64,000 bases of DNA from Desulforudis sp. (GTDB lineage: Bacteria; Bacillota; Desulfotomaculia; Desulfotomaculales; Desulforudaceae). The position numbers and the translations under genes are program-made. The stretch spans positions 62,001 through 126,000 of the forward strand of contig QZIR01000074.1 in the NCBI GenBank assembly GCA_003604975.1, in the 5' to 3' direction. Shown here one piece after another: positions 1 through 64,000 of the stretch. Within the stretch, counting starts at the first letter, position 1; each line of letters opens with the position of its first letter. Under the pieces are notes generated by a model. It was not told where the DNA came from. It did no database searches and was given only the letters and a program-made list of their open reading frames with translations.

Positions 1-287
1 AGGCCCAGGACCAGGCCGTTCCGGGACGTGACGCCGATGTACAGGAAATAGGCAAGGATTACGTAGTCAAGAACAGCAACGATGTTATCCCAGACTGCCG
101 CCGGCGTTAAGGCGAACGGCCCCTCTGGCAAAACCCGCAGGGCGAGAGCCGCCGCCGCAACCATCAGCAGCACCATCGCCGGTAGTAGCAAGACCTTCTG
201 CGCCGCAGCGTTTCGGAGCGCAAGACAACACACGGCCACTGCCACCGGCAGGAGAACGAGTAAGGAAACAAGCAGCTCACCAGACAA
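1..287 (-). CDS. Partial membrane protein, likely N-terminus of a NuoL/MrpA-type antiporter-like subunit
   Basis: Only the first 95 or so codons lie in the window; the gene runs off the left edge. It opens with a TTG codon at 287 preceded by an excellent Shine-Dalgarno (AAGGAGGTG, about 8 nt upstream). The product begins with a hydrophobic helix rich in L/V (residues 4-22), a second one after a short polar gap (about 29-50), and a third around 68-85, with no signal-peptidase site. This spacing of helices resembles the start of proton-conducting antiporter-like subunits (NuoL/NuoN/Mrp/hydrogenase type), but no diagnostic transmembrane Lys/Glu motif is inside the window, so the family is inference. 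It follows the next gene by 41 bp on the same strand and may be co-transcribed with it. Confidence 0.5.
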   Translation of the reverse strand, partial: MSGELLVSLLVLLPVAVAVCCLALRNAAAQKVLLLPAMVLLMVAAAALALRVLPEGPFALTPAAVWDNIVAVLDYVILAYFLYIGVTSRNGLVLG

Positions 288-328
288 CGCGTATACACCT
301 CCTTCTCGGTCGGTAGACGTATACCTGA

Positions 329-904
329 TTAGCTCTTTCTACTGTCCAAAAGGTCAGCCAGACTGTCCATTTTTTTAGTGGTCTCCCCGTATTCATCCAG
401 CATCTTCTGCACCTTGCTGAAGTAAGGCAGCCTGGGACGTAGGTAGCCAAAGAGGATGCGGCCGAAGATGTAACAGATCAGAAAAACGACAACGTAGTTA
501 GCAGCGAGATTTGTGAAGGGAAAATACAGCTTGATGTCCATAAAACGCAACTGCATCCAGCTGAGAGCGAAGAAGATTGGCCAGAGAAAAGCAGCCGACA
601 GGGCAACAGCGTTGAAGAAGACTCTCCCAAAGGCGTCGTTGGCCTCTTTATTCTGGGCCTTGTACTGCTGCTTCTCCCCCGCCCTTAACGCCGCCAGGGA
701 GGCGTTGTTCATTTCCACCATTCTGGCGTTCAGACCCTGCAGATGTTTGAGGTTCAACCGGTAAGCGATGGACGCCGTAAATTCCCCGAGAACGACCGTC
801 AGGAAGGCGAGGAGGAAGGTGCCCAGGAAGAAATCGGACACCGGATTCCCCGTGATCCGGTAGAGGACGATTAGTACTTGATCTAAGGCAGTCCAGAATT
901 CCAC
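329..904 (-). CDS. Membrane protein of DUF106/EMC3-like appearance
   Basis: The product has about 191 residues. A hydrophobic helix near the N-terminus is followed by a charged stretch rich in R, E, K and Q (around residues 45-90) that looks like a short coiled coil, then two further hydrophobic helices and a charged C-terminal tail. A helix, coiled coil, helix-pair arrangement is what DUF106/EMC3-type (YidC/Oxa1 superfamily) proteins show; this is a resemblance, not a confirmed hit. I chose the GTG at 904 because AAAGGG lies just upstream; an in-frame GTG at 973 would add 23 residues but has no ribosome site. It lies directly downstream of the TauE/SafE exporter gene in the same direction, so the two may work together. 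Confidence 0.5.
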   Translation of the reverse strand: MEFWTALDQVLIVLYRITGNPVSDFFLGTFLLAFLTVVLGEFTASIAYRLNLKHLQGLNARMVEMNNASLAALRAGEKQQYKAQNKEANDAFGRVFFNAVALSAAFLWPIFFALSWMQLRFMDIKLYFPFTNLAANYVVVFLICYIFGRILFGYLRPRLPYFSKVQKMLDEYGETTKKMDSLADLLDSRKS

Positions 905-1006
905 GGTATCAAACCCTTTAATTTGGGGTGGCGGCCGGTCCAGGGAGGAAGCCCGAAACCGGCCGCCCCTCACGTTGCTTACATTTGGTTATTTACATTT
1001 GGTTGT

Positions 1007-2197
1007 CTACATCGGCACCCAGGCCTGGCCGAAGAAGCCCTTGCTGAAGTAACCGAGACCAACGTAGATAGCGAGGACCACAAACAGCCGCTTGAGCCAG
1101 ATCTCCGGGATGTACTTCTGGGTGCGTGGCCCGACAATTGAGCCAATGAAGATCCCGATCAGTTCGATCCCGATCAGCGACCAGTAGACACCGGCTCCGG
1201 CCAGCTTAATGTAGGCCGTGATGCTGGCGCACATGCTGATGAAGACTGTTAGGGCCGAAGTGCCGGCCACGATAAACATCGGCAGGCCGACGATACTGGT
1301 CAGGAACGGGACGTACAGGAAACCGCCGCCGACACCGATGAAAGACGAGATGGCCGCGATGACGATACCGCCGAGGATGGGCCAGATCGGATTGAAGCCA
1401 AATTCAACTCCGCAGAAGGTAAACTCGACGCGGCTGACGCTGAACTTGGTAACCTTGACCCCTCTGTCTACGGTATCACCCTTCTCTTTAACGCTCTTTT
1501 CAAAGGCGTTCGCGGCATCCTTGGCAGCCTTCTTGCTGGCCTGACCATGGGGAGTGGTTTCATACAAGAGAACAGCGCCGACGAGGAATACGAACAGCCC
1601 GAACCAACCCTGGTACTGACTGAAGGTGATCTTGCCGCCGGTCAGCCAAGGGATCGCCACCGCGCCGACGATCGAGCCGAGACCGAGAGCGAGGCCCAGC
1701 GGCCAAACCAGACGGCCCATCCGGAAGTAATTGAGGCTCGAAACAAACGCGGAAAGACCCACCAGGAACTGGTTTGAAACACGAATCGAGTCCGTTAAGA
1801 GCTTGTTGACCGTAGGAGCCGTTTCCTTAAAGCTCTTCGCGTAAGGCCCCAGCCCAAACACCGTCATGTGGCCCACGCCGGCCATGATCCCGCCGAACGC
1901 GCCCACTGTGGAGAACACCCAGCCTACCCAGATCGCCCACAGGAAAGCCGCAATCAAGTTGACCTGAGGCGCCCCAGGAACCCCAAGGAATCCGCGCGGG
2001 GCATCCGGATTGATCTCACCCTGACCGGTACCTACCGGCGCTTCCGCAATGGCCTGGCCGAGTTTACCCGGAATCCCCAGGTCGCTCCCGACCACTTCGG
2101 GGTTCGCACCGACTCCGGCCGCGCCCAGGACCAGACACATCAGCATTAAGAGCAGCACGGAAACCGCAACCGTCTTTGTCAACCGTCCCTGCCTCAT
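1007..2197 (-). CDS. TauE/SafE family anion exporter
   Basis: The product has 396 residues and belongs to the TauE/SafE (formerly DUF81) family of membrane carriers, associated with export of sulfite, sulfoacetate and other organosulfur anions. It has an N-terminal signal-like helix ending near GANPE, about 60 polar residues, then two blocks of helices. The family signature is seen in the second block as IGVGGGFLYVPFL followed by AGTSALTVF, and the first block carries the partner GAFGGIMAGVGH. A charged cytosolic-type linker (AANAFEKSVKEKGD) separates the blocks. The ATG at 2197 is preceded by GAGGGGGGT; a TTG eight codons earlier is less likely. At nearly 400 residues it is longer than the roughly 250 of simple members, matching a longer subgroup. 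The substrate cannot be read from sequence. Confidence 0.85.
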   Translation of the reverse strand: MRQGRLTKTVAVSVLLLMLMCLVLGAAGVGANPEVVGSDLGIPGKLGQAIAEAPVGTGQGEINPDAPRGFLGVPGAPQVNLIAAFLWAIWVGWVFSTVGAFGGIMAGVGHMTVFGLGPYAKSFKETAPTVNKLLTDSIRVSNQFLVGLSAFVSSLNYFRMGRLVWPLGLALGLGSIVGAVAIPWLTGGKITFSQYQGWFGLFVFLVGAVLLYETTPHGQASKKAAKDAANAFEKSVKEKGDTVDRGVKVTKFSVSRVEFTFCGVEFGFNPIWPILGGIVIAAISSFIGVGGGFLYVPFLTSIVGLPMFIVAGTSALTVFISMCASITAYIKLAGAGVYWSLIGIELIGIFIGSIVGPRTQKYIPEIWLKRLFVVLAIYVGLGYFSKGFFGQAWVPM

Positions 2198-2356
2198 TTC
2201 ACAACCCCCCTCATCTGTCAATTAGTCACTTAGGTATTATTCCGATCCAACCATTCTGTACCCGATAACCGCATCCCATTTTTATAGCGAACTTCACCTC
2301 CCGTATCCAAGCGTTACATCAGGAACACCCGGGCATCCCCGTGAAAGGGGCAGATC

Positions 2357-3484
2357 TCAGATCCAAGCGCTGGCTCCCCGCTCCAGATCATCAAGACGGG
2401 CGGTCGGCGGCTCGGCATCGACATAGCGTTTAGCCACTTCATAGGGGCGTGGATCGGCGTAGTCCACGTCCATGGCCCGCGCCCCCGAGTACAAAGCGGT
2501 CAAGGTGTTGTGGCAGAGTACACGATCCTTCGGGGCAAAAGTGGTCGTGGGTGGAAGGGTGTGGGTTTCAAAGGCCATGTCGTGGCCGAGGCAGATCCCT
2601 AGCTGGACGGAAAGGTCGACGCCCAGCTTGTTGTCGATCTTGGCCTGGCCCACTGGGTTACAGGCCGATTCAAAGGCCGCCTTGGGATTCATGTACGGCG
2701 TATTCTGCTGCTTCTTATCGATCCCGCTGGTCTTGCAGCAGACCGAATACACGATGAAATACTGTTTTAGGATCTCTGAGAGGATCCGGACCTCTTCAAA
2801 CACCCCGTTGCAGAAGCCGAGACTGATGGACTTAAAGCCGGCGCGCTGACCAAAGACAATCAGCTCCTGCAGCCGGGTTCTTCTCAGCTGACCTTCCTTG
2901 GGCAAGCCTTTTCCCTGGAGGTACTTCTTGCGCTGGTAAGTGGTATAGACCACGGCCAGGGGGTTATGTCCGAGCACCCAGTCCTGCACCGCAAAGTTGG
3001 TCACCGGTACCTGGCTGTGCTTGTTGAAGAGGACGTCCTGCTCAATACACAGGCCCAGGGAGACGTGCATGGGTAGATTGTAGGCATTAAGGGCATCCAC
3101 CATCTTCCGGTCGTCCCGGGAATAGAGATCAAATTTCCGGTCGTGGTCAATTGTAAAGTCACCGCCAGGGCCCCGGCACTGGTCGCAGCATACGGCCTTG
3201 ACGTCAAAGTGGGGCGACAGGGCCTCAATCATCAGCTGCCCCTCTCGGTGGAGTCCGGCGCAGTACACCAGGCCCAGCTGTTTATGCCCCATCATCAGCC
3301 CGATAAAGATCAATTCCTGGAGGCGGGTCAGGTTGTTACCGTAGACGTGTTGGAGAAAAGCACTGAATGTAACGTAGGGTCGTACTCCTGGATCCTTGTA
3401 CTCGGGTAACTCCAGCGTGCCTCCGTGACAGTCGCGTCCTTCCTTACTACATTCCATCTTTAAGGCACAGTACGCACATTTCAT
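2357..3484 (-). CDS. Tandem DUF1847 metal-binding-type protein
   Basis: The product has 375 residues. It opens with a cysteine cluster (CAYC, then C at about 11 and 19) and carries two copies of the same module. Copy 1 contains LVYCAGL, VCCDQC and GLCIEQD followed by DWVLGHNPLA; copy 2 contains LGFCNGV, VCCKTSG, SACNPVGQA and GICLGHD followed by DRVLCHNTLTA. Each copy starts with TRLQELI. These are hallmarks of DUF1847, a family of about 200 residues with conserved Cys and His of unknown function; two copies in one chain are unusual. The second copy keeps the CNP motif that the first lacks, so the copies have diverged. The ATG at 3484 has AAAGGAG upstream and sits directly before the Cys cluster; an upstream extension to 3667 is possible but looks non-coding. 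Confidence 0.75.
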   Translation of the reverse strand: MKCAYCALKMECSKEGRDCHGGTLELPEYKDPGVRPYVTFSAFLQHVYGNNLTRLQELIFIGLMMGHKQLGLVYCAGLHREGQLMIEALSPHFDVKAVCCDQCRGPGGDFTIDHDRKFDLYSRDDRKMVDALNAYNLPMHVSLGLCIEQDVLFNKHSQVPVTNFAVQDWVLGHNPLAVVYTTYQRKKYLQGKGLPKEGQLRRTRLQELIVFGQRAGFKSISLGFCNGVFEEVRILSEILKQYFIVYSVCCKTSGIDKKQQNTPYMNPKAAFESACNPVGQAKIDNKLGVDLSVQLGICLGHDMAFETHTLPPTTTFAPKDRVLCHNTLTALYSGARAMDVDYADPRPYEVAKRYVDAEPPTARLDDLERGASAWI

Positions 3485-3910
3485 AACCGCAGGCAACTCC
3501 TTTCCCCGGCCACATTTGGTTAAATATTCTGTTAGGTTATTCACAAGCTGTCGGTTGGCCGACCTAAGAATGTATTCCCCCTTACGCAATAGTAGCCGAA
3601 TTCTGAACATATGACAGCCTAATGTCTGACTATGTACCGGTAAAGTAGTGGGCACCAATTGTGTCATGTGAACGACAATTCGTGTGTCGCATCTGCGACC
3701 AAGAAGAGGAAATTAAAGGGGTTGACGGAGGGTGGAAGGAAACAAAAACCAGCCAAGACATAGAACACTCACCATCGCTACAGTGCTACACCCGGGCCGG
3801 AATCGCCTTCTGAATTGTTGCGTGCAAAGCAGGAAAACGATCACCAGCCGGAGTATAGCAAACATTGCGAAAGCAGTTCGCAATGTCTTAGGCCAAAGGG
3901 GGTTTAGCAA
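3485..3910. other. Intergenic stretch between divergent genes
   Basis: This 426-bp gap separates the DUF1847 gene (minus) from the RDD-protein gene (plus). The DUF1847 reading frame stays open back to 3667, but that extension has no ribosome site and no family resemblance. I see no convincing promoter pair, terminator or repeat. The only clear signal is the AAAGGGGG ribosome site at about 3895-3903 serving the RDD gene. Confidence 0.4.
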
Positions 3911-4489
3911 TTGAAGTGTCCAACGTGCGGTTATCATGGAGTGGGCAACTTCTGTAGCGAATGTGGCACAAACCTTACCCATACTGAAAACCACAGGGTT
4001 TATACCAAGGAGGAAAGCGTCGAGCATTGGAACAGGAACGATACGCCTGACCAAAGCGAATCAAGGATCACCTATGCCGGGTTTGGGAACCGGTTTCTGG
4101 CCACCCTGCTGGACGGGATCCTGATCAGCCTCCCGGTCATAGCACTGGTTACCGCACTATTCGGTACGGGATGGCTGACTGAAGAGTCATGGTCTAACGC
4201 CGATGGGCTGAACGTTCTGCTTGCCGCCGGAGTTACGATCATGCTGTGGGTGCGCTGGGGTGGTCGGACACCCGGAAAGAAGCTGTTGGGGGTGAGAATC
4301 GTTCAGTATCCCGGACTTGAACCCATCACCTTTGGTACAGCCGTACTCAGGTACTTTGTGGGATACACCATAAGCGCCCTGATCCTCGGCCTAGGGTTTT
4401 TAATGGTCGCCTTTCGCAAAGACAAGAGGGGTTTACAGGACCTGATTGCCGGCACTTGCGTAATTCACGAGGGTTCAGATGTCAGCTAA
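3911..4489 (+). CDS. RDD family membrane protein with N-terminal zinc ribbon
   Basis: The product has 192 residues. Residues 1-20 form a zinc ribbon (CPTCG then CSECG). After a polar linker, residues 55-190 form an RDD domain: the FGNRFLATLLDGI stretch holds the R and D after which the family is named, then helices around 70-87 and 98-112, the motif GGRTPGKKLLGVRIV, and a last helix pair ending in the conserved DKRGLQDLIAGT. RDD proteins are small membrane proteins, some proposed as Na+/H+ antiporters; the job of this one is not known. It starts with TTG at 3911, eight bases after AAAGGGGG. It stands alone, with no partner gene in the same direction nearby. Confidence 0.85.
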   Translation: MKCPTCGYHGVGNFCSECGTNLTHTENHRVYTKEESVEHWNRNDTPDQSESRITYAGFGNRFLATLLDGILISLPVIALVTALFGTGWLTEESWSNADGLNVLLAAGVTIMLWVRWGGRTPGKKLLGVRIVQYPGLEPITFGTAVLRYFVGYTISALILGLGFLMVAFRKDKRGLQDLIAGTCVIHEGSDVS

Positions 4490-4626
4490 TCTATTTACGT
4501 ATCTTGATGATTTGCGCTCCTTTGCGGCAATGTATTGACGCAGCTTCTCTTCAAATTGATTCATAACGCCATCCTTGAAACACTGTCATAGACACGAACG
4601 CATAACGTCTCTTACGTATCTGATCT

Positions 4627-5088
4627 TCAGTCGCCAAAGGTCGCTTTGATGATGTCCTGGCGGCTGATGATGCCGAGGAGCTTGTTTTCCGTGTCAACGA
4701 CCGGTACCCGGTTGATGCGCCTTTCCACCATTTTGGTGGCCACCTGTTCAACTGATGCTTCAGGGCCTACCGTGTACAGCTTGGTAGACATCAGCTCGCC
4801 CACCTTCTGGGCTACGGCGCGCTTAATCTCTTCCATGAAACGCTGCGGTTTCTCCAGGTAGATAAGGCTGTCCAAGATGACCACGTGAAGCGGAGCCCTC
4901 ACCTTCTTCTCGCGGATTACCAGGTCGCCCTCAGTGACGACCCCGACCAGCTTCCCGTCGTCATCCAGCACGGGCAGCCCGCTGATATGATGTTCCAGCA
5001 ACAGCTTCGCCACTTTCTCTACGTCATCATCAGGATGCACCGAGATGACTTGAGTGGTCATCACGTCTCTGGCTAATTTATCGGCCAT
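4627..5088 (-). CDS. Tandem CBS-domain protein
   Basis: The product has 153 residues and consists of a single CBS pair (Bateman module) with nothing else attached. CBS1 (about 5-62) shows DVMTTQVISVHPDD and LPVLDDDGKLVGVVTEGDL; CBS2 (about 95-150) shows ELMSTKLYTVGPEA and VPVVDTENKLLGIISRQDI. Such modules bind adenine nucleotides or SAM and act as stand-alone energy or ligand sensors. The 30-residue linker between the domains (VILDSLIYLEKPQRF) is typical of this Firmicutes subgroup. The ATG at 5088 follows TGAGGGAAC. The gene is monocistronic; its neighbour across the 380-bp gap is divergent. The ligand cannot be told from sequence. Confidence 0.9.
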   Translation of the reverse strand: MADKLARDVMTTQVISVHPDDDVEKVAKLLLEHHISGLPVLDDDGKLVGVVTEGDLVIREKKVRAPLHVVILDSLIYLEKPQRFMEEIKRAVAQKVGELMSTKLYTVGPEASVEQVATKMVERRINRVPVVDTENKLLGIISRQDIIKATFGD

Positions 5089-5470
5089 GTTCCCTCACGC
5101 TCCCCTATCTGAAATTTGTTCTCCATTTCCTTTGTTCTTCATTCTACCTCATTCATATCATTTGTGAACAAGCCCGTCTATAGACAGATAGAAATATCAT
5201 ACACTGCCCTCGATCTATAACCCGCTTAATGATTTGCTACGGAGCCGATCGGGTGACCGTGAGTAGTCTCGACAGGTGTAACGCGTTTCAAAACGAACGG
5301 CCGATAATCAACCCTAAACGGTTTTCCTGGCTATAGTGAAGGGCGTTCACCGGAGGCCTTTACAATACACATGCCGTTGGCCCACCAAAAACGGTATTTC
5401 GGCGCTAATCACTTCCTACGCCGGGGCCTGATCGGGTATCGTTATGCAAATAGAAGCGGAGGTGAAGGTG
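5089..5470. other. 382-bp divergent intergenic region
   Basis: The region separates the CBS gene from the Usp-DUF485 gene. It holds the candidate CBS promoter, a 10-bp palindrome GTCTATAGAC at 5176-5185, and the Usp gene's ribosome site near 5459. An apparent in-frame ATG at 5444 lies in this region but has no ribosome site. I did not recognise a riboswitch. Confidence 0.35.
5141..5168 (-). promoter_or_regulatory. Candidate sigma-A promoter for the CBS protein gene
   Basis: Read on the minus strand, TTCACA (5163-5168) is followed after 16 bases by TAGAAT (5141-5146), each one mismatch from consensus. It lies about 55 bp upstream of the CBS gene start. Confidence 0.45.
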
Positions 5471-6217
5471 TTGGAAAAGGTGTTAGTTGCCATGGACGGT
5501 TACGAGGCCTCGCTGGGTGCTATCAAGAAGGCGGTCGAGATTGCGGGCAGATACGGCGCCGAGGTAGTCGCGGTTCAGGTGGAGGAGGACGTACCTTTGC
5601 TTCCCATGGAGAAGGAAACGGAATCGGTAAACCGGATCCGGGAACAGCAGATGCCGTTCTTCTCTGCGCCCCTTGAACTGGCTACGGCCTATGGACAGAA
5701 ACACGGTGTCAGTGTGCGCCAGGTAAAGGCCAGGGGGATTATCACCGCGGTAATCCTCAAGATCGCGCAGGACCTGGGGGTCGACATGATCATCATCGGT
5801 GATTCCGGTCGGCAGGGCTTGCAGAAACTGCATTTCGGCAGCGTCTCGGAGAGTGTCGTCAGGTCTTCGGCAATTCCGGTCCTGGTTGTGAAGAAGGGGA
5901 GCCTGGATCTTAGCGATCTTGCACCCCTGATGACGGAGATAGCCGGCCGCACCGTCCCTGGTTCCCCCAGTCAACCGGAGGCGGCCCCCGGGATTTTCGA
6001 AACCGATGCTTTCCGTAAGCGCATGCGCTTTTCATTCGGTCTTTTGGGTCTGTATTCGCTGATCTATTTCCTGGCCGCCCTGTTTACGTCCGCCCAGTTC
6101 AAAGAACTGGCTCAGGTGGAGATCCTTGGCTTACCTTTCGGGGTCTGGCTGGGCCTGTCCGTCTTTGCCGGGGGTCTGGGAATAACGCGAGTCTATCTTG
6201 TTAAGGAAGGGAGCTAA
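5471..6217 (+). CDS. Universal stress protein fused to a DUF485 membrane domain
   Basis: The product has 248 residues. Residues 1-145 are a UspA-type alpha/beta nucleotide-binding domain: KVLVAMDGYEAS at the start, then IIIGDSGRQGL and GSVSESVVRSSAIPVLVVK, which correspond to the G-2x-G-9x-G(S/T) ATP-binding motif. Residues 180-248 contain FRKRMRFSFGLLGLYS followed by two hydrophobic helices and end with TRVYLVKEGS; this matches the layout of DUF485, the small membrane protein normally encoded just before acetate permeases. The TTG at 5471 is chosen because GGAGGTG lies 8 bases upstream and it puts the start right at the Usp fold. The ActP-like symporter gene begins 5 bp downstream, so the fusion is probably its accessory subunit. 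A Usp domain on a DUF485 protein is unusual. Confidence 0.8.
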   Translation: MEKVLVAMDGYEASLGAIKKAVEIAGRYGAEVVAVQVEEDVPLLPMEKETESVNRIREQQMPFFSAPLELATAYGQKHGVSVRQVKARGIITAVILKIAQDLGVDMIIIGDSGRQGLQKLHFGSVSESVVRSSAIPVLVVKKGSLDLSDLAPLMTEIAGRTVPGSPSQPEAAPGIFETDAFRKRMRFSFGLLGLYSLIYFLAALFTSAQFKELAQVEILGLPFGVWLGLSVFAGGLGITRVYLVKEGS

Positions 6218-6222
6218 AAGCG

Positions 6223-7839
6223 ATGGAAAACCCTATTGCCTTCACCGTTGTAGTTTTGAGTATGTTCCTGGCCTTTTTCGTCAGCTGGTACAGCAGGCGA
6301 TGGACTAGAACAACGGCTGAGTTCTACGTGGCGGGCGGCAAAATCCCCTGGCGGATCAACGCTATGGCAATGCTCGGCGACTACTGCAGCGCAGCCAGTT
6401 TCCTCGGGGTTGCCGGAGCCATCGCCCTGGGCGGAATCGATAGCTGGTGGCTAGCAGTCGGTTTCTTCGCGGCCTGGATCGTGGTCTTGCTTGTACTGGC
6501 CGGACCACTGAAGAACGCCGGTAAATTCACGGTGGGCGATCTGCTGTCGGCCCGTTTTGACGGGAAGACGGTCCGGATCCTGGCCATGCTGGCAACCGTG
6601 ATCCTCTGCACCCTGTACCTTGTCCCACAGATGGTCGGGGCCGGGCATCTATTCCAGCTGTTGCTCGGTTGGGACTACATAACCACCGTCCTGGTTACCG
6701 GTTCACTAATGGGCGCATACGTGGTCCTGGGCGGGATGAGAGGCACAACGTACAACCAGGCCATCCAGGGCGTGATGCTGATGGGGGCGATGCTGCTCGT
6801 CTTAGTACTGGTCACCGCCCTCCATTTCGGGGGTAATCCGATCAAGATTCTGGCGGCCGCCAGGGAAGCCGTTCCCCCTTCGGTTGCAGTAGGGGCGGCA
6901 TCCCAGGTACTCCAGGCTTCTCCGCCGGAAGCGGGCCCGGCCAGCGCCAGTGGAGCAATCGCGGCGGTAAAACAGCTGATGCCCGAGGCTCCGTCCGCCA
7001 TCACCCCCGGAGTCGGCCTAAAGGATGTCTGGAACCAGATGAGCCTTGTGCTTGGGCTGTTCTTTGGCGTCGTCGGGCTACCGCACATCCTGATCCGGTT
7101 TTACACGGTGCGGGACGCCAGGGCCGCGAGGAAGAGCGCTGAAGCAACCATCATCGGGCTGGCCGTATTCTACATTGCCGTGATGCTTGTCGGTTTAGGC
7201 GGTATGCTGGTACTGTACCCGACACTGCTGGAGATGCTCGCGGCAGGAAAGACCGGCGCGGCAACCAACCTTACTGTGCCGTTGCTTGGCAGCTTGATGG
7301 GCGGGCAGGTGCTCCTGGGAGTGATCGTTGCCGGCGCCCTGGCGGCGATGCTGAGCACGAGCGCAGGCCTTCTGATCTCGGCCACAACCAGCCTGGCCCA
7401 TGACTTGTACGCAGGCGTGGTCAAGCCGTCGAGCACGGACCGGGAGCGACTCATCTTCGCCAAAACCTGTGCGGGAATCCTCGCCGTGATTGCCATAATC
7501 CTGGCCGTCTACCTGAAAAACCAGAATGTGGCGGTTCTTGTGGGTATGGCTTTCGGCATAGCTGCCAGCACCTTTGCACCTGCACTGACCGCGGCCGTCT
7601 GGTGGAAGAGGCTGACCAGGGAAGGCCTGATAGCCGGGCTGAGCGTCGGACTGGTGGTTTCTCTTCTCTATACTTTTGCTAAATACGCGGGCATGGCATC
7701 CGTCCTGGGGCTCCCGGTGCTCATCAACCCGGCTCTCTACAGCCTGCCGGCCGCCACCGGGGCCATGATTCTGGCCAGCTATCTGACCAGCGACAGGGGC
7801 AAAGTAGCCGAGTTTATGGCTACCGCACACAGCCGGTGA
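6223..7839 (+). CDS. actP: Sodium:solute symporter, cation/acetate symporter type
   Basis: The product has 538 residues with about 13 hydrophobic helices and belongs to the solute:sodium symporter (SSS) family. The start RRWTRTTAEFYVAGGKIP and GDYCSAASFLGVAG are typical of ActP, as are GAYVVLGGMRGTTYNQAIQ, GLPHILIRFYTVRDARAARKS and GALAAMLSTSAGLLISATTS. ActP carries short carboxylates such as acetate with Na+ or H+. A polar insertion rich in A, P and S (around residues 218-255) contains no membrane helix. The ATG at 6223 lies 5 bp after the Usp-DUF485 stop, with AAGGAAGGGAG upstream, so the two are surely co-translated. A strong terminator follows 95 bp after the stop. The substrate is inferred from family and from the DUF485 partner. 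Confidence 0.85.
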   Translation: MENPIAFTVVVLSMFLAFFVSWYSRRWTRTTAEFYVAGGKIPWRINAMAMLGDYCSAASFLGVAGAIALGGIDSWWLAVGFFAAWIVVLLVLAGPLKNAGKFTVGDLLSARFDGKTVRILAMLATVILCTLYLVPQMVGAGHLFQLLLGWDYITTVLVTGSLMGAYVVLGGMRGTTYNQAIQGVMLMGAMLLVLVLVTALHFGGNPIKILAAAREAVPPSVAVGAASQVLQASPPEAGPASASGAIAAVKQLMPEAPSAITPGVGLKDVWNQMSLVLGLFFGVVGLPHILIRFYTVRDARAARKSAEATIIGLAVFYIAVMLVGLGGMLVLYPTLLEMLAAGKTGAATNLTVPLLGSLMGGQVLLGVIVAGALAAMLSTSAGLLISATTSLAHDLYAGVVKPSSTDRERLIFAKTCAGILAVIAIILAVYLKNQNVAVLVGMAFGIAASTFAPALTAAVWWKRLTREGLIAGLSVGLVVSLLYTFAKYAGMASVLGLPVLINPALYSLPAATGAMILASYLTSDRGKVAEFMATAHSR

Positions 7840-7934
7840 TTGCAGCGGAAACCCTTACTTTAGGCTAACAACTACTGCTACCTTCGTCGTTCGGGACTTA
7901 ACCCTATACAGCAGCCCATGCCGGACACACCTAG

Positions 7935-7975
7935 AAAAAACGTCCTGCCCTAGCTAGGCAGGACGTTTTTCGTTT
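7935..7975 (+). terminator. Intrinsic terminator after the actP-like gene
   Basis: Perfect stem CGTCCTGCC / GGCAGGACG (7941-7949 and 7957-7965) with a 7-base loop, extended by A/T pairs and followed by TTTTTCGTTT. Confidence 0.9.
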
Positions 7976-7988
7976 AGAGGGTTCCGTT

Positions 7989-8162
7989 TTGTCTACATGC
8001 CTGACCCGTCCGTTTTACCAAATCACCACCGATCTGTACTCTCATGTAAGCGAAAAACTAAAGCGCCGGCCCACCAAGAAACTGGACAAGGTATTAGGCT
8101 CGGGTACACAACGGGCACCAAAAAAGGACTCAGGCGCTACACCCGAATCCTCAATCCGTTGA
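7989..8162 (+). pseudogene. C-terminal remnant of a tyrosine recombinase (integrase)
   Basis: In the frame ending at TGA 8160-8162 the translation contains ITTDLYSHVSEKLKRR, then KKLDKVLG. This is the end of the catalytic domain of phage-type integrases, whose last helix carries the nucleophile Tyr in a T-T-x-x-Y-S-H-V context; the presumed nucleophile is Tyr codon 8037-8039. Nothing upstream of about 7989 reads as an integrase (the other catalytic residues R, K, H-x-x-R are missing), and a terminator lies just before it, so it is a fragment. Its stop is 7 bp from the 3' end of tRNA-Val, the classic place for an integrated element, so an element once sat here and was mostly lost. Recognition rests on one motif. 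Confidence 0.6.
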
Positions 8163-8168
8163 TATTAC

Positions 8169-8243
8169 TGGTGGGCGGGAGAGGAATTGAACCTCCGACC
8201 TTCTGCGTGTCAAGCAGACGTTCTCCCACTGAACTACCCGCCC
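8169..8243 (-). tRNA. tRNA-Val (anticodon GAC)
   Basis: Read on the minus strand, a 7-bp acceptor stem (GGGCGGG with CCCGCCC) closes a complete cloverleaf: D-arm with AGTTCAGTGGGA, anticodon stem TCTGC/GCAGA around loop TTGACAC giving anticodon GAC, and T-arm with GGTTCAATTCC. The discriminator is A and the 3' CCA is encoded. An integrase remnant abuts its 3' end. Confidence 0.95.
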
Positions 8244-8374
8244 AATGCATTCTCCATTATGAAGGATTGGTCACAATTTGTCAAGTGCAACTCCGCCGGT
8301 CTAAGGGTTTCAGCAGTAGATCAGGCATGGGAAGTGTTACAAAGATGCCTATCCGGTCTGAGAGAATGTCACCT

Positions 8375-9481
8375 TCAGGGAAGCAGATGGCAATACCAAG
8401 GCTTGTGTTCCACCGTTTGCCCTGCTACCAGCGAAGTTGAGCCCAGGCGTAAGCCGTCCAGGATGAAGTCCATCCGCCCGACGGCCCGGCCTTCTCCGAC
8501 AGGCGCTTCTACGGTCCGGTCAAGCCATATGCGCGTCCGCAGGTTTTGCTCCCGGCCCTCCGGGATATACAACACCACGGTTTCTCCGACCACCGCTGCA
8601 ACTTCGGGTTGCCAGCCGCCCTTTACTTCCACCCTGCCGATTTCCTGCTTTCGCACCGCCGCGGTGACGGCCGGGACTTCCTCAAACCCGTAGGTGAGGA
8701 GCTTCTTGGCGTCCTGGTAGCGGGCGTCGCTGCGGAGGACCACCGCGACCAGTTGGCGCCCATCCCGCGTCGCCGAAGCGATCAGGCAGTGCCCTGCAGC
8801 CGAGGTGGTTCCAGTTTTTACCCCGTCGATACCGACATAATTCCCGCGCAACAGCCGATTGGTGTTGTTGATGGTGACCTCCCGTTCGGAGTTGTACCAG
8901 CGGATGGTGGTCTTCTTGGTGCTGACGATTTTGGCAAAGGTCGAGTTGTGCAGGGCGTAGCGGGTGATCAGGGCAAGGTCGTAGGCCGTAGTCTTGTGGT
9001 TCGGGGCCGTAAACCCGTGGGTGTTTTCGAAACGAGTGTCGCACGCGCCAAGCAGCTTTGCTTTGATGTTCATCCACTGCACGAAACGGCCGTAGTCACC
9101 CCCGCCCACGTGCTCGGCAATGGCGATGGTGGTATCGTTTGCGGACATTATGAGGGCGGCCCGCAGCAAATTCTCCAGGGTGATCTGCTCGTCCTTGCGA
9201 ATGTCGATAATGCTTCCCCGGGCAAAATAGGCGGCCCGCTTGCTGATCGTCACCACATCATCCAGGTTCCCCGCCTCCAGGGCGACGATGGCGGTCATAA
9301 TCTTGGTCAGGCTAGCGGGATCCTTGTGGTTGCGCTCTTTCTTGGCAAACAGCACCTGACCGGTCTCTACATCCATCAGGATAGCGGCGCCCGCGGTAAC
9401 GCGTGGCGGTTCAGCATATGAAGGAATCGGGAATATGAGGCCGGCGATGATGATTAGCAGGATCATTTTGAAGTGCTTCAT
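8375..9481 (-). CDS. dacF: D-alanyl-D-alanine carboxypeptidase (penicillin-binding protein)
   Basis: The product has 368 residues and is a secreted or membrane-anchored DD-carboxypeptidase that trims the terminal D-Ala from peptidoglycan stem peptides. Residues 1-23 form a signal peptide ending at SYA-E. The serine-protease triad of S11 peptidases is present: SLTK (about 58-61, nucleophile Ser), SAN (about 113-115) and KTGTT (about 217-221). After about residue 265 comes the beta-rich C-terminal domain of PBP5/DacF proteins. The ATG at 9481 follows GGGAGGGAGAGA. It is divergently arranged with the pdaB-like gene. DacF is forespore-expressed in Bacillus; assignment to DacF rather than DacB or DacA is by context only. 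Confidence 0.85.
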   Translation of the reverse strand: MKHFKMILLIIIAGLIFPIPSYAEPPRVTAGAAILMDVETGQVLFAKKERNHKDPASLTKIMTAIVALEAGNLDDVVTISKRAAYFARGSIIDIRKDEQITLENLLRAALIMSANDTTIAIAEHVGGGDYGRFVQWMNIKAKLLGACDTRFENTHGFTAPNHKTTAYDLALITRYALHNSTFAKIVSTKKTTIRWYNSEREVTINNTNRLLRGNYVGIDGVKTGTTSAAGHCLIASATRDGRQLVAVVLRSDARYQDAKKLLTYGFEEVPAVTAAVRKQEIGRVEVKGGWQPEVAAVVGETVVLYIPEGREQNLRTRIWLDRTVEAPVGEGRAVGRMDFILDGLRLGSTSLVAGQTVEHKPWYCHLLP

Positions 9482-9622
9482 TCTTCTCTCTCCCTCCCGT
9501 ACTATTGTCCCGGAGGTCTGTCCGATTTATGCCGTACCCGCAATTTTCTACGATAGCCTGGACATATTCTAGGTTCCGCCTCATATTATTAAAAGAAATC
9601 GTACCAGAAAGTGGTGTGGAGT

Positions 9623-10372
9623 ATGCGGATTTATTATTTAGATCTTTACCGGTTGCGTAAAGGCGCAGTGTTGTTGGCGATGCTGGTCCTGGCCCTGTTT
9701 ATCCTGACCGTTATGTTCGGCCGGGAGCAGGTGCCCACTACGGCGGGAACCCATTCCAACATCGTGTATCAGGTCAAGACGGATGAGCAGGTGGTGGCTC
9801 TGACCTTCGACATCAGCTGGGGAGAGAAAATACCCGTAGCTGTGGCGGATATCCTCAAGGAGGAGGGCATCGAGTCGACCTTCTTCCTCTCGGGACCGTG
9901 GATCGCCAAGTACCCTGACATGGGTAAGCGCCTGGCCGGAGACGGGCACGAAATCGCCAGTCACGGCTGGCGGCACAAGAACTATTCCGAGTTCACGGAC
10001 GAAGTGATCAAAGAGGAGATCGGCAAAGCCCACAATGCGATCAAGGAAGTCACGGGCAAAGCCCCGAAATTGATCCGCACCCCGAACGGGGATTGGAATG
10101 ACCGGGTGGTAAAAGCGATCGCCAGTACTGGCTACCGCGCCATCCAGTGGAGCGTTGATTCCCTCGACTGGCAGGATCCCGGTGTGGACGCCATCGCCAA
10201 CCGCGTCCTGGAACGGGTCCACCCCGGCGCAATCATCCTGATGCACGCGAGCGACAGCGCCGAACAGACGCCCGAGGCGCTTCCGCGGGTGCTGGCCGGG
10301 CTCAAGGAAAAGGGCTACAAGTTGGTGACGGTTTCAGAATTACTGGAGCACGGACGCGGCGTGGCCGAGTAA
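9623..10372 (+). CDS. pdaB: Polysaccharide deacetylase, PdaB-type sporulation protein
   Basis: The product has about 249 residues. A membrane anchor (roughly residues 15-34) is followed by a NodB-type carbohydrate esterase 4 domain. The PdaB hallmark VALTFDISWGEK gives the first Asp; the metal-binding pair is in ASHGWRH; RTPNGDWN and SVDSLDWQDP follow, and HPGAIILMHASD supplies the last catalytic His. PdaB is needed to maintain spores late in sporulation, acting on cortex or wall glycans. The start is uncertain: ATG 9623 has only a weak ribosome site and a GTG lies 4 codons upstream. CATATTAT at 9581-9588 resembles the -10 element of sporulation sigma factors. A terminator follows directly. 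Confidence 0.85.
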   Translation: MRIYYLDLYRLRKGAVLLAMLVLALFILTVMFGREQVPTTAGTHSNIVYQVKTDEQVVALTFDISWGEKIPVAVADILKEEGIESTFFLSGPWIAKYPDMGKRLAGDGHEIASHGWRHKNYSEFTDEVIKEEIGKAHNAIKEVTGKAPKLIRTPNGDWNDRVVKAIASTGYRAIQWSVDSLDWQDPGVDAIANRVLERVHPGAIILMHASDSAEQTPEALPRVLAGLKEKGYKLVTVSELLEHGRGVAE

Positions 10373-10387
10373 TGACACCAGGAAGCG

Positions 10388-10418
10388 AAAACCCCGTACG
10401 ATCAGCGGGGTTTTGTTT
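10388..10418. terminator. Bidirectional terminator between pdaB and livF
   Basis: Stem AAAACCCCG / CGGGGTTTT (10388-10396 and 10406-10414) with a 9-base loop; T-rich on both sides, so it can serve both convergent genes. Confidence 0.85.
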
Positions 10419-10442
10419 TGGGATTAGTGAGGTGTTGGCTTC

Positions 10443-11150
10443 CTACCCCAGGTAGGCCTCCCGGACCATAGGATTGGCCAGGAGCTGCTGGCCCATACCG
10501 GTGAGCACCACCGAGCCCGTCTGGATCACGTAGCCGCGGTCGGCGATGTTCAGGGCCTTGTGCGCGTTCTGTTCCACCAGAAGGATGGTCATCTTCTGCT
10601 CATTCAGTTCGGCAATGACCCGGAAGATGTGGTCGACCAGCAACGGGGCTAGGCCCATGGACGGCTCGTCCAAAATTAAGATTTCGGGCTCACTCATCAT
10701 CGCCCGCCCGATAGCGAGCATTTGCTGTTCCCCACCGCTTAGCGTGCCACCCTGCTGGCGCCGGCGCTCCTCCAGGCGGGGGAACAGCTCAAACACCCGG
10801 GCCATGTTGTGCTTGATCCGTGCCCGGTCCTTACACCGGAAGGCACCCATCTCCAGGTTCTCCTTCACCGTCAACAAGGGGAATATCTTACGCCCCTCGG
10901 GCACGTGAGCCACCCCAAGCGCCGCCACCTCGTGCGGCGGTAGTTGACTGATCTGCCTATCCTGAAAACGGACCTCCCCGTTCCTCGGTTTGAGAAGTCC
11001 GGAGATGGTGTTGAGAGTGGTCGTCTTCCCTGCCCCATTGCTGCCGATCAGGGTCACAATTTCCCCCGCCTCGACATCCAGGGAGACGCCTTTTAAGGCG
11101 TGGATCTTACCATAAAAGGTATCTACTCCGTCCAAAGCCAATACCGGCAA
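10443..11150 (-). CDS. livF: Branched-chain amino acid ABC transporter ATPase LivF
   Basis: The product has 235 residues, the usual LivF length. Walker A is GSNGAGKTTT, the signature is LSGGEQQML, Walker B is ILDEPSMGLAP, and the H-loop region reads ILLVEQNAHKAL, which distinguishes LivF from LivG. It energises uptake of leucine, isoleucine and valine with LivG, the LivHM permeases and LivK. It starts with TTG at 11150 after GGGAGGTG, 14 bp beyond the livG stop. It is the last gene of the operon and is followed by a terminator. Confidence 0.95.
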   Translation of the reverse strand: MPVLALDGVDTFYGKIHALKGVSLDVEAGEIVTLIGSNGAGKTTTLNTISGLLKPRNGEVRFQDRQISQLPPHEVAALGVAHVPEGRKIFPLLTVKENLEMGAFRCKDRARIKHNMARVFELFPRLEERRRQQGGTLSGGEQQMLAIGRAMMSEPEILILDEPSMGLAPLLVDHIFRVIAELNEQKMTILLVEQNAHKALNIADRGYVIQTGSVVLTGMGQQLLANPMVREAYLG

Positions 11151-11164
11151 ACTGCTGCACCTCC

Positions 11165-11932
11165 CTACACGGCCTCTTCGCCCAGGTAGGCCTTGATGAC
11201 GTCCACGTTGCTGCGGATCTCATCGGGCGTCCCTTCGGCCAGCTTGACCCCGTAATTGATCACGGTGATCCGGTCGGAAAGGCCCATCACCACTTTCATG
11301 TCGTGCTCGATAAGCAGGATGGTAATCTGGCGTTCGTCCCTCAGCCTGAGGATCAGCTTCTTCATATCGTCGGACTCCTTCGGGTTCATCCCAGCCGTTG
11401 GCTCGTCCAAAAGAAGGAGCTTCGGCTTCAAAGCCAGAGCCCTGGCGATCTCCAATCGACGCTGGTCACCGTACGGGAGGTTTCTTGCCAACTCGGTCTC
11501 CTTACCACCTAACCCCACATATTCGAGGATGTCCAAGGCCTCGTCCAAGGCCCTTTCTTCCTCCTGGCGTACGTGCCGGGTATTGAAGATAATCCCCGTA
11601 AAACCGGACCTGAGGTGCAGGTGCATCCCCACCAGAATGTTTTCAGCGACCATCAGACCGGGGAACAGGCGGATGTTCTGGAACGTCCGGGCGATACCAC
11701 AGGCCGCGGACTTCTCCGGCAAGGCCTTGGTGACGTCCCGCCCGTCAAAGACAATGCTCCCTTCGTCCGGGGTATAATAGCCGCTGAGTAGGTTGAAAAA
11801 CGTCGTCTTTCCCGCCCCGTTCGGACCGATCATGCTGACGATCTGCCCGGCCTCAATTTCAAAGTCAACCTCTTGGACGGCTATCAGCCCGCCGAATCGC
11901 TTAGTTACCTTAGTGGCTTTAAGCAGGGTCAA
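11165..11932 (-). CDS. livG: Branched-chain amino acid ABC transporter ATPase LivG
   Basis: The product has 255 residues. Walker A is GPNGAGKTTF, the signature region reads YGDQRRLEIARAL, Walker B is LLLDEPTAGMNP and the switch region is ILLIEHDMKVVMGL. The family-specific CGIARTFQNIRLFP is present. I place the start at TTG 11932: GGGAGGTG lies 6 bases upstream and the family begins just there, so the longer open frame to 12043 is not used. The start lies inside the last codons of livM (14-bp overlap), so translation is probably coupled. It pairs with LivF as the second ATPase. Confidence 0.95.
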   Translation of the reverse strand: MTLLKATKVTKRFGGLIAVQEVDFEIEAGQIVSMIGPNGAGKTTFFNLLSGYYTPDEGSIVFDGRDVTKALPEKSAACGIARTFQNIRLFPGLMVAENILVGMHLHLRSGFTGIIFNTRHVRQEEERALDEALDILEYVGLGGKETELARNLPYGDQRRLEIARALALKPKLLLLDEPTAGMNPKESDDMKKLILRLRDERQITILLIEHDMKVVMGLSDRITVINYGVKLAEGTPDEIRSNVDVIKAYLGEEAV

Positions 11933-13193
11933 CGTCTTCACCTCCCTCGCGCTTCGCTCTCCAGTCACGCACCCGCTCCCGCAGGCGGACCAGCTGCCGC
12001 TTGGCGGGGATAATGCCCTGCGGGCGGAAGATACACATGGCAATCAGGATAAGCCCGAAGATCATCCGCTCGTATTTGGCGGGGTCAAGCTGTGAGGGAA
12101 TGCTGAGGACGCCGGCCGCCGAGAGTTGCCCCAGGTATTCGGAAAGCTCCTTCAATATCTGCAACTGGAGCACCAACACCGCCACGGCGCCGATCACCGC
12201 ACCGGCCACGCTCCCCATTCCGCCCAGAATCACCATGGCCAGGATGCCGATGGACTCCATAAAGGAGAAGCTGGACGGGTCGATAAAGGTCTGTTTGGCG
12301 GCAAAGACCACACCCATTACCCCGGCAAAGGAGGCCCCGCTGGCAAAGGCCAGCAGTTTCATCTTTAACAGGTTAATGCCCATGCTCCGGGCCGCCAGCT
12401 CGTCTTCCCGGATGGCCGCCCAGGCGCGTCCGATTCGGGACGCGTTCAACCGCTTGGCCACCACGATGATCAGAATAATGATAGACAGCACAATGAAGTA
12501 GTAGTGGATGGGTTCACTGAGGTCCATTCCGAACAAGGCCGGTGGCTGGATCGGGGTAAGCCCCTTGGGCCCGTTCGTGATGTTGATGGGCTTGTCCAGG
12601 TTGTTTAGGACGATGCGGATGATCTCCCCAAACCCCAGGGTCACGATGGCCAGGTAGTCACCGCGCAGGCGGAGCACCGGAAACCCGAGCAGCACTCCGG
12701 TTATGGCCCCGACAACCAGTCCAACCAGGAGAAACAACCAGAACCAGTTACCGGAAACCGGGAAGGTGGCCCAGGCCGCAGGGATGAAATTGCTCGCCTG
12801 AGATGTTGCAAATATGGCGTAAGCGTAGGCTCCGGCCGCGTAGAAGGCCACGTACCCAAGATCAAGAAGGCCTGCAAAACCAACCACGATGTTGAGGCCC
12901 ACGGCCAAGGCCACGTAAATCCCGACCTGGATAATGACATCCATGTAGTAGCCGTTCTCCGACCCCACGCTGGGCATTATGATGCCCAGCGAGATAACGG
13001 CACCCACCAGCTTCAAGGGCACCGGGATGGACATCTTATAGAGCACCAGGAGGGACACCAGGAACGTAAAGAAGGCAGCCGGCGACTGCGGGAACACCAC
13101 AAAAACCGGGCCCGCCGTAATCACCAGGGTACAGGCAAGGAAGAACGGGATCTTGCTTTCGGTAAGTTGTGTTGGTATTACTACTTTGCGCAC
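11919..13193 (-). CDS. livM: Branched-chain amino acid ABC transporter permease LivM
   Basis: The product has 424 residues with about ten membrane helices. The LivM motifs AVGLNIVVGFAGLLDLGYVAF and, near the C-terminus, VMGVVFAAKQTFIDPSSFSF plus ILGGMGSVAGAVIGA are clear; the IREDELAARSMGIN loop is the coupling region for the ATPases. It is at the long end of the family because of extra N-terminal helices (about residues 15-75). Its GTG start at 13193 directly follows the livH stop, with AAGGGAGAAG upstream, so the two are coupled. It forms the heterodimeric channel with LivH. Confidence 0.95.
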   Translation of the reverse strand: MRKVVIPTQLTESKIPFFLACTLVITAGPVFVVFPQSPAAFFTFLVSLLVLYKMSIPVPLKLVGAVISLGIIMPSVGSENGYYMDVIIQVGIYVALAVGLNIVVGFAGLLDLGYVAFYAAGAYAYAIFATSQASNFIPAAWATFPVSGNWFWLFLLVGLVVGAITGVLLGFPVLRLRGDYLAIVTLGFGEIIRIVLNNLDKPINITNGPKGLTPIQPPALFGMDLSEPIHYYFIVLSIIILIIVVAKRLNASRIGRAWAAIREDELAARSMGINLLKMKLLAFASGASFAGVMGVVFAAKQTFIDPSSFSFMESIGILAMVILGGMGSVAGAVIGAVAVLVLQLQILKELSEYLGQLSAAGVLSIPSQLDPAKYERMIFGLILIAMCIFRPQGIIPAKRQLVRLRERVRDWRAKREGGEDVDPA

Positions 13194-14153
13194 CTAGATC
13201 TTCTCCCTTTCGGGTTCCCCGAGCAGACCGCTGGGCTTAAAAATTAGTACGGCGATGAGAATGGCGAAGGCAAACACGTCCTTATACTCTGCACCCATGG
13301 CCCCATTGGTTGCGACACCAAGGAACGCCGCGCCAAAAGACTCCAGAAGACCCAGGAGGATCCCGCCGAGCATGGCCCCGGGAATGTTGCCGATCCCACC
13401 CAGGACCGCAGCGGTGAAGGCCTTGATCCCCAGGAGAAACCCCACGTAGGGGTGGATCAGCGAGTACTGCGCGGCAAACAGGGTCCCGGCAGCGCCGCCC
13501 AGGCCTGCTCCGATAAGGAAAGTCAGCGAAATGACGCGGTTGACGTTGATGCTCATCAGGGAGGCGGTAGCCTGGTCCTGCGACACCGCACGCATGGCCT
13601 TGCCCCACTTACTCCGTGACACGAAGAGGTGCAGGAAGACCATCATGGTGACCGCGGCCATAATCACCACCAGCGACTTTACCGGGAGAGAAAGCGTCGG
13701 CGTAATCGTGATCTTATTGGTAAACAGAGTCGGGGCGGTCAGGTAAAAGGCGTTTTTCCACAGACCTTCGATCAGGCGAACCGCGTCTTGCAGAAAGAAA
13801 GAGACACCGATGGCGGAAATCAAAGGCACCAACCGGGGGGCCTGCCGGAGGGGGCGGTAGGCGATCCGTTCAATGAACACTCCCAGGGTGCCGCTCAGGA
13901 TCATGGCTATCAGCATGGCACAGATCAGGGCCACTGCCGGGGGCAGAGTGGCCAGATACCCCATGGCATGCAAGAAAAGCAACACCTCTGTCCCGGCAAA
14001 GGCGCCGACCATGAAGACCTCGCTGTGGGCAAAGTTGATTAGCTTAAGAACGCCATAAACCATTGTGTACCCGAGGGCCACAATGGCATACACGAAACCC
14101 AGGGTGAGACCGTCGAGTAATATCTGGGGCATCACTGGTATTAGTTGTTCCAT
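13194..14153 (-). CDS. livH: Branched-chain amino acid ABC transporter permease LivH
   Basis: The product has 319 residues with about eight helices. Motifs typical of LivH include LGFVYAIVALGYTMVYGVLKLINFAHSE split over the first helix, the coupling loop MRAVSQDQATASLMSIN, and KAFTAAVLGGIGNIPGAMLGG. The ATG at 14153 lies 15 bases from GGGGAGG, a slightly long spacing. A strong hairpin sits between livK and livH and may set a lower level of permease than of binding protein. Confidence 0.95.
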   Translation of the reverse strand: MEQLIPVMPQILLDGLTLGFVYAIVALGYTMVYGVLKLINFAHSEVFMVGAFAGTEVLLFLHAMGYLATLPPAVALICAMLIAMILSGTLGVFIERIAYRPLRQAPRLVPLISAIGVSFFLQDAVRLIEGLWKNAFYLTAPTLFTNKITITPTLSLPVKSLVVIMAAVTMMVFLHLFVSRSKWGKAMRAVSQDQATASLMSINVNRVISLTFLIGAGLGGAAGTLFAAQYSLIHPYVGFLLGIKAFTAAVLGGIGNIPGAMLGGILLGLLESFGAAFLGVATNGAMGAEYKDVFAFAILIAVLIFKPSGLLGEPEREKI

Positions 14154-14210
14154 TTACTGCCGCTTCAGACCTCCCCTGCAAGAAGAGTAGTGGTGATGAA
14201 GGGGAGGGAC

Positions 14211-14244
14211 GAAGGCCGGCTTGGTCCGTTGGAAGCCGGCCTTC
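14211..14244 (-). promoter_or_regulatory. Intercistronic hairpin between livK and livH
   Basis: A perfect 12-bp inverted repeat (GAAGGCCGGCTT and its complement, 14211-14222 and 14233-14244) with a 10-base loop. No T-run follows on the minus strand, so it is more likely an mRNA-stabilising or processing structure than a full terminator. Confidence 0.6.
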
Positions 14245-14260
14245 TCTTATCCCTACCAGC

Positions 14261-15472
14261 TTACTTCAGGTAATCACCGGCCACGATTTCCTTGACGATC
14301 GGGGCTGGGAACTTCATTTCGGTAAATTCGTAGATAAACACCTTGGCGTCCTTGTTGTCTCCACGGACGTTGAAGGTAACGTCCGTGGCTACACCCTTGA
14401 AGTCCTGGATAGCCCGGGCGACCTCGGTAACCTGTAGCCGTGAGGGCTTCTCGCCTCCGTTAGCGGCGATTGCCTGCTTAATTGCCTCCAAGGCTACATT
14501 CGTCGCGTCGTAACCGTAGGCGGCGAAGCTTCCCGGTGCCTGGCCGAATTTGGCCTGATAACGGTCAGCCCAGGCCCTGCCGACTTCGGTCAGGGTCACG
14601 TCCCCGGCGACGGAGGTGCAATAGACACCGATCGCGGCTTCACCGGCGATCTCGATGACTTTCGGGTCGTACATACCGTCCGGACCGATGAACTTGGCGG
14701 CAATGTCTTTTTCCTTCATCTGCTTGGCCAGCAGTGAACCCTCGGGATACATCCCGCCAAAGTAAACCACGTCGGGCTTGGCCGCCGCTACGGCGTTCAG
14801 CACGGCGCTAAAATCACTCTCACCGGCGGTGATGCCCTCATAGCCTACCACCTGAACACCGTTTGCCTCGACCTGCTTCTTAAACTCGTCTGCCACGCCC
14901 TGACCATAAGTGGTCTTATCGTGGATCACGAAGACCTTTTTGGCACCCAGGTCGTTCGTAGCAAAGTCGGCCCCCGCCGGACCCTGCGCGTCGTCACGGG
15001 CTACAATCCGGTTCACAATAGGCAGCTCACGGTCAGTGATTGCCGTCGCCGTATTGGCCGGCGAAACCTGGCACAGATTGTCCTTTACGTAAACCTCAGA
15101 AGCCGGAATCGCCACCCCGGAGTTTAGGTGACCGACCACGACCAGGACGTTCTTATCGGCGATCAGTTTCTGTGCCACCGTCACCCCCACCTTCGGGTCG
15201 GCCTGGTCGTCCTGCGGTGAAAGCTCCAGCTTGAACCCCAACGCTTCAAATTCCGCCTTCTGTTCTTCCAACGCCATCTGGGCACCCAGCTTGATCGGTT
15301 CGCCCATACCGGCCTGCGGTCCCGATAGCGGAGAGACACTGGCTACCTTGATCACTTCCAGGGCCTGTCCACCGTCATTCGGTTCCGTGGCGCCGCCGCC
15401 GCATCCTACCGCGAGCAACGTCACCAGAGCCACCACCAACAATAGCGCCATCAGTCCACCCTTACCTCGCAC
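14261..15472 (-). CDS. livK: Branched-chain amino acid ABC transporter substrate-binding lipoprotein
   Basis: The product has 403 residues. It starts with a lipoprotein signal (hydrophobic core then LLAVGCGGG; the lipidated Cys is about residue 24) and continues as a periplasmic-binding-protein type I fold of the Leu/Ile/Val type: KVASVSPLSGPQAGMGEPI, VVGHLNSGVAIPASEVY, FVIHDKTTYGQGVADEF and VYFGGMYPEGSLLAKQM. In a Gram-positive cell it is tethered to the membrane and delivers substrate to LivHM. I chose GTG 15472 because AGGAGG is 9 bases upstream. It is the first gene of the operon, and its 220-nt leader contains a terminator-like hairpin. Confidence 0.9.
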   Translation of the reverse strand: MRGKGGLMALLLVVALVTLLAVGCGGGATEPNDGGQALEVIKVASVSPLSGPQAGMGEPIKLGAQMALEEQKAEFEALGFKLELSPQDDQADPKVGVTVAQKLIADKNVLVVVGHLNSGVAIPASEVYVKDNLCQVSPANTATAITDRELPIVNRIVARDDAQGPAGADFATNDLGAKKVFVIHDKTTYGQGVADEFKKQVEANGVQVVGYEGITAGESDFSAVLNAVAAAKPDVVYFGGMYPEGSLLAKQMKEKDIAAKFIGPDGMYDPKVIEIAGEAAIGVYCTSVAGDVTLTEVGRAWADRYQAKFGQAPGSFAAYGYDATNVALEAIKQAIAANGGEKPSRLQVTEVARAIQDFKGVATDVTFNVRGDNKDAKVFIYEFTEMKFPAPIVKEIVAGDYLK

Positions 15473-15577
15473 TCCCAACAACCTCCTACTTTTAATTTTC
15501 GAAAGAAAGCTCTACCAAAGGGGAGCTTCTCGTCCCGAGGTGTTCCTAAATTGGGTAACCAGTCAGTTGGTATACAA

Positions 15578-15612
15578 AAAGCCCTTTGGGTAAAAAATCT
15601 CCCAAAAAGCTT
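15578..15612 (-). terminator. Terminator-like hairpin in the livK leader (candidate attenuator)
   Basis: On the minus strand AGCTTTTTGGG pairs with CCCAAAGGGCT (11 pairs, two of them G-T) around a 10-11-base AT-rich loop and is followed at once by TTTTTG. It lies about 80-115 nt after the predicted transcription start and about 105 bp before the livK start codon, so it would stop transcription before the gene unless overridden. Confidence 0.6.
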
Positions 15613-15698
15613 CGTTACTCGGTAAGACACTGTCACTAAGGCACCATTGCCTACTACAAATATGAAATACTATTGGTATATTCGTTGAGTGATGATTA

Positions 15699-15727
15699 AT
15701 TATATCGACCAACCAACATATCGTCAA
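15699..15727 (-). promoter_or_regulatory. Sigma-A promoter of the liv operon
   Basis: TTGACG (15722-15727), a 17-base spacer and TATAAT (15699-15704), read on the minus strand; one mismatch from consensus overall. The predicted start is near 15692, giving a leader of about 220 nt. Confidence 0.8.
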
Positions 15728-15770
15728 TATAGTTTTGATATCACGGGGTTTTGTAAATAGGATAATAACT

Positions 15771-15812
15771 AGACAGACCTTTGATCCCGTAGGACTAAAG
15801 GTCTGTCTTTAG
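15771..15812. terminator. Hairpin downstream of the YhcN/YlaJ-type gene
   Basis: A perfect 12-bp inverted repeat (AGACAGACCTTT, 15771-15782, with its complement 15796-15807). The following bases are T/A-rich but not a clean T-run on either strand, so it is a likely but imperfect terminator for the minus-strand gene ending at 15853. Confidence 0.5.
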
Positions 15813-15852
15813 CAGTATTTCCACCTTGTGTGCACGGATGCCCAGGCCAATT

Positions 15853-16347
15853 CTACCGTATGGTCGGTGTCATCCTCTTGTTAAGCTCACGGAGCTCATC
15901 AGCAAAGGCGTCGACCGGTCTTCCCTGTTTGATGCCCCTGGCAATTTCCTCCAGCCTGGTGATGAGATTGGGGTCGGTGGTTACGAGCACCCGGGCGATA
16001 CGGTTGTCCGCGTTCTTCACCTTGGTTGCAACGTTCCGCTTCACTTCCTCGGTCTGACGGTTCTCCATGCCTCTTTCCACATTGATACCCACGTAGGCGG
16101 TGCTTCCGGCCAAGACCACAGTGGCACTCCGGACGCCCTGAACGCTTTCGGCCACATTGACCATCTTCTGCGCCAACCCTGTGGCCTCACGCGGATCGGT
16201 CGGCAATGCCGCACGGGCCCCCGGCGGCGTACCTGGTGTCTGTTCCGGTGGAGCCGGACGGCGTGCAACGCTGCAGCCGGCGAGCGTGGTGAAGACAAAC
16301 ACGGCTAGAATGGCGGCAACCCAGTAGATTGTACGGTTGCGTTTCAT
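15853..16347 (-). CDS. YhcN/YlaJ-family sporulation lipoprotein
   Basis: The product has 164 residues. Residues 1-25 are a lipoprotein signal peptide with lipobox TLAGC, followed by a proline-rich linker (about 28-48). The rest is the small alpha/beta YhcN/YlaJ domain: AQKMVNVAESVQGVRSATVV, then TAYVGINVE, and KVKNADNRIARVLVTTDP. Members are spore-associated lipoproteins linked to the inner spore membrane and germination. The ATG at 16347 is preceded by AAAGGGGGGAG. It lies 70 bp downstream of the cwlD-like gene on the same strand, which fits a sporulation role for both. Confidence 0.85.
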   Translation of the reverse strand: MKRNRTIYWVAAILAVFVFTTLAGCSVARRPAPPEQTPGTPPGARAALPTDPREATGLAQKMVNVAESVQGVRSATVVLAGSTAYVGINVERGMENRQTEEVKRNVATKVKNADNRIARVLVTTDPNLITRLEEIARGIKQGRPVDAFADELRELNKRMTPTIR

Positions 16348-16416
16348 ATTCTCCCCCCTTTATCAAGTTCTGGCTCTATTATTTGCTGTGTTTACCGCTA
16401 TCTACCCGCGGTAATA

Positions 16417-17151
16417 CTAGGAAGCCTTGGCATTGGCAGCGGTGGACGGGGCACTTTCCGACAGGCCGGTACGCCGGTCCTTCACCTTTTTGAAGTACCG
16501 GTTTACGGCCTCGGCAAACGCTTCCGCAAGTTTCTCCTGGTAGGTAGACTCAAGCAGTAGTTTTCCTTCGCGGTCATTGGTGATGTAGCCCATCTCGACC
16601 AGCACGGCGGGCATTGTGGTACTGCGCAAAACGTAGTAGTTGGACGCCTTTAGCTTGCACTCAACCGTTTCCGGCAGACCGTTGAGAACCCCCTGGAACT
16701 CCTCAGCCAGTTCCCGTCCATCCTGCGACAGACGGTGGTAGAAGATCTCGGCGCCGGTGCAGGTACGGTCATGAAAGCTGTTCGCGTGAATACTTATGAA
16801 GATGTCCGCGGCGTTCCCATTAGCCAGCTCGATCCTCTCCTCGAGGCTGATCTGGCGCTTCACAAAGCCACCGCTGGGGGCGTGGCAAAAGACATCGTCC
16901 TGATCTCTCGTTAGTAGGACCTTGTATCCCCTGGCCTCCAACTTGTGCTGGACCCTGCGCGCGACCTCCAGGTTTATGGTCTTTTCCAGGATCCCGTTTA
17001 GCTGGTCAACCGCGCCCGGATCATCCCCCCCGTGTCCCGGATCAAGAACCACAATCGGACTGGTACCGGCCCAGGCGGCAACCGGACAGAGCAACAGAAT
17101 CACACCGATTAACACAGTCAGGATTCCACACCGTATCGTTTCTACCACCAA
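16417..17151 (-). CDS. cwlD: N-acetylmuramoyl-L-alanine amidase, CwlD type
   Basis: The product has 244 residues. A signal or anchor helix (about 9-28) precedes an Amidase_3 zinc-dependent domain: VVLDPGHGGDDPGA (first Zn His), EKTINLEVARRV (Zn Glu), SIHANSF (Zn His) and PAVLVEMGYITN (catalytic Glu). It cleaves the bond between N-acetylmuramic acid and L-Ala; CwlD does so to make muramic lactam in the spore cortex. The absence of SPOR or SH3 wall-binding domains and the single short domain fit CwlD, and a sporulation lipoprotein gene follows. The start is TTG 17151 with GGAGGT 10 bases upstream. The C-terminal 20 residues are polar and not part of the fold. Confidence 0.8.
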   Translation of the reverse strand: MVVETIRCGILTVLIGVILLLCPVAAWAGTSPIVVLDPGHGGDDPGAVDQLNGILEKTINLEVARRVQHKLEARGYKVLLTRDQDDVFCHAPSGGFVKRQISLEERIELANGNAADIFISIHANSFHDRTCTGAEIFYHRLSQDGRELAEEFQGVLNGLPETVECKLKASNYYVLRSTTMPAVLVEMGYITNDREGKLLLESTYQEKLAEAFAEAVNRYFKKVKDRRTGLSESAPSTAANAKAS

Positions 17152-17243
17152 CGACTAAACAACCTCCATTGCTTGAATCGTTCATCCTGTATTCTAAAAC
17201 CATCATCAAGGGTTTAGACTGGTAAAACCTGCCGGGCCCACAG

Positions 17244-17277
17244 ACAAAAACCCTCCCGCTGCTTGCGACGAGGGTTT
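17244..17277 (-). terminator. Terminator after the PAS-GGDEF-EAL gene
   Basis: On the minus strand AAACCCTC and GAGGGTTT (17251-17255 region and 17270-17277) pair around a 14-base loop, followed by TTTTTGTC. Confidence 0.75.
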
Positions 17278-17313
17278 GAAGACCCGAGACCCAATTGTGG
17301 AGCCCTTGCTGGT

Positions 17314-19584
17314 CTAATGCTGATCGGTAACAACCTCAGGAACGGGAACCGGTCGCCCGAGGTAGTAACCCTGGCCCGCATTGACCTCCAGTTCCCGTAA
17401 GACATCCAGAATCGCGCTGTTTTCAACGAACTCGGCGACGGTCTTTTTGCCCAGGGTATGAGCGACGGTGTTCATGGCTTGGACCAGGGCCCGGTGGGTA
17501 GTATTCACATCCAGGTTTCTTACATAGGAGCCGTCGATCTTGACAAAGTCTACCGGGAGCAGCTGAAGGTAGGAGAAGGATGAGAAACCAATCCCAAAGT
17601 CGTCGAGGGCAAAGGAACACCCCAGGGTTTTGAGGCGCCCGATCCAGCGCTCCGCGAGCATCATCCCCTTGACCGCCGCTGTCTCGGTGATCTCAAAGCC
17701 GAGCCGGGAGGGATGGACACCGCTCTGGCTAATTGCCTCAACAATGAATTCCAGCAGTTTTTCGTCGCCCAGGCTAACGCCGGAAAGGTTCATAAAGAGT
17801 ATCAGTCCAGGGCGCGCATTCAGTTCCTTAAGGACCGCCTGCAGTACCCAGCGGTCGATCTGTGACATCAGGCCAAAACGCTCTGCAACGGGGATGAACC
17901 GTCCTGGTAAAATCAGTTCACCATCCTCGGCCCGGAGCCGGATCAAGGCCTCGTAATGGGATACCTTTCTGTCAATAATCCGGACTACCGGCTGGTAGTG
18001 GAGGACAAACCGATCCTCACTGAGCGCCCGTTTGACGAGCGCCACCAGCTGGTGGGCCTCCGAAAGGCGGCCGGTGATCTCCTCGTCCGGCTCCACAAAG
18101 GCGACCCGGTTCCGGCCCCTTTCCTTGGCGTGGGAGACCGCGGTATCGGCATAGGAGAAAAGTTTCTGAAACTCCAGGGAACCGTCAACCATGACCACAC
18201 CCACACTGACACTCAGGTAAAAGCATGTCCGGTGCGTAACCAGGCACAACTCCCTTTGTTCGACCGCCCGGCGCAGTTTCTCGGCCACCACTTCGGCCTG
18301 CCTGGCATTGACCCCTTCGAGCAATACGCCAAACTCGTCACCGCCGAGCCGGGCGAGGACGTCTTCTTCACGCAGGTTGCTCTGGAGAATCTTGGCCAGA
18401 TTGACCAGTACCTCGTCCCCGGCGGCGTGTCCCAGGGCATCGTTCACCAGCTGAAAGTTGTCGAGGTCGATACAAAGCAGGGCGGCACTCGTGTCTCCCC
18501 GCTTAGTCTTGGCAACCACGCGCTTTAGGTTCTCCTCCAGGAAATAGCGATTTGGCACGTTGGTCAACGGATCGTGGTTAGCCAGGTACTTCAATCGCGC
18601 CTCCATCCGCTTGCGATCGCTGACGTCGCGCATGGTTTCAATCGCCCCGACCAGTTTCCCCTCACTGTCGTAGAGCGGAGATACCGATAACCACAAGAAG
18701 GCACCCTGGCCCCCGTAAACCGAAGGGACAAAGACCTCCGCACACAACACATTCCCGTCTCTTTCCACCGAACCGTATTGCAGCGCGATCTCCGAGTTTT
18801 CTACAAACAGAAGGTCCACCAGAATGGGTCTTGGTCTTCCGTAAAAGGGTACGGCATAAGCATAATCGCCCTTTCCCAGGATCTCTTCCTTGGGAACCCC
18901 CGTCATTTTCTCAATGGCGCGGTTCCAGGCGACAACCCTCTTTCCCACGTCGATGACAAAGGTGGGATCGGGGAGAAACTCGATGATGTCCAGGAGCTGC
19001 TGGTGGGCCACGCTTAACGCGTGTCGGCTTTCGCACAGCTCTTCATACTGCTGCCTGATTTCCTCCTCGGTGGCAATCAGCTGTTCATGGGCGGCCATCA
19101 ATTCCTCATTGACGGCGGCCAGTTCCTCGTTGGCGGCTGCCTGTTCCGCTTCGGTACGTTTGCGGTCAGTGATGTCAATGATGTAGCCGTGGTAATGATT
19201 GACGGCGTTGTCCGTTCCGCGTCGTAACCAGGTCCGCTCACTAACCCAACGCACATCTTTTGTAGCGGTAAGAATACGATACTCCTGGGCAAATTCGGTC
19301 AGTCCTTCCCGGGAGTATCGGTGGACATCGGCAGTAACCCGTTCCAGGTCTTCGGGGTGAATGATGTCGGTAAAAAGAACGCGGTGTGAGAGGAAATCCT
19401 CCCGTTGGTATCCGAACTGCAAAACGTTCGCTGATACGAAATCAACGGGCCAACCCTCTAGCGCCCGTCGTAAGAAGACGACTACGGGACCTCTATTGAT
19501 AATGGACTCCAGTTCGCCGGCATCAAGGACGAAGTACAGTTCACGGTCCAACTGTTCTCTGGTTTTGCCTGCCCCAGTGATCAC
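17314..19584 (-). CDS. PAS-PAS-GGDEF-EAL cyclic-di-GMP enzyme
   Basis: The product has 756 residues and no membrane helix, so it is cytosolic. PAS1 spans about 20-140 (with a PAC end GYIIDITDRKR), then a 50-residue coiled coil rich in A and E, PAS2 about 195-325 (ending AIETMRDVSDRKR), GGDEF about 330-490 and EAL about 505-750. The cyclase motif LGGDEF is intact, with an RxxD inhibitory site (REED) five residues before it. The phosphodiesterase residues are all present: YEALIRL, MNLSG, FEITETA, LDDFGIGFSS, DFVKIDGSYV, AEFVE and GQGYYLGRP. Both making and breaking of c-di-GMP are therefore possible. It starts with GTG 19584 after AGGGGTG. It is monocistronic, and the PAS ligand is unknown. Confidence 0.92.
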   Translation of the reverse strand: MITGAGKTREQLDRELYFVLDAGELESIINRGPVVVFLRRALEGWPVDFVSANVLQFGYQREDFLSHRVLFTDIIHPEDLERVTADVHRYSREGLTEFAQEYRILTATKDVRWVSERTWLRRGTDNAVNHYHGYIIDITDRKRTEAEQAAANEELAAVNEELMAAHEQLIATEEEIRQQYEELCESRHALSVAHQQLLDIIEFLPDPTFVIDVGKRVVAWNRAIEKMTGVPKEEILGKGDYAYAVPFYGRPRPILVDLLFVENSEIALQYGSVERDGNVLCAEVFVPSVYGGQGAFLWLSVSPLYDSEGKLVGAIETMRDVSDRKRMEARLKYLANHDPLTNVPNRYFLEENLKRVVAKTKRGDTSAALLCIDLDNFQLVNDALGHAAGDEVLVNLAKILQSNLREEDVLARLGGDEFGVLLEGVNARQAEVVAEKLRRAVEQRELCLVTHRTCFYLSVSVGVVMVDGSLEFQKLFSYADTAVSHAKERGRNRVAFVEPDEEITGRLSEAHQLVALVKRALSEDRFVLHYQPVVRIIDRKVSHYEALIRLRAEDGELILPGRFIPVAERFGLMSQIDRWVLQAVLKELNARPGLILFMNLSGVSLGDEKLLEFIVEAISQSGVHPSRLGFEITETAAVKGMMLAERWIGRLKTLGCSFALDDFGIGFSSFSYLQLLPVDFVKIDGSYVRNLDVNTTHRALVQAMNTVAHTLGKKTVAEFVENSAILDVLRELEVNAGQGYYLGRPVPVPEVVTDQH

Positions 19585-19745
19585 CGTTCACCCCTGTTTC
19601 ATGCGGTTTTGCAGCAACTAGTTAAAATAGATTATTACTACAATTGAGTGGTCAATGAAACTGTTTCGCCACCAGGAACGATATTCCTGCAAATCGCTAT
19701 ATTGAATTATTGATTATTCAACACCTTACAAAGGTTATGCCGCTC

Positions 19746-20357
19746 TTACCGTAAACGTTGCCTGGTGCGGAACCCGAAATACAGGACCGTTATGGCCAGA
19801 ACTCCCACCACCAGAAGATCAAGCCGGTGAAAGAGGGGTTTTAGGCTTTGCCAGTTTTCACCGAGCTGATATCCCACATAAGTAAGGGCAATGCTCCATG
19901 GCAGCGAACCCAAAAAGGTGTAAATAACAAAACGCCGAAAATGCATTCGCGAGATACCGGCGGGCAACGAGATAAAGGTACGGACCACGGGCATCATCCT
20001 CGTAAAGAACACGGTCGCCTCACCGTAACGGGCAAACCATTGGTCGGCTATATTAAGCTTTTGCGCAGACACCCCAGCGTACCGGCCATACCGTAACACC
20101 AGGGGTCGGCCACCCCACGCACCCAGCGCATAAGAGAATACCGACCCCAGCGTGCCCCCCACCGTTCCCGCCAGTACCACGCCCCAGAAACAAAGCTCGT
20201 CGGTACTCACCAGGTAACCGCCGAAAGGAAGGATGATTTCACTGGGCAGTGGAACGTTGGCGCTCTCAATGGCCATTCCCAGGCCGATGCCCCAGTAGCC
20301 AAGCGCAACAATGTAGGCCACCACGATATCAATGACCTGGTCCAACAGCGTCATCAT
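19746..20357 (-). CDS. DedA family membrane protein
   Basis: The product has 203 residues and is a DedA/VTT-domain protein. The family motifs are clear: ANVPLPSEIILPFGGYL in the first re-entrant region, GTLGSVFSYALGAWGGRP, and FFTRMMPVVRTFISLPAGISRM holding the conserved F-x-R-x-x-P-x-x-R. Helices near the C-terminus (about 150-195) complete the fold. Family members are undecaprenyl-phosphate or phospholipid translocases needed for envelope integrity and pH tolerance. It starts at ATG 20357, preceded by GAAGGGGGGG. A terminator-like hairpin lies upstream in its leader. Confidence 0.9.
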   Translation of the reverse strand: MMTLLDQVIDIVVAYIVALGYWGIGLGMAIESANVPLPSEIILPFGGYLVSTDELCFWGVVLAGTVGGTLGSVFSYALGAWGGRPLVLRYGRYAGVSAQKLNIADQWFARYGEATVFFTRMMPVVRTFISLPAGISRMHFRRFVIYTFLGSLPWSIALTYVGYQLGENWQSLKPLFHRLDLLVVGVLAITVLYFGFRTRQRLR

Positions 20358-20420
20358 TCTCTGTACCCCCCCTTCTAAGTCTTATGGCAGCTGTACTGAA
20401 AAATGACGTTTCCCGCCACG

Positions 20421-20464
20421 AAAAACCCTCGGGGTCTCCTGCTCTGCATGCCCCAGAGACCTCG
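20421..20464 (-). terminator. Terminator-like hairpin upstream of dedA
   Basis: On the minus strand CGAGGTCTC pairs with GAGACCCCG (one A-C mismatch) around a 17-base loop, followed by AGGG and TTTTT. It ends 64 bp before the dedA start, where no other minus-strand gene ends, so it may belong to a regulated leader or to a small RNA. Confidence 0.5.
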
Positions 20465-20591
20465 GCAATGCTTTCCTCTCTGCGGATTTCTATGCATTAA
20501 CGGTCCGATTGTCCCGTACCGGGGGCCGGGTCGGCAGGTATTGGGGCAGGCGCCGGTGAAATAATAGCCGGTGAAAGAAGGTGTCGGCATT

Positions 20592-23210
20592 ATGGCCAAA
20601 ATGATGGTTGTTGACGGTAATAGCCTGGTGCACCGGGCTTTTCACGCCATTCAATCGTTGTCCACCACCGGCGGTCTGCCTACCAATGCGGTGTACGGTT
20701 TTACGAGCATGCTGTTCAAGGCCCTGGTCGACCAGAAGCCGGACATCATCATCGTGGCCTTTGACAAGGGCCGGATTACTTTTCGCCACGATTCATTTAG
20801 TCAATACAAAGCCAACCGCCCGGAAATGGCTGAAGAACTGCGCCCACAGTTCCCCCTGGTCAAGGAGGTGCTCCAGGCGCTCCGCATCTCCATCCTGGAG
20901 CTCGAAAACTACGAAGCGGACGACATCATCGGCACCCTGGTGAGTATGGCCGAACAGGCCGGACACCGGTCGCTGATCGTGTCCGGGGACCAGGATGTAT
21001 TGCAGTTGGTATCTCCTCGTACGTCCGTATTGATCACGCGCAAAGGGATCAGCCAGCTGGAGGTATTCGATGAACAGCGGGTAACCGATAAGTTTGGACT
21101 GGAACCGGCCCGCCTGATCGATATGAAGGGTCTGGTCGGTGATCCTTCCGACAACATCCCGGGGGTCCCGGGAATCGGGGTGAAGACGGCCGCCAAGCTC
21201 CTGGGCACCTACGGGACCGTCGAGCACCTTCTGGAATGCACCGACGAGCTGCCGCTGAGGCTGAAGGGTCAGTTGGAGACCTACCGGGACCAGGCCCTGC
21301 TTTCGAAGCAGCTGGCAACCATCGAGCGGGCTGTCCCCGGACTGAGCACGGAGGTGCTCGAACCGTGGGCCGGACCGGATCGTAACCGCCTGGTGGAGGT
21401 ATTCCGAAAGATTGAGTTCCGGAGTCTTCTAAATACTGCACTTTCGGTGTTCCCCGAAGAGCAGGCGCCCACTCCCGAGAGTGAGATGACAACAGTGAAA
21501 CCACTGGTGCTCCAAACCCAGGCCCAGTATCAGGGTCTTGTATCGGAGGCCCGTCAGGCCGACACCGTGGCTGTGGCCTGCCTGGGCGACCGTCGCCGCG
21601 GTCCGATCACGACAGCCCTGACCGTTGATGACCGCACCTACCTCCTGCACCCGGCCCAGGAGGAACCGACCGCATCGATTCTAAGGGAACTACTCTCCGA
21701 CCAGGAAGTCCCGAAAGCGGTCCACAATGCTAAGGAGCTGATGTGGATCTTCAACAACCGTGTTCCCTTCAACGGACTGGTTTTTGACACAATGATCGCC
21801 GCCTACCTCACCAACCCGACAGCAGCCAGCCAGGAGCTGAAGGATGTGGCACTAGACCGGCTGGGTGTGGTGTTGCCTGAGGATGAACGAGAGGCACTGG
21901 TCGCCGGTTCCCAGTGCACCGCCCAGCTGGTTCCGGTACTGAGGGCCGCGTTGGTCGAGCAGAAACAGGAATCGCTCTTTTACGATGTGGAGCTCCCACT
22001 GGTTGAGGTCCTGACCGCGATGGAGATGGCCGGGATTACGGTAGACCGTGATCAACTCGCGAAGATGTCCGCGGAATTCGGGGACCGGATTGTCCAATTG
22101 GCTGAGGAAATCTACGCTCTGGCGGGCGAGACCTTCAATATCAACTCCCCCCGCCAGCTGGGCTACATCCTTTTCGAGAAGCTAGGCCTGCCCAAGGGAA
22201 AGAAGACCAAGACCGGGTACTCCACTGATGCCGGGGTCTTGTTCGACCTGGCCGAGAGCCACGAAGTCGTGCAGAAGATCCTGGAATACCGGCAGCTGAT
22301 CAAGCTCAAAGGGACTTACACCGATGGGCTGGCAGCCCTTGTTGATCCGCAGACCAGCCGACTGCACACCACCCTGCACCAGGCGGTAACGGCAACCGGT
22401 CGCCTGTCGTCGGCAGAGCCCAACCTGCAGAACATCCCAATCCGGCTGGAGCTGGGCCGGCGTATCCGCCGCGTGTTTATCCCCGGCAGCCCGGATAATG
22501 TGCTCCTCTCAGCGGACTACTCTCAAATTGAGCTGCGAATCCTGGCCCACCTGTCCGGTGACCCGGCCCTGATCTCGGCTTTCCGCGAGAACCAAGACAT
22601 CCACCGTCGTACCGCCTCGGAGGTGTTTGGCGTACCGCTGGACGAGGTAACCCCAGAACTGCGGGGCCGGGCCAAGGCGGTGAACTTCGGGATCATCTAC
22701 GGGATTAGCGACTTCGGCCTGGCCCGCGATCTGCGCATTCCTAGGCGGGAGGCCAAGGAGTACATTGAACGCTACTTCCGGCGCCTACCGGATGTCAAAC
22801 GGTTCATCGACCAGACCATTCGCCGGGCCCGAGAACGGGGCTATGTGACCACCATCTTAAACCGTCGTCGCCCGATGCCGGAGCTGTTCAGTCCCAACCG
22901 GAACGTCCGAAACTTCGGAGAACGGGCCGCGGTAAACACACCCATCCAGGGCAGCGCCGCTGACATCATCAAGCTGGCGATGGTCAGCATCCACCGCGCA
23001 CTCAAGCAGCGGGGGTTGGAGTCCAAGCTGATCCTGCAGGTCCACGACGAACTGATCCTTGATGTGCCACAGGCCGAGCTGAAGGAAATGACCAGACTGA
23101 TACGTACCGAAATGGAAGGCGTGCTTGACCTTTCCGTGCCTCTGACCGTGGATATTAAATCGGGCCCGAACTGGTATGATGTGAAGAAGATGCCGCAAGA
23201 GGTGAACTGA
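20592..23210 (+). CDS. polA: DNA polymerase I
   Basis: The product has 872 residues, the usual length. The 5'-3' exonuclease domain (1-290) has VVDGNSLVHRAFHA, YEADDIIGTL and GDPSDNIPGVPGIGVKTA. The middle domain (about 300-470) lacks the DxE of an active 3'-5' proofreading site, as in Bacillus and Thermus enzymes; FDTMIAAYL remains. The polymerase domain (about 475-872) has motif A DYSQIELRILAHLSGD, motif B RAKAVNFGIIYGISDFGLA and motif C LQVHDELILDV. The start is ATG 20592, after AAGAAGGTG; a GTG seven codons earlier lacks a site. It leads the conserved polA-mutM-ytaF-coaE block, with mutM starting at the next base after its stop. It fills gaps after excision repair and Okazaki primer removal. 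Confidence 0.97.
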   Translation: MAKMMVVDGNSLVHRAFHAIQSLSTTGGLPTNAVYGFTSMLFKALVDQKPDIIIVAFDKGRITFRHDSFSQYKANRPEMAEELRPQFPLVKEVLQALRISILELENYEADDIIGTLVSMAEQAGHRSLIVSGDQDVLQLVSPRTSVLITRKGISQLEVFDEQRVTDKFGLEPARLIDMKGLVGDPSDNIPGVPGIGVKTAAKLLGTYGTVEHLLECTDELPLRLKGQLETYRDQALLSKQLATIERAVPGLSTEVLEPWAGPDRNRLVEVFRKIEFRSLLNTALSVFPEEQAPTPESEMTTVKPLVLQTQAQYQGLVSEARQADTVAVACLGDRRRGPITTALTVDDRTYLLHPAQEEPTASILRELLSDQEVPKAVHNAKELMWIFNNRVPFNGLVFDTMIAAYLTNPTAASQELKDVALDRLGVVLPEDEREALVAGSQCTAQLVPVLRAALVEQKQESLFYDVELPLVEVLTAMEMAGITVDRDQLAKMSAEFGDRIVQLAEEIYALAGETFNINSPRQLGYILFEKLGLPKGKKTKTGYSTDAGVLFDLAESHEVVQKILEYRQLIKLKGTYTDGLAALVDPQTSRLHTTLHQAVTATGRLSSAEPNLQNIPIRLELGRRIRRVFIPGSPDNVLLSADYSQIELRILAHLSGDPALISAFRENQDIHRRTASEVFGVPLDEVTPELRGRAKAVNFGIIYGISDFGLARDLRIPRREAKEYIERYFRRLPDVKRFIDQTIRRARERGYVTTILNRRRPMPELFSPNRNVRNFGERAAVNTPIQGSAADIIKLAMVSIHRALKQRGLESKLILQVHDELILDVPQAELKEMTRLIRTEMEGVLDLSVPLTVDIKSGPNWYDVKKMPQEVN

Positions 23211-24032
23211 TTGCCCGAGCTGCCTGAAGTAGAGACCGTCGTAAGAAACTTGCATAACAGAATCGTTGGTGCACGTATTGAAAAGGTAGAGCTGATCATG
23301 CCGAAGGTGATCAGCCGACCGGATCCGGTCACCTTCACCAAGCTAATTGAAGGTCGCGAGATCACAGGGATAGGCCGCCGGGGGAAGTACATTTTGATTT
23401 CCCTGACGGGTGATCTGGTCCTGGTGATACACCTGAGGATGACCGGTCAGCTAGTGTTCAACCCGACGCCACAACCCTACCCGAAGCACACGCACCTGGT
23501 ACTGCACCTGTCTAACGGCCACCTACGGTTCACCGACCTCAGGCGGTTCGGCCGTTTCTGGTTGGTTCCCGCCGACGAGTTGGACACGGTATCTGGTTTG
23601 AAGGACCTGGGCGTTGAGCCCCTGACGCCCGCGTTTAGAATAAAAGAGTTCTGTGACGTCCTTAGCCGGCGGAAGCAGAAGATTAAGGCGCTGTTGCTCG
23701 ACCAGAGTCTCATCGCCGGTATGGGCAACATCTATACGGACGAGGCCCTGTTCCGATCCCGCATCCACCCGGAGCGGCAGGCCGCGGAGGTCAGTATGAA
23801 GGAAGCACGGGCCCTCTTCCGAGCCGTGAAGGCAGTCCTCAATGAAGGGATCGCCTTCGGCGGCACCAGCGTTCGGGACTACGTGGACGCAGAGGGTAAC
23901 GAGGGTCGCTTTCAGGACATGCTTCGGGTTTACGGCAAGAAGGGTCAGTCCTGTCCGCGCTGCGGAGAACCCATCAGGCGGATCAAAGCGGCGGGGCGTG
24001 GTACGTATTTCTGCCCGCGCTGTCAGAAATAG
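23211..24032 (+). CDS. mutM: Formamidopyrimidine-DNA glycosylase
   Basis: The product has 273 residues. The mature start PELPEVETV gives the catalytic N-terminal Pro and Glu. The helix-two-turn-helix contains DQSLIAGMGNIYTDEALF, with the conserved Lys in RRKQKIKALLLDQ just before it. The C-terminal zinc finger has four cysteines (CPRCG, then CPRCQ). It removes 8-oxoguanine and formamidopyrimidines and cuts the abasic site. The TTG start at 23211 directly follows the polA stop, with AGAGGTG upstream, indicating translational coupling of two repair enzymes. Confidence 0.97.
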   Translation: MPELPEVETVVRNLHNRIVGARIEKVELIMPKVISRPDPVTFTKLIEGREITGIGRRGKYILISLTGDLVLVIHLRMTGQLVFNPTPQPYPKHTHLVLHLSNGHLRFTDLRRFGRFWLVPADELDTVSGLKDLGVEPLTPAFRIKEFCDVLSRRKQKIKALLLDQSLIAGMGNIYTDEALFRSRIHPERQAAEVSMKEARALFRAVKAVLNEGIAFGGTSVRDYVDAEGNEGRFQDMLRVYGKKGQSCPRCGEPIRRIKAAGRGTYFCPRCQK

Positions 24033-24105
24033 AGCGCAGGCTCCAAGGCACCAAAAACAAGCTCCTCCCATACTCTGATATCAGCAACATCTGGGAGGGG
24101 ATTTT

Positions 24106-24714
24106 GTGGAACTGTTGGCCCTACTGGTTTTTGGTGTTGCCCTCAGCCTTGACGGATTTGCGGCTGGACTGGCCTATGGCCTGCAACGGATTCAGTTGCC
24201 CTTTCGCTCGCTGATTATCATTTGTCTGACCTCGGGGGTAGCAATCAGTATTTCCATCGGTGTGGGCTACGCGGCCGCGCAGGTTATGGCTCCCGAGCTG
24301 GCCCGGGTACTGGGTGGAATTCTGTTGATCTTCCTCGGTATCTGGATTTTAAGCCAGGCCCTGCGAAGGATCACCCGTCGCCCCCTGTGCATCCGGATTC
24401 CGCCCTTCGGAATGGTGATTCAAGTCCTGTTCGAGCCGCTGGACGCCGACATGGATCAGTCAGGCACGATCTGCTCCCGAGAAGCCTTGATCCTGGGTAT
24501 TGCCCTGGCCCTGGACGCCTTTGCCGCCGGTTTCGCCATTGCGCTCTCGGGCCTGCACAGCATCTTTGTCCCCCTGTTTGTGACGGCCGGGCTGTTTCTT
24601 CTGATCAACCTCGGGATCCTGCTCGGCCAGCGGACATCCGACGTGCTGAGCGAAAAGGTGAACCTGTTGCCGGGCTGCCTGTTGATTATGCTGGGAATGT
24701 TCCGCCTGATGTAG
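24106..24714 (+). CDS. ytaF: Sporulation membrane protein YtaF (MntP-like)
   Basis: The product has 202 residues and six helices arranged as two repeated halves. ALSLDGFAAGLAYGL (residues 11-25) and ALALDAFAAGFAIAL in the second half are the paired Asp-containing motifs of the MntP/DUF204 superfamily, which carries manganese or similar cations. YtaF in Bacillus is a sporulation membrane protein encoded between mutM and coaE, exactly as here. The GTG at 24106 follows GGAGGGG. The central loop (about residues 90-120) is hydrophilic. Cation transport by YtaF itself is inference from the superfamily. Confidence 0.85.
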   Translation: MELLALLVFGVALSLDGFAAGLAYGLQRIQLPFRSLIIICLTSGVAISISIGVGYAAAQVMAPELARVLGGILLIFLGIWILSQALRRITRRPLCIRIPPFGMVIQVLFEPLDADMDQSGTICSREALILGIALALDAFAAGFAIALSGLHSIFVPLFVTAGLFLLINLGILLGQRTSDVLSEKVNLLPGCLLIMLGMFRLM

Positions 24715-24742
24715 GCGCTGGTTCAAGGAGAGATTCGAAGAC

Positions 24743-25333
24743 GTGAAAGTGATCGGACTTACCGGTGATGCCGGAAGCGGCAAAAGTACGGTGGCCGCGA
24801 TGCTCGAGGATTTGGGGGCCCAAGTGATTTCCGCCGATGCCGTTGCCAGGAGGCAGGCTCTTCCCGGCAGCCCGGTATTTAACGAAATCGTGAGCACCTT
24901 CGGCCCCGCCTACCTGACCCCTGAGGGTCTGCTGGACAGGCATAAACTGGCCGAATTGGTCTTCACTAATTCCGACGCCCGGGAAAAACTAAATGAAATC
25001 ACACACCCGCCCGTATTCCGTGCCCTCGGCGAGCAGATCGAAAAGGCCCGTCTGGACGGGAGCAAGGTGGTCGTGGTCGAGGTTCCGCTGCTGCTTGAAA
25101 CCGACTCTGCCGCAATGTTTGACGAGGTCTGGGTGGTTACAGCCGGACAAGCCACCAAGATCGGGCGCCTGATGGAGCGGGGGCTCTCCCGGGAAATCGC
25201 TGCCGGCGTCCTATCGAGCCAGCTTCCCCAAGCGGTAAAGGCAGCGCGGGCCACCAGGGTGGTTGACAATGAGGGTTCTCTGGCCCAGACCCGTAAGCAG
25301 CTAGAGCGACTATGGGCTATGCTTAATGCATGA
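24743..25333 (+). CDS. coaE: Dephospho-CoA kinase
   Basis: The product has 196 residues. The P-loop is GDAGSGKST near the N-terminus; ISADAVARRQ corresponds to the conserved Asp-Ala substrate motif, EVPLLLET follows, and the lid region contains RLMERGLSREIAAG. It adds the final 3'-phosphate to dephospho-CoA to make CoA. The GTG at 24743 is preceded by AAGGAGAG. It closes the polA-mutM-ytaF-coaE block, 28 bp after ytaF. One oddity is QALPGSPVF where most members have a basic residue and GTP-like spacing; no catalytic residue appears lost. Confidence 0.93.
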   Translation: MKVIGLTGDAGSGKSTVAAMLEDLGAQVISADAVARRQALPGSPVFNEIVSTFGPAYLTPEGLLDRHKLAELVFTNSDAREKLNEITHPPVFRALGEQIEKARLDGSKVVVVEVPLLLETDSAAMFDEVWVVTAGQATKIGRLMERGLSREIAAGVLSSQLPQAVKAARATRVVDNEGSLAQTRKQLERLWAMLNA

Positions 25334-25347
25334 CCCTAATTTGGCGT

Positions 25348-25608
25348 TCAGACGCTGCAGTACCGCAGCAGTTTTACCCCGTCTTCGGTCAGTTCCCACC
25401 CGACGGACGTGGGTTGCACTACGCCCAGAGCCTCCAGTACTTCCAGATCAGCAATTTGGAGTTTCTCACCCTGTTCCTGCTTACCGATCGTCTTCCGGAG
25501 AATGCAGATCTTGTTCCCCTCGTCAAGAAAACAGAGATCGCTGGCGGCAAGTTTAACTATGATGTCCTTTTGTTCTGTGGTCAACTTATCCCACTCGGCG
25601 CACTTCAC
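25348..25608 (-). CDS. Small uncharacterised protein
   Basis: The product has about 86 residues and I do not recognise it. Residues 3-30 (CAEWDKLTTEQKDIIVKL) look helical; the C-terminal half (IADLEVLEALGVVQPT then GWELTEDGVKLLR) has the look of a winged-helix end, with a helix followed by a beta wing. Two N-terminal Cys are present. I chose GTG 25608 because AAGGA lies just upstream and a TATAAT lies about 40 bp further up; the frame is open back to 25647, but that start would sit on the promoter. It is encoded opposite to both neighbours, between coaE and the lytic transglycosylase. It may be a small regulator, which is inference. Confidence 0.5.
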   Translation of the reverse strand: MKCAEWDKLTTEQKDIIVKLAASDLCFLDEGNKICILRKTIGKQEQGEKLQIADLEVLEALGVVQPTSVGWELTEDGVKLLRYCSV

Positions 25609-25647
25609 TGTCTCACATCCTTGTCTGAGTTTTGATCGTACATCCAT

Positions 25648-25653
25648 TATATT
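25648..25653 (-). promoter_or_regulatory. -10 element for the small protein gene
   Basis: A perfect TATAAT on the minus strand in AT-rich context, about 40 bp before the chosen GTG start. The matching -35 is weak (CTTTAC at about the right distance). Confidence 0.4.
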
Positions 25654-25802
25654 TGTACATGGTTCTGGGGTAAAGTCTCCCCTTTAGGGCAGGACTCATT
25701 CTTGTAGTCAAGGTCTTTACACAATCGCCTGTGGATCGACAGGATGGGCACCTTGACAAGCCCATAGGACCGGGTTATAAAAAACAGGGGGCAAGAGGGG
25801 GG

Positions 25803-26351
25803 ATGAGGTTGCGTAAGGTCTGGCTTCTGGTTGTTATTCTGCTAATCCTGGCTGCTGTAAACGCTGAACGCGTGGGCCGCCACTACTATCCCCTTCCCTA
25901 CCGGGACACTGTCTTTCATTACAGCCAGGTTTACAGGCTCGATCCCTACCTGTTAGCCGCGATAATCCGTACTGAAAGCAACTTCAAGGCCACCGCCCGC
26001 TCTCCTAAGGGCGCAATGGGGTTGATGCAGATAATGCCCAATACGGGGCGCTGGATTGCGGAGCAACTGGGCGAGGATGACTTCGAACCGGACTACTTGT
26101 TCGATCCCGAAATGAACATCGAGATGGGCAGCTGGTACTTGGCCAGCCTCTACGACCAGTTTGACGGCGATCCGATCCTGGTACTGGCCGCTTACAACGG
26201 GGGCCGCGGGAATGTGACCGAGTGGCTGGACAACTCGCAGTGGTCTGGAGAGGCACGCACCCTGGACCAAATCCCCTTTCCGGAGACCCGCCGGTATGTA
26301 CGCAAGGTCCTGGCCACGTACCGGATCTACCATTTACTCTACCGTAACTAA
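25803..26351 (+). CDS. Membrane-anchored lytic transglycosylase
   Basis: The product has 182 residues. An N-terminal helix (about 7-22) anchors it in the membrane facing out. The SLT domain follows: AAIIRTESNFKATARS holds the catalytic Glu, then SPKGAMGLMQIMPNT, and LAAYNGGRGNV near the C-terminus; all are lysozyme-like GH23 motifs. It cuts glycan strands of peptidoglycan, forming anhydro-muramic ends. The same gene (yjbJ-like) often lies beside coaE in Clostridia. ATG 25803 lies in GAGGGGGGATG; an in-frame ATG 24 codons upstream has no ribosome site and would add a hydrophilic stretch before the anchor. Confidence 0.88.
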   Translation: MRLRKVWLLVVILLILAAVNAERVGRHYYPLPYRDTVFHYSQVYRLDPYLLAAIIRTESNFKATARSPKGAMGLMQIMPNTGRWIAEQLGEDDFEPDYLFDPEMNIEMGSWYLASLYDQFDGDPILVLAAYNGGRGNVTEWLDNSQWSGEARTLDQIPFPETRRYVRKVLATYRIYHLLYRN

Positions 26352-26411
26352 CTAGGATAGGAGGAAATCCTGTGACTCCTCTATTGGCCCAAATCTTGAT
26401 AGGATGGCCCG

Positions 26412-29210
26412 CTATCCGACCGCCATTGTCTCCGTGACGCCCGCGCAGCGCGAACAGACCTCAGGACGGTCGGGGTGGGTACCCACCTGATCCGTGTAGA
26501 TCCAGCACCGTGCACACTTCTGGCCCTGCGCCGGCCGGACCTCGATCTTCAGTCCGTCCAGTTCCATGGCTTGGGCGGCGGTCTCGGGGGCCTCGGCCAA
26601 GGGCTTGATGCTCACGGCGGAGCTCACGAAGATCAGCGCCAGGTGCTCGAATGTCTCCAGCAGGAACCGGGCCAGTTCGTTATCCGCATACAGGACCACC
26701 TCCGCCTGGAGGGAATCACGAATCAGCTTACTCTGCCGGGCTCCCTCGAGAACGCGCTGGACCTCGTCTCGTACCGCCAGCAGGCGCTCCCAGCGCTGTT
26801 CCAGTTCCCCGTCCAGGTATTCGGGGTTAGCCTCCGGCACGTCACAAAGCTGGACGCTGGCCGCCTTCTCGCCCACGACCGGGACGTAGCGCCAGATCTC
26901 TTCGGTGGTAAAAGCCAGCACCGGCACCAGGAGCCGGACCAGGGCATCCAGGTTGGCGTAAAGTACGGTCTGGGCGGCCCGACGCTCCACCGAGTCCGCG
27001 CCCTCACAGTACAGGCGGTCCTTCAGAACGTTGATGTAGAAGGCGCTCAGGTCCGTTACGCAGTAATTGTAAACCGCGTGATAAACGGTATGGAATTCAT
27101 AGCTGCGGTAAGCCTTCACAACCCGGTCAATTAGCTTGTGCAGCTTTAACATCCCGAACTTGTCAATCTCCAGGAGCTGGTCGTACTCCACCTGATGCTT
27201 GGCCGGGTCGAAATCGTAGAGGTTGCCGAGCAGGAACCGGAAGGTATTCCGGATCTTGCGGTAGGCCTCGGACATCTGCTTCAGGATGCTTGGCGACACG
27301 GCCAGGTCACCTTTATAGTCCGCGGAACAAACCCACAGACGCAGGATGTCGGCGCCCAGGTCCTTGATCACCGCGCCGGGATCGACCACGTTGCCCAGTG
27401 ACTTGGACATCTTACGGCCCTGTTCATCGACCACAAAGCCGTGGGTCAGTACCGCACGGTAAGGTGGCTCCCCGGTTACGGACACCGACGTCGTGAGCGA
27501 GGAGTTGAACCAACCGCGGTGCTGATCACTCCCTTCCAGATACAGGTCCGCCGGCCAACGCAGGTCGGGCCAGTAGTCCGGCTGGGTAAGCACGCCCCAG
27601 TGGCTGCAGCCGGAGTCAAACCAGACATCCATGATGTCCGTTTCCTTCGTGAATTCACCGTGACCGCAGTACGGGCAGCGGTAGTCAGGCGGCAGAAGGT
27701 CGGCCGCATCCCGGGCGAACCAGATGTCGGAGCCATATTCTCCAAACAGTATCTTGAGGTGTTCGATCGTCTGGTCGTCAATCACGACCTCTTCACAGCT
27801 GCCGCAGTAGAAGATCGGGATGGGCACCCCCCACAGCCGCTGGCGCGAGATGCACCAGTCGCCGCGGTTGGCGACCATGCCGTGGATGCGTTCACGCCCC
27901 CAGCCCGGGATCCAGCGCACCCGGTCAATGGCCTCCAGCAGATCCTTGCGGAAACCATCGATGGAGGCGAACCACTGCTCCGTGGCCCGAAAAAAGATCG
28001 ACTTCTTGCAGCGCCAGCAGTGCGGATACTGGTGCTGAAGAGGAGACAACTGCAGCAGGGCCCCCGCCTCTTCGAGCTTCTCCAGCACCCGTTTGTTGCC
28101 CTCTAGATAGAAGGTGCCTTCCAGATCACCGGCCTCCGCCGTAAAGTAACCCTTGGAATTGATCGGCGAAAGCACCGGCAGATCGTATTTCTGACCCAGG
28201 GCAAAGTCCTCTTCGCCGTGACCGGGAGCGATGTGCACGCAGCCGGTGCCCTGATCAAGGGTTACATAGTCCCCCAGGACAACCACCGAACGGCGATCGA
28301 TGAAGGGATGGGCACAGATCAGCCCTTCCAGTTCCCGGCCCTCGAACTCGCGCGTCACCTCGGCCGTCGGATCACCCAAGACGTTCCGGAAACTGTCCGC
28401 CAGTTCCCGCGCCACCAGATAGCTGCGGCCCCCTGACCGAAGCAGCACGTACTGGAAATCGGGGTGCAAGCAGATGGCTACATTGGCCGGTAAGGTCCAG
28501 GGGGTCGTCGTCCAGATGACCACAAAGGTCTCACCATCCTCCGGCAGGAGGCCCTTTCCTTCCACCACGCGGAAGGTCACGTAAATAGAGGGTGATTCCT
28601 TCTGGACGTATTCCACTTCGGCCTCGGCCAGAGCCGTCTCACAGGTTGAACACCAGTAGACTGATTTCAGGCCCTTGTAAATGTAGCCGTGTTTGGCCAT
28701 CTCACCGAAGACCTCAATTTGCCGTTTCTCAAAATGCGGGTACAACGTCAGGTAGGGATTGGTCCAGTCTCCCCTTACCCCCAGCCTCTTGAACTCTTCG
28801 CGCTGAATGTCCACAAACTTCAGGGCGAACTCCTTACATTTCTGACGAAACTCAATGGGGCTGACCTGATCACGCCTGATTTTAAAGGTCTTGATCGCCT
28901 GCTGCTCAATCGGCAGCCCGTGGGTATCCCAACCCGGCACATACGGGGCATCCTGACCATCCATGGCGTGGAACTTCACAATGATGTCCTTGAGCACCTT
29001 GTTTAGCGTGGTCCCAAGGTGGATATGTCCGTTTGCATAAGGCGGCCCGTCGTGCAGGACATACTTCGGCCGTCCGTCGTTCTTGGCCTGGACCTTACGG
29101 TATACATCGATTTCATCCCAGAACTGCAGGATCTCGGGCTCTCGCTGGGGCAGGTTGGCCCGCATCGGGAAATCTGTCTTGGGCAGGTTAAGTGACTTGC
29201 TGTAGTCCAA
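26412..29210 (-). CDS. ileS: Isoleucyl-tRNA synthetase
   Basis: The product has 932 residues, full length for a bacterial class I IleRS. The HIGH motif appears as YANGHIHLGT (about 58-67) and KMSKS as GRKMSKSLGN (about 600). The editing domain has the TTPWTLPAN motif, and the C-terminal zinc site has CARCW and CSRC near residues 900-925, as in the Bacillus-type enzyme. It charges tRNA-Ile with isoleucine and edits valine. The start is TTG 29210, after GGAGGAAGAAAGGAA. Expression is controlled by a T-box leader with an isoleucine specifier. It converges with the transglycosylase gene. Confidence 0.97.
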   Translation of the reverse strand: MDYSKSLNLPKTDFPMRANLPQREPEILQFWDEIDVYRKVQAKNDGRPKYVLHDGPPYANGHIHLGTTLNKVLKDIIVKFHAMDGQDAPYVPGWDTHGLPIEQQAIKTFKIRRDQVSPIEFRQKCKEFALKFVDIQREEFKRLGVRGDWTNPYLTLYPHFEKRQIEVFGEMAKHGYIYKGLKSVYWCSTCETALAEAEVEYVQKESPSIYVTFRVVEGKGLLPEDGETFVVIWTTTPWTLPANVAICLHPDFQYVLLRSGGRSYLVARELADSFRNVLGDPTAEVTREFEGRELEGLICAHPFIDRRSVVVLGDYVTLDQGTGCVHIAPGHGEEDFALGQKYDLPVLSPINSKGYFTAEAGDLEGTFYLEGNKRVLEKLEEAGALLQLSPLQHQYPHCWRCKKSIFFRATEQWFASIDGFRKDLLEAIDRVRWIPGWGRERIHGMVANRGDWCISRQRLWGVPIPIFYCGSCEEVVIDDQTIEHLKILFGEYGSDIWFARDAADLLPPDYRCPYCGHGEFTKETDIMDVWFDSGCSHWGVLTQPDYWPDLRWPADLYLEGSDQHRGWFNSSLTTSVSVTGEPPYRAVLTHGFVVDEQGRKMSKSLGNVVDPGAVIKDLGADILRLWVCSADYKGDLAVSPSILKQMSEAYRKIRNTFRFLLGNLYDFDPAKHQVEYDQLLEIDKFGMLKLHKLIDRVVKAYRSYEFHTVYHAVYNYCVTDLSAFYINVLKDRLYCEGADSVERRAAQTVLYANLDALVRLLVPVLAFTTEEIWRYVPVVGEKAASVQLCDVPEANPEYLDGELEQRWERLLAVRDEVQRVLEGARQSKLIRDSLQAEVVLYADNELARFLLETFEHLALIFVSSAVSIKPLAEAPETAAQAMELDGLKIEVRPAQGQKCARCWIYTDQVGTHPDRPEVCSRCAGVTETMAVG

Positions 29211-29242
29211 TTCCTTTCTTCCTCCTCAAAAAGCGGTGACCA

Positions 29243-29274
29243 ATAAATAAACCCCTCATCCAAGGGACGAGAGG
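29243..29274 (-). terminator. T-box terminator hairpin before ileS
   Basis: On the minus strand CCTCTCGTCC pairs with GGATGAGGGG (10 pairs, including G-T) followed by TTTATTTATT. It competes with the T-box antiterminator. Confidence 0.8.
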
Positions 29275-29512
29275 ACTTGTTCCCGCGGTACCACCCTAAT
29301 GGACGACTGGATGTCGTGACACCCAACCGACCGCTTGGCTGTTAACGGCAGCTACCGGCAAGGCTTACTGGGAAAGGCCCCCCGTTCAGCCCGCACCTCG
29401 CGGCTGATTTTCGGACCCCTCTGCCGCCCGGTTCCCACCATCCCGGACTCACTGTCAGCCCCGAGGGCATCCTACTCTTCCCGGTCATCGGATTTTTTCG
29501 CTAAAATTCTCC
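29243..29512 (-). promoter_or_regulatory. T-box riboswitch leader of ileS
   Basis: The minus strand carries the T-box core AGGGTGGTACCGCGG (29283-29297), whose UGGU-type bulge binds the uncharged tRNA 3' end. Upstream lies a long Stem I region, including GAAAATCAGCC, in which ATC (29406-29408) is the isoleucine specifier codon. The leader starts at the promoter at 29519-29547 and ends in the terminator at 29243-29274. Uncharged tRNA-Ile would stabilise the antiterminator and let ileS be transcribed. Confidence 0.95.
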
Positions 29513-29518
29513 TGACCA

Positions 29519-29547
29519 ATTATATTTAATCGGCAACCTCAAGTCAA
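29519..29547 (-). promoter_or_regulatory. Sigma-A promoter of the ileS T-box leader
   Basis: TTGACT (29542-29547), 17-base spacer, TATAAT (29519-29524) on the minus strand. The -35 box overlaps the 3' end of the DUF167 gene, so ileS can be made independently of the divIVA genes upstream. Confidence 0.85.
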
Positions 29548-29832
29548 CTCAAGTCGCTCGAGAACTTTATCCGGATCCAGTCCGGCGACGTGGACCACCT
29601 TCCGCCGTCCCGTCCGTCCCGAGACAATCTCAACGGCCCGAGCTGGTACTCCAAACAGCCAGCCGAGAAAAGTGCACAGTGCCTCGTTGGCCGCCCCGTC
29701 CACGGGCGGGGCGGTGATCCTAATCTTGATCTCGTCTCCGAGTACGCCTACCACTTCATTCCGAGAAGCACGGGGCTGGATACGTACGGCGAAGGAGACC
29801 CCTCGGCTGTCCGACCGGATCAGATCCGGCAT
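29539..29832 (-). CDS. DUF167/YggU family protein
   Basis: The product has 97 residues and matches the small alpha/beta DUF167 (YggU) family: VRIQPRASRNEVVGVL, then the hallmark TAPPVDGAANEALCTFL and VSGRTGRRKVVHV. The function is unknown; structures show a compact fold with a conserved groove. Its ATG at 29832 shares a base with the divIVA stop, so the two are coupled. This ylmG-divIVA-DUF167-ileS order is seen in other Peptococcaceae. Confidence 0.9.
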   Translation of the reverse strand: MPDLIRSDSRGVSFAVRIQPRASRNEVVGVLGDEIKIRITAPPVDGAANEALCTFLGWLFGVPARAVEIVSGRTGRRKVVHVAGLDPDKVLERLELT

Positions 29833-30473
29833 CAGGCCAGCTTCTCCTTGGCGAGTTCCGCTGACTCGGGAAGCTCGGGGAAGCTCTGGCTGTCACGCCT
29901 CTTATCGTCCGAGTCCAGCATTTCAATCTGGGCGTTCAGGAAGGAGCGGAACTTAGCCCGGAAGATCTTGCTCTGCTTCTGCAGTTCCTCGTATTCCATC
30001 ATAATACGGTTGATCTTAGCCGTGGCCTCGTCCAGGACCCGGCTGCCTTCCCGCTGGGCCTGGCGCAATACGGTCTCAGCCTGTTCACGGGAATCGGTCA
30101 ACATCCTTTCGGATTCGGTAGATGCCTTACGCAGTATTTCCTCACTCTCCTGGGAGGCCTGCCGAAGTATTTCGGTGGCCCGGGCCTGCGCCTCCTGGAT
30201 AATTACCTCGGACTCCTTTTCCGCACTGTACTTCGTCTCCTGTGCGGTCTTCTGCGCAATCAGCATTGTGCTCTTCAGCACATCTTCCAGCTCCTTGTAA
30301 TGAGCGACTGCGGTCTCCATCCGCTCCACCCGCTCCCAGAGCTCGGTGTTTTCTTGGAGCATCTTCTCCATGCTATCCACAATATGATCCAGGAAGCCGT
30401 CGACCTCCTGCTCGTCATATCCCCGGAAGCAACGGCGGAACTCCTTATTGCGGACATCCAGTGGCTTGATCAT
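29832..30473 (-). CDS. divIVA: Cell-division protein DivIVA
   Basis: The product has 213 residues. The N-terminal membrane-binding region has PLDVRNKEFRRCFRGYDEQEVDGFLD, the DivIVA signature with the curvature-sensing Phe/Arg, then a long coiled coil (about 30-185) full of A, E, Q and R heptads. The final 25 residues are acidic and disordered. DivIVA marks negatively curved membrane at poles and septa and recruits division or sporulation factors. The ATG at 30473 follows AGGAGGGG by 9 bases; two codons upstream could serve but lack spacing. ylmH, usual between ylmG and divIVA in Bacillus, is absent here. Confidence 0.93.
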   Translation of the reverse strand: MIKPLDVRNKEFRRCFRGYDEQEVDGFLDHIVDSMEKMLQENTELWERVERMETAVAHYKELEDVLKSTMLIAQKTAQETKYSAEKESEVIIQEAQARATEILRQASQESEEILRKASTESERMLTDSREQAETVLRQAQREGSRVLDEATAKINRIMMEYEELQKQSKIFRAKFRSFLNAQIEMLDSDDKRRDSQSFPELPESAELAKEKLA

Positions 30474-30487
30474 CAGCAATTCCCCTC

Positions 30488-30748
30488 CTATATACGGAGC
30501 AATAGGCTCAGAATAACCCAGCGCAGCACATGTAGCGCAATCAGGGCCACAATTGGTGACAGATCGATCATTCCCAGCGGCGGAATGATACGCCGGAAAA
30601 TCGAGAGGAAGGGTTCGGTCAGGTCGTATATGAAGCGAAAAACTGGATTATAGGGATCGTGCCGAATCCAGGACAGGATGATCCGGGCAAAAATGATGTA
30701 GATGTATACCTGAAAGGCAATGTTTATAACATCGAATAGCAGGTTCAT
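30488..30748 (-). CDS. ylmG: YggT family membrane protein (YlmG)
   Basis: The product has 86 residues with two hydrophobic helices (about 6-26 and 62-84) separated by a conserved loop containing RIILSWIRHDPYNPVFRF and TEPFLSIFRRIIPP. This is the YggT/YlmG family of division-cluster membrane proteins, involved in nucleoid or division organisation in chloroplasts and bacteria. It lies between proC and divIVA on the same strand. Confidence 0.92.
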   Translation of the reverse strand: MNLLFDVINIAFQVYIYIIFARIILSWIRHDPYNPVFRFIYDLTEPFLSIFRRIIPPLGMIDLSPIVALIALHVLRWVILSLLLRI

Positions 30749-30762
30749 ACAACACCTCAGTT

Positions 30763-31569
30763 CTAAATTTCGCGGGCCCTGTCGGTAGCCGCCTGCACCG
30801 CCCGCTGCAAGGACGCGCGCACCGCCCCTTCCTCCAGGGCGAAAAGACCAGCTGCCGTAGTGCCTCCGGGGGTGGTGACCATATTCTTTAGCTGGGCCGG
30901 GTGACTACCGGTCTCCAACACCATTTTAGCGGCCCCCAGGGTTGTCTGCGCGGCGAGCTTCACCGCCACATCACGCGGGAGACCCATCCGTACCGCCCCG
31001 TCGGCCAGAGCCTCGATAACCAGGAAAACGTAAGCCGGGCCGCTTCCGCTCAGTCCGGTGACGGCATCAAGCAGCCTTTCGGGCACTTCTGCCACGGTTC
31101 CAACCGCCCCTAAGACCGCCTCCGCCCGGGACGCATCGCTGTCGCCGGCGGAGCTGCCCCGCGCATAGGCACTCGCTGCCGCACCGACCAGTGCCGGGGT
31201 ATTAGGCATCACCCGGATTACCGGGATCAGACCCGTAAGGCTGTCTTCAATGTCTCTGATCTCCACTCCGGCGGCAATGCTGACCAAGGTCTGGGACGGT
31301 GAGAGCTGCGGCCCGATGTCTTTAAGCACCGCCTCCACGATGAACGGCTTAACCGCCAGGATCACCACGTCCGCCCCGTCCACGGCTGTCCGGTTGTCGG
31401 GCGTAACGTTCACCCCGAGTTTCTCGGACAACTGCTGGCGACAGGCTTCACTGACATCGGCCATGGTAATCGCGGAGGGCGAAACCAACCCGGCGGTGAT
31501 CACACCGGAGGCTAAGGCTGAGCCCATAACCCCGCCGCCGATAATCCCAAGTTTACGAATTTGCACCAA
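30763..31569 (-). CDS. proC: Pyrroline-5-carboxylate reductase
   Basis: The product has about 268 residues. The Rossmann motif LGIIGGGVMGSALASG binds NAD(P)H; VILAVKPF, VRVMPNTPALVGAA and the C-terminal signature GSGPAYVFLVIEALADGAVRMGL (split here in two parts) plus MVTTPGGTTAAGL are typical. It reduces pyrroline-5-carboxylate to proline. The start is uncertain among TTG 31569, GTG 31566 and GTG 31581; the first is preferred because AAAGGGTGG lies 7 bases upstream. It sits between sepF and ylmG; proC inside this division cluster is common in Firmicutes. Confidence 0.92.
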   Translation of the reverse strand: MVQIRKLGIIGGGVMGSALASGVITAGLVSPSAITMADVSEACRQQLSEKLGVNVTPDNRTAVDGADVVILAVKPFIVEAVLKDIGPQLSPSQTLVSIAAGVEIRDIEDSLTGLIPVIRVMPNTPALVGAAASAYARGSSAGDSDASRAEAVLGAVGTVAEVPERLLDAVTGLSGSGPAYVFLVIEALADGAVRMGLPRDVAVKLAAQTTLGAAKMVLETGSHPAQLKNMVTTPGGTTAAGLFALEEGAVRASLQRAVQAATDRAREI

Positions 31570-31584
31570 ATCATTTCCCACCCT

Positions 31585-32016
31585 TTAGTGGCGAATCCAG
31601 GAGAAGATGCCCCGCTCGGTCTCCTTGATTTCGCTATCGATATCCACGTTAGAGGGCACGAACAGGAAGATGCCGCCCCCTACCTTCTGCATGGCGCCGG
31701 AAACCGCATAGACAGCTCCACTAAGGAAGTCGACGATCCTTCTGGCCAAGTCGTTATCGACCTTTTCCAGATTCACAATCACGGGCTTACGGTTCTTTAG
31801 ATGATCGGTAATCTCCTGCACATCATCAAAAGCCGACGGTTCCACGACCACCACCCGTACATTGCGCTGGGTATGCAGGTTCACAACAGTGGCGCCTTTC
31901 TTACGGGAGTCCTGAACCTCACGCTCTGTTTCCCTTAGGCTACCCTGATCCTGTGTCTGCTCATCTTCGAAGCCCATAAAACCAAGTACCTTGTCCACCA
32001 GCTTACGGCTCCCCAA
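31585..32016 (-). CDS. sepF: Cell-division protein SepF
   Basis: The product has 143 residues. The N-terminal amphipathic helix (about 1-13, LVDKVLGFMGF) binds membrane; a charged linker follows, then the SepF fold (about 55-140) with VVEPSAFDDVQEITDHL, KPVIVNLEKVDNDLARRIVDFLSGAVYA and GGGIFLFVPSNVDI. SepF anchors FtsZ to the membrane in cells where FtsA is missing or dispensable, which fits the lack of ftsA in this window. It starts with TTG 32016 after GAGGGAGGG, directly after ylmE. Confidence 0.94.
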   Translation of the reverse strand: MGSRKLVDKVLGFMGFEDEQTQDQGSLRETEREVQDSRKKGATVVNLHTQRNVRVVVVEPSAFDDVQEITDHLKNRKPVIVNLEKVDNDLARRIVDFLSGAVYAVSGAMQKVGGGIFLFVPSNVDIDSEIKETERGIFSWIRH

Positions 32017-32019
32017 CGC

Positions 32020-32718
32020 TTAGCCCTCCCTCAAATGACAAGTTCTTTGTCCGAAAATAGCTGTACCCAGCCGTACTATATCTGCCCCTTCCTCGATGGC
32101 CACAAGGTAGTCGGTGCTCATGCCCATCGACAGGTAAGGCAGATCAAGCCCCAGTTTACGTCTCGCTTCATCCCGCGTTTCGCGCAGTTCGCGGAAGACA
32201 GGACGGGCGTGCTCCGGATTTACAGAATATGGAGCCATAGTCATCAAACCTTCTACCCGCACCAACGGAAATCCTGCTAAATCCCTGAGAAAACTTTGGG
32301 TTTCATCCGGACTAATCCCGCTTTTGGAGTCTTCGCCAACCACGTTAACCTGTACCAGCACCGCTATCACCAGGCCGGCCTTCACCGCGTACCGGTTGAT
32401 CTCCTCAGCCAGCGACCACCGGTCCAGGCTGTGGATCAGGGCTACCCGGCCGACCAGCTGCCGGACCTTGTTTCGCTGCAGGTGGCCGATGAAATGCCAT
32501 TCCAGGTCAGGCCCCAGTGAGGCCTGCTTGTTGAGGAGTTCCTGCACCCGGTTCTCCCCAAAAACGGTGTGCCCTACACCGGCCAGTTCTCCGATCCGGT
32601 TACGGTCAACCGTCTTACTCACGGCCACGATCTTTACGGCCCCGGGAGCACGTCCCGACCGTTTGGAAGCCGCGGCACACAACTGTTTCACCTGCTCGAG
32701 ATTCTGTCTTATATTCAT
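32020..32718 (-). CDS. ylmE: PLP-binding YggS/YlmE family protein
   Basis: The product has 232 residues. It belongs to the PLP-homeostasis family (COG0325): KIVAVSKTVD carries the PLP-binding Lys, GENRVQELLNK, WHFIGHLQRNKVRQLV and LSMGMSTDYLVAIEEGAD complete the signature. It holds PLP on an alanine-racemase-like barrel and controls free PLP. The ATG at 32718 follows AAGGAG, and a perfect palindromic repeat sits directly upstream of that ribosome site. sepF follows 4 bp after its stop. Confidence 0.95.
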   Translation of the reverse strand: MNIRQNLEQVKQLCAAASKRSGRAPGAVKIVAVSKTVDRNRIGELAGVGHTVFGENRVQELLNKQASLGPDLEWHFIGHLQRNKVRQLVGRVALIHSLDRWSLAEEINRYAVKAGLVIAVLVQVNVVGEDSKSGISPDETQSFLRDLAGFPLVRVEGLMTMAPYSVNPEHARPVFRELRETRDEARRKLGLDLPYLSMGMSTDYLVAIEEGADIVRLGTAIFGQRTCHLREG

Positions 32719-32731
32719 AATGCTCCTTGGA

Positions 32732-32795
32732 GGGTCAGACTTAAAAACTTAAGTTTTTGAGAAAAGGCAAAAACTTAAGTTTTTAAGTCTGACCC
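32732..32795. repeat. Perfect 27-bp inverted repeat (REP/MITE-like palindrome)
   Basis: The arms 32732-32758 and 32769-32795 are exact complements, beginning GGGTCAGACTTAAAAACTT, with a 10-base loop. Each arm contains the inner palindrome AAAAACTTAAGTTTTT. CCTTGG flanks both sides (32725-32730 and 32795-32800), perhaps a target duplication. It lies in the short gap between the HlyD-like gene and ylmE. GGGTCAGAC ends are typical of small elements mobilised by REP-associated tyrosine transposases; that link is inference. Confidence 0.85.
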
Positions 32796-32800
32796 CTTGG

Positions 32801-33712
32801 TCAAATTCGGCGGCCGTCCTGGGCCAGCCATGCATTCACCACGTACGGCTCGCCCTCAACCAGTCCCTTTCCGGACACCTGAACGTCCGTGCCCAACTGG
32901 CCCTCGACCCGAACCGGGTTCCAAACCAGACGGTCCTTACTCAGCGTGTAAACCCCGGGCCGGCCGGAACGTAAAGCCACAGCAGTCCGCGGGACCACGA
33001 ACCCCAAGGCCTCGCAGGTCACCACCCGGCAACTGACCCGGCGGTCACGGAGCAGATCCTGCGGGTACTGGTTGAGTAATAGCTCCACCTTGGTCAGGCC
33101 GTCATCCGGATACACCAGAACCACCCGACCCCGGTACTGACCATCACCAAATCCGAGGCGCCACCGCTGGTTCTCGGCCAGAAACTCGCGTGGCAGAACC
33201 CCCCGGGGAACATTAAATTGAAGGTGTATAGGAGTAAGGTTGTCCACCACGCGGAAGACCGGCTCGCCCTTGGCTGTCTGATCTCCCGCTGAAAAACCGA
33301 CGGGCGAAAAACGGGGAACTGTATCGAGAGTCAACACGCTCCCGGGTTTCAGCACTTCCTCCAGGCCGTCGATGTCCCAAAAAACTACTCCGGTCACGGG
33401 AGTCGGCACCGGATAACTGGTACCCGGACTCTCGACCACGGCCACGACAGTACTCTTGGACACCCGGCTCCCGCCGGTTATTCTCGGGTGTAAGACACCT
33501 CCTGAAGGCGTCCGTACCACAGTCTCGCTCCGAACCACTAAGGCCTCAAGCGTAACCTCGTTGACCAGCGTCTCCTGTTTTAACATTGCGAAATCAATAA
33601 AAGGGTTAGTGATGTAGGGCCACACCCATTTGTAGGCTACCCAGAAAAGTACCGCAAAAATAGCCGCAATCATCAGGGAGACCACAAACACTCGCCGTAT
33701 TAACTGCAGCAT
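32801..33712 (-). CDS. HlyD-like membrane-anchored adaptor protein
   Basis: The product has 303 residues. One N-terminal membrane helix (about 6-32) is followed by a beta-rich outer domain: ALVVRSETVVRTPSGGVLHP is the first half of a lipoyl-like barrel, with GGSRVSKSTVVAVVES as its return, and a later beta barrel ends with VVPRTAVALRSGRPGVYTL. This is the layout of periplasmic-adaptor (HlyD/RND) proteins, but without the long coiled-coil hairpin. Related proteins stand at this place (next to ylmE) in other Peptococcaceae. No ABC or RND partner is nearby. The start is ATG 33712 after GGGGAAGGTG. Role unknown; it may act in envelope assembly. Confidence 0.7.
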   Translation of the reverse strand: MLQLIRRVFVVSLMIAAIFAVLFWVAYKWVWPYITNPFIDFAMLKQETLVNEVTLEALVVRSETVVRTPSGGVLHPRITGGSRVSKSTVVAVVESPGTSYPVPTPVTGVVFWDIDGLEEVLKPGSVLTLDTVPRFSPVGFSAGDQTAKGEPVFRVVDNLTPIHLQFNVPRGVLPREFLAENQRWRLGFGDGQYRGRVVLVYPDDGLTKVELLLNQYPQDLLRDRRVSCRVVTCEALGFVVPRTAVALRSGRPGVYTLSKDRLVWNPVRVEGQLGTDVQVSGKGLVEGEPYVVNAWLAQDGRRI

Positions 33713-33775
33713 GGCACCTTCCCCCACAACTCAGGGATATATTCTACGTCAAGGAGTTGAGTCCTGCTCATGATG

Positions 33776-33799
33776 CAAAAAAGCCCTTATACGGGCTAT
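33776..33799 (-). terminator. Terminator after phoU
   Basis: On the minus strand AGCCC and GGGCT pair around a 6-base loop (33782-33797), followed by TTTTTTG. Confidence 0.8.
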
Positions 33800-33822
33800 T
33801 TTGGCGGGTTATGACAGACCGG

Positions 33823-34479
33823 TTAGTTCAGGCTCTGACGTTCACCGGTAACCAGGTAGATGACGTCCTCGGCGATATTTGTCGCCCGGTCGGCGATTCG
33901 TTCCAGGTAGCGCGCTACCATCAGGAGGTAGACAACGCACCCGATGGTCTGCGGATGGCCTTCCATATAGGTGATCAGGTCCTGGAAAGTAAGGTTGTAG
34001 ATCTCGTCAACCTCATCATCGGTCAGGCACATCTGGCGGGCCTTCTCCACATCGTTGTGGACATAGGCGTCCATCCCTTCTTTAACCATCTGTTGGACAA
34101 GACGGGCCATGTGCGGAATTTTCTCCAGGGGCTTTTGCGGCATCTGGCCGCAGACGCACATCGCGGAACGGGCGATATCCACGGCGTGGTCCCCCATCCG
34201 CTCCAGGTTGATCATAATCTTGATACCGGTGATGATTACGCGCAGGTCACGCGCCATCGGCTGCTGCGTGGCAATCAGCTTAATGCACTGGTTCTCGATA
34301 TCATCCTGCAGGTCATCAATGGCGTCGTCCCCTGTGATCACTTCTTTGGCTGCCACCGGATCCTGGTTTATCAGGGAATCCAAGGCCACGAAAAGACTGT
34401 GCTCGACAAGACTGGCCATGCGGAGGATATCCTGCTTCAGATCATTTAATTCACGGTCAAAAGTAGACCTGCTCGTCAA
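33823..34479 (-). CDS. phoU: Phosphate-uptake regulator PhoU
   Basis: The product has 218 residues of all-helical, two-fold repeated structure. Each half holds the PhoU metal-binding pattern: DDAIDDLQDDIENQCIKLIATQQP and, in the second half, DDEVDEIYNLTFQDLITYM; the first half ends in LRVIITGIKIMINLERMGDHAVDIA and the second in LMVARYLERIADRATNIAEDVIY. PhoU links Pst transport to PhoR and shuts down the Pho response when phosphate is plentiful. I chose TTG 34479 (with GGAGTGAGGT upstream) as it matches the family start; an ATG 11 codons earlier lacks a site. It is the last gene of the pst operon. Confidence 0.93.
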   Translation of the reverse strand: MTSRSTFDRELNDLKQDILRMASLVEHSLFVALDSLINQDPVAAKEVITGDDAIDDLQDDIENQCIKLIATQQPMARDLRVIITGIKIMINLERMGDHAVDIARSAMCVCGQMPQKPLEKIPHMARLVQQMVKEGMDAYVHNDVEKARQMCLTDDEVDEIYNLTFQDLITYMEGHPQTIGCVVYLLMVARYLERIADRATNIAEDVIYLVTGERQSLN

Positions 34480-34556
34480 ATCAACCTCACTCCACCCATT
34501 ACTTTTATGCACATTAGGTTAGCACACGACTTAACTAGTTACAAGCTAAATCTGTG

Positions 34557-35312
34557 TTAACCAAAACGACCTGTGATGTAGTCCTCTGTCCGCTGGTCCG
34601 TTGGCCTCGTAAACAGTGTCTCGGTAGGGCCGAATTCGACCATATCGCCGTTCAGGAAGAAGGCCGTTGAATCCGAAACCCGGGCCGCTTGCTGCATGTT
34701 ATGCGTGACAATGACGATCGTGTAGTGGTTCTTCAAGTCACGCAGCAGTTCCTCGATTTTGAGCGTCGACAGCGGATCCAGGGCTGAGGTCGGTTCATCC
34801 ATCAAGACCACCTCGGGTTCTACGGCCAGGAGTCGCGCGATACAAAGCCGCTGCTGCTGACCGCCCGAGAGTCCCAATGCGGACTTGAATAAGCGGTTGC
34901 TCACCTCATCCCAGAGAGCGGCGGAACGCAGGCTCTTTTCCACGATTTCGTCCAGCTTGTTCTTGTTTCTTTGCCCGTGAATCCTGGGTCCGTAGGCGAC
35001 GTTATCATAAACGGACATGGGAAACGGGTTCGGGCGCTGGAACACCATCCCCACACGCTTCCGGAGATACACCACGTCGACATCGGGGCCGAAGATATCC
35101 TGGTCGTCAAGCAACACCTTACCGTCGATACGTACTCCCTCGATCAGGTCGTTCATCCGATTGAGTACCCGTAGAAACGTGGTCTTTCCACAGCCGGACG
35201 GTCCGATCAGCGCCGTGATCTGCTGCTTCTTGATGTCCATGCTGATGTTGCGCAGGGCCTGAACGTCCTTGTAGTACAAATTTAGGTCATGAACAACGAA
35301 TTTATTCTCCAC
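34557..35312 (-). CDS. pstB: Phosphate ABC transporter ATPase PstB
   Basis: The product has 251 residues. Walker A is [12 protein letters not shown], the Q-loop is [19 protein letters not shown] (diagnostic of PstB), the signature is [15 protein letters not shown] and Walker B is [12 protein letters not shown]; the switch His is in [15 protein letters not shown]. It drives high-affinity phosphate uptake with PstA, PstC and PstS. It starts 12 bp after the pstA stop. Confidence 0.97.
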
Positions 35313-35324
35313 GTTTAACCTCCA

Positions 35325-36173
35325 TTAACTTGAGCCACGCAGACGACGCTGATAAATCCGGGCGGGCAAACCGATTGCCAGGTTGAAAAACAGCACCACA
35401 AGAACGAGCAGGGCGGCGCTTCCCGCTGCAACGGCCTCAGCATTGGCGACCAGGGGTTCGCCTCGGACATACCACAGGTGTACGGCCAGGGTCTCACCGG
35501 AAACCAGAGGGTTGAAGTCGGGATAATGTCGCGAAACGCTCGTACCGGCCGTAAAAACAAGCACTGCAGCCTCGCCGATCGCCCGTCCTGAAACCAGAGT
35601 AATGCCGGTAATTAACCCGAGCAGCGAGCTCGGCAGTACCACCCGGCGGATGGTCTGCCACTGGGTTGATCCAAGCGCCAGGCTCCCTTCGCGGTAGGCG
35701 TGGGGCACTGTGCGCAGGGACTCCTCGGTGACCCGCACCAGTACGGGCAGATTGAGCAGGGCCAGAGCGGCCGCGCCGCCCAGAATGGTGAAGCCCAAAC
35801 CCATAAAATTGACAAATATAATCAACCCGAACAAACCCAGGACGATGGACGGTACCGTGGCCAGACACTCGGTGCTTAGGCGAATCAGGTTGGTCAAACG
35901 GCCCGGCTTGGCGTACTCCGCCAGGTAAATCCCGGACCCCACGCCGATCGGAACCGAAAACAGCAGGGATAATACCAGTATGTAGAAGGTGTTGAAGAGC
36001 TGGGGACCGACGCCTCCGTTAGCGGCCGGTCCAAACACGAATTCCAGACTAAGAACCTTAAAACCCTGCCCCAGGATATAGGCCAGGAAAAATACCAGCA
36101 GGCCCAAAATGAAAAACCCGGCTGCCCAAAGGATGGCGGTAGCAACAGTATTGCCTAACCTGTTACCGGTCAT
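35325..36173 (-). CDS. pstA: Phosphate ABC transporter permease PstA
   Basis: The product has 282 residues with six helices. The binding-protein-dependent transport domain contains GVGSGIYLAEYAKPGRLTNLIR, LATVPSIVLGLFGLIIFV and the EAA-type loop ALGSTQWQTIRRVVLPSSLLGLITG (split), followed by RAIGEAAVLVFTAG. The ATG at 36173 follows AGGAGG and overlaps the end of pstC by 11 bp, so the permease halves are translationally coupled. Confidence 0.96.
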   Translation of the reverse strand: MTGNRLGNTVATAILWAAGFFILGLLVFFLAYILGQGFKVLSLEFVFGPAANGGVGPQLFNTFYILVLSLLFSVPIGVGSGIYLAEYAKPGRLTNLIRLSTECLATVPSIVLGLFGLIIFVNFMGLGFTILGGAAALALLNLPVLVRVTEESLRTVPHAYREGSLALGSTQWQTIRRVVLPSSLLGLITGITLVSGRAIGEAAVLVFTAGTSVSRHYPDFNPLVSGETLAVHLWYVRGEPLVANAEAVAAGSAALLVLVVLFFNLAIGLPARIYQRRLRGSS

Positions 36174-37047
36174 TAGCCAGCCTCCTGTTAACAACAAACC
36201 TGATTAGCAGAATCATTGACAACGACACCATCAACAGCATAAAGGCCATATAGAAAAGGGCGTTGTTCCAGGGGGAACCAAAAGGCGTCTGGCCCATATT
36301 CAGAATGATCTCGGTAGTCAGGGTGGCGGTCGGTGCAAAAAGTGAACTGGCCAGTTGGGGCGAGTTCCCGATCACCATCGCTACCGCCATTGTTTCACCG
36401 ATGGCCCGGGCCATTGCCAGAATTACGGCCGTGACCAGACCCGGCAGCGAGGCCGGGATGAGCACCCGGTAGATGGTCTGCCACCTGGTGGCGCCGAGGG
36501 CGTAAGACCCGGCTTCCAAAGTCTTCGGAACCGAGCGTAAGGCGTCCTCCGAGATACTGATTACCGTAGGCAAAATCATTATCGCCAGGATCACCCCGGC
36601 CAGAAACAGGCCAAATCCGGGGCCGCCGGTATACTTGGAAATGATCGGCAGGAACACCGTCAGCCCGACCCAGCCGTAAACCACCGAAGGAATCCCTACA
36701 AACAGGTCGGTCGCCGGGCGCATAATCTCCCGTATCCACGGGGGGGCGACCTTGGCCATAAAGATGGCTCCCGCGAGCCCCAGCGGCCCGCCCAGGGCGA
36801 TCGCCAACAGCGTCACCGCCACGGAGCCAAAGACAAAGGGCAAGGCCCCATACTGCCCCGGTGGATTCCAGACCGTACCGGTGTGAAAATCCCAGAAACT
36901 GACGTCCTGAAAGGTCTGCAGACCCTGCTTGGACACAAAAAGGATAATCGAAAAGATGATGACACCGACTATCACGGCTGAGACGATAAATATGTACCGG
37001 AACAGTTTATCATAAGCCAGTTGACTGTTTAAATGCCGATTATTCAA
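36163..37047 (-). CDS. pstC: Phosphate ABC transporter permease PstC
   Basis: The product has 294 residues with six helices. Typical features are PFVFGSVAVTLLAIALGGPLGL (in two parts), ATDLFVGIPSVVYGWVGL, the coupling loop SYALGATRWQTIYRVLIPASL (two parts) and AMARAIGETMAVAMV. The TTG at 37047 has GGAGGT six bases upstream and lies 18 bp after the pstS stop; an in-frame GTG at 37068 would overlap that stop and the ribosome site. Confidence 0.96.
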   Translation of the reverse strand: MNNRHLNSQLAYDKLFRYIFIVSAVIVGVIIFSIILFVSKQGLQTFQDVSFWDFHTGTVWNPPGQYGALPFVFGSVAVTLLAIALGGPLGLAGAIFMAKVAPPWIREIMRPATDLFVGIPSVVYGWVGLTVFLPIISKYTGGPGFGLFLAGVILAIMILPTVISISEDALRSVPKTLEAGSYALGATRWQTIYRVLIPASLPGLVTAVILAMARAIGETMAVAMVIGNSPQLASSLFAPTATLTTEIILNMGQTPFGSPWNNALFYMAFMLLMVSLSMILLIRFVVNRRLANDR

Positions 37048-37064
37048 GAATAGACCTCCGGAAA

Positions 37065-37889
37065 TCACACTGAATCGTCAGGCAATACAGGGACAAATCC
37101 CATCTCGGCCACCACGCCGCGCTGGAACTCCTCAGAGAGTACATAGTCAAGGAAGGACTTGGTGTATCCAACAGGCTCTCCTTTGGTATACATGCGACCG
37201 TAAGCGATGATGGGGTAGCTCCCGTTGGCTACGTTCTCAAAGCCGGCCTCCACGCCGTTATACTTAAGAGGCTTGACGTCCGCCTTGGCCAGGTAGGCAT
37301 AGTCACAGTACCCGATCGAACCGGAAATCATCGAGACTGATTTCAGCATCTCCCCGGTCGAATTCATCACGGTGGCATTGAGACTAAACTCATCCGCGCC
37401 GAGAACCGCCTCCTGGATGACCTTCCGTGAGCCGGACGAAGGCGGTCGGTGAATAATGTTGATCGGCAGTGAAACCGGATGGCCCAGCTTCTGCCAATCG
37501 GTGATTTGGCCGGTGAAGACCCCCACCAACTGATCGTGGGAAATGTCCTCCACCTGCACGTCAGGATGAACAATAATCACGAAGGGTGCGATCGCGATGA
37601 TGTGTTCCACCAGATCGCTGTAAAAAGGGTCACCGGCCGGAGTCGGGACATCGCTGGTGCCAATGCTGATGTAGCCGGAAGCCACCTGGGCCAGCCCGGT
37701 AAAGGAACCCCCCCCGCTGACATTGACCGTGATTTCAGGATGGATCTCCATGAACTTGTCCGCGGCCGTCCGGGCCACCGGCAGGAGCGCCGTCGAGCCG
37801 ACCACCGTGACCGGTTTGGTCCCGCAGGCAGTTAATAAAAGGGAGAAACAGATGGCACTTACCAGCAACAGTTTCTTTAACAAGTGCAA
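37065..37889 (-). CDS. pstS: Phosphate-binding lipoprotein PstS
   Basis: The product has 274 residues. The lipoprotein signal ends at LLTACGTK (Cys about residue 22). The phosphate-binding fold has VVGSTALLPVARTAADKF, VNVSGGGSFTGLAQVASG (Ser/Gly loop that grips phosphate), IGTSDV and RPPSSGSRKVIQEAV, all diagnostic of PstS. The TTG at 37889 follows AAAGGGAGGT. It heads the pstS-pstC-pstA-pstB-phoU operon and is preceded by a Pho box. Confidence 0.96.
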   Translation of the reverse strand: MHLLKKLLLVSAICFSLLLTACGTKPVTVVGSTALLPVARTAADKFMEIHPEITVNVSGGGSFTGLAQVASGYISIGTSDVPTPAGDPFYSDLVEHIIAIAPFVIIVHPDVQVEDISHDQLVGVFTGQITDWQKLGHPVSLPINIIHRPPSSGSRKVIQEAVLGADEFSLNATVMNSTGEMLKSVSMISGSIGYCDYAYLAKADVKPLKYNGVEAGFENVANGSYPIIAYGRMYTKGEPVGYTKSFLDYVLSEEFQRGVVAEMGFVPVLPDDSV

Positions 37890-37946
37890 CGACTACCTCC
37901 CTTTGAGAGGTGGTTGGGACATACTCCTAAGAAATTAACATACCAC

Positions 37947-37985
37947 TGTTAGCTGTAGATTAACGAAATGTTAAATTACTGTTAA
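37947..37985 (-). promoter_or_regulatory. Pho box (PhoP binding site) of the pst operon
   Basis: On the minus strand four TTAACA-type hexamers occur with exact 11-bp spacing: TTAACA (37980-37985), TTAACA (37969-37974), TTAATC (37958-37963) and CTAACA (37947-37952), followed by a partial ATGTTA. This matches the direct-repeat PhoP site known from Bacillus. The first repeat overlaps the stop codon of phoR. Confidence 0.88.
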
Positions 37986-39328
37986 GGTTGCGACGGGATC
38001 AGGAATTCAAAGGTGGTTCCCCGGCCCACCATGCTGGAGACTCCGACCTTCCCTCCGTGCCCCTCCACAATGTGTTTAACGATGGCCAGACCCAGCCCGG
38101 TTCCGCCAAGCTCGGTGGAGCGGGCCTTGTCTACGCGGTAGAACCGTTCAAACACCCGCGGCAGGTGCTGCTGGTCGATACCGATGCCGCTGTCCTCGAC
38201 CTCAAACCAAACGCCCCCTGGTTCCTGGCTGGCGTGAATGCTGATCCAGCCTTCCTCGGTAAAGCGAACGGCGTTGTCCACCAGGTTCATCAGGATCTGG
38301 TAAAGGGCGTTCGGATCAACGTCGACGTTTAGGTCAGACGGTACATCGATCCGCAGATCCAGCTTCTTTTCCTTGATCAACGGTTCGAGGACATTGAGCA
38401 CCCGAGCCAGGACCTCCTGCACCCTCGTCGATTCACGTTCGAAGGAACCACGGTTCTGCTCGGCCTTGGCCAGCTCCAGCAGGTCGTCAACGAGGCGTGA
38501 CAGCCGCTTGGCCTCTTCGTCGATAATCCGCAAGAACTTCTTGGCCACCGGCGGATCCTCAATCGCGCCGTCCTGCAGGGTTTCCACAAACCCCTGGATG
38601 GAAGTGAGGGGCGTGCGGAGTTCGTGGGAGGCGTTCGCCACAAACTCAGTTCGCATCTGTTCCAGCAAGCGGCGCTTGGTGATGTCCCTGAAGAGGACCA
38701 CAATGCCGCCGTCCTTGCCCCGCAGGGGAGTCAGATGTAGCCTGAAGATCCGGGGGTCAGGGATAAGGATGCGGAGCTCCTTTTTGACCACATGGCCCGA
38801 AGTCAGCGTCTCCTGGAAAAGGCGGTCGAGTTCAAAGTCCCGCACCACCTCGACAATGGTCTTTCCCCGACTAGTCTCCTCCCGAATCCCGAAGACATTC
38901 TCGGCCACCGGGTTGACCAGGATCACCTTGCCCTCCGCGTTCACTGCGATCACGCCGTCGGCCATACTGTCCAGCACGGCGTGCATCCGGTCTTTCTCCT
39001 CCGTCACCTCGGACAGGGTGTCGCGTAGGCGGTGGGCAATCTGGTTCAGGCTCTGCGCCAGTTTCCCCACCTGGTCCTGATCGTGAACCACGATGGTCTT
39101 CTCCAGGTCGCCCTCAGCCATTTCACCGGCGGTCTCCGCCACAATGGTGATCCGCTGCGAGATCAACCGAGTGGTATATACCGCCATTGCGATGGCAAAG
39201 GTAAAACCAAGCGCAATACCCAGCCCTACCGGTAAATGCCCGCTCTCGGCAAGCAGCCACAAAAAGCTGAACAGGAAGGCGACCAGCAAGAGGCTGCGGT
39301 TGATTTGCGCATTGTATCGCCGAGGCAT
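37982..39328 (-). CDS. phoR: Phosphate-sensing histidine kinase PhoR
   Basis: The product has 448 residues. Two N-terminal helices (about 10-55) are separated by only a few residues, so there is no large outer sensor domain. A HAMP domain (about 55-105), a PAS domain (about 115-215), a HisKA domain with FVANASHELRTPLTSIQGF (the His) and a HATPase domain with NLVDNAVRF (N box), VEDSGIGI (G1), FERFYR (F box) and GTGLGLAIVKHI (G2) follow. With no sensor loop, it likely reads phosphate through PstB/PhoU, as in E. coli. ATG 39328 shares one base with the phoP stop. Confidence 0.93.
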   Translation of the reverse strand: MPRRYNAQINRSLLLVAFLFSFLWLLAESGHLPVGLGIALGFTFAIAMAVYTTRLISQRITIVAETAGEMAEGDLEKTIVVHDQDQVGKLAQSLNQIAHRLRDTLSEVTEEKDRMHAVLDSMADGVIAVNAEGKVILVNPVAENVFGIREETSRGKTIVEVVRDFELDRLFQETLTSGHVVKKELRILIPDPRIFRLHLTPLRGKDGGIVVLFRDITKRRLLEQMRTEFVANASHELRTPLTSIQGFVETLQDGAIEDPPVAKKFLRIIDEEAKRLSRLVDDLLELAKAEQNRGSFERESTRVQEVLARVLNVLEPLIKEKKLDLRIDVPSDLNVDVDPNALYQILMNLVDNAVRFTEEGWISIHASQEPGGVWFEVEDSGIGIDQQHLPRVFERFYRVDKARSTELGGTGLGLAIVKHIVEGHGGKVGVSSMVGRGTTFEFLIPSQP

Positions 39329-40032
39329 CACTTCAACTCCTTAAACCGGTAACCCACTCCCCGGACCGTTTCAATCAACTGCAGTGTTCCGGGCAACCGC
39401 TCAAGCTTCTGCCGGATGTGCCGGATATGGACGTCCACGGTTCGCGAATCACCCGTATACTCATACCCCCAGATCTGCTCCAGGAGGTAGTCCCTCGAAA
39501 AAACCCGGCCCGCCCGGCGCGCCAGGAACCACAACAGTTCAAACTCCTTCGGGGTAAGGCTCTGACGTTCCCCGCCGATTTCGACCAGCAGCCGTTCGGG
39601 GTCGATCAGGACGTTGTTGACCATCAGCGGCCGCCGGTTTTCGGATCCGGTACCGGCCGACCTCCGCAGGCGGGCCTTGACCCTGGCCACCAGCTCACGC
39701 ACACTGAAAGGCTTGGTGACATAATCGTCGGCGCCCAGTTCCAACCCCAGAACCTTATCCAACTCCTGTCCGCGGGCACTCAACATGATCACCGGGACCT
39801 CACGCGTCCGCGCATCACCGCGGATCGCCCGGCATACGGCAAACCCGTCAATTTCCGGGAGCATCACGTCCAGGACGACGAGATCCGGCGCCTCCCGGCT
39901 TATGAGCTCAAGGGCCTGGGATCCGTCGTACGCGACCAGCACCTGGTAGCCTTCACGTTCCAGCCCGAACTTAAGCAACTCTATAATGTGTTTCTCATCA
40001 TCTACAACGAGGATCTTGTCCATTTTACTCAC
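39328..40032 (-). CDS. phoP: Phosphate response regulator PhoP
   Basis: The product has 234 residues. The receiver domain (1-120) has DDEKHI, VVLDVMLPE (phospho-Asp) and ADDYVTKPFS (conserved Lys). The OmpR/PhoB-type winged helix (about 130-230) has LTPKEFELLWFLARRAGRVFSR (two parts), SRTVDVHIRHIRQKL and TVRGVGYRF. It would bind the Pho box upstream of pstS. The ATG at 40032 overlaps the end of the pgeF gene by 4 bp; phoR follows with a one-base overlap. Confidence 0.94.
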   Translation of the reverse strand: MSKMDKILVVDDEKHIIELLKFGLEREGYQVLVAYDGSQALELISREAPDLVVLDVMLPEIDGFAVCRAIRGDARTREVPVIMLSARGQELDKVLGLELGADDYVTKPFSVRELVARVKARLRRSAGTGSENRRPLMVNNVLIDPERLLVEIGGERQSLTPKEFELLWFLARRAGRVFSRDYLLEQIWGYEYTGDSRTVDVHIRHIRQKLERLPGTLQLIETVRGVGYRFKELK

Positions 40033-40826
40033 TCCAGCGTGATCAAAGCCGCCTGACGTCCGGTTTGACCGTTATGCGCCCGATAGGAAAAATACTGTGT
40101 ACTGTGACAGGCGGTGCATACCCCCGCCAACTCGATGTTTTCGGGTTGCAGGCCGGCTTCCAGGAGCACCAGACGGTTCGCGGCCCAGAGATCCAGCATC
40201 CAGGCTTCCCCCACCGTCTGGCGGAGGATGCCCGCGTCGGCTCCAAAAGCCGCCGCAAACCGTATCCGGACCTCGTTCCCGACAGGGTAACAACAGGCGC
40301 CAATGGACGGGCCGATGGCCGCTAATAACCGGTACGGCTCCACACCGAAACGCTCCTGCATCATCCGGACCGTTTCAAGGCCGATACGGTTCTCGGTACC
40401 CCGCCATCCGGCGTGGGCCAGGCCAATCACGTGCTGACCCGGATCGTAGAACAAAAGCGGCACACAATCAGCAAAGAAAGCGGCCAGAGGCACCCCTGGA
40501 TCGGCCGTGACCAGGGCATCGGTTAAAGGGATGGCGCTTGCCCGGTCCAATGCCCCCCGGCCAAGGTCGGAACGCCCCACTACGGCAACGCGGTTACCGT
40601 GAACCTGCTCGCCGCAAACCAGGGTCTCAGCGTCGATGCCCAGTGCCCCGCAGAACCGGTGCCGGTTCTCGATCACCCGGTTTGGATCGTCCCCGACGTG
40701 TAAGCCCAGGTTCAGGGTGGACAGCGATCCCTCGCTGACGCCCCCGCTCCTGGTACTGAACGCGGCCCGGACCGGATGTCCCTGATAGACGTTGAATCGA
40801 AACACTGGCAGAGCCTGGTCAGTCAC
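40029..40826 (-). CDS. pgeF: YfiH/LACC1 family multifunctional nucleoside enzyme (YlmD, PgeF)
   Basis: The product has 265 residues. The family motifs are VRAAFSTRSGG near the start, CGEQVHGNRV with the first metal His, FADCVPLLFYDP with the Cys, and GLAHAGWRGT with the second His; ASCCYPVGN appears as GACCYPVGNEV. The family (formerly laccase-domain DUF152) is now known as purine nucleoside phosphorylase/adenosine deaminase and in E. coli corrects a wrong muropeptide. In Bacillus it is ylmD, next to ylmE; here it lies 8 kb away and is coupled to phoP. The GTG at 40826 overlaps the MBL gene by 8 bp. Confidence 0.92.
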   Translation of the reverse strand: MTDQALPVFRFNVYQGHPVRAAFSTRSGGVSEGSLSTLNLGLHVGDDPNRVIENRHRFCGALGIDAETLVCGEQVHGNRVAVVGRSDLGRGALDRASAIPLTDALVTADPGVPLAAFFADCVPLLFYDPGQHVIGLAHAGWRGTENRIGLETVRMMQERFGVEPYRLLAAIGPSIGACCYPVGNEVRIRFAAAFGADAGILRQTVGEAWMLDLWAANRLVLLEAGLQPENIELAGVCTACHSTQYFSYRAHNGQTGRQAALITLE

Positions 40827-42387
40827 CCTTCTTAGCCCCTTCCGCCCGGCGTGCAAGGTACTGTTGAAACTCGGTCACCTTGGCCAGGACGTCGTCGTAA
40901 GAGTGGTTTTCCTCCTGCAGGTAGCGTTCCAGATCGGACCAGAACCGGTGGCAGGCCTGGGTCAGCTTTTGTCTCTTCTCCAAACCGCTCTGGACGGTGA
41001 CAGTCTCCTTCCAGACGGGAATACGGGCGATAATCCCGGTTTCCCGGGTCAGACGCTCTTTCAGGGCCTGGGCCGCTTTGGCCTCACCGTGCACCAGGAA
41101 GAGTTGCTGCGGGTAGACCCGGAAACGTTTCACCCAGTCCACCAGCATGTCCTGGTCGGCATGGGCGGACCAACCACGAATGTTCTCGATGTCGGCCCGA
41201 ACCACGACTTCCTCCCCGAACAAGCGGGCCTTCTGCCCCCCGTCGAGAAGATAACGGCCAAGGGTTCCCTCCGCCTGGTAACCAACAAACAGGATCGTCG
41301 CCTCGGGACGCCACAGGTTGTGTTTCAGGTGGTGGCGAATCCGTCCGGCTTCGCACATGCCGCTGCCGGCCAGGATGATCGCTCCACCAGGAATTTCGTT
41401 GAGCCGCCTTGATTCCTGCGCCGTACGTGACATTTTCAGGTGCGGCAGGCCCAGAGGGTCAATCCCCGCCGCCAGCAGCCGGCAGGCTTCATCGTCGTAA
41501 CAATTGTGGTTGGCCCCGAAGATATGGGTAATCGCGATGGCCAGCGGGCTGTCCACGTAGACGTCCATCGGCGGCAGTTCGTCGGCCCGCATTAGACCGA
41601 AAATCTGGTACAGCAGGTCCTGGGTACGTTCCACGGCAAAGGCCGGGATGATCAGATTACCGCCCTTCCGGTAGGTCTTCCAGATCACTTCCTTGAATCT
41701 TTCTGCTGGGTCTTCGTCGGGCTCCTTGTGCTTACGGTCGCCATAGGTCGATTCCAGCACCAGGCAGTCGGCGTCCCAGACGTTTTCCGGATCACGCACG
41801 AAGGGCCGTCCCCGGTTACCCAGATCTCCCGAGAAGACGATTTTGGTGTCCGTTCCGCCCTCTTCCCTGACCCAGAGTTCAATCACCGCTGCCCCCAGAA
41901 TGTGCCCGGCATCCCGGAGCCGGTAGATGATCCCCGGGATCAGCTCCTGCTTGACATCTATGGCTACAGGCTGGAAGTATTCCAGACAGCGGTAAGCATC
42001 GTCCACGGTATAGATCGGCTGTACCTCCGGCTGACCGGTACGCCTGGCCTTGCGGTTCTTGCGCTCTACTTCCATCTCTTGAATGTAGCCGCTGTCAGGA
42101 AGCAAGGCCCCACACATGTCTGCCGTACAGGCCGTACACAGTATGGGTCCTTTGTAACCGTACTTAATCAGTTTCGGGATCTGCCCGCTGTGGTCGATAT
42201 GGGCGTGGGTAAGGAAGACAAAGTCGATCGATTCGGGATCAAAAGGAAAGGACTCGTAGTTACGCTGGCGGATGGCCTTGGGACCCTGGAAGAGACCGCA
42301 GTCCACCAGAATCCTGGTTTGGCCCGTGTCCACAAGAAAACATGAACCGGTAACGGTGTCGGCTCCGCCGTAAAAAGTCAGTTGCAC
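40819..42387 (-). CDS. MBL-fold beta-CASP RNA-type hydrolase
   Basis: The product has 522 residues. The metallo-beta-lactamase core has the FLTHAHIDHSG motif (H-x-H-x-D-H), GHILGA (His), SGDLGN (Asp) and ESTYGDR. A beta-CASP insertion is marked by NLIIPAFAVERTQDLLY and ILAGSGMCEAGRIRHHL. A RMMBL motif follows (FGEEVVVRADIENIRGWSAHADQ in parts). The C-terminal 80 residues are helical and charged. Such proteins are mostly RNA endo- or exonucleases of CPSF/RNase J type; the exact substrate is unknown. It starts at ATG 42387 and carries its own promoter, which probably also serves pgeF, phoP and phoR. Confidence 0.92.
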   Translation of the reverse strand: MQLTFYGGADTVTGSCFLVDTGQTRILVDCGLFQGPKAIRQRNYESFPFDPESIDFVFLTHAHIDHSGQIPKLIKYGYKGPILCTACTADMCGALLPDSGYIQEMEVERKNRKARRTGQPEVQPIYTVDDAYRCLEYFQPVAIDVKQELIPGIIYRLRDAGHILGAAVIELWVREEGGTDTKIVFSGDLGNRGRPFVRDPENVWDADCLVLESTYGDRKHKEPDEDPAERFKEVIWKTYRKGGNLIIPAFAVERTQDLLYQIFGLMRADELPPMDVYVDSPLAIAITHIFGANHNCYDDEACRLLAAGIDPLGLPHLKMSRTAQESRRLNEIPGGAIILAGSGMCEAGRIRHHLKHNLWRPEATILFVGYQAEGTLGRYLLDGGQKARLFGEEVVVRADIENIRGWSAHADQDMLVDWVKRFRVYPQQLFLVHGEAKAAQALKERLTRETGIIARIPVWKETVTVQSGLEKRQKLTQACHRFWSDLERYLQEENHSYDDVLAKVTEFQQYLARRAEGAKKGD

Positions 42388-42440
42388 CTGATTCCCTCCG
42401 CAGCATCGTTTACTTACTAAATAGTTAGGTCAACAAACCA

Positions 42441-42470
42441 ATTATAATCTACCGAGCCGTTCTTGTTCAA
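42441..42470 (-). promoter_or_regulatory. Sigma-A promoter of the MBL-pgeF-phoP-phoR unit
   Basis: TTGAAC (42465-42470), an 18-base spacer and TATAAT (42441-42446) on the minus strand, about 55 bp upstream of the MBL gene. Confidence 0.7.
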
Positions 42471-42491
42471 CATCCCGGGGCGGGGGTCGGC

Positions 42492-42520
42492 TTGACAGGC
42501 CCGGCTGACGGGCGTTAAGC
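42492..42520 (+). promoter_or_regulatory. Candidate promoter of the FmdB-like gene
   Basis: A perfect TTGACA (42492-42497) is followed after 17-18 bases by TTAAGCT, a poor -10. It lies about 40 bp upstream of the FmdB-like gene. Confidence 0.4.
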
Positions 42521-42556
42521 TAAGAACTGGAACATATTGCGAAAGGACGGAGGCAC

Positions 42557-42769
42557 TTGCCTATCTACGAGTTCAAATGCGACAAGTGCGGCCACAAGTT
42601 TGGAAAGCTCTGCCCGATGGGTGAAACGGGTGAGAATGTCAAGTGCCCTGAATGCAACCAGCGGTACCCACAAAAGCTCGTCTCCGGTTTTGCCGCTCCT
42701 GGCGCGAACGGGGGCAGCGGAGCATCGTGTGGTGGCTGCACCGCGTCGAGCTGTGCCGGCTGCAGGTAA
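42557..42769 (+). CDS. FmdB-family zinc-ribbon protein
   Basis: The product has 70 residues. MPIYEFKCDKCGHKFGKL begins the FmdB ribbon and CPECNQRYPQKLVS ends it, giving four Cys for zinc; PIYEF-x-C is the family mark. The glycine- and cysteine-rich tail (GASCGGC, then CAGC) may bind more metal. Such proteins often serve as small regulators or carriers. The TTG at 42557 follows GGAGG. A small unknown gene follows 35 bp later on the same strand. Confidence 0.88.
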   Translation: MPIYEFKCDKCGHKFGKLCPMGETGENVKCPECNQRYPQKLVSGFAAPGANGGSGASCGGCTASSCAGCR

Positions 42770-42804
42770 GACCCAATTCTACAACAACGTAATGAGGTGA
42801 TATT

Positions 42805-43074
42805 GTGTTCCCCACCGAAGAACTCATTGACCTGAGAGACAAGATCAGCGAGGACCTGATGCCCCAGTACCGGAAACTCCTGCGCGACCGCATGGACGAG
42901 CTTCAGGAACGCAACGCCAGCCCCTCGGAAGCAGTGAACGCCCTTGTGGACATCATGACTGTCTACGCGATCGACGTGTCGACCAACCTGCTGATCATCA
43001 ATAATGAGATGCTGTGGAAGACCCTGGCTGAGCAGGGCGTGGTTAAGGACGCTCCGGCCTCGGAAGCTGAATAA
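42805..43074 (+). CDS. Small uncharacterised helical protein
   Basis: The product has 89 residues and no family I recognise. It is almost wholly helical: residues 5-38 (IDLRDKISEDLMPQYRKLL) are amphipathic and charged, 40-60 moderately hydrophobic (VNALVDIMTVYAIDVS), with an acidic tail. No Cys, signal or membrane helix. The GTG at 42805 follows AATGAGGTG. It follows the FmdB-like gene and may be co-transcribed with it. Its last 112 bp overlap, antisense, the end of the Hint-domain gene. Confidence 0.6.
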   Translation: MFPTEELIDLRDKISEDLMPQYRKLLRDRMDELQERNASPSEAVNALVDIMTVYAIDVSTNLLIINNEMLWKTLAEQGVVKDAPASEAE

Positions 43075-43658
43075 CAAACCAGCTTCTCAAGGTCAATTTT
43101 GCCGGCCCGGCAGACGACTTCAAACCGAAGCTGGGTGAGCATCGCCGGTACGATGGGCGAGATCCCCTCAAACCGATCCCAGCCCCAGGCCTCCCGGGTG
43201 AGCTCCCGCAGCCAGTCATAGTCGGTGTGTTTTACAGGGTCCACGCAGGCCGTCTCGTGCAAGATCCCGGCGAGACTGTCCGGAGAGACGGAAGAGCCCG
43301 GCCCGACCTCGAGATAACGTAGTACGACCCCCAACCTGGCCTCCTGCGGCAGGACGTCAACTACTTGTCCACGGTCACTACAGGTCAACAGCGAATGCCC
43401 CTCCGCCAGTACGACGCTCTGTCCGGTAGCCAACCTGACCTCAACCAAGCAGGAGGGCCGTGTCTGCTCCCGGCAGGCCAACACGTCCCGGAGTCCAATC
43501 CTGGCCGTGACCCGGTCCAGGCTGAAGGCTTTAAAGCGCCGGGCAGTGAACTCCAAACCCAATTCCACGACAGAAATCCGCCGGACTCTACCCAGTTCAC
43601 CGTCACAGACCCACAGGCTTTCCATCCCGCTGATGCCGCAAACCGCCTTCTCCGACAC
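42963..43658 (-). CDS. Orphan intein-like (Hint) domain protein
   Basis: The product has about 231 residues. Residues 7-115 read as the N-terminal part of a Hint/intein splicing domain: a near-N-terminal Cys (AVCGISGMESLWVCDG), then GRVRRISVVELG (block A), and later CLVEVRLATGQSVVLAEGHSLLT, where the His at about 88 matches the block B Asn-x-x-His-type position; QEARLGVVLRYL follows. No LAGLIDADG endonuclease or block F/G splice end (His-Asn) is seen, so it is a partial or non-splicing Hint. The GTG at 43658 has GGGGGAT upstream and a promoter at 43699-43728. Its last 112 bp overlap the small gene antisense, which suggests truncation of the original 3' end. Confidence 0.6.
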   Translation of the reverse strand: MSEKAVCGISGMESLWVCDGELGRVRRISVVELGLEFTARRFKAFSLDRVTARIGLRDVLACREQTRPSCLVEVRLATGQSVVLAEGHSLLTCSDRGQVVDVLPQEARLGVVLRYLEVGPGSSVSPDSLAGILHETACVDPVKHTDYDWLRELTREAWGWDRFEGISPIVPAMLTQLRFEVVCRAGKIDLEKLVCYSASEAGASLTTPCSARVFHSISLLMISRLVDTSIA

Positions 43659-43698
43659 TAGCCCATCCCCCAACTGATCAACACTGGTTGTTTATTCC

Positions 43699-43728
43699 AT
43701 TGTATATCTCCGATTGTGCGGCAGACAA
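43699..43728 (-). promoter_or_regulatory. Candidate promoter of the Hint-domain gene
   Basis: TTGTCT (43723-43728), 18-base spacer, TACAAT (43699-43704) on the minus strand, about 41 bp before the chosen start and just after the ymxH terminator. Confidence 0.55.
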
Positions 43729-43754
43729 CAAAAATTGGCGCCATCGGAGGCGCC
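43726..43754 (-). terminator. Terminator after the PRC-barrel (YlmC/YmxH) gene
   Basis: On the minus strand GGCGCC pairs with GGCGCC (43737-43742 and 43749-43754) around a 6-base loop, followed by AATTTTTGTTG. Confidence 0.8.
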
Positions 43755-43781
43755 TAACCTAAGTCATCTACTACCCGGTGT

Positions 43782-44045
43782 CTAGCGGCGGGCGGAGAAA
43801 CGTTCACCGGCGTTGGGCACTTCCACCAGGATCACGTCAACCCCGATCTTGACGATTTTCTCCCACGGCACCACGATTTCCTCGTCCCGCCCGAAGAAGC
43901 CGAGCATTCGCGAAGAACCCGCCAATACGATCGCGCTGATCCGCCCATTTTCCAGGTCAAGGTCGATGTCCTTAATCAGGCCGAGCCTGCGCCCATCCTG
44001 TACGTTTACGATTTCGCGCATCCGTAAGTCCGAAATCTTGATCAT
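43782..44045 (-). CDS. ylmC: PRC-barrel protein, YlmC/YmxH sporulation family
   Basis: The product has 87 residues and is a single PRC-barrel: MIKISDLRMREIVNVQDGRRLGLIKDIDLD (in parts), then GRISAIVLAGSSRMLGFFGRDEEIVVPWEKIVKIG (in parts) are the YlmC/YmxH hallmarks. The family is found in all endospore formers, near sigG or divIVA, and has no known function. The ATG at 44045 follows GCGGGGTGA. It is divergent from the MCP-like gene and is followed by a terminator. Confidence 0.9.
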   Translation of the reverse strand: MIKISDLRMREIVNVQDGRRLGLIKDIDLDLENGRISAIVLAGSSRMLGFFGRDEEIVVPWEKIVKIGVDVILVEVPNAGERFSARR

Positions 44046-44147
44046 GTGGATCACCCCGCTAATATGGATATGCTCGACCACCTTAAAAAAGACAAGAAAT
44101 CCTAGTGGGCATAGGCCAAAAAACTGTACATCATGTCAATGGAACCA

Positions 44148-44156
44148 TGTTATAAT
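44148..44156 (+). promoter_or_regulatory. Extended -10 promoter of the MCP-like gene
   Basis: TG at 44148-44149 then TATAAT at 44151-44156: an extended -10, about 115 bp upstream of the chosen start. No clear -35. Confidence 0.5.
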
Positions 44157-44269
44157 TTTGTGAAAGATATCACTTTTGCCGGACTGAGGTGATGAAAGCC
44201 GTACGATGATTAAAGATCCCCCGTCTCACCGATTGACTGTCCGTGAATTGCTACGAGGAGGTGGGTTCC

Positions 44270-45874
44270 TTGAATATCCGGCAGAAGATCATGGTCAGTT
44301 ATCTGGCCGCATTCGTCTTCTTTGTGATTACCGGTCTCGTCGGGCTTACCGCGATGAACAGCATACAGCGCTCCTACGAAGATCTGATTGACAGTCGCGT
44401 AAACCTGGTCCGCGAGACCCAGGAAATGCTCCTGTCCTTCGAATATGAGGCTCTGATGGCCAGAACCTTTTACCTGACTGGTAAAGAAGAGTGGGAAGCC
44501 GAATACCGTAACCAGGCTCTTCGCACCGAGCAATCCCTGAAGCGTATTGAAAGCCGACTGACCAGCCAGGAAGAACACGTCCTATTCGCTCACCTTTCGC
44601 GTTCGATACTCTCCTTTACCACGGAATACGCTGATCCACTGATCGCAGTACGCAAGCAGGATGATCTGTCGGAGACCGAACGGATCGCGAGGATCATCGA
44701 AGCCACTATTGCCCAGAAGGGAACGGTACGCGGCATTATTCACCTGGGTGAGGACTTCGTAGACTACCAGCGAAACCTGATGAGCCAATCGGTGCAACAA
44801 AACGAGGCATGGGTAACCCGGATCCAGACAATCACTTCCATAATGGCCGCCCTTTGCCTTGTCCTCGGGCTCGGATTGGCCTGGTACCTGTCCCGAACCA
44901 TTGTGGAACCCGTGCGTCGGCTGGAAGAAGCCGCCACCAGGGTCGGTCAGGGAGACCTGTCGGCCGCGGGCTTGAATCTGAGCTCCCGGGATGAGGTGGG
45001 CCGGTTGTCCCGCTCTTTCTCCGCCATGGTCGATAACCTGCGACAACTGACCGGTCGGATCAGTACGACGGCACAGCAGATCGCCAAGCTAACCGGAGAC
45101 ATTAAAACCAATTCGGAATTGGCGGCCCACTCCTCAAGCCAGACCGCCAACGGGTTAATCAAGGCGTCCAGCAATATCCAGCAGCTGGCCGGAGCGGCAC
45201 GCAACGTCGCCGTGGCTTCCGACAAGGCCAGTGAACGGGCCCACCAGCTCGAGGAAATAGCAACGGGGTTCCTGGCCCAGATGGAGAAGAGCCGCCGGCT
45301 CACGGTCCGGGCGGGCGGCACCTTGCGCGAGCTGGAGGAAAAGCTGGAGAGCGTGGAGCAGGTCAACGAATTCGTCAAAGCCCTGGCCGAGCAGGCAACC
45401 CTGCTCGCCCGGAGGGCCGCCACCGAGATGGCGTTTGCGGATGGCCGCAAAACCCCGGATCCCGGAAACGAAGGAACGCGTAACTTCGTGGCCCTGGCCG
45501 GGGAGATGCACAGCCGGGCCAAAGACGCTATGGAGGCCACCAGAAACGTATCCAACCTCATCGACAGTGTCCAGGAACACGCCCGTGAAGCGGTATCCCT
45601 GGTGGACGAGGACTTCAAGATCATCTCCAGCGGTCACCAATTAGCGACCGAAACCGGCGAGTCCTTCCGCAGCATCATTGTCCAGGTCCAAACCCTGGCC
45701 CGCCAGATGCAGGAGGCGGCAGCCCTATCTGAGCAGATCGCCCGGAGTCTGGACAAGATCACTCTCCACACAGAAGAACAGAGCAACCTCAGTGAGCGGG
45801 CGGCGGTGGCGACGGAGACCTTGAACCGACTGGTAAACGAACTGGACCAGGCGATCGGTGCCTTCAAACACTAA
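44270..45874 (+). CDS. MCP-like transmembrane protein with degenerate signalling tip
   Basis: The product has 534 residues. Two membrane helices (about 9-29 and 188-208) enclose a helical outer domain, followed by HAMP (about 209-262, with PVRRLEEAATRVGQGDLS) and a long coiled coil (about 265-530) in MCP phase. The highly conserved hairpin tip of chemoreceptors (a near-invariant LALNAAIEAARAGE-type stretch) should lie at about residues 365-420 but reads FVKALAEQATLLARRAATEMAFADGRKTP, so the CheA/CheW contact is lost or changed, and the methylation sites are unclear. The TTG at 44270 is preceded by GAGGAGGTG, and the open frame to 44243 is not needed. It stands next to the sporulation block; function unknown. 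Confidence 0.8.
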   Translation: MNIRQKIMVSYLAAFVFFVITGLVGLTAMNSIQRSYEDLIDSRVNLVRETQEMLLSFEYEALMARTFYLTGKEEWEAEYRNQALRTEQSLKRIESRLTSQEEHVLFAHLSRSILSFTTEYADPLIAVRKQDDLSETERIARIIEATIAQKGTVRGIIHLGEDFVDYQRNLMSQSVQQNEAWVTRIQTITSIMAALCLVLGLGLAWYLSRTIVEPVRRLEEAATRVGQGDLSAAGLNLSSRDEVGRLSRSFSAMVDNLRQLTGRISTTAQQIAKLTGDIKTNSELAAHSSSQTANGLIKASSNIQQLAGAARNVAVASDKASERAHQLEEIATGFLAQMEKSRRLTVRAGGTLRELEEKLESVEQVNEFVKALAEQATLLARRAATEMAFADGRKTPDPGNEGTRNFVALAGEMHSRAKDAMEATRNVSNLIDSVQEHAREAVSLVDEDFKIISSGHQLATETGESFRSIIVQVQTLARQMQEAAALSEQIARSLDKITLHTEEQSNLSERAAVATETLNRLVNELDQAIGAFKH

Positions 45875-45965
45875 GGTTCGGCTAAACACAAAGAGACCAT
45901 TGACGAAGCTTGGCTCAAGGATTTCAATCTTCTCCGAGCGAACGACTTGCGTAGCGGCGTAAACT

Positions 45966-46006
45966 GAGAGGCCGTTTAAGGTGATCCCTTAAACGGCCTC
46001 TTCTTA
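45966..46006. terminator. Terminator between the MCP-like gene and spoIIR
   Basis: A perfect 13-bp stem (GAGGCCGTTTAAG with its complement, 45968-45980 and 45988-46000) and a 7-base loop, followed by TTCTTAT on the plus strand. It may serve both convergent genes. Confidence 0.85.
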
Positions 46007-46012
46007 TACCAT

Positions 46013-46588
46013 TTACGACCGGAGTCTTTCCCAGAGTTCCACGGCACGGAACTTCATCTCGAGGTGTACCGGTCCGTCCTTTTGCCAAGCCACAACCGCC
46101 TCTTCCCGGCTACCCTCACCGCTGTATACAAAACAGAGCGGGGGAAACAGCACACACCACCAGTTGGCGCCGTCTCCGTCACCCAAGACGATGCGTACGG
46201 CCTGGTACTTGCCCTCCGGCAGTACCAGACTACCGTACTCCCTGACCGGGAAATCAAAGGTGCCGAAAACGACCTGCACCGGGTAAGCATGCCCTGAGGC
46301 TGCGGTCTCCTGGATCAAGTCCAGGTTCTCGAGCACGAATTCCCGGGCCTCGTCAACATTCTTTAGTTCGCCAAGTTTTGGGCGCAGGGTCTCGGTGACG
46401 GCATCCCGTACCTGCTGTTTTAATGCCTGGTCGGCTTCGGAGTCACTGTTCGGTATTACGTGCAACCGGATCAGGTTGTCCCGATTATAAGCCTCAACCG
46501 CCCGGGCCTGCCATCCAAATAAACCGCTCCCGATAATGGCCAAACCGATTACGGTTACTCCCGCATACAATAGTCTCTTGCTGATCAT
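46013..46588 (-). CDS. spoIIR: Stage II sporulation protein R
   Basis: The product has 191 residues. An N-terminal anchor or signal (about 5-25) precedes the outer domain, with YNRDNLIRLHVIPNSDSEADQALKQQVRDAV (in parts), the hallmark of SpoIIR, then YPVQVVFGTFDFPVREYGSLVLPEGKYQAVRIVLG and WWCVLFPPLCFV (with the family Cys). SpoIIR is secreted from the forespore and triggers SpoIIGA in the mother cell to process SigE. The ATG at 46588 follows AAAGGGGAAAA. It lies just after sigG, close to its targets spoIIGA and sigE. Confidence 0.93.
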   Translation of the reverse strand: MISKRLLYAGVTVIGLAIIGSGLFGWQARAVEAYNRDNLIRLHVIPNSDSEADQALKQQVRDAVTETLRPKLGELKNVDEAREFVLENLDLIQETAASGHAYPVQVVFGTFDFPVREYGSLVLPEGKYQAVRIVLGDGDGANWWCVLFPPLCFVYSGEGSREEAVVAWQKDGPVHLEMKFRAVELWERLRS

Positions 46589-46622
46589 CTTGATTTTCCC
46601 CTTTTAGGGGGTCCTTTCGGTT

Positions 46623-47393
46623 TCAAATGTATTTACGCATGTGATTCAGGGCGGCCTTTTCCAGCCTGGATACCTGAGCCTGTGAAATCCCAATCTCTTC
46701 GGCCACTTCCATCTGGGTCTTGCCTTCAAAGAACCGCAGGGTCAGGATCATTTTCTCCCTCTGGCTCAGACGCCTGAGGGCATCCCTAATCGCAATCCCT
46801 TCGAGCCAATTCGCATCCTGGTTCTTTTCGTCCGAGATCTGGTCCATGACGAAGATCGGATCGCCCCCGTCGTGATAAATTGGTTCAAAGAGCGATAACG
46901 GTTCCTGAATCGCGTCCAGGGCGAAGACGATATCCTCCCTGGGGATATTCAGTTCTGCGGCAATCTCACTAACCGAAGGCTCACGTGAAAACCGGTTGGC
47001 CAGGTTGTCCCTGATCTGGAGCGCCTTGTACGCCACATCCCTGAGAGACCGGGAAACCCGGATCGGGTTGTTGTCGCGCAGGTAGCGCCTGATCTCACCG
47101 ATGATCATTGGAACCGCGTAGGTTGAGAACTTAACGTTCTGGCTCAGGTCAAAGTTGTCGATGGCCTTGATCAGCCCGATACACCCGACCTGAAACAGGT
47201 CGTCCACGTACTCGCCCCGGTTTGTGAACCGCTGAATCACACTCAATACCAGTCTCAGGTTGCCGCTCATCAACTTGATCCGTGCGGTCGGATCTCCGGC
47301 TTGCATTTCCTCGAACAACCGGCGCATTTCGCTTGAGGTCAGAACGGGAAGTTTCGACGTGTTGACGCCGCAGATCTCAACCTTATTCACCAA
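46623..47393 (-). CDS. sigG: RNA polymerase forespore sigma factor SigG
   Basis: The product has 256 residues. It is a sigma-70 without region 1.1: NKVEICGVNTSKLPVLTSSEM is the SigG/SigF N-terminus, region 2 has QRFTNRGEYVDDLFQVGCIGLIKAIDNFD (in parts) and KFSTYAVPMIIGEIRRYLRD, and region 4 has LRFFEGKTQMEVAEEIGISQAQVSRLEK. It turns on late forespore genes. It starts with TTG 47393 or GTG 47390 after AGGAGG. It follows sigE as in Bacillus. Its GTG/TTG starts fit the SigF-dependent weakly translated sigG of Bacillus. Confidence 0.95.
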   Translation of the reverse strand: MVNKVEICGVNTSKLPVLTSSEMRRLFEEMQAGDPTARIKLMSGNLRLVLSVIQRFTNRGEYVDDLFQVGCIGLIKAIDNFDLSQNVKFSTYAVPMIIGEIRRYLRDNNPIRVSRSLRDVAYKALQIRDNLANRFSREPSVSEIAAELNIPREDIVFALDAIQEPLSLFEPIYHDGGDPIFVMDQISDEKNQDANWLEGIAIRDALRRLSQREKMILTLRFFEGKTQMEVAEEIGISQAQVSRLEKAALNHMRKYI

Positions 47394-47495
47394 ACTAAAC
47401 GGCCTCCTGTACGGGCATTGTTGATCTCATTATTACCGCCGCTTTTCGGGCTTATACGTTGGCTGTTAGCGCGGGGCATGGCGTTTCATGGCAGT

Positions 47496-47530
47496 AAAAA
47501 AGCACCCTCGATGTTTCGAGAGTGCTTTTT
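47496..47530 (-). terminator. Terminator between sigE and sigG
   Basis: AAAAAAGCACTCTCGA and TCGAGGGTGCTTTTTT pair (47496-47510 and 47516-47530, one mismatch) around a 5-base loop with T-runs on both strands. It separates sigE from sigG, so sigG needs its own promoter. Confidence 0.85.
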
Positions 47531-47584
47531 ATGATCCTTGTTGTTATACGGTTGCAGGCTTAAGCCCTGGTCCGCTACGGCCTA

Positions 47585-48322
47585 TTATCCAAAGCGGTAC
47601 ATCTCTTTCTTAAGCCGCTTGATGATGCGCTTCTCCAGTCTGGAAATGTAGGACTGGGAGATACCCAGCATGTCGGCCACTTCTTTCTGCGTCTTCTCGG
47701 TCCCATTGTTTAGCCCGAAGCGAAGCTCCATAATGTTACGTTCCCGTCCGGAGAGCTTTTGCAGGGCCAGTCGCAGGAGCTTACGGTCCACTTCCTCCTC
47801 CAGATTCTTGCAGATCACGTCATTCTCCGTGCCCAGGACATCGGACAGGAGCAGTTCATTACCGTCCCAATCAATGTTGAGCGGTTCTTCAAAGGAGATT
47901 TCGCTGCGAGTCTTGCTGTTGCGGCGCAGGTACATCAGGATCTCGTTCTCGATGCAGCGCGAAGCGTAGGTGGCCAGTTTAATTCGCTTACAGGGGTCAA
48001 AGGTGTTGACCGCCTTGATCAGGCCGATCGTACCGATCGACACCAGGTCCTCAATGCCCACTCCCGTGTTTTCAAACTTACGGCCGATATAGACGACCAG
48101 GCGCAGGTTCCGTTCAATCAGGGTACTGCGCACGTTCAGATCACCCGACTCCAGGCGGAGGATCAGGTCGGCTTCCTCGTCGACAGAGAGAGGCGGCGGC
48201 AGGACCTCGCTGCTGCCCACATAGTGAACTTCGGGACGATACCCTAACCGGAACAGCAGCTTCAACACCAGCAAACGTGTTTTCCACCTGATCCTGGCCA
48301 ACCTGCCCAAGCAGCACACCAC
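47585..48322 (-). CDS. sigE: RNA polymerase mother-cell sigma factor precursor (pro-SigE)
   Basis: The product has 245 residues. The first 35 are a basic, hydrophobic pro-sequence ([19 protein letters not shown]) cut by SpoIIGA, followed by [16 protein letters not shown], the typical region around the cleavage site. Region 2 has [35 protein letters not shown] (in parts), and region 4 has [32 protein letters not shown] (in parts). It switches on early mother-cell sporulation genes. The start at GTG 48322 has a weak ribosome site, and a TTG nearby is possible. spoIIGA lies directly upstream. Confidence 0.94.
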
Positions 48323-48338
48323 CCATCTAGTTAGTCAT

Positions 48339-49265
48339 TCAAGCAATACCCGGTAACGACTCAAGGAGACTCGGGCTCAAGAGGGCCCGATAATCGTCAG
48401 TGTCACTCAGCTTCCGGTTGTACAGGGCGACCACGACCCGGTCGACTGTAACCAACTCCCCACCGTGCACCAGCTCGACCTTATCCGGACGGAAGCCCAC
48501 CAGCATCCCGCCGCTTTTCCCGAGGGAACGGTATGGGATCAGCCTTAGCCGGGTCGCCCACCGGTGATCTTGCACTGCATCCAGTAGCGCACCGGGGTCC
48601 GGTTCATCCTTGCTTTCCAGCAAATCACGTAACTCGACCGGCAGGGCGTCCCTGACCACCGCCAGTTCCACCACGATCACTGGCTGCTGCGTCAGAGGGT
48701 CCGAGAGCTGATTTCCGGTATCCATCAGTGCTGTGAAGGTAAGCCGTTTCCCGTAGATCGTCAACACCACGGGCACGTTCAAGAGGCTTTTCACCAAGCG
48801 CTGCCTGAGGTAGGCGCTCCCGATCCGACCGACCACCCAGGTGATAGCCAGGGTGGACAACACCGCTGGCCAAAAGTAGTGGCTCGGGAAGTCGGAAATG
48901 CCCGGATACGCCTGGTATGAAGTACTGCCTCCCAGGAAAAAGCCCACACCAAAAACGAGCCCGCCCATAGAGAAAGAGGCCAGGTAAAATATTAAAAGGG
49001 CGACAGCAAGCTTTCGTACCGGAGCAGGTGCGAAAGCTACGGCCACCATCAGGAGCGAAACGATGATCTTTGCCAAAATACCACCGAGATAGCCAACAGC
49101 CGGGAAAAACAGTACCAGGGCATAGAGTGCACCTAACCCTGCGGCCAAGGCCAGTCTCCACTTTGGACTCGTCAGGCGCCCGAAGCGGGCAGTGACCCAG
49201 AGGATGGCGAAGTTCATCAGCCAGTTGCCCAGGAAAACCTCGTCCAGATAAACGGTGTAGGTCAC
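48339..49265 (-). CDS. spoIIGA: Sporulation sigma-E processing peptidase SpoIIGA
   Basis: The product has 308 residues. Five N-terminal helices (about 10-155) are followed by an aspartic-protease-like domain whose active motif is ALMDTGNQLSDPL (Asp about residue 181), as in SpoIIGA. It is the membrane-embedded protease that cuts pro-SigE once SpoIIR reaches it. The GTG at 49265 is preceded by GGGGGCAAG. It starts upstream of sigE and ends 16 bp before it; they form one operon. Confidence 0.93.
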   Translation of the reverse strand: MTYTVYLDEVFLGNWLMNFAILWVTARFGRLTSPKWRLALAAGLGALYALVLFFPAVGYLGGILAKIIVSLLMVAVAFAPAPVRKLAVALLIFYLASFSMGGLVFGVGFFLGGSTSYQAYPGISDFPSHYFWPAVLSTLAITWVVGRIGSAYLRQRLVKSLLNVPVVLTIYGKRLTFTALMDTGNQLSDPLTQQPVIVVELAVVRDALPVELRDLLESKDEPDPGALLDAVQDHRWATRLRLIPYRSLGKSGGMLVGFRPDKVELVHGGELVTVDRVVVALYNRKLSDTDDYRALLSPSLLESLPGIA

Positions 49266-49321
49266 GCCAGGCTTGCCCCCTGTTTTGCTACCATTATATG
49301 GCCGGGGCTGGATTTTATGAC

Positions 49322-49360
49322 AAAAGAAAAACCCTGGCTATAATTATACCGGCCAGGGTC
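49322..49360 (-). terminator. Terminator after ftsZ
   Basis: On the minus strand ACCCTGGC and GCCAGGGT pair around a 13-base loop, followed by TTTTTCTTTTG. Confidence 0.8.
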
Positions 49361-49415
49361 GAAAATCCTTGTCAGTTATTGGTATAGCTGGCACACATTA
49401 TTGGACTTGTTTTGT

Positions 49416-50480
<1,065 letters not shown>

Positions 50481-50582
50481 GAGTCTTTCCTCCTTATTGG
50501 GGGGGTAGCAACTACCATGATCACACTTAAACAGTAAAATTCAACATCAGGTCGCCTTTTCCTTTGTTGGTTAACTAAAAAA

Positions 50583-50927
50583 TTATGCGCGTTTGAAGAG
50601 GTGACGCCGGATAATACCAAGGTTCTGGAACAGGCGGACACCAAAAGCCACCACCGCTGCAATGTAGATCTCCACACCCAAGCGGTCTCCGATAAAGACC
50701 AGCAGGGCGGCCATTAAGGCGTTACCCACAAAACCGGACAGGAAGACCACGTTGTCAAATTTATCATCCATCGCCGCGCGGATACCGCCGAACACTGAGT
50801 CCAGAGCGGCTAGCACGGCGATACCCAGATACTTGCCGTAGGCAGCGGGTATAAAGAGCGGAATGTTCCAGCCGATGGCAATCCCCACCAAGAGCCCAAT
50901 GATGGCAACCCAGATACTCAGCGCCAC
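50583..50927 (-). CDS. sbp: Small basic protein Sbp (DUF1290)
   Basis: The product has 114 residues with three membrane helices and basic ends: AIIGLLVGIAIGWNIPLFIPAAYGKYLGIA (in parts) and DSVFGGIRAAMDDKFDN are the DUF1290 marks. The gene stands between ftsQ and ftsZ in most Firmicutes; its role is unknown, though tied to the division cluster. GTG 50927 follows AGGAGA. Confidence 0.92.
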   Translation of the reverse strand: MALSIWVAIIGLLVGIAIGWNIPLFIPAAYGKYLGIAVLAALDSVFGGIRAAMDDKFDNVVFLSGFVGNALMAALLVFIGDRLGVEIYIAAVVAFGVRLFQNLGIIRRHLFKRA

Positions 50928-50930
50928 AGT

Positions 50931-51644
50931 CTAGTCTCCTTCCTTATACGGCCTCGCGTACTCCAGACGGACCGTTCCCTGGTAAGCAGGGATGATCAGC
51001 TCCTCCAGGACTTCAATCTGGACGTCGATACCCCAGTCTCTCAATGTTTCCACCAGGCCACCGGGCAGTTCGAGCATACTGTGCAAGACCACAGGGTCAC
51101 CCACCGCCTGGACCTGATAAGGCGGTGAGATACGCGTCAGATTGACGTTGACGAACGGTCCGGCCAGGCGAATCTCGCTAGTGCCCATCAGCCGCTGGCC
51201 GTTTACCGCGATGGCCTCGGCACCGGCGCCGCGCAGTTCATTTACCAACCGTACCAGTTCCTCGTCCCTGATCGCAAACAGCGCAACATCTTCAGTGGGC
51301 TGTTCGGCCCGCTGGACGTTTTGCAAGATGATCTCCACCCCCGGTCCGGCCACGGCGGTCAAACCGGCTAGTACCCGGTGTTTCTCAATTTCGTTGATGA
51401 TTGCTCCCTCGGCCTGGGCGATACCCTGCCTGGCCGTCATTACCCGTTCCTCCAGGTCGGCCACGTCTAGGGCGAGGTTGTTCTTTTCCTTACGTAACTC
51501 GGACAGATCGTTGGTCAGTTCTCTAGCCCGTTCACCCGACGCCACCGCGGGTTGGGGCTCACTGCTCACCCTGAACTGAAGCGCCAGCAGGACACCCAGG
51601 ATAAGCGCCACAACAGCAATGGAGGCGTGCCTCTTCCCTCTCAT
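50931..51644 (-). CDS. DUF881 family protein (second copy)
   Basis: The product has 237 residues. A signal-anchor helix (about 7-28) is followed by a coiled coil (about 38-75, rich in E, L and R) and the DUF881 fold: VAGPGVEIILQN, ELRGAGAEAIAVNGQRLM and VNLTRISPPYQVQAVGDP. DUF881 proteins have no known function; their place between ftsQ and ftsZ suggests a divisome role outside the membrane. The ATG at 51644 overlaps the first DUF881 gene by one base. Confidence 0.88.
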   Translation of the reverse strand: MRGKRHASIAVVALILGVLLALQFRVSSEPQPAVASGERARELTNDLSELRKEKNNLALDVADLEERVMTARQGIAQAEGAIINEIEKHRVLAGLTAVAGPGVEIILQNVQRAEQPTEDVALFAIRDEELVRLVNELRGAGAEAIAVNGQRLMGTSEIRLAGPFVNVNLTRISPPYQVQAVGDPVVLHSMLELPGGLVETLRDWGIDVQIEVLEELIIPAYQGTVRLEYARPYKEGD

Positions 51645-52360
51645 CACTGTGTCACCCCCTCACCCGCCGGACGGGCATGGCGCCACCCGGTAGGGCCAGT
51701 GTAGGCTGGTACAATAACCTTGTTTATCTTCTTGACCGAAGCCTGAATATTAAAGAACTCCAGTGTCTCCAGCACCCCGCCCTTCATCTTGAGTGCAGCG
51801 GTCATTGTCTCCGGGTTCCCGACCGCGGTGATGACGTAAGGGGGGGTCAGGCGCTTGGTCTTGTTGACCAATACCGTCGGGCCGATGCAGCGTACCTCGC
51901 TGCTGGCGATCAGACGCTCACCATTGATCGCCAGAGCCTCGGCACCTGCTGCTCTGAGTTCATTAAGCACTTTTAACAGGTCTTCATCATGCAGGATGTA
52001 CAGGTTCGCATTCTGGCCCGGCTGCAGTGCCATCGGACTGTCGTTGAGCGTCACCTCGATACCGGGACCGGTCACGGGCAGCAGCCCGGCCTGCATCCGC
52101 ACCAGTTCTAGTTCGCTGCGCAGCCGGTCGTGCCTGGTCAGGGACGCAATCTCGTCCAACTCTTTGCGTAGTTCATCGATCCGGTCCCTGAGCGCATCAC
52201 GCTTCTCGGCAGTCTGTTCGACCTCAGCCGTCAACTGGCGGATCCGCTCCACACTGGTATTAGCGATATTCTCTCTGGTGACCCTAAACTGCATGCTCAA
52301 CATCAGGCCGAAGAGAAGGCCCACGACAATCAGCGCCATGTATGATTTCTTTCCGGTCAA
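51644..52360 (-). CDS. DUF881 family protein (first copy)
   Basis: The product has about 238 residues. It has the same build as its neighbour: an N-terminal anchor, a coiled coil (about 33-75) and the fold with VTGPGIEVTLNDSPMA, ELRAAGAEALAINGERLI and VNKTKRLTPPYVITAVGNP. The two copies share perhaps a third of their residues and end in similar tails, so they arose by duplication. The TTG at 52360 has GGGAGGAG 10 bases upstream and skips the overlapping GTG at 52372. It follows ftsQ directly. Confidence 0.85.
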   Translation of the reverse strand: MTGKKSYMALIVVGLLFGLMLSMQFRVTRENIANTSVERIRQLTAEVEQTAEKRDALRDRIDELRKELDEIASLTRHDRLRSELELVRMQAGLLPVTGPGIEVTLNDSPMALQPGQNANLYILHDEDLLKVLNELRAAGAEALAINGERLIASSEVRCIGPTVLVNKTKRLTPPYVITAVGNPETMTAALKMKGGVLETLEFFNIQASVKKINKVIVPAYTGPTGWRHARPAGEGVTQ

Positions 52361-52368
52361 AGGGCCTC

Positions 52369-53061
52369 TCACTCCTCCCGGTACTTGATCACGGCCTTAT
52401 CCGGTTCAGCCAGGTCTATGTACTCCACGGTTTTACCGGACTTGCGGACCGTCTCCAGGACTTCCGCCAAGATCATCCCCTGCAGTTGAAGCCGGCCTGT
52501 CTGTCCGAGATGCACCTGGATACCGTCCACAGTGTACAGGGTGATCCGGTAGCCTTCCGAAACGTGAATCTCAGACAACTGCTCCTTGAGTTCCCCGGTC
52601 AGTTCCGAGGCCACTCGGAGGGCCTTCTGGAGGTCTTGGCTGTCGGGCTCGGCCCCCGTAACGACGGGAAGCCCCTCGGTGGACACCGTCTGCTGACGAA
52701 GCACCACGCCGTCCTCGTCAACGTCCCAGAAGACACCCTCAATATTCAACAGGACCAACGGCTTCCGTTCATCAACCTCCACAATGATCGTGGACGGAAA
52801 CCGGCGTTCCAGGTGGGCCTTCTTGATCAGTGGCAGGGTCGCCAATTTCTCCCCGGCTTCACCCAAATGCACCCGGAAGATGTTCGTTCCCGTGACCAAG
52901 CCGCCCACGGAGACGATCTCGTCGACAGTCAAGAGACTGTTTCCGTGCACCTCGATGGCGTCCACTTCAAACAGGGGAGACCGGATTAGAATAAATCCGG
53001 CGATAAGCAGAAGTAGCCCGAAAAAGACCGTTTCCCACCAGTTCGGTCCGGACCTGCGCAC
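52369..53061 (-). CDS. ftsQ: Cell-division protein FtsQ/DivIB
   Basis: The product has 230 residues. One N-terminal membrane helix (about 10-28) is followed by the POTRA domain (FEVDAIEVHGNSLLTVDEIV, then FRVHLGEAGEKLATLPLIKKAHLERRFPSTIIVEVDERKPLVLL in parts) and a beta domain. It links FtsB/FtsL and FtsW/FtsI at the septum. The GTG at 53061 follows CAGGAGGATC. It overlaps the first DUF881 gene slightly and is preceded by its own promoter. Confidence 0.9.
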   Translation of the reverse strand: MRRSGPNWWETVFFGLLLLIAGFILIRSPLFEVDAIEVHGNSLLTVDEIVSVGGLVTGTNIFRVHLGEAGEKLATLPLIKKAHLERRFPSTIIVEVDERKPLVLLNIEGVFWDVDEDGVVLRQQTVSTEGLPVVTGAEPDSQDLQKALRVASELTGELKEQLSEIHVSEGYRITLYTVDGIQVHLGQTGRLQLQGMILAEVLETVRKSGKTVEYIDLAEPDKAVIKYREE

Positions 53062-53089
53062 GTTTTTGATCCTCCTGTGGTTATTAGAT

Positions 53090-53119
53090 ATTATACTTTG
53101 GTCCAGTTAAACTTGTCCA
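53090..53119 (-). promoter_or_regulatory. Sigma-A promoter of ftsQ
   Basis: TGGACA (53114-53119), an 18-base spacer, TATAAT (53090-53095) on the minus strand, 35-60 bp upstream of ftsQ. Confidence 0.65.
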
Positions 53120-53154
53120 AGAAAAACGTAAGCGCCCGGTGGGATGTGTAGTGT

Positions 53155-53208
53155 GGGAGTTGAGAAGTCGGAGATGGGAGAAAACCCACTTCCTGCTTCT
53201 CGCTTCCC
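53155..53208. repeat. Imperfect 24-bp inverted repeat, purine/pyrimidine-rich
   Basis: Arms 53155-53178 and 53185-53208 match at 17 of 24 positions around the 6-base loop AGAAAA; each has the look of GGGA-x-GAGAAG-x-GGA. It lies between murA and ftsQ, just upstream of the ftsQ promoter. Similar purine-rich palindromes occur between genes in related genomes; whether it acts as a murA terminator or a mobile remnant is open. Confidence 0.5.
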
Positions 53209-53237
53209 TTTCAGCACCCTACATCCTCTTTTGAGCG

Positions 53238-54488
53238 CTACAGTTTGCGGTAGATCTCAGCGCCTACCAAGCGGTATTTCTGTTCCAGGTTCTCATAGCC
53301 GCGATCGATATGCTCGGGTGATTCGATCACCGTCGTGTTCTCAGCGGCCAGGCCAGCCAGGACTAGAGCAGCACCGGCCCGCAGGTCGGTGGTGGCCACG
53401 TGTGTTCCGCTCAGGGAGAGAACACCGCGGACAATGGCGGTACGATCCTCGATCCGGATATCGGCCCCCATCCGGCGCAGTTCAGGCACGTGTTTATAGC
53501 GGTTTTCAAAGATGGTCTCAGTGATCACGCTGGTTCCCCGGGCCAGGCAGCAGAGCGAGATGAACTGAGGTTGCATATCCGTCGGGAAACCCGGGTAAGG
53601 CATCGTCTTTACGTCGGCGCACTGTAACTCCCTGTTCACGGCCACCCGGACGGAGTTCTCGGTCTCGGACACATCCACCCCACATTCCTGCAGCTTGGCG
53701 ACCACCGGTTCCACGTGTTCCGGTATCACGTTGGTAATCTCGAGGTCGCCGCCGGTGATGGCCGCGGCAATCATGTGTGTTCCCGCCTCGATCCGGTCTG
53801 GAATGACTACGTGCTCCACGGGATGCAGTTCAGCGACGCCTTGAATCCGGATTACACTGGTTCCCGCACCGGCCACCCTCGCCCCCATCCCGTTCAGAAA
53901 GGACTGTAGATCACATATTTCGGGCTCCCGTGCGGCATTACGAAGGACGGTGACACCTTTGGCCAACACAGCCGCCATCATGGTATTCTCCGTCGCCCCC
54001 ACGCTGGGCACATCGAGATGGATGTCGGTACCGACCAGTCCGACAGTGTCGGCCTGGATAAATCCCCTTCGGTCGTTGACGGCCGCCCCCAGTTTCCTGA
54101 TGGCCTTGAGATGTTGATCCATCGGCCGCGAGCCGATATCGCATCCCCCGGGTTGGGAGATACAGACCCGCCCGAAGCGGCCCAGAAGCGGACCCAGAAC
54201 CAGGTTTGAGGCCCTCATCCGCCGCATCAGTTCTTCCGATACGTCCAGCGGATACACGTCTCTCCCGTCAATATGCAAGGTATGTCCGTCACGAGAGACA
54301 CGAGCGCCGAGGTATTCAAGCAGGCTGATCATTACATCAACGTCCCTTAACCTCGGCACGTCCTTGATTACCGTTACTCCCGGGCAAAGAAGACTGGCTC
54401 CCAGAATCGGTAAGGCCGCGTTCTTTGAACCTCCAACCCTGATTGTTCCCTTAAGGCGGTTCCCTCCTCTGATGATGATTCTTCCCAT
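53238..54488 (-). CDS. murA: UDP-N-acetylglucosamine 1-carboxyvinyltransferase
   Basis: The product has 416 residues. GNRLKGTIRVGGSKNAALPILGASLL (parts) opens the EPSP-synthase-like barrel; the active-site loop contains QPGGCDIGSRPMDQHL, where the Cys that attacks PEP (and is the fosfomycin target) is present; PGFPTDMQPQFISL and DLRAGAALVLAGLA follow. It makes the first committed precursor of peptidoglycan. Here murA lies downstream of murB in the dcw cluster. The ATG at 54488 is preceded by GCGGGGTGA. Confidence 0.96.
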   Translation of the reverse strand: MGRIIIRGGNRLKGTIRVGGSKNAALPILGASLLCPGVTVIKDVPRLRDVDVMISLLEYLGARVSRDGHTLHIDGRDVYPLDVSEELMRRMRASNLVLGPLLGRFGRVCISQPGGCDIGSRPMDQHLKAIRKLGAAVNDRRGFIQADTVGLVGTDIHLDVPSVGATENTMMAAVLAKGVTVLRNAAREPEICDLQSFLNGMGARVAGAGTSVIRIQGVAELHPVEHVVIPDRIEAGTHMIAAAITGGDLEITNVIPEHVEPVVAKLQECGVDVSETENSVRVAVNRELQCADVKTMPYPGFPTDMQPQFISLCCLARGTSVITETIFENRYKHVPELRRMGADIRIEDRTAIVRGVLSLSGTHVATTDLRAGAALVLAGLAAENTTVIESPEHIDRGYENLEQKYRLVGAEIYRKL

Positions 54489-54645
54489 ACAGTCACCCCG
54501 CCTCGAGGAGACCCATTCATTTGTCCCGATAAGTTGGTTGTCAGCGGAGCAAACGTGATATTGTTCATCCAGCTATGGTAGTATGGTGCATACCTGTTAT
54601 CCGTACGTTTTGCAGTCCATAAAAACCGTTGAATGGTCTCCCTAG

Positions 54646-55560
54646 TTATTCGATCGCTTCGTGTTTGCCCAAAAGCTTTACTTCCGGCTCCAACCAGATC
54701 CCGGTATGCTCGTTGACCAGTTTCTGAACCTGGAGCATTAACTGCCTTATGTCCCGGGATTTTGCGGCGCCCAGATTAACAATGAAGTTGGCGTGTTTAC
54801 GTGACACCTCGGCATCTCCGATCCGCATGCCCTTGGCCCCGGCAAGTTCAATCAAACGGCCCGCCGCCCCGCCGGGAGGATTGCGAAAAACGCTCCCGGC
54901 ACTTGGGTACTCAAGCGGCTGGGTCTGTTTACGCCTGGCGAGGTACTGTTCGACCTCGGCCCTTATCGCCGCCGCACTCTTGGGGAAACACCCAAACTTG
55001 ACACTGACCACGATGGCCGGTGTATCCTGCAAGGCGCAGGTACGATAGCCGAAACCAAGCTCATCGTGGGATCTAAGGTGGATCTTGCCGTCTAGATCCA
55101 CGACAGTAGCCTCCAAAACCCTGTCTCCGATGGACGACCCGTTGGCGCCGGCATTCATCGCTACAGCTCCACCCACGGAAGCCGGGATACCGGCCATAAA
55201 CTCGAGACCCCCGCAACCGGCTTCACGGGCCGCAGCCAGGATGTTGGCCAGCTTCGCCCCGGCCTCCACCTCGATGAAGCCTTCACCGATCTCTATTCGG
55301 CTCATTTCGGAGCCCAGCTTGACCACAATCCCGTTCAGGCCTTGATCGGAAATCAGCAGGTTCGATCCGTTACCGACAACGGTCAGCGGAATACCGCGTT
55401 CTCGGGCATACTGCAAGACCAAACGCAGGTCTTCAATCCCGGTAGGTTCGACCAAGATCTCAGCCGGCCCGCCCACGCGCCAGGTAGTATGCTTCCTTAG
55501 CGATACGCTGCTCCTTACCCGGCCGGAAAGCCGGGCCTGGAGATCACGCAGAATTGCCAC
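54646..55560 (-). CDS. murB: UDP-N-acetylenolpyruvoylglucosamine reductase
   Basis: The product has 304 residues. The FAD-binding segment has KHTTWRVGGPAEILVEP and TVVGNGSNLLISDQGLNG, then GGLEFMAGIPASVGGAVAMNAGANG (parts) and YPSAGSVFRNPPG with the catalytic Ser and nearby Arg; it is a type II MurB. It reduces the enolpyruvyl group to lactate, giving UDP-MurNAc. The GTG at 55560 overlaps the murC end by 17 bp. Confidence 0.95.
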   Translation of the reverse strand: MAILRDLQARLSGRVRSSVSLRKHTTWRVGGPAEILVEPTGIEDLRLVLQYARERGIPLTVVGNGSNLLISDQGLNGIVVKLGSEMSRIEIGEGFIEVEAGAKLANILAAAREAGCGGLEFMAGIPASVGGAVAMNAGANGSSIGDRVLEATVVDLDGKIHLRSHDELGFGYRTCALQDTPAIVVSVKFGCFPKSAAAIRAEVEQYLARRKQTQPLEYPSAGSVFRNPPGGAAGRLIELAGAKGMRIGDAEVSRKHANFIVNLGAAKSRDIRQLMLQVQKLVNEHTGIWLEPEVKLLGKHEAIE

Positions 55561-56938
55561 CAGCAGAACCCTCCAACCGTTTCAATAGAGCGACGCCACT
55601 CTTCCGGATATCCCCGGCACCCAGAGTCAGAATCAGATCTCCGGCCCGTGCCATCCCGGAGAGGTAGCCAACCAGTTCATCCTGTGTTTCAAAGAAATGA
55701 ACCCCGTCACGGCGGTGTTTCTTAATCTCGTCGACGATCAATTGCGCGGTAACCCCTTCGATCGGAGCTTCGCCGGCACTGTAGATGCTGTTCAGCAACA
55801 CGATATCGGCTTTGGAAAAAGACTGCCCGAACTCCTTGTGCAGAAACTGGGTCCGTGTGTAACGATGGGGTTGAAACACAGCAATCAAACGCCCGGGATT
55901 GGTCTGTCGCGCAGCTTCCAGGGTTACCTGAACCTCCGTCGGGTGATGGGCGTAGTCGTCAACCACCCGTACCCCGCCGATCTCACCCATTGTTTCAAAC
56001 CGGCGTTTGACTCCCCGGAAGGCCTTGAGAATCCCTGCTATTTCACCGAATTCGAGTCCCAGATACCGACCCATAGCCAGAACACCCAGGGCGTTTAACA
56101 GGTTGTGGCGGCCGGGTATCGATAGTTCCAACCGGCCCAGAAATTCTCCCCGCCAGTAGACATCAGCGCCCGAGGTGACGCAGTTCAGACTAAAGCTATC
56201 CAACCGGTATTCCGTGTCAGCTGAACGGCCGTAGGTGATCACCGGGGTCTCCATCTGTTGGGCCAGCCGAAGCAGGATGGGATCGTCGGCACAGAGAACC
56301 AGAACTCCTTCCGGAGGCACTCGCATCAGAAAATCCCGGAAGGCTCTTTCGATATTGTCCAGGGTCTTGTAGTGATCCAAGTGATCATTCTCAACGTTAG
56401 TCACGATCGCGATGGTCGGATCAAGCAGCACAAAAGAGCCGTCACTCTCATCCGCCTCAGCCACAAAAAACCCACCCGTGCCGACCTTGGCGTTCCCGAT
56501 CTCCGCTGCTTCACCTCCGATGACAAAGGTGGGATCAAGACCCGCCTTTTCCAGAAGGAACGCCGCCAGTGACGTGGTGGTCGTCTTACCGTGAGCTCCG
56601 GCCACCGCAATTCCCTTCTGCTCCCTCATCACCAGACCCAGCATCTGGGCCCGCGGGATGATGCGGATGCCCCGTTCGTAGGCCGCAAGCACTTCGGGGT
56701 TATCCGGGGCAATGGCGCTGGAAATGACCACGATCTCCACATCCCCGACATTCTCCGAGCTGTGACCGTGGTATATCCGGGCGCCCAGTCCCTGCAATCG
56801 TTCAGTTACCACTGATGTCCTGGCATCTGATCCGCTCACCCGGTGCCCCAACGAAAGCAAGATCTGTGCAATCCCGCTCATGCCAACCCCGCCGATGCCA
56901 ATGAAGTGAACCTTCTGGGGAATTCTTGGCACAAACAC
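55544..56938 (-). CDS. murC: UDP-N-acetylmuramate-L-alanine ligase
   Basis: The product has 464 residues. KVHFIGIGGVGMSGIAQIL opens the nucleotide-binding domain; AGAHGKTTTTSLAAFLLEKAG (parts) is the ATP P-loop; NVENDHLDHY and DDYAHHPTEVQVTLEAAR (parts) are MurC marks. It adds L-Ala to UDP-MurNAc. I chose the GTG at 56938 (AGGAGG six bases upstream) over the longer frame from 56971. Confidence 0.96.
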   Translation of the reverse strand: MFVPRIPQKVHFIGIGGVGMSGIAQILLSLGHRVSGSDARTSVVTERLQGLGARIYHGHSSENVGDVEIVVISSAIAPDNPEVLAAYERGIRIIPRAQMLGLVMREQKGIAVAGAHGKTTTTSLAAFLLEKAGLDPTFVIGGEAAEIGNAKVGTGGFFVAEADESDGSFVLLDPTIAIVTNVENDHLDHYKTLDNIERAFRDFLMRVPPEGVLVLCADDPILLRLAQQMETPVITYGRSADTEYRLDSFSLNCVTSGADVYWRGEFLGRLELSIPGRHNLLNALGVLAMGRYLGLEFGEIAGILKAFRGVKRRFETMGEIGGVRVVDDYAHHPTEVQVTLEAARQTNPGRLIAVFQPHRYTRTQFLHKEFGQSFSKADIVLLNSIYSAGEAPIEGVTAQLIVDEIKKHRRDGVHFFETQDELVGYLSGMARAGDLILTLGAGDIRKSGVALLKRLEGSAGGNSA

Positions 56939-57080
56939 TCTCTCCCTCCTGAGGGGGCACCCGCTCGCCATATTCTATGCACGGCTCGAATCAGGTGTTA
57001 CCCCGACTTGTCCAACGGCTCCCCGCCAAAGAAAATTCCTTCTCTTTCCCACTCAAGTATAGTGTTAACAAAGTCATAAT

Positions 57081-58232
57081 TCAACGTGTTTGTCCGCCGG
57101 CTAACCGCTCCACAACATCCAGGATGTTGTCCAGGGCACGGGGTTTGCCCATTTCCCGGCTTGCCCGGCCGAGCGCTGCCAGTTTATGGGGGTTGGACAG
57201 GAGCTCCACAATTGTCTCGTGCAGCCGTCCCTCGTCTAACTCGCTGTCCCTGACCGCCACGGCCGCGCCGCGACGGGCCAGGGCCTGGGCATTGTGCTCC
57301 TGGTGATTGGCCGTGGCAAATGGATAGGGAATCAGGATACTGGGACACCCGAGCACGGTTATCTCAGCCAGGGTCGAGGCCCCAGCCCGGCAGACCACAA
57401 GGTCTGCGGCCGCCAAAAGGTCGGCGATCTCGTAAAAGTAAGAGGCAATTGTGACGTTGGGAATCGCCTCGATATTCAGACCCCTCGCGGCCAGGTCATC
57501 CAGGAGCTCGGAATACCCCTTCGGGCCGCTGGCGTGGAAAAGGCGGGTTCCCTTTTGAAAGGCATAGTGCTGGACGGTGGCGATCAGTGCCTTGTTTATA
57601 CTGCGTGCGCCTTGGCTACCGCCGAAGGACAAAAGCACCTGTTCGGACTCCCCGATGGACAGTGTCTTGCGGGCCGTCTTGCGGTCTGCCTGAAGGATCT
57701 CCGGCCTGACCGGAAGCCCGGTCAGGATGACCCGGGCCTTGGGGGGGAACTGTTTCACAGCGTCGACGAAGGTAACCGCAGTCCGGTCGGCAAACCGGGA
57801 CAGAAGCCGGTTCGTCAGGCCGGGCAGGGCGTTCTGTTCGTGAATAAAGGTGGGGATACCCTGACGGGAAGCGGCCATCACCACGGGGCCACAGACGTAC
57901 CCTCCGGTACCGACCACAACGTGGGGGGCAAACTGCCGGATGAGTCGCCGCGACATTAGGTAACCCTTCCCGGCCCGCCAGGGAACCAAAAGGTTGGCAA
58001 GGTTCAACTGCCGTTTCAGCCCCTGGGCCGGAACTGCATAGAACTCGAAGCCCGCCTTGGGAACCAGTTTCGCTTCAAGGCCGCGGTCCGTCCCCACATA
58101 GATGATTTCCGCCTCAGGGTGTCTGTCCCGCAGGCCGCCGGCGACGGCCAGGGCGGGATAGATATGACCACCGGTGCCTCCGCCGGTGATCAGAAAACGT
58201 AGGGGTTTGATACGGTCACCTGTTCTGGGCAT
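57081..58232 (-). CDS. murG: UDP-GlcNAc:lipid I transferase MurG
   Basis: The product has 383 residues. The GT28 N-domain has LITGGGTGGHIYPALAVA and VGTGGYVCGPVVMAA; the C-domain has SFGGSQGARSINKAL and CRAGASTLAEITVLGCPSILIPYP (parts), with the UDP-binding Glu. It adds GlcNAc to lipid I at the inner membrane, making lipid II. The ATG at 58232 overlaps ftsW by 17 bp. A 142-bp gap separates it from murC. Confidence 0.96.
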   Translation of the reverse strand: MPRTGDRIKPLRFLITGGGTGGHIYPALAVAGGLRDRHPEAEIIYVGTDRGLEAKLVPKAGFEFYAVPAQGLKRQLNLANLLVPWRAGKGYLMSRRLIRQFAPHVVVGTGGYVCGPVVMAASRQGIPTFIHEQNALPGLTNRLLSRFADRTAVTFVDAVKQFPPKARVILTGLPVRPEILQADRKTARKTLSIGESEQVLLSFGGSQGARSINKALIATVQHYAFQKGTRLFHASGPKGYSELLDDLAARGLNIEAIPNVTIASYFYEIADLLAAADLVVCRAGASTLAEITVLGCPSILIPYPFATANHQEHNAQALARRGAAVAVRDSELDEGRLHETIVELLSNPHKLAALGRASREMGKPRALDNILDVVERLAGGQTR

Positions 58233-59316
58233 ACTTCGAGATGTTAAGCAGGATACCTACCCCGATCAGCGTAAAGACCAGGGAAGTGCCGCCAAAACTG
58301 ATGAAAGGCAGGGTAATCCCGGTCACAGGGAGGCTTCCCGTAACCACTCCGATATTGATGAAGGCCTGTAGCCCCACTCCTACTGTGATTCCGGTCGCCA
58401 GGAGGCTGGCGAACGGATCCGGGGCGGTCAAGGCGATACGCAGACCCCGCCAGACAAAGATGGTAAAGAGCGTCAAGATCAGGACGCCACCGACGAATCC
58501 CAGTTCCTCTCCGACCACGGCAAAGATGAAGTCGGTATGCTGTTCGGGCAGGTAGAGGTATTTCTGCTTACCCTGGCCCAGTCCGGCGCCGAAAAGGCCG
58601 CCCGAGCCCAGGGCATACAGGGACTGGATGATATGGAACCCGGCTCCACTCGGATCCTCCCAGGGATTCAAAAAGGCCAGAAAACGGCTCAGCCGGTAAG
58701 GCTCAAAGGCAATGGCCACGGCAACCAGAGCCATTCCGCCTCCGGCCAGAAGACCCAAGATACCCATACTGTAACCGGCCGCAAAGAGCATGATAAAGAG
58801 CGTTCCGGCCAGGCTGAAAGCCGTTCCCAGGTCGGGCTGCATCAGGATTAAGCCGGAAGCGGCGCCAATAATCAGCAGGTAGGGCAGGATCGCCTTACCG
58901 TCTCGGGTGATGTCTCGGTGCCGCGATATACCGTAGGCCATGAAGGTGATAATGAATAGTTTAACTAGTTCGGATGGTTGGAACCCGAATGACCCGATCC
59001 CGATCCAGCGTGTCGCACCTTTGACCTCTCGTCCGATACCGGGTAGCAACACCAGGATTAGCAATACAAAGGCGGTAATCAGCATGTGCGGCGCACAGCG
59101 CCTCAGGTTCCAGTAGTCATAATTCATAACCAGGAACATGAACGTCAGGCCCAACAAAGCCCAGAGTAACTGCCGCTTGAAGAAGTAAAAGCTGTCGCTG
59201 TAGTGCACCAGCGTGCTGTATTCACTGGCTGACAGAATCATCACGATGCCGATACTCAGGAGCATCAGCACCGAAACGAACAACACGAAGTCCGGAGCCT
59301 GTCGTTTGACTCGCAT
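58216..59316 (-). CDS. ftsW: SEDS peptidoglycan polymerase FtsW/SpoVE
   Basis: The product has 366 residues with ten helices. SEDS signatures: GREVKGATRWIGIGSFGFQPSELVKLF (in parts, with the conserved E/W), IMQPDLGTAFSL-like LMQPDLGTAFSLAGT (the catalytic Asp), and PVTGITLPFISFGGTSL. It polymerises lipid II at the septum with a class B PBP. In Bacillus the murD-adjacent gene is spoVE, the sporulation version, so the exact name is open. The ATG at 59316 overlaps the murD stop by one base. Confidence 0.93.
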   Translation of the reverse strand: MRVKRQAPDFVLFVSVLMLLSIGIVMILSASEYSTLVHYSDSFYFFKRQLLWALLGLTFMFLVMNYDYWNLRRCAPHMLITAFVLLILVLLPGIGREVKGATRWIGIGSFGFQPSELVKLFIITFMAYGISRHRDITRDGKAILPYLLIIGAASGLILMQPDLGTAFSLAGTLFIMLFAAGYSMGILGLLAGGGMALVAVAIAFEPYRLSRFLAFLNPWEDPSGAGFHIIQSLYALGSGGLFGAGLGQGKQKYLYLPEQHTDFIFAVVGEELGFVGGVLILTLFTIFVWRGLRIALTAPDPFASLLATGITVGVGLQAFINIGVVTGSLPVTGITLPFISFGGTSLVFTLIGVGILLNISKYAQNR

Positions 59317-60677
59317 CAACCAGCCTCCCTTACCAAAGACAGCACGGATTGCCGGAACAGGTCACCGCGCTCCTCGTAACTGCGAAACATATCCCAGCTG
59401 GCACACGCTGGAGAAAGCAGCACGATCTCTCCCAGCCGCGCCTCCCCGTAAGCCAGGCGGACCGCCGACTCCAGATCCGGAGCCTGTATGATGTCGGTAA
59501 AGCCCGCTTCCCTGGCCGCCTGGGAAATCTCCCCGGCACTCTCCCCCAAGACAATCATGACTCGCACCTTCTCCCTGATCAGGCGGGCAAAATCAGCGAA
59601 ACTGTTGCCCTTGTTCCGCCCCCCTGCGATCAGGACGATCGGCTGCGCATAGGCCTCGAGAGCCTTGATCGATGCGTCCGGGTTGGTTCCCTTGGAGTCG
59701 TTGATGTACCGGACTCCCCCGATCTCCGCCACCAACTCCAGCCGGTGGGGCACACCGGGGAAACTGGTCAGGGTCTTTGCCATGCTCTCCAGCGGCACAC
59801 CCATCACCCAGGCGGCCGCCCCCGCAGCCAGAGCGTTCTCCAGGTTGTGGTTCCCAGGAAGGCTTAAGGCCGAAGCGGCCATAAGCTCCCATTCCCTCTG
59901 GCCGTCCCTGAATACAATCATTCCCTTACAGACAAAGACACCTCGGTCTAGATTATGTTTCCGGCTGAAGAATATAACTCGTCCTCTGGTCAGCCCGGCC
60001 AGCGAAGCGGTGTATGGCTCATCGAAGTTCAGAACCGTCCAGTCCCCGGGCTTCTGGTTGGCAAAAATGGCAGCCTTGGCCTGGACATACTTTTTCATCG
60101 TGCCGTGCCGATCCAGGTGGTCGGGCGTAATGTTCAGGATGACGGCAACCTGGGGGTGGAAGGTGGTAGCAGTCTCCAGCTGGAAACTGGACACTTCTGC
60201 CACGATAACTCCGTCTGGGCCGAAGCCATCCACTTCACTGGTCAGTGGAACACCGATATTACCCGCCACCAGGGTTTTGTACCCGGCGTCGCGGAAAATT
60301 TGGCCGCAGAGTGCCGTCGTGGTGGTCTTCCCGTTCGTCCCGGTGATCGCGACCACGGGACTCTGGGCGTGCTGAGTGGCCAGTTCAAACTCCCCGATAA
60401 CCGGGATCCCCGCCTTCCTGGCTCCGGCCAGCGGAGCAATGTCTGGCGGGACTCCGGGGCTCGTCACTACGAAGTCCCATCCTTCTGTCACATCGGGATA
60501 AGCGCCCAGCGCCAGCCGTAGTCCCTGGAGAGCGTCGTCGCATACGAGATGAAGCTCTTTGGCGTCCCTAGAGTCGGTCAGGGTGACCTTGGCCCCCCTC
60601 GCCAAGAGAAACCGTGCCGCGGACAGCCCGCTCTTACCAGCGCCGACCACCAGAACCCGTTTCCCGGCCAGTTCCAA
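59316..60677 (-). CDS. murD: UDP-MurNAc-L-alanine-D-glutamate ligase
   Basis: The product has 453 residues. KRVLVVGAGKSGLSAARFL begins the N-domain; AITGTNGKTTTTALCGQI is the ATP loop; ILNITPDHLDRHGTM, NDSKGTNPDASIKALEA (two parts) and LLSPACASWDMFRSYEERGDLF (parts) are MurD marks. It adds D-Glu. The TTG at 60677 is six bases after GGAGGTG, so it is preferred over the frame start at 60707. Confidence 0.96.
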   Translation of the reverse strand: MELAGKRVLVVGAGKSGLSAARFLLARGAKVTLTDSRDAKELHLVCDDALQGLRLALGAYPDVTEGWDFVVTSPGVPPDIAPLAGARKAGIPVIGEFELATQHAQSPVVAITGTNGKTTTTALCGQIFRDAGYKTLVAGNIGVPLTSEVDGFGPDGVIVAEVSSFQLETATTFHPQVAVILNITPDHLDRHGTMKKYVQAKAAIFANQKPGDWTVLNFDEPYTASLAGLTRGRVIFFSRKHNLDRGVFVCKGMIVFRDGQREWELMAASALSLPGNHNLENALAAGAAAWVMGVPLESMAKTLTSFPGVPHRLELVAEIGGVRYINDSKGTNPDASIKALEAYAQPIVLIAGGRNKGNSFADFARLIREKVRVMIVLGESAGEISQAAREAGFTDIIQAPDLESAVRLAYGEARLGEIVLLSPACASWDMFRSYEERGDLFRQSVLSLVREAG

Positions 60678-60713
60678 GTTAAACACCTCCTCCGAGACAC
60701 TCAACACTAACCT

Positions 60714-61724
60714 CTACCCTAACCGGTAGATTCCGGCCAGGCCGACCGCGGCCAGGATCAGGCCGGCGGCCCAGAAGGAAAACACCACCCGGGTCTCCGT
60801 CCAACCCGACAGTTCAAAGTGGTGATGCAGCGGGGCCATTCGCAGCACCCGCCGCCTGAACAACTGATAAGAGAAGACCTGCGCCATTACGGAGAGGGTC
60901 TCGATGACAAACACCCCGCCGATGATCGCCAGGAAGACCTCACTCCTGGTAAGCACGGCCGCGGCAGCCAGGCCACCCCCGAGCGCGAGGGAGCCCGTAT
61001 CGCCCATAAACACACGGGCCGGATACCAGTTATAGTACAGGAACCCGAGACAGCCCCCGGCGATCGCACCCAGTACCAGAGCCACCCACAAGTGTCCGGA
61101 GACCACCGCGATCACCGCGAAGGCCAGGGCCGCAATCACCATTAGCCCGGAGGCCAGTCCGTCCAGCCCGTCCGTGAGATTGACCGCGTTGGTGGTTCCC
61201 AGAAGGATAAAAACAGTAAAGGCCAGGAACAGCCACCAGCCCAGTTCGATTACAATACCGCCCGGAACGAGAAATCCGGAGAAGGGAATCACGATGTCGG
61301 TGCCCCGACCCAGGCCATAGACGGCAACGACCGCGAGCGCCACGGCGATAAGGACCTGGCCCAACAGTTTCTCCCGGGCCCGCAGTCCCAGGGGGCGTTT
61401 TAAGACAATCTTAATATAATCGTCAAGGAAACCGATCGTACCGAAACCGACCAACACCAGGAGAACAACCAACCCGTCAACCCTGGTACCCAGCTCGGGT
61501 CGATCATCCAGCATCAGGATTCCAAGCAGGACGGCGGCCGTGCTGGACAGGATAAAGATGATCCCGCCCATGGTCGGCGTTCCGCTCTTCTGCAGGTGAC
61601 GGGACGGTCCGTCTGAACGGACCCGCTGGCCGAACTTGAGACGACGCAGCACCGGGATCACAATCGGCCCCAGGAGCAGGGAAATAACGAGGGCAATACC
61701 CCCTAGCAGCAGCGCAAAGATCAT
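60714..61724 (-). CDS. mraY: Phospho-MurNAc-pentapeptide transferase
   Basis: The product has 336 residues with ten helices. Conserved motifs: GQRVRSDGPSRHLQKSGTPTMGGIIF (parts), FLDDYIKI with the Asp pair, NAVNLTDGLDGLASGL (catalytic Asp), GDTGSLALGGGLA and APLHHHFELSG with the essential His cluster. It moves phospho-MurNAc-pentapeptide onto undecaprenyl phosphate, giving lipid I. The ATG at 61724 overlaps the murF stop by 4 bp. Confidence 0.97.
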   Translation of the reverse strand: MIFALLLGGIALVISLLLGPIVIPVLRRLKFGQRVRSDGPSRHLQKSGTPTMGGIIFILSSTAAVLLGILMLDDRPELGTRVDGLVVLLVLVGFGTIGFLDDYIKIVLKRPLGLRAREKLLGQVLIAVALAVVAVYGLGRGTDIVIPFSGFLVPGGIVIELGWWLFLAFTVFILLGTTNAVNLTDGLDGLASGLMVIAALAFAVIAVVSGHLWVALVLGAIAGGCLGFLYYNWYPARVFMGDTGSLALGGGLAAAAVLTRSEVFLAIIGGVFVIETLSVMAQVFSYQLFRRRVLRMAPLHHHFELSGWTETRVVFSFWAAGLILAAVGLAGIYRLG

Positions 61725-63115
61725 TGACTGCTACCCTCCACCGGTTGACGCAACTGTATGAGTGCTTCCACGATTTGCTCCATTCTCACCCCGCGCGAGC
61801 CTTTGACCAGGACGAATCCCGCGGTCGGCAGAACGGTCTCGAGAACCCGGACGGTCTCGTCATTGGTCGCACAGGAAATCACCTGCCGGGTGTCCATACC
61901 CGCTTCAAGGGCTCCTTTAGCGGTCAAGCGGGCTTCCTCCCCGACCGTTACCAACGTCGTAATGCCGCTTTCGGCAGCGGCCCGCCCGACTTCCAGGTGC
62001 CCCTTTTCGCTATGGGTGCCAAGTTCGAACATACTGCCCAGCACCGCAATCCGTGGGTAGGAATCGGCCAGGTCGGACAGCACATTTAGGGCGGCCTTCA
62101 CCGAAGCTGGACTGGCGTTGTATGTGTCGTTAATAATAGTCAGACCGCCAATTTCCATTATATGCAAGCGCAGCGGAGATAAGGCCGTCGATGTCATCCC
62201 CTGCCGAATTTCTTCAAGTTCAAGTCCCAGTTCAAGGCCCACGGCAATCGCCGCGAGCGCGTTAACCGCAATATGCCTGCCCGGTACGGGAATGAAAAAA
62301 TCCTGTTCAGCCCCGTGGATCAAGGTCTTGAACCGGGTGCCCTGCTGTCCGGTAACACAAGACAGCAGGTGGATATCGTTGTACTCACCAGCGCCAAACC
62401 GTACTACGCGTCCCGAACACCTGGTCGCCAAACGGTCGGCAAAGGGGCTGTCCCCATGAATTACGGCCAGACCGTCCCCGGGTAGGTTTTGCACAAGTTC
62501 ACCCTTGGCCTCCGCGATGTTGGACACCGAGCCCAACAGTTCCAGGTGGGTCTCGCTGATGTTGGTGATCACACCGATGGTGGGAAGGGCGACCTTGCAG
62601 AGGGCGTCAATCTGGCCCAGTCCCCTCATCCCCATTTCGACGACGGCTACCTCGTGCTCCTCCCCGATTTCCAGCAGAGTGAGAGGCAGTCCATACTCGT
62701 TGTTCAGGTTACCCTTGGTGGCCAGTACACGGTACCGGCGCACCAACACACCCATCAGCAGGTCCTTGGTGGTGGTCTTACCGGTGCTGCCCGTGACCGC
62801 CACTACCGGTATTCCGGCACGAAGACGGTTATGCCGGGCCAGAGCCTGCAGGGCCCGGGTGGTATCGTCCACCCGGACTACGGGAACGGCAACACCCCGG
62901 ACGTCGCGGTCAACGATCAGGGCGGCGGCGCCTTTGGTCACGGCCTGTCCCAAGTAATCGTGACCGTCAAACTGGGTTCCCTTTAACGCAAAAAACAGTG
63001 CCCCACCCTCAAGGGTCCGTGTGTCCGTGCCGACACGGTCCACGACCTGCTCAGGTGTGCCCTGCAAAAGCCGGCCCCCGGTGGCCTTACAGACTTCCCC
63101 AAGTGTGTGTTTCAT
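61721..63115 (-). CDS. murF: UDP-MurNAc-tripeptide-D-alanyl-D-alanine ligase
   Basis: The product has 464 residues. The ATP loop is TGSTGKTTTKDLLMGVL; EYGLPLTLLEIGEEHEVAVVEMGMRGLGQI (in parts), INDTYNASPASVKAAL and LGSMFELG are MurF marks. It adds D-Ala-D-Ala. I chose the ATG at 63115, which overlaps the murE end by 29 bp; the ribosome site is weak, as expected for a coupled gene. Confidence 0.95.
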   Translation of the reverse strand: MKHTLGEVCKATGGRLLQGTPEQVVDRVGTDTRTLEGGALFFALKGTQFDGHDYLGQAVTKGAAALIVDRDVRGVAVPVVRVDDTTRALQALARHNRLRAGIPVVAVTGSTGKTTTKDLLMGVLVRRYRVLATKGNLNNEYGLPLTLLEIGEEHEVAVVEMGMRGLGQIDALCKVALPTIGVITNISETHLELLGSVSNIAEAKGELVQNLPGDGLAVIHGDSPFADRLATRCSGRVVRFGAGEYNDIHLLSCVTGQQGTRFKTLIHGAEQDFFIPVPGRHIAVNALAAIAVGLELGLELEEIRQGMTSTALSPLRLHIMEIGGLTIINDTYNASPASVKAALNVLSDLADSYPRIAVLGSMFELGTHSEKGHLEVGRAAAESGITTLVTVGEEARLTAKGALEAGMDTRQVISCATNDETVRVLETVLPTAGFVLVKGSRGVRMEQIVEALIQLRQPVEGSSQ

Positions 63116-64000
63116 CATCTAAAGTATACCCCATGTCCGCAAGTTTCTCGGCCGCGACCAGGCGGTCGTCAAACGGGAATTTGGTTTTGCCGATGATCTG
63201 GTAGTCCTCATGTCCCTTGCCGGCGATGACCACGATGTCCCCTGCACGGGCCTCGGCGATGGCCCGCCCGATCGCCTCCCGCCGGTCAGGGACGACCAGG
63301 TAACCGGAGGGTTTCACTTCACGGACCCCAACCTCTACCTGTTCGATGATGGAAAGCGGATCTTCAGTGCGCGGGTTGTCAGAGGTCACAATCGCCAGGT
63401 CGGAACATCCGACCGCGATCCTACCCATGATTGGCCGCTTGGTCCGGTCGCGATCACCCCCACAGCCAAAGACGGTGATGACACGGCCCATGGTGATTTT
63501 CCGGGCCGCCCGAAGCACGTTTTCCAATCCATCGGGGGTATGGGCGTAGTCCACAATAACGCCGAAGTCCTGTCCCAGATAAACCGGTTCAAACCGCCCG
63601 GGGATCCCTCTGACGCCGGACAGGGCCAGCCGGATCTCACTTGGGGTGAAGCCTTCCGCCAGCCCCAGCGCCACAGCGGCCAAGGCGTTATAAACGTTAA
63701 ACTGGCCGACAAGTCTGGTATCTACCTGGAATCGGCCCCATTCGCTCTCAACCTTAAACTCCGTTCCCCGGGGGCCGATGCCGGGTTCGGTGGCCCGAAC
63801 CGCAGCCCGGGCGTCCAGGCCGTATGTTAGGGCGCGGTCGCCCAGCATTTGCACCAACCGAACACCGTAAGGATCATCAACGTTGACTACGGACGGCGCC
63901 CCTGCGCCCAGACGCAAAAAGAGCGAGGCCTTCGCCTGAAAATAGTCGTTCATGTCGCGGTGAAAGTCCAGGTGATCCTGGGTCAGGTTCGTAAAAACCG
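63087..64000 (-). CDS. murE: UDP-MurNAc-tripeptide synthetase MurE (3' part)
   Basis: The first part lies beyond the right edge. Visible are about 303 residues: the frame continues to the edge with TNLTQDHLDFHRDMNDYF, the MurE central motif, then RGIPGRFEPV, VIVDYAHTPDGLENVL, VFGCGGDRDRTKRPIMG (typical) and SDNPRTEDPLSIIEQV. DNPR is the signature of enzymes that add meso-diaminopimelate, so the wall is of the DAP type; PSGYLVVPDRREAIGRAI follows. It ends inside murF. Confidence 0.96.
   Translation of the reverse strand, partial: VFTNLTQDHLDFHRDMNDYFQAKASLFLRLGAGAPSVVNVDDPYGVRLVQMLGDRALTYGLDARAAVRATEPGIGPRGTEFKVESEWGRFQVDTRLVGQFNVYNALAAVALGLAEGFTPSEIRLALSGVRGIPGRFEPVYLGQDFGVIVDYAHTPDGLENVLRAARKITMGRVITVFGCGGDRDRTKRPIMGRIAVGCSDLAIVTSDNPRTEDPLSIIEQVEVGVREVKPSGYLVVPDRREAIGRAIAEARAGDIVVIAGKGHEDYQIIGKTKFPFDDRLVAAEKLADMGYTLDDETHTWGSL

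Follow-up and report, generated by a model that had tools for sequence, protein, structure and literature searches.

The small gene next to ylmC in Desulforudis sp., whose product resembles the splicing domain of an intein, raises the question of where such a gene came from, whether its product can still splice or autoprocess, and whether it has been kept for some other task. It was first picked out of the window (the whole 64,000-nucleotide stretch of DNA analysed here) as a free-standing Hint-domain gene with its own promoter, either a truncated intein relic or a domesticated Hint protein with a new task such as autoprocessing. Our analysis supports a free-standing, intein-derived gene, hereafter called the orphan. 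We propose, with a probability of roughly 0.78 for the account as a whole, that it descends in place from an intein of nrdD, that it had a non-splicing binding role in the ancestor of a clade, and that it was later truncated in the species of the window. The features of the locus, in window coordinates, are as follows.

40819 to 42387, minus strand: MBL-fold gene, conserved downstream flank of the nrdR-nrdD-nrdG cassette
42557 to 42769, plus strand: fmdB-type zinc-ribbon gene, downstream flank of the old cassette
42805 to 43074, plus strand: convergent gene, genus-only (2 of 113 genomes), in place of the orphan's lost 3' third
42963 to 43673, minus strand: orphan NrdD-intein-derived gene, an intact frame of 236 codons from TTG; likely start GTG 43658
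42963 to 43074, minus strand: non-homologous tail of the orphan, antisense to the convergent gene, replacing the lost C-terminal Hint strands (blocks F and G)
43080 to 43235, minus strand: helical segment (residues 147-198), EYxWLR..EAWGWDR, remnant of the intein post-endonuclease region, aligned with YDYEYLRPLIADVYG
43296 to 43634, minus strand: N-terminal Hint part (residues 14-126), blocks A and B, with Ser1 and the block-B Thr replaced
43656 to 43671, minus strand: Shine-Dalgarno (SD) sequence GGGGGA and likely GTG start, read from sequence and conserved in G001
43699 to 43728, minus strand: promoter TTGTCT-18-TACAAT, conserved in G001 as TTGTCA-17-TAGAAT
43737 to 43754, minus strand: intrinsic terminator of ylmC (hairpin and T-tract), directly upstream of the promoter
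43782 to 44081, minus strand: ylmC/ymxH (PRC-barrel; Pfam PRC, E 9.3e-14), upstream neighbour, followed in mapped outgroups by nrdR-nrdD-nrdG
46013 to 46588, minus strand: spoIIR, conserved upstream flank

The orphan has the composition of a coding sequence, as its codons 1-198 have a GC content by codon position of 0.66/0.46/0.74, compared with, for example, 0.64/0.40/0.72 in neighbouring genes. The promoter expected from the original prediction is present and matches the consensus at 9 of 12 positions; taken alone it is weak, because a scan of the region returned three sites where 1.0 +/- 1.0 would be expected by chance. It gains weight from the equivalent promoter at the same site in G001, a genome of the same genus, which matches at 10 of 12 positions and is followed by GGGGGA and GTG; a similar promoter (TTGCCA-17-TAAAAT) precedes the orthologue in G012, and the ylmC terminator is conserved as a structure in G001. 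Because the SD sequence and the GTG are conserved in G001, GTG 43658 is more likely to be the start codon than TTG 43673.

The window protein gave no match to Pfam or NCBIfam at E 10 and, on its own, nothing better than E 1.6 in a phmmer search of the PDB, as might be expected if the Hint-like pattern had arisen by chance in an unrelated protein or if the frame were non-coding. However, a search of 60 related genomes returned two homologues, in G012 (E 1.4e-26) and G008 (E 4.5e-13), and weaker matches within the NrdD of two further genomes. The two orthologues, from two further families of the order, are full length and syntenic; they include a C-terminal region missing from the window copy and end in ENFLTAEGVYLGQ and HNYVTAQGILVRD, respectively. 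A profile of the three orphans matched PI-PkoII in the PDB (E 5.9e-9) and, by hhalign, the NrdD inteins (99.5%, E 2.4e-22), so the block-A and block-B reading was right in kind; PF14890 (Intein_splicing) matched the G012 copy at E 1.8e-6, below the Pfam cut-off. Together with the predicted fold described below, the codon composition and the synteny, these matches contradict a chance resemblance, to which we give practically no credence.

The NrdD proteins of these bacteria can carry inteins at three sites, A after about residue 172, B at about residue 256 (NLNSMH^SRAGAQVP) and C at about residue 358, and the site-B inteins were represented by seven examples from genomes of the order and the phylum. 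In blastp comparisons, the N-terminal part of the three orphans matched these seven with E 1e-9 to 3e-18, and the C-terminal part of the full-length orphans with E down to 1e-8; for residues 14-126 of the window copy, the values ran from 1e-10 to 3e-18. The stretch just after LAGLIDADG, YDYEYLRPLIADVYG in the inteins and EYGWLRRLACEAWGWDR in the orphans, matched weakly (best E 7e-4) and with its order kept. Specific similarity to the site-B inteins thus extends over the N-terminal, middle and C-terminal parts, whereas inteins and inserts of the other NrdD sites gave a best E of 1.9. Searched with the orphan profile, 399 genomes of the phylum yielded, besides the window copy, site-B NrdD inteins only, and no further free-standing copy was found in these or in the 113 genomes of the order. 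As far as sequence comparison can establish kinship, the orphans are therefore shown to be related to the NrdD site-B intein and to no other. A tree of orphans and inteins separates the two sets cleanly, with long branches and no finer placement.

The NrdD of the order also carries inteins at the two other sites, after about residue 172 (with Cys1) and at about residue 358; in G094, the intein at the former is a mini-form of about 167 aa that apparently has no nuclease.

The position of the gene points to how it became free. The usual gene order across the taxonomic order, according to locus maps and surveys of YlmC and NrdD, is ylmC followed by nrdR-nrdD-nrdG; the 24 mapped loci read sigE-sigG-spoIIR-ylmC-nrdR-nrdD-nrdG, continuing in several genomes with fmdB (on the opposite strand), the MBL-fold gene and pgeF. 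In three of these genomes (G030, G059 and G089), the ylmC-linked nrdD still holds the site-B intein. In the window genome, G012 and G008, by contrast, the cassette is absent and the Hint gene lies in its slot in the same orientation, directly downstream of ylmC, as had been asked of relatives when the gene was first described. In the window and in G012 it is bordered by ylmC on one side and by that same downstream flank on the other; the G008 contig stops about 100 bases past the gene, before the flank is reached. Both the cassette and the full orphan gene are absent from G001-G007. In an RpoB tree, all ten genomes that lack the cassette fall into a single clade (support 100/99), with G008 outermost and G012 adjoining the genus of the window. 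A species tree from sigG, sigE, spoIIR and ylmC was dropped in favour of RpoB, owing to long-branch trouble and suspected wrong sigE pieces in some loci.

Two observations made along the way concern neighbouring matters. Between spoIIR and ylmC, the window holds a methyl-accepting chemotaxis-like gene on the opposite strand (44243-45874, plus), found only in the genus (G000, the window genome, and G001) among the loci mapped. Outside the window, at G000:C10:35268-36497, a divergent RpoB-like match (E 8.4e-42) lies in a frame of 1962 codons, besides the normal rpoB; this frame might encode an unusual, phage-type or fused RNA polymerase.

The NrdD of the clade is encoded on other contigs and is 30-32% identical to the ylmC-linked type. 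A motif search found no SRAGAQVP-like site in it, and the former homing site seems to be gone from the clade genomes. This replacement-type NrdD has, in G008 (G008:C34:4000-11000), an insert of about 400 residues with an intein-like end (EIYDITTES), possibly another intein.

Because three lineages of the cassette-less clade carry a site-B-type Hint gene in the nrdD slot, the intein appears to have outlived its host gene, and the comparison indicates that the free-standing gene probably descends in place from the nrdD intein at NLNSMH^SRAGAQVP. Since the mapped genomes of the clade's sister group (f17) have nrdD without the site-B intein, we infer rather than observe its presence in the clade ancestor. 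No pieces of nrdR, nrdD exteins or nrdG are left beside the orphans, so no intermediate is seen. An alternative is that a copy of the NrdD intein moved beside ylmC by duplication or transfer and that the cassette was lost independently. The family is mobile by nature, and a moved copy would account for the missing extein trace. However, the orphan occupies the nrdD slot, in the same orientation and between the same flanks; cassette and orphan occur together in no genome; no other copy was found elsewhere in these genomes, nor any relative in viral contigs, plasmids or phages, and a wider scan of contigs added one locus only, the G008 contig itself. We regard such a move as improbable. As just three orphans were found, the case for a single origin depends on the tree, on the synteny and on the nuclease domain having been lost from all of them.

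Several lines of evidence indicate that the orphans have lost the activities of an intein. Position 1, which is Ser in all seven site-B inteins, is Gly in the window copy, Leu in G012 and Phe in G008; the block-B TxxH has become AxxH, TxxC and SxxD, respectively; and the C-terminal His-Asn is missing from the window copy and is replaced by GQ followed by P in G012 and by RD followed by T in G008. The alignment shows a deletion of the LAGLIDADG domain in each of the three, and Pfam finds none in any of the copies. No NrdD sequence surrounds the orphan, which is thus not an in-frame insertion in a host protein. The N-terminal nucleophile, TxxH, the His-Asn with its +1 residue and the host insertion of a class 1 intein are therefore all wanting, and the absence of extein, endonuclease motif and C-terminal His-Asn had been read correctly for the window copy. 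The orphan does not fit the description of BIL domains either, which are Hint domains with active autocleavage inside larger, variable proteins; it is a single small protein beside ylmC from which the splicing residues are gone. With both these residues and the LAGLIDADG domain lost, it is very unlikely that the orphans perform class 1 splicing or homing.

The proposal that a domesticated Hint protein still autoprocesses, using the N-terminal Cys as its nucleophile, draws on that Cys and on the block-B-like GHSLLT with its His, both present in the window copy. This Cys lies one residue upstream of the Ser1 position and is Gly in the G001 remnant, and so is not the splicing nucleophile; the other copies have Leu or Phe at position 1, Cys or Asp for the block-B His, and GQ or RD for His-Asn, and in the window copy blocks F and G are missing altogether. 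Autoprocessing is accordingly left without support, and we consider it very improbable.

The Hint fold itself is predicted to be retained at least in the G008 orthologue. The model of the G008 protein (pLDDT 81, pTM 0.78) matched inteins or BIL domains in all 50 of the Foldseek hits listed against the PDB (6frg, E 1.3e-8), with TM scores against mini-inteins, normalised by the target, of mostly 0.6-0.84. Among PDB structures it comes nearest to the mini-inteins, and it has a helical insert, about residues 126-223, at the position of the nuclease. The model of the window protein (pLDDT 54, pTM 0.29) is too poor to judge the fold, although an alignment of the same sequences worked well for the full-length protein, and its Hint assignment comes from the profile match over residues 14-126.

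The question then arises of whether the clade has kept the orphan or is merely slow to lose it. The three lineages have open frames of 236-302 codons at 24-34% identity, and the identity between the window copy and G012 by codon position is 0.46/0.58/0.32, a contrast that the protein-guided alignment itself favours but to which E-values, open frames, SD sequences and start codons all conform. Four-fold sites of RpoB have identities between these genomes of 0.425, 0.352 and 0.340, compared with 0.355, 0.292 and 0.304 expected by composition, and are thus near random. As codon-position constraint and open frames persist despite nearly saturated silent sites, the orphan appears to have been kept by selection. 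Its best-conserved part is the helical segment EYxWLR..EAWGWDR, in which 11 of the 18 residues at 152-169 are invariant in all three copies. Any function must nevertheless be dispensable, because the gene has been lost at least twice in the clade; constraint in three lineages stands against these losses, two or more in number, and against a window copy that is truncated and evolves faster.

These findings bear directly on whether the orphan is a plain decaying relic, functionless in every species, around which the host gene was deleted and which has eroded ever since. The lost splicing residues, the truncation in the window, the losses from G001 and from two genera of its family and the faster evolution of the window copy would all fit such erosion. 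The long frames, the codon-position constraint, the identity among copies and the invariant helical residues at near-saturated silent divergence do not, and it would be unexpected for neutral sequence to persist while nrdR, the exteins and nrdG vanished without trace. We therefore consider a relic in every species unlikely; a recent loss of function in the window copy alone is likely.

The freed intein would accordingly have been kept in the clade ancestor for a role other than splicing and homing. Most likely, this role would be that of a small binding protein, in which the Hint domain acts as a scaffold presenting the EYxWLR..EAWGWDR helices, which would derive from the stretch that separates the nuclease core from the C-terminus of the Hint domain. 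In some homing inteins, such as PI-SceI and PI-PfuI, the Hint domain or subdomains beside the nuclease core contact DNA, so DNA may be the first candidate ligand. That a splicing-dead, nuclease-less intein was exapted in this way at the locus of its vanished host gene, with a conserved helical binding module on a Hint scaffold, is a reading that we hold at slightly better than even odds.

In the window species, the gene has been further reduced. Family homology stops at about codon 198, and the codons from about 200 overlap the convergent gene in antisense, as originally noted; the latter, a real gene of the genus, encodes a protein of 89 aa that is 77-79% identical in G001. A MAFFT alignment had placed part of this tail (SISLL..LVD) on the C-terminal helix of the other orphans, and one local alignment to G012 continues to residue 230 through a chance SISLL; this homology was rejected, because the tail is read from the opposite strand of a gene that is conserved in its own right, and local homology gives out at about codon 198. 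The window copy is thus without the C-terminal Hint strands, on which the fold depends. With G008 as the outgroup, 29 changes are specific to the window copy compared with 14 specific to G012 (chi-square about 5.2). In G001, the orphan has been deleted down to the promoter, the SD sequence and about 12 codons (VSEQALGGMSGS compared with VSEKAVCGISGM). The truncated protein would no longer be functional, or nearly so, and the gene is probably dying out in the window species; with its block-B His and good codon composition retained, the window copy could still do something. Truncated relic and domesticated Hint protein, offered originally as alternatives, thus appear both to apply, in succession.

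Taken together, our preferred account of in-place descent would run as follows. The clade ancestor may have acquired another type of NrdD in place of the old one, after which the nrdR-nrdD-nrdG cassette would have been deleted with the intein left at the site. The orphaned intein, which has lost its LAGLIDADG domain and terminal splicing residues, would have stayed as a stand-alone gene; later, its C-terminal third would have been lost in the window species and nearly all of it in G001. A series from nrdD intein through full-length orphan, truncated orphan and 12-codon remnant to empty site is visible in these genomes. Inteins are usually viewed as parasites that come and go with the host gene; here the host gene disappeared and the intein remained, persisting without homing and self-excision over the depth of several bacterial families. 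The locus thus offers a testable case of a selfish element turning into an ordinary host gene.

Among known systems, the NrdD site-B inteins (521-528 aa, with Ser1 and LAGLIDADG) are the closest, sharing with the orphan the gene locus, the Hint N-terminal part, the post-endonuclease region and the C-terminal ENFLTAxGIFV stretch, and such an intein would be its direct ancestor. The orphan differs in having neither exteins, LAGLIDADG, Ser1 nor His-Asn, and in having its own promoter and start codon. The Hint domains of the BIL and Hedgehog/Hog types are autoprocessing units within larger proteins that are often secreted. Like the orphan, they represent the Hint fold outside a classical intein, and the BIL structure 2lwy is among the fold matches of G008; unlike them, the orphan is a single small protein without the splicing residues. 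In Arthrobacter sp. FB24, the intein Arth_1007, described as a pseudogene, has exteins of only 66 aa (Tori and Perler 2011, PMC3196547). It, too, is without its proper host protein and without key splicing residues (the block-B His is missing), but it keeps the homing endonuclease domain and short exteins and is a single case with an annotated phage origin (PMC3196547); for the orphan, in contrast, the host locus can be named, no nuclease is left and constraint extends across families. There is also a description of a degenerating phage nrdA that contains an intein (PMC3653736). The yeast HO and WHO genes are free-standing and thought to be intein-derived, with the endonuclease kept and a zinc finger present (PMC7282806); the orphan is a separate gene like these, but without the endonuclease and at the locus of the vanished host gene. 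Free-standing intein descendants are thus already known, but a partial literature search turned up no case of an endonuclease-less, splicing-dead intein preserved across families as a gene of its own where its host gene used to lie. What appears to be new here is a nuclease-less, splicing-dead orphan that remains at its old host locus.
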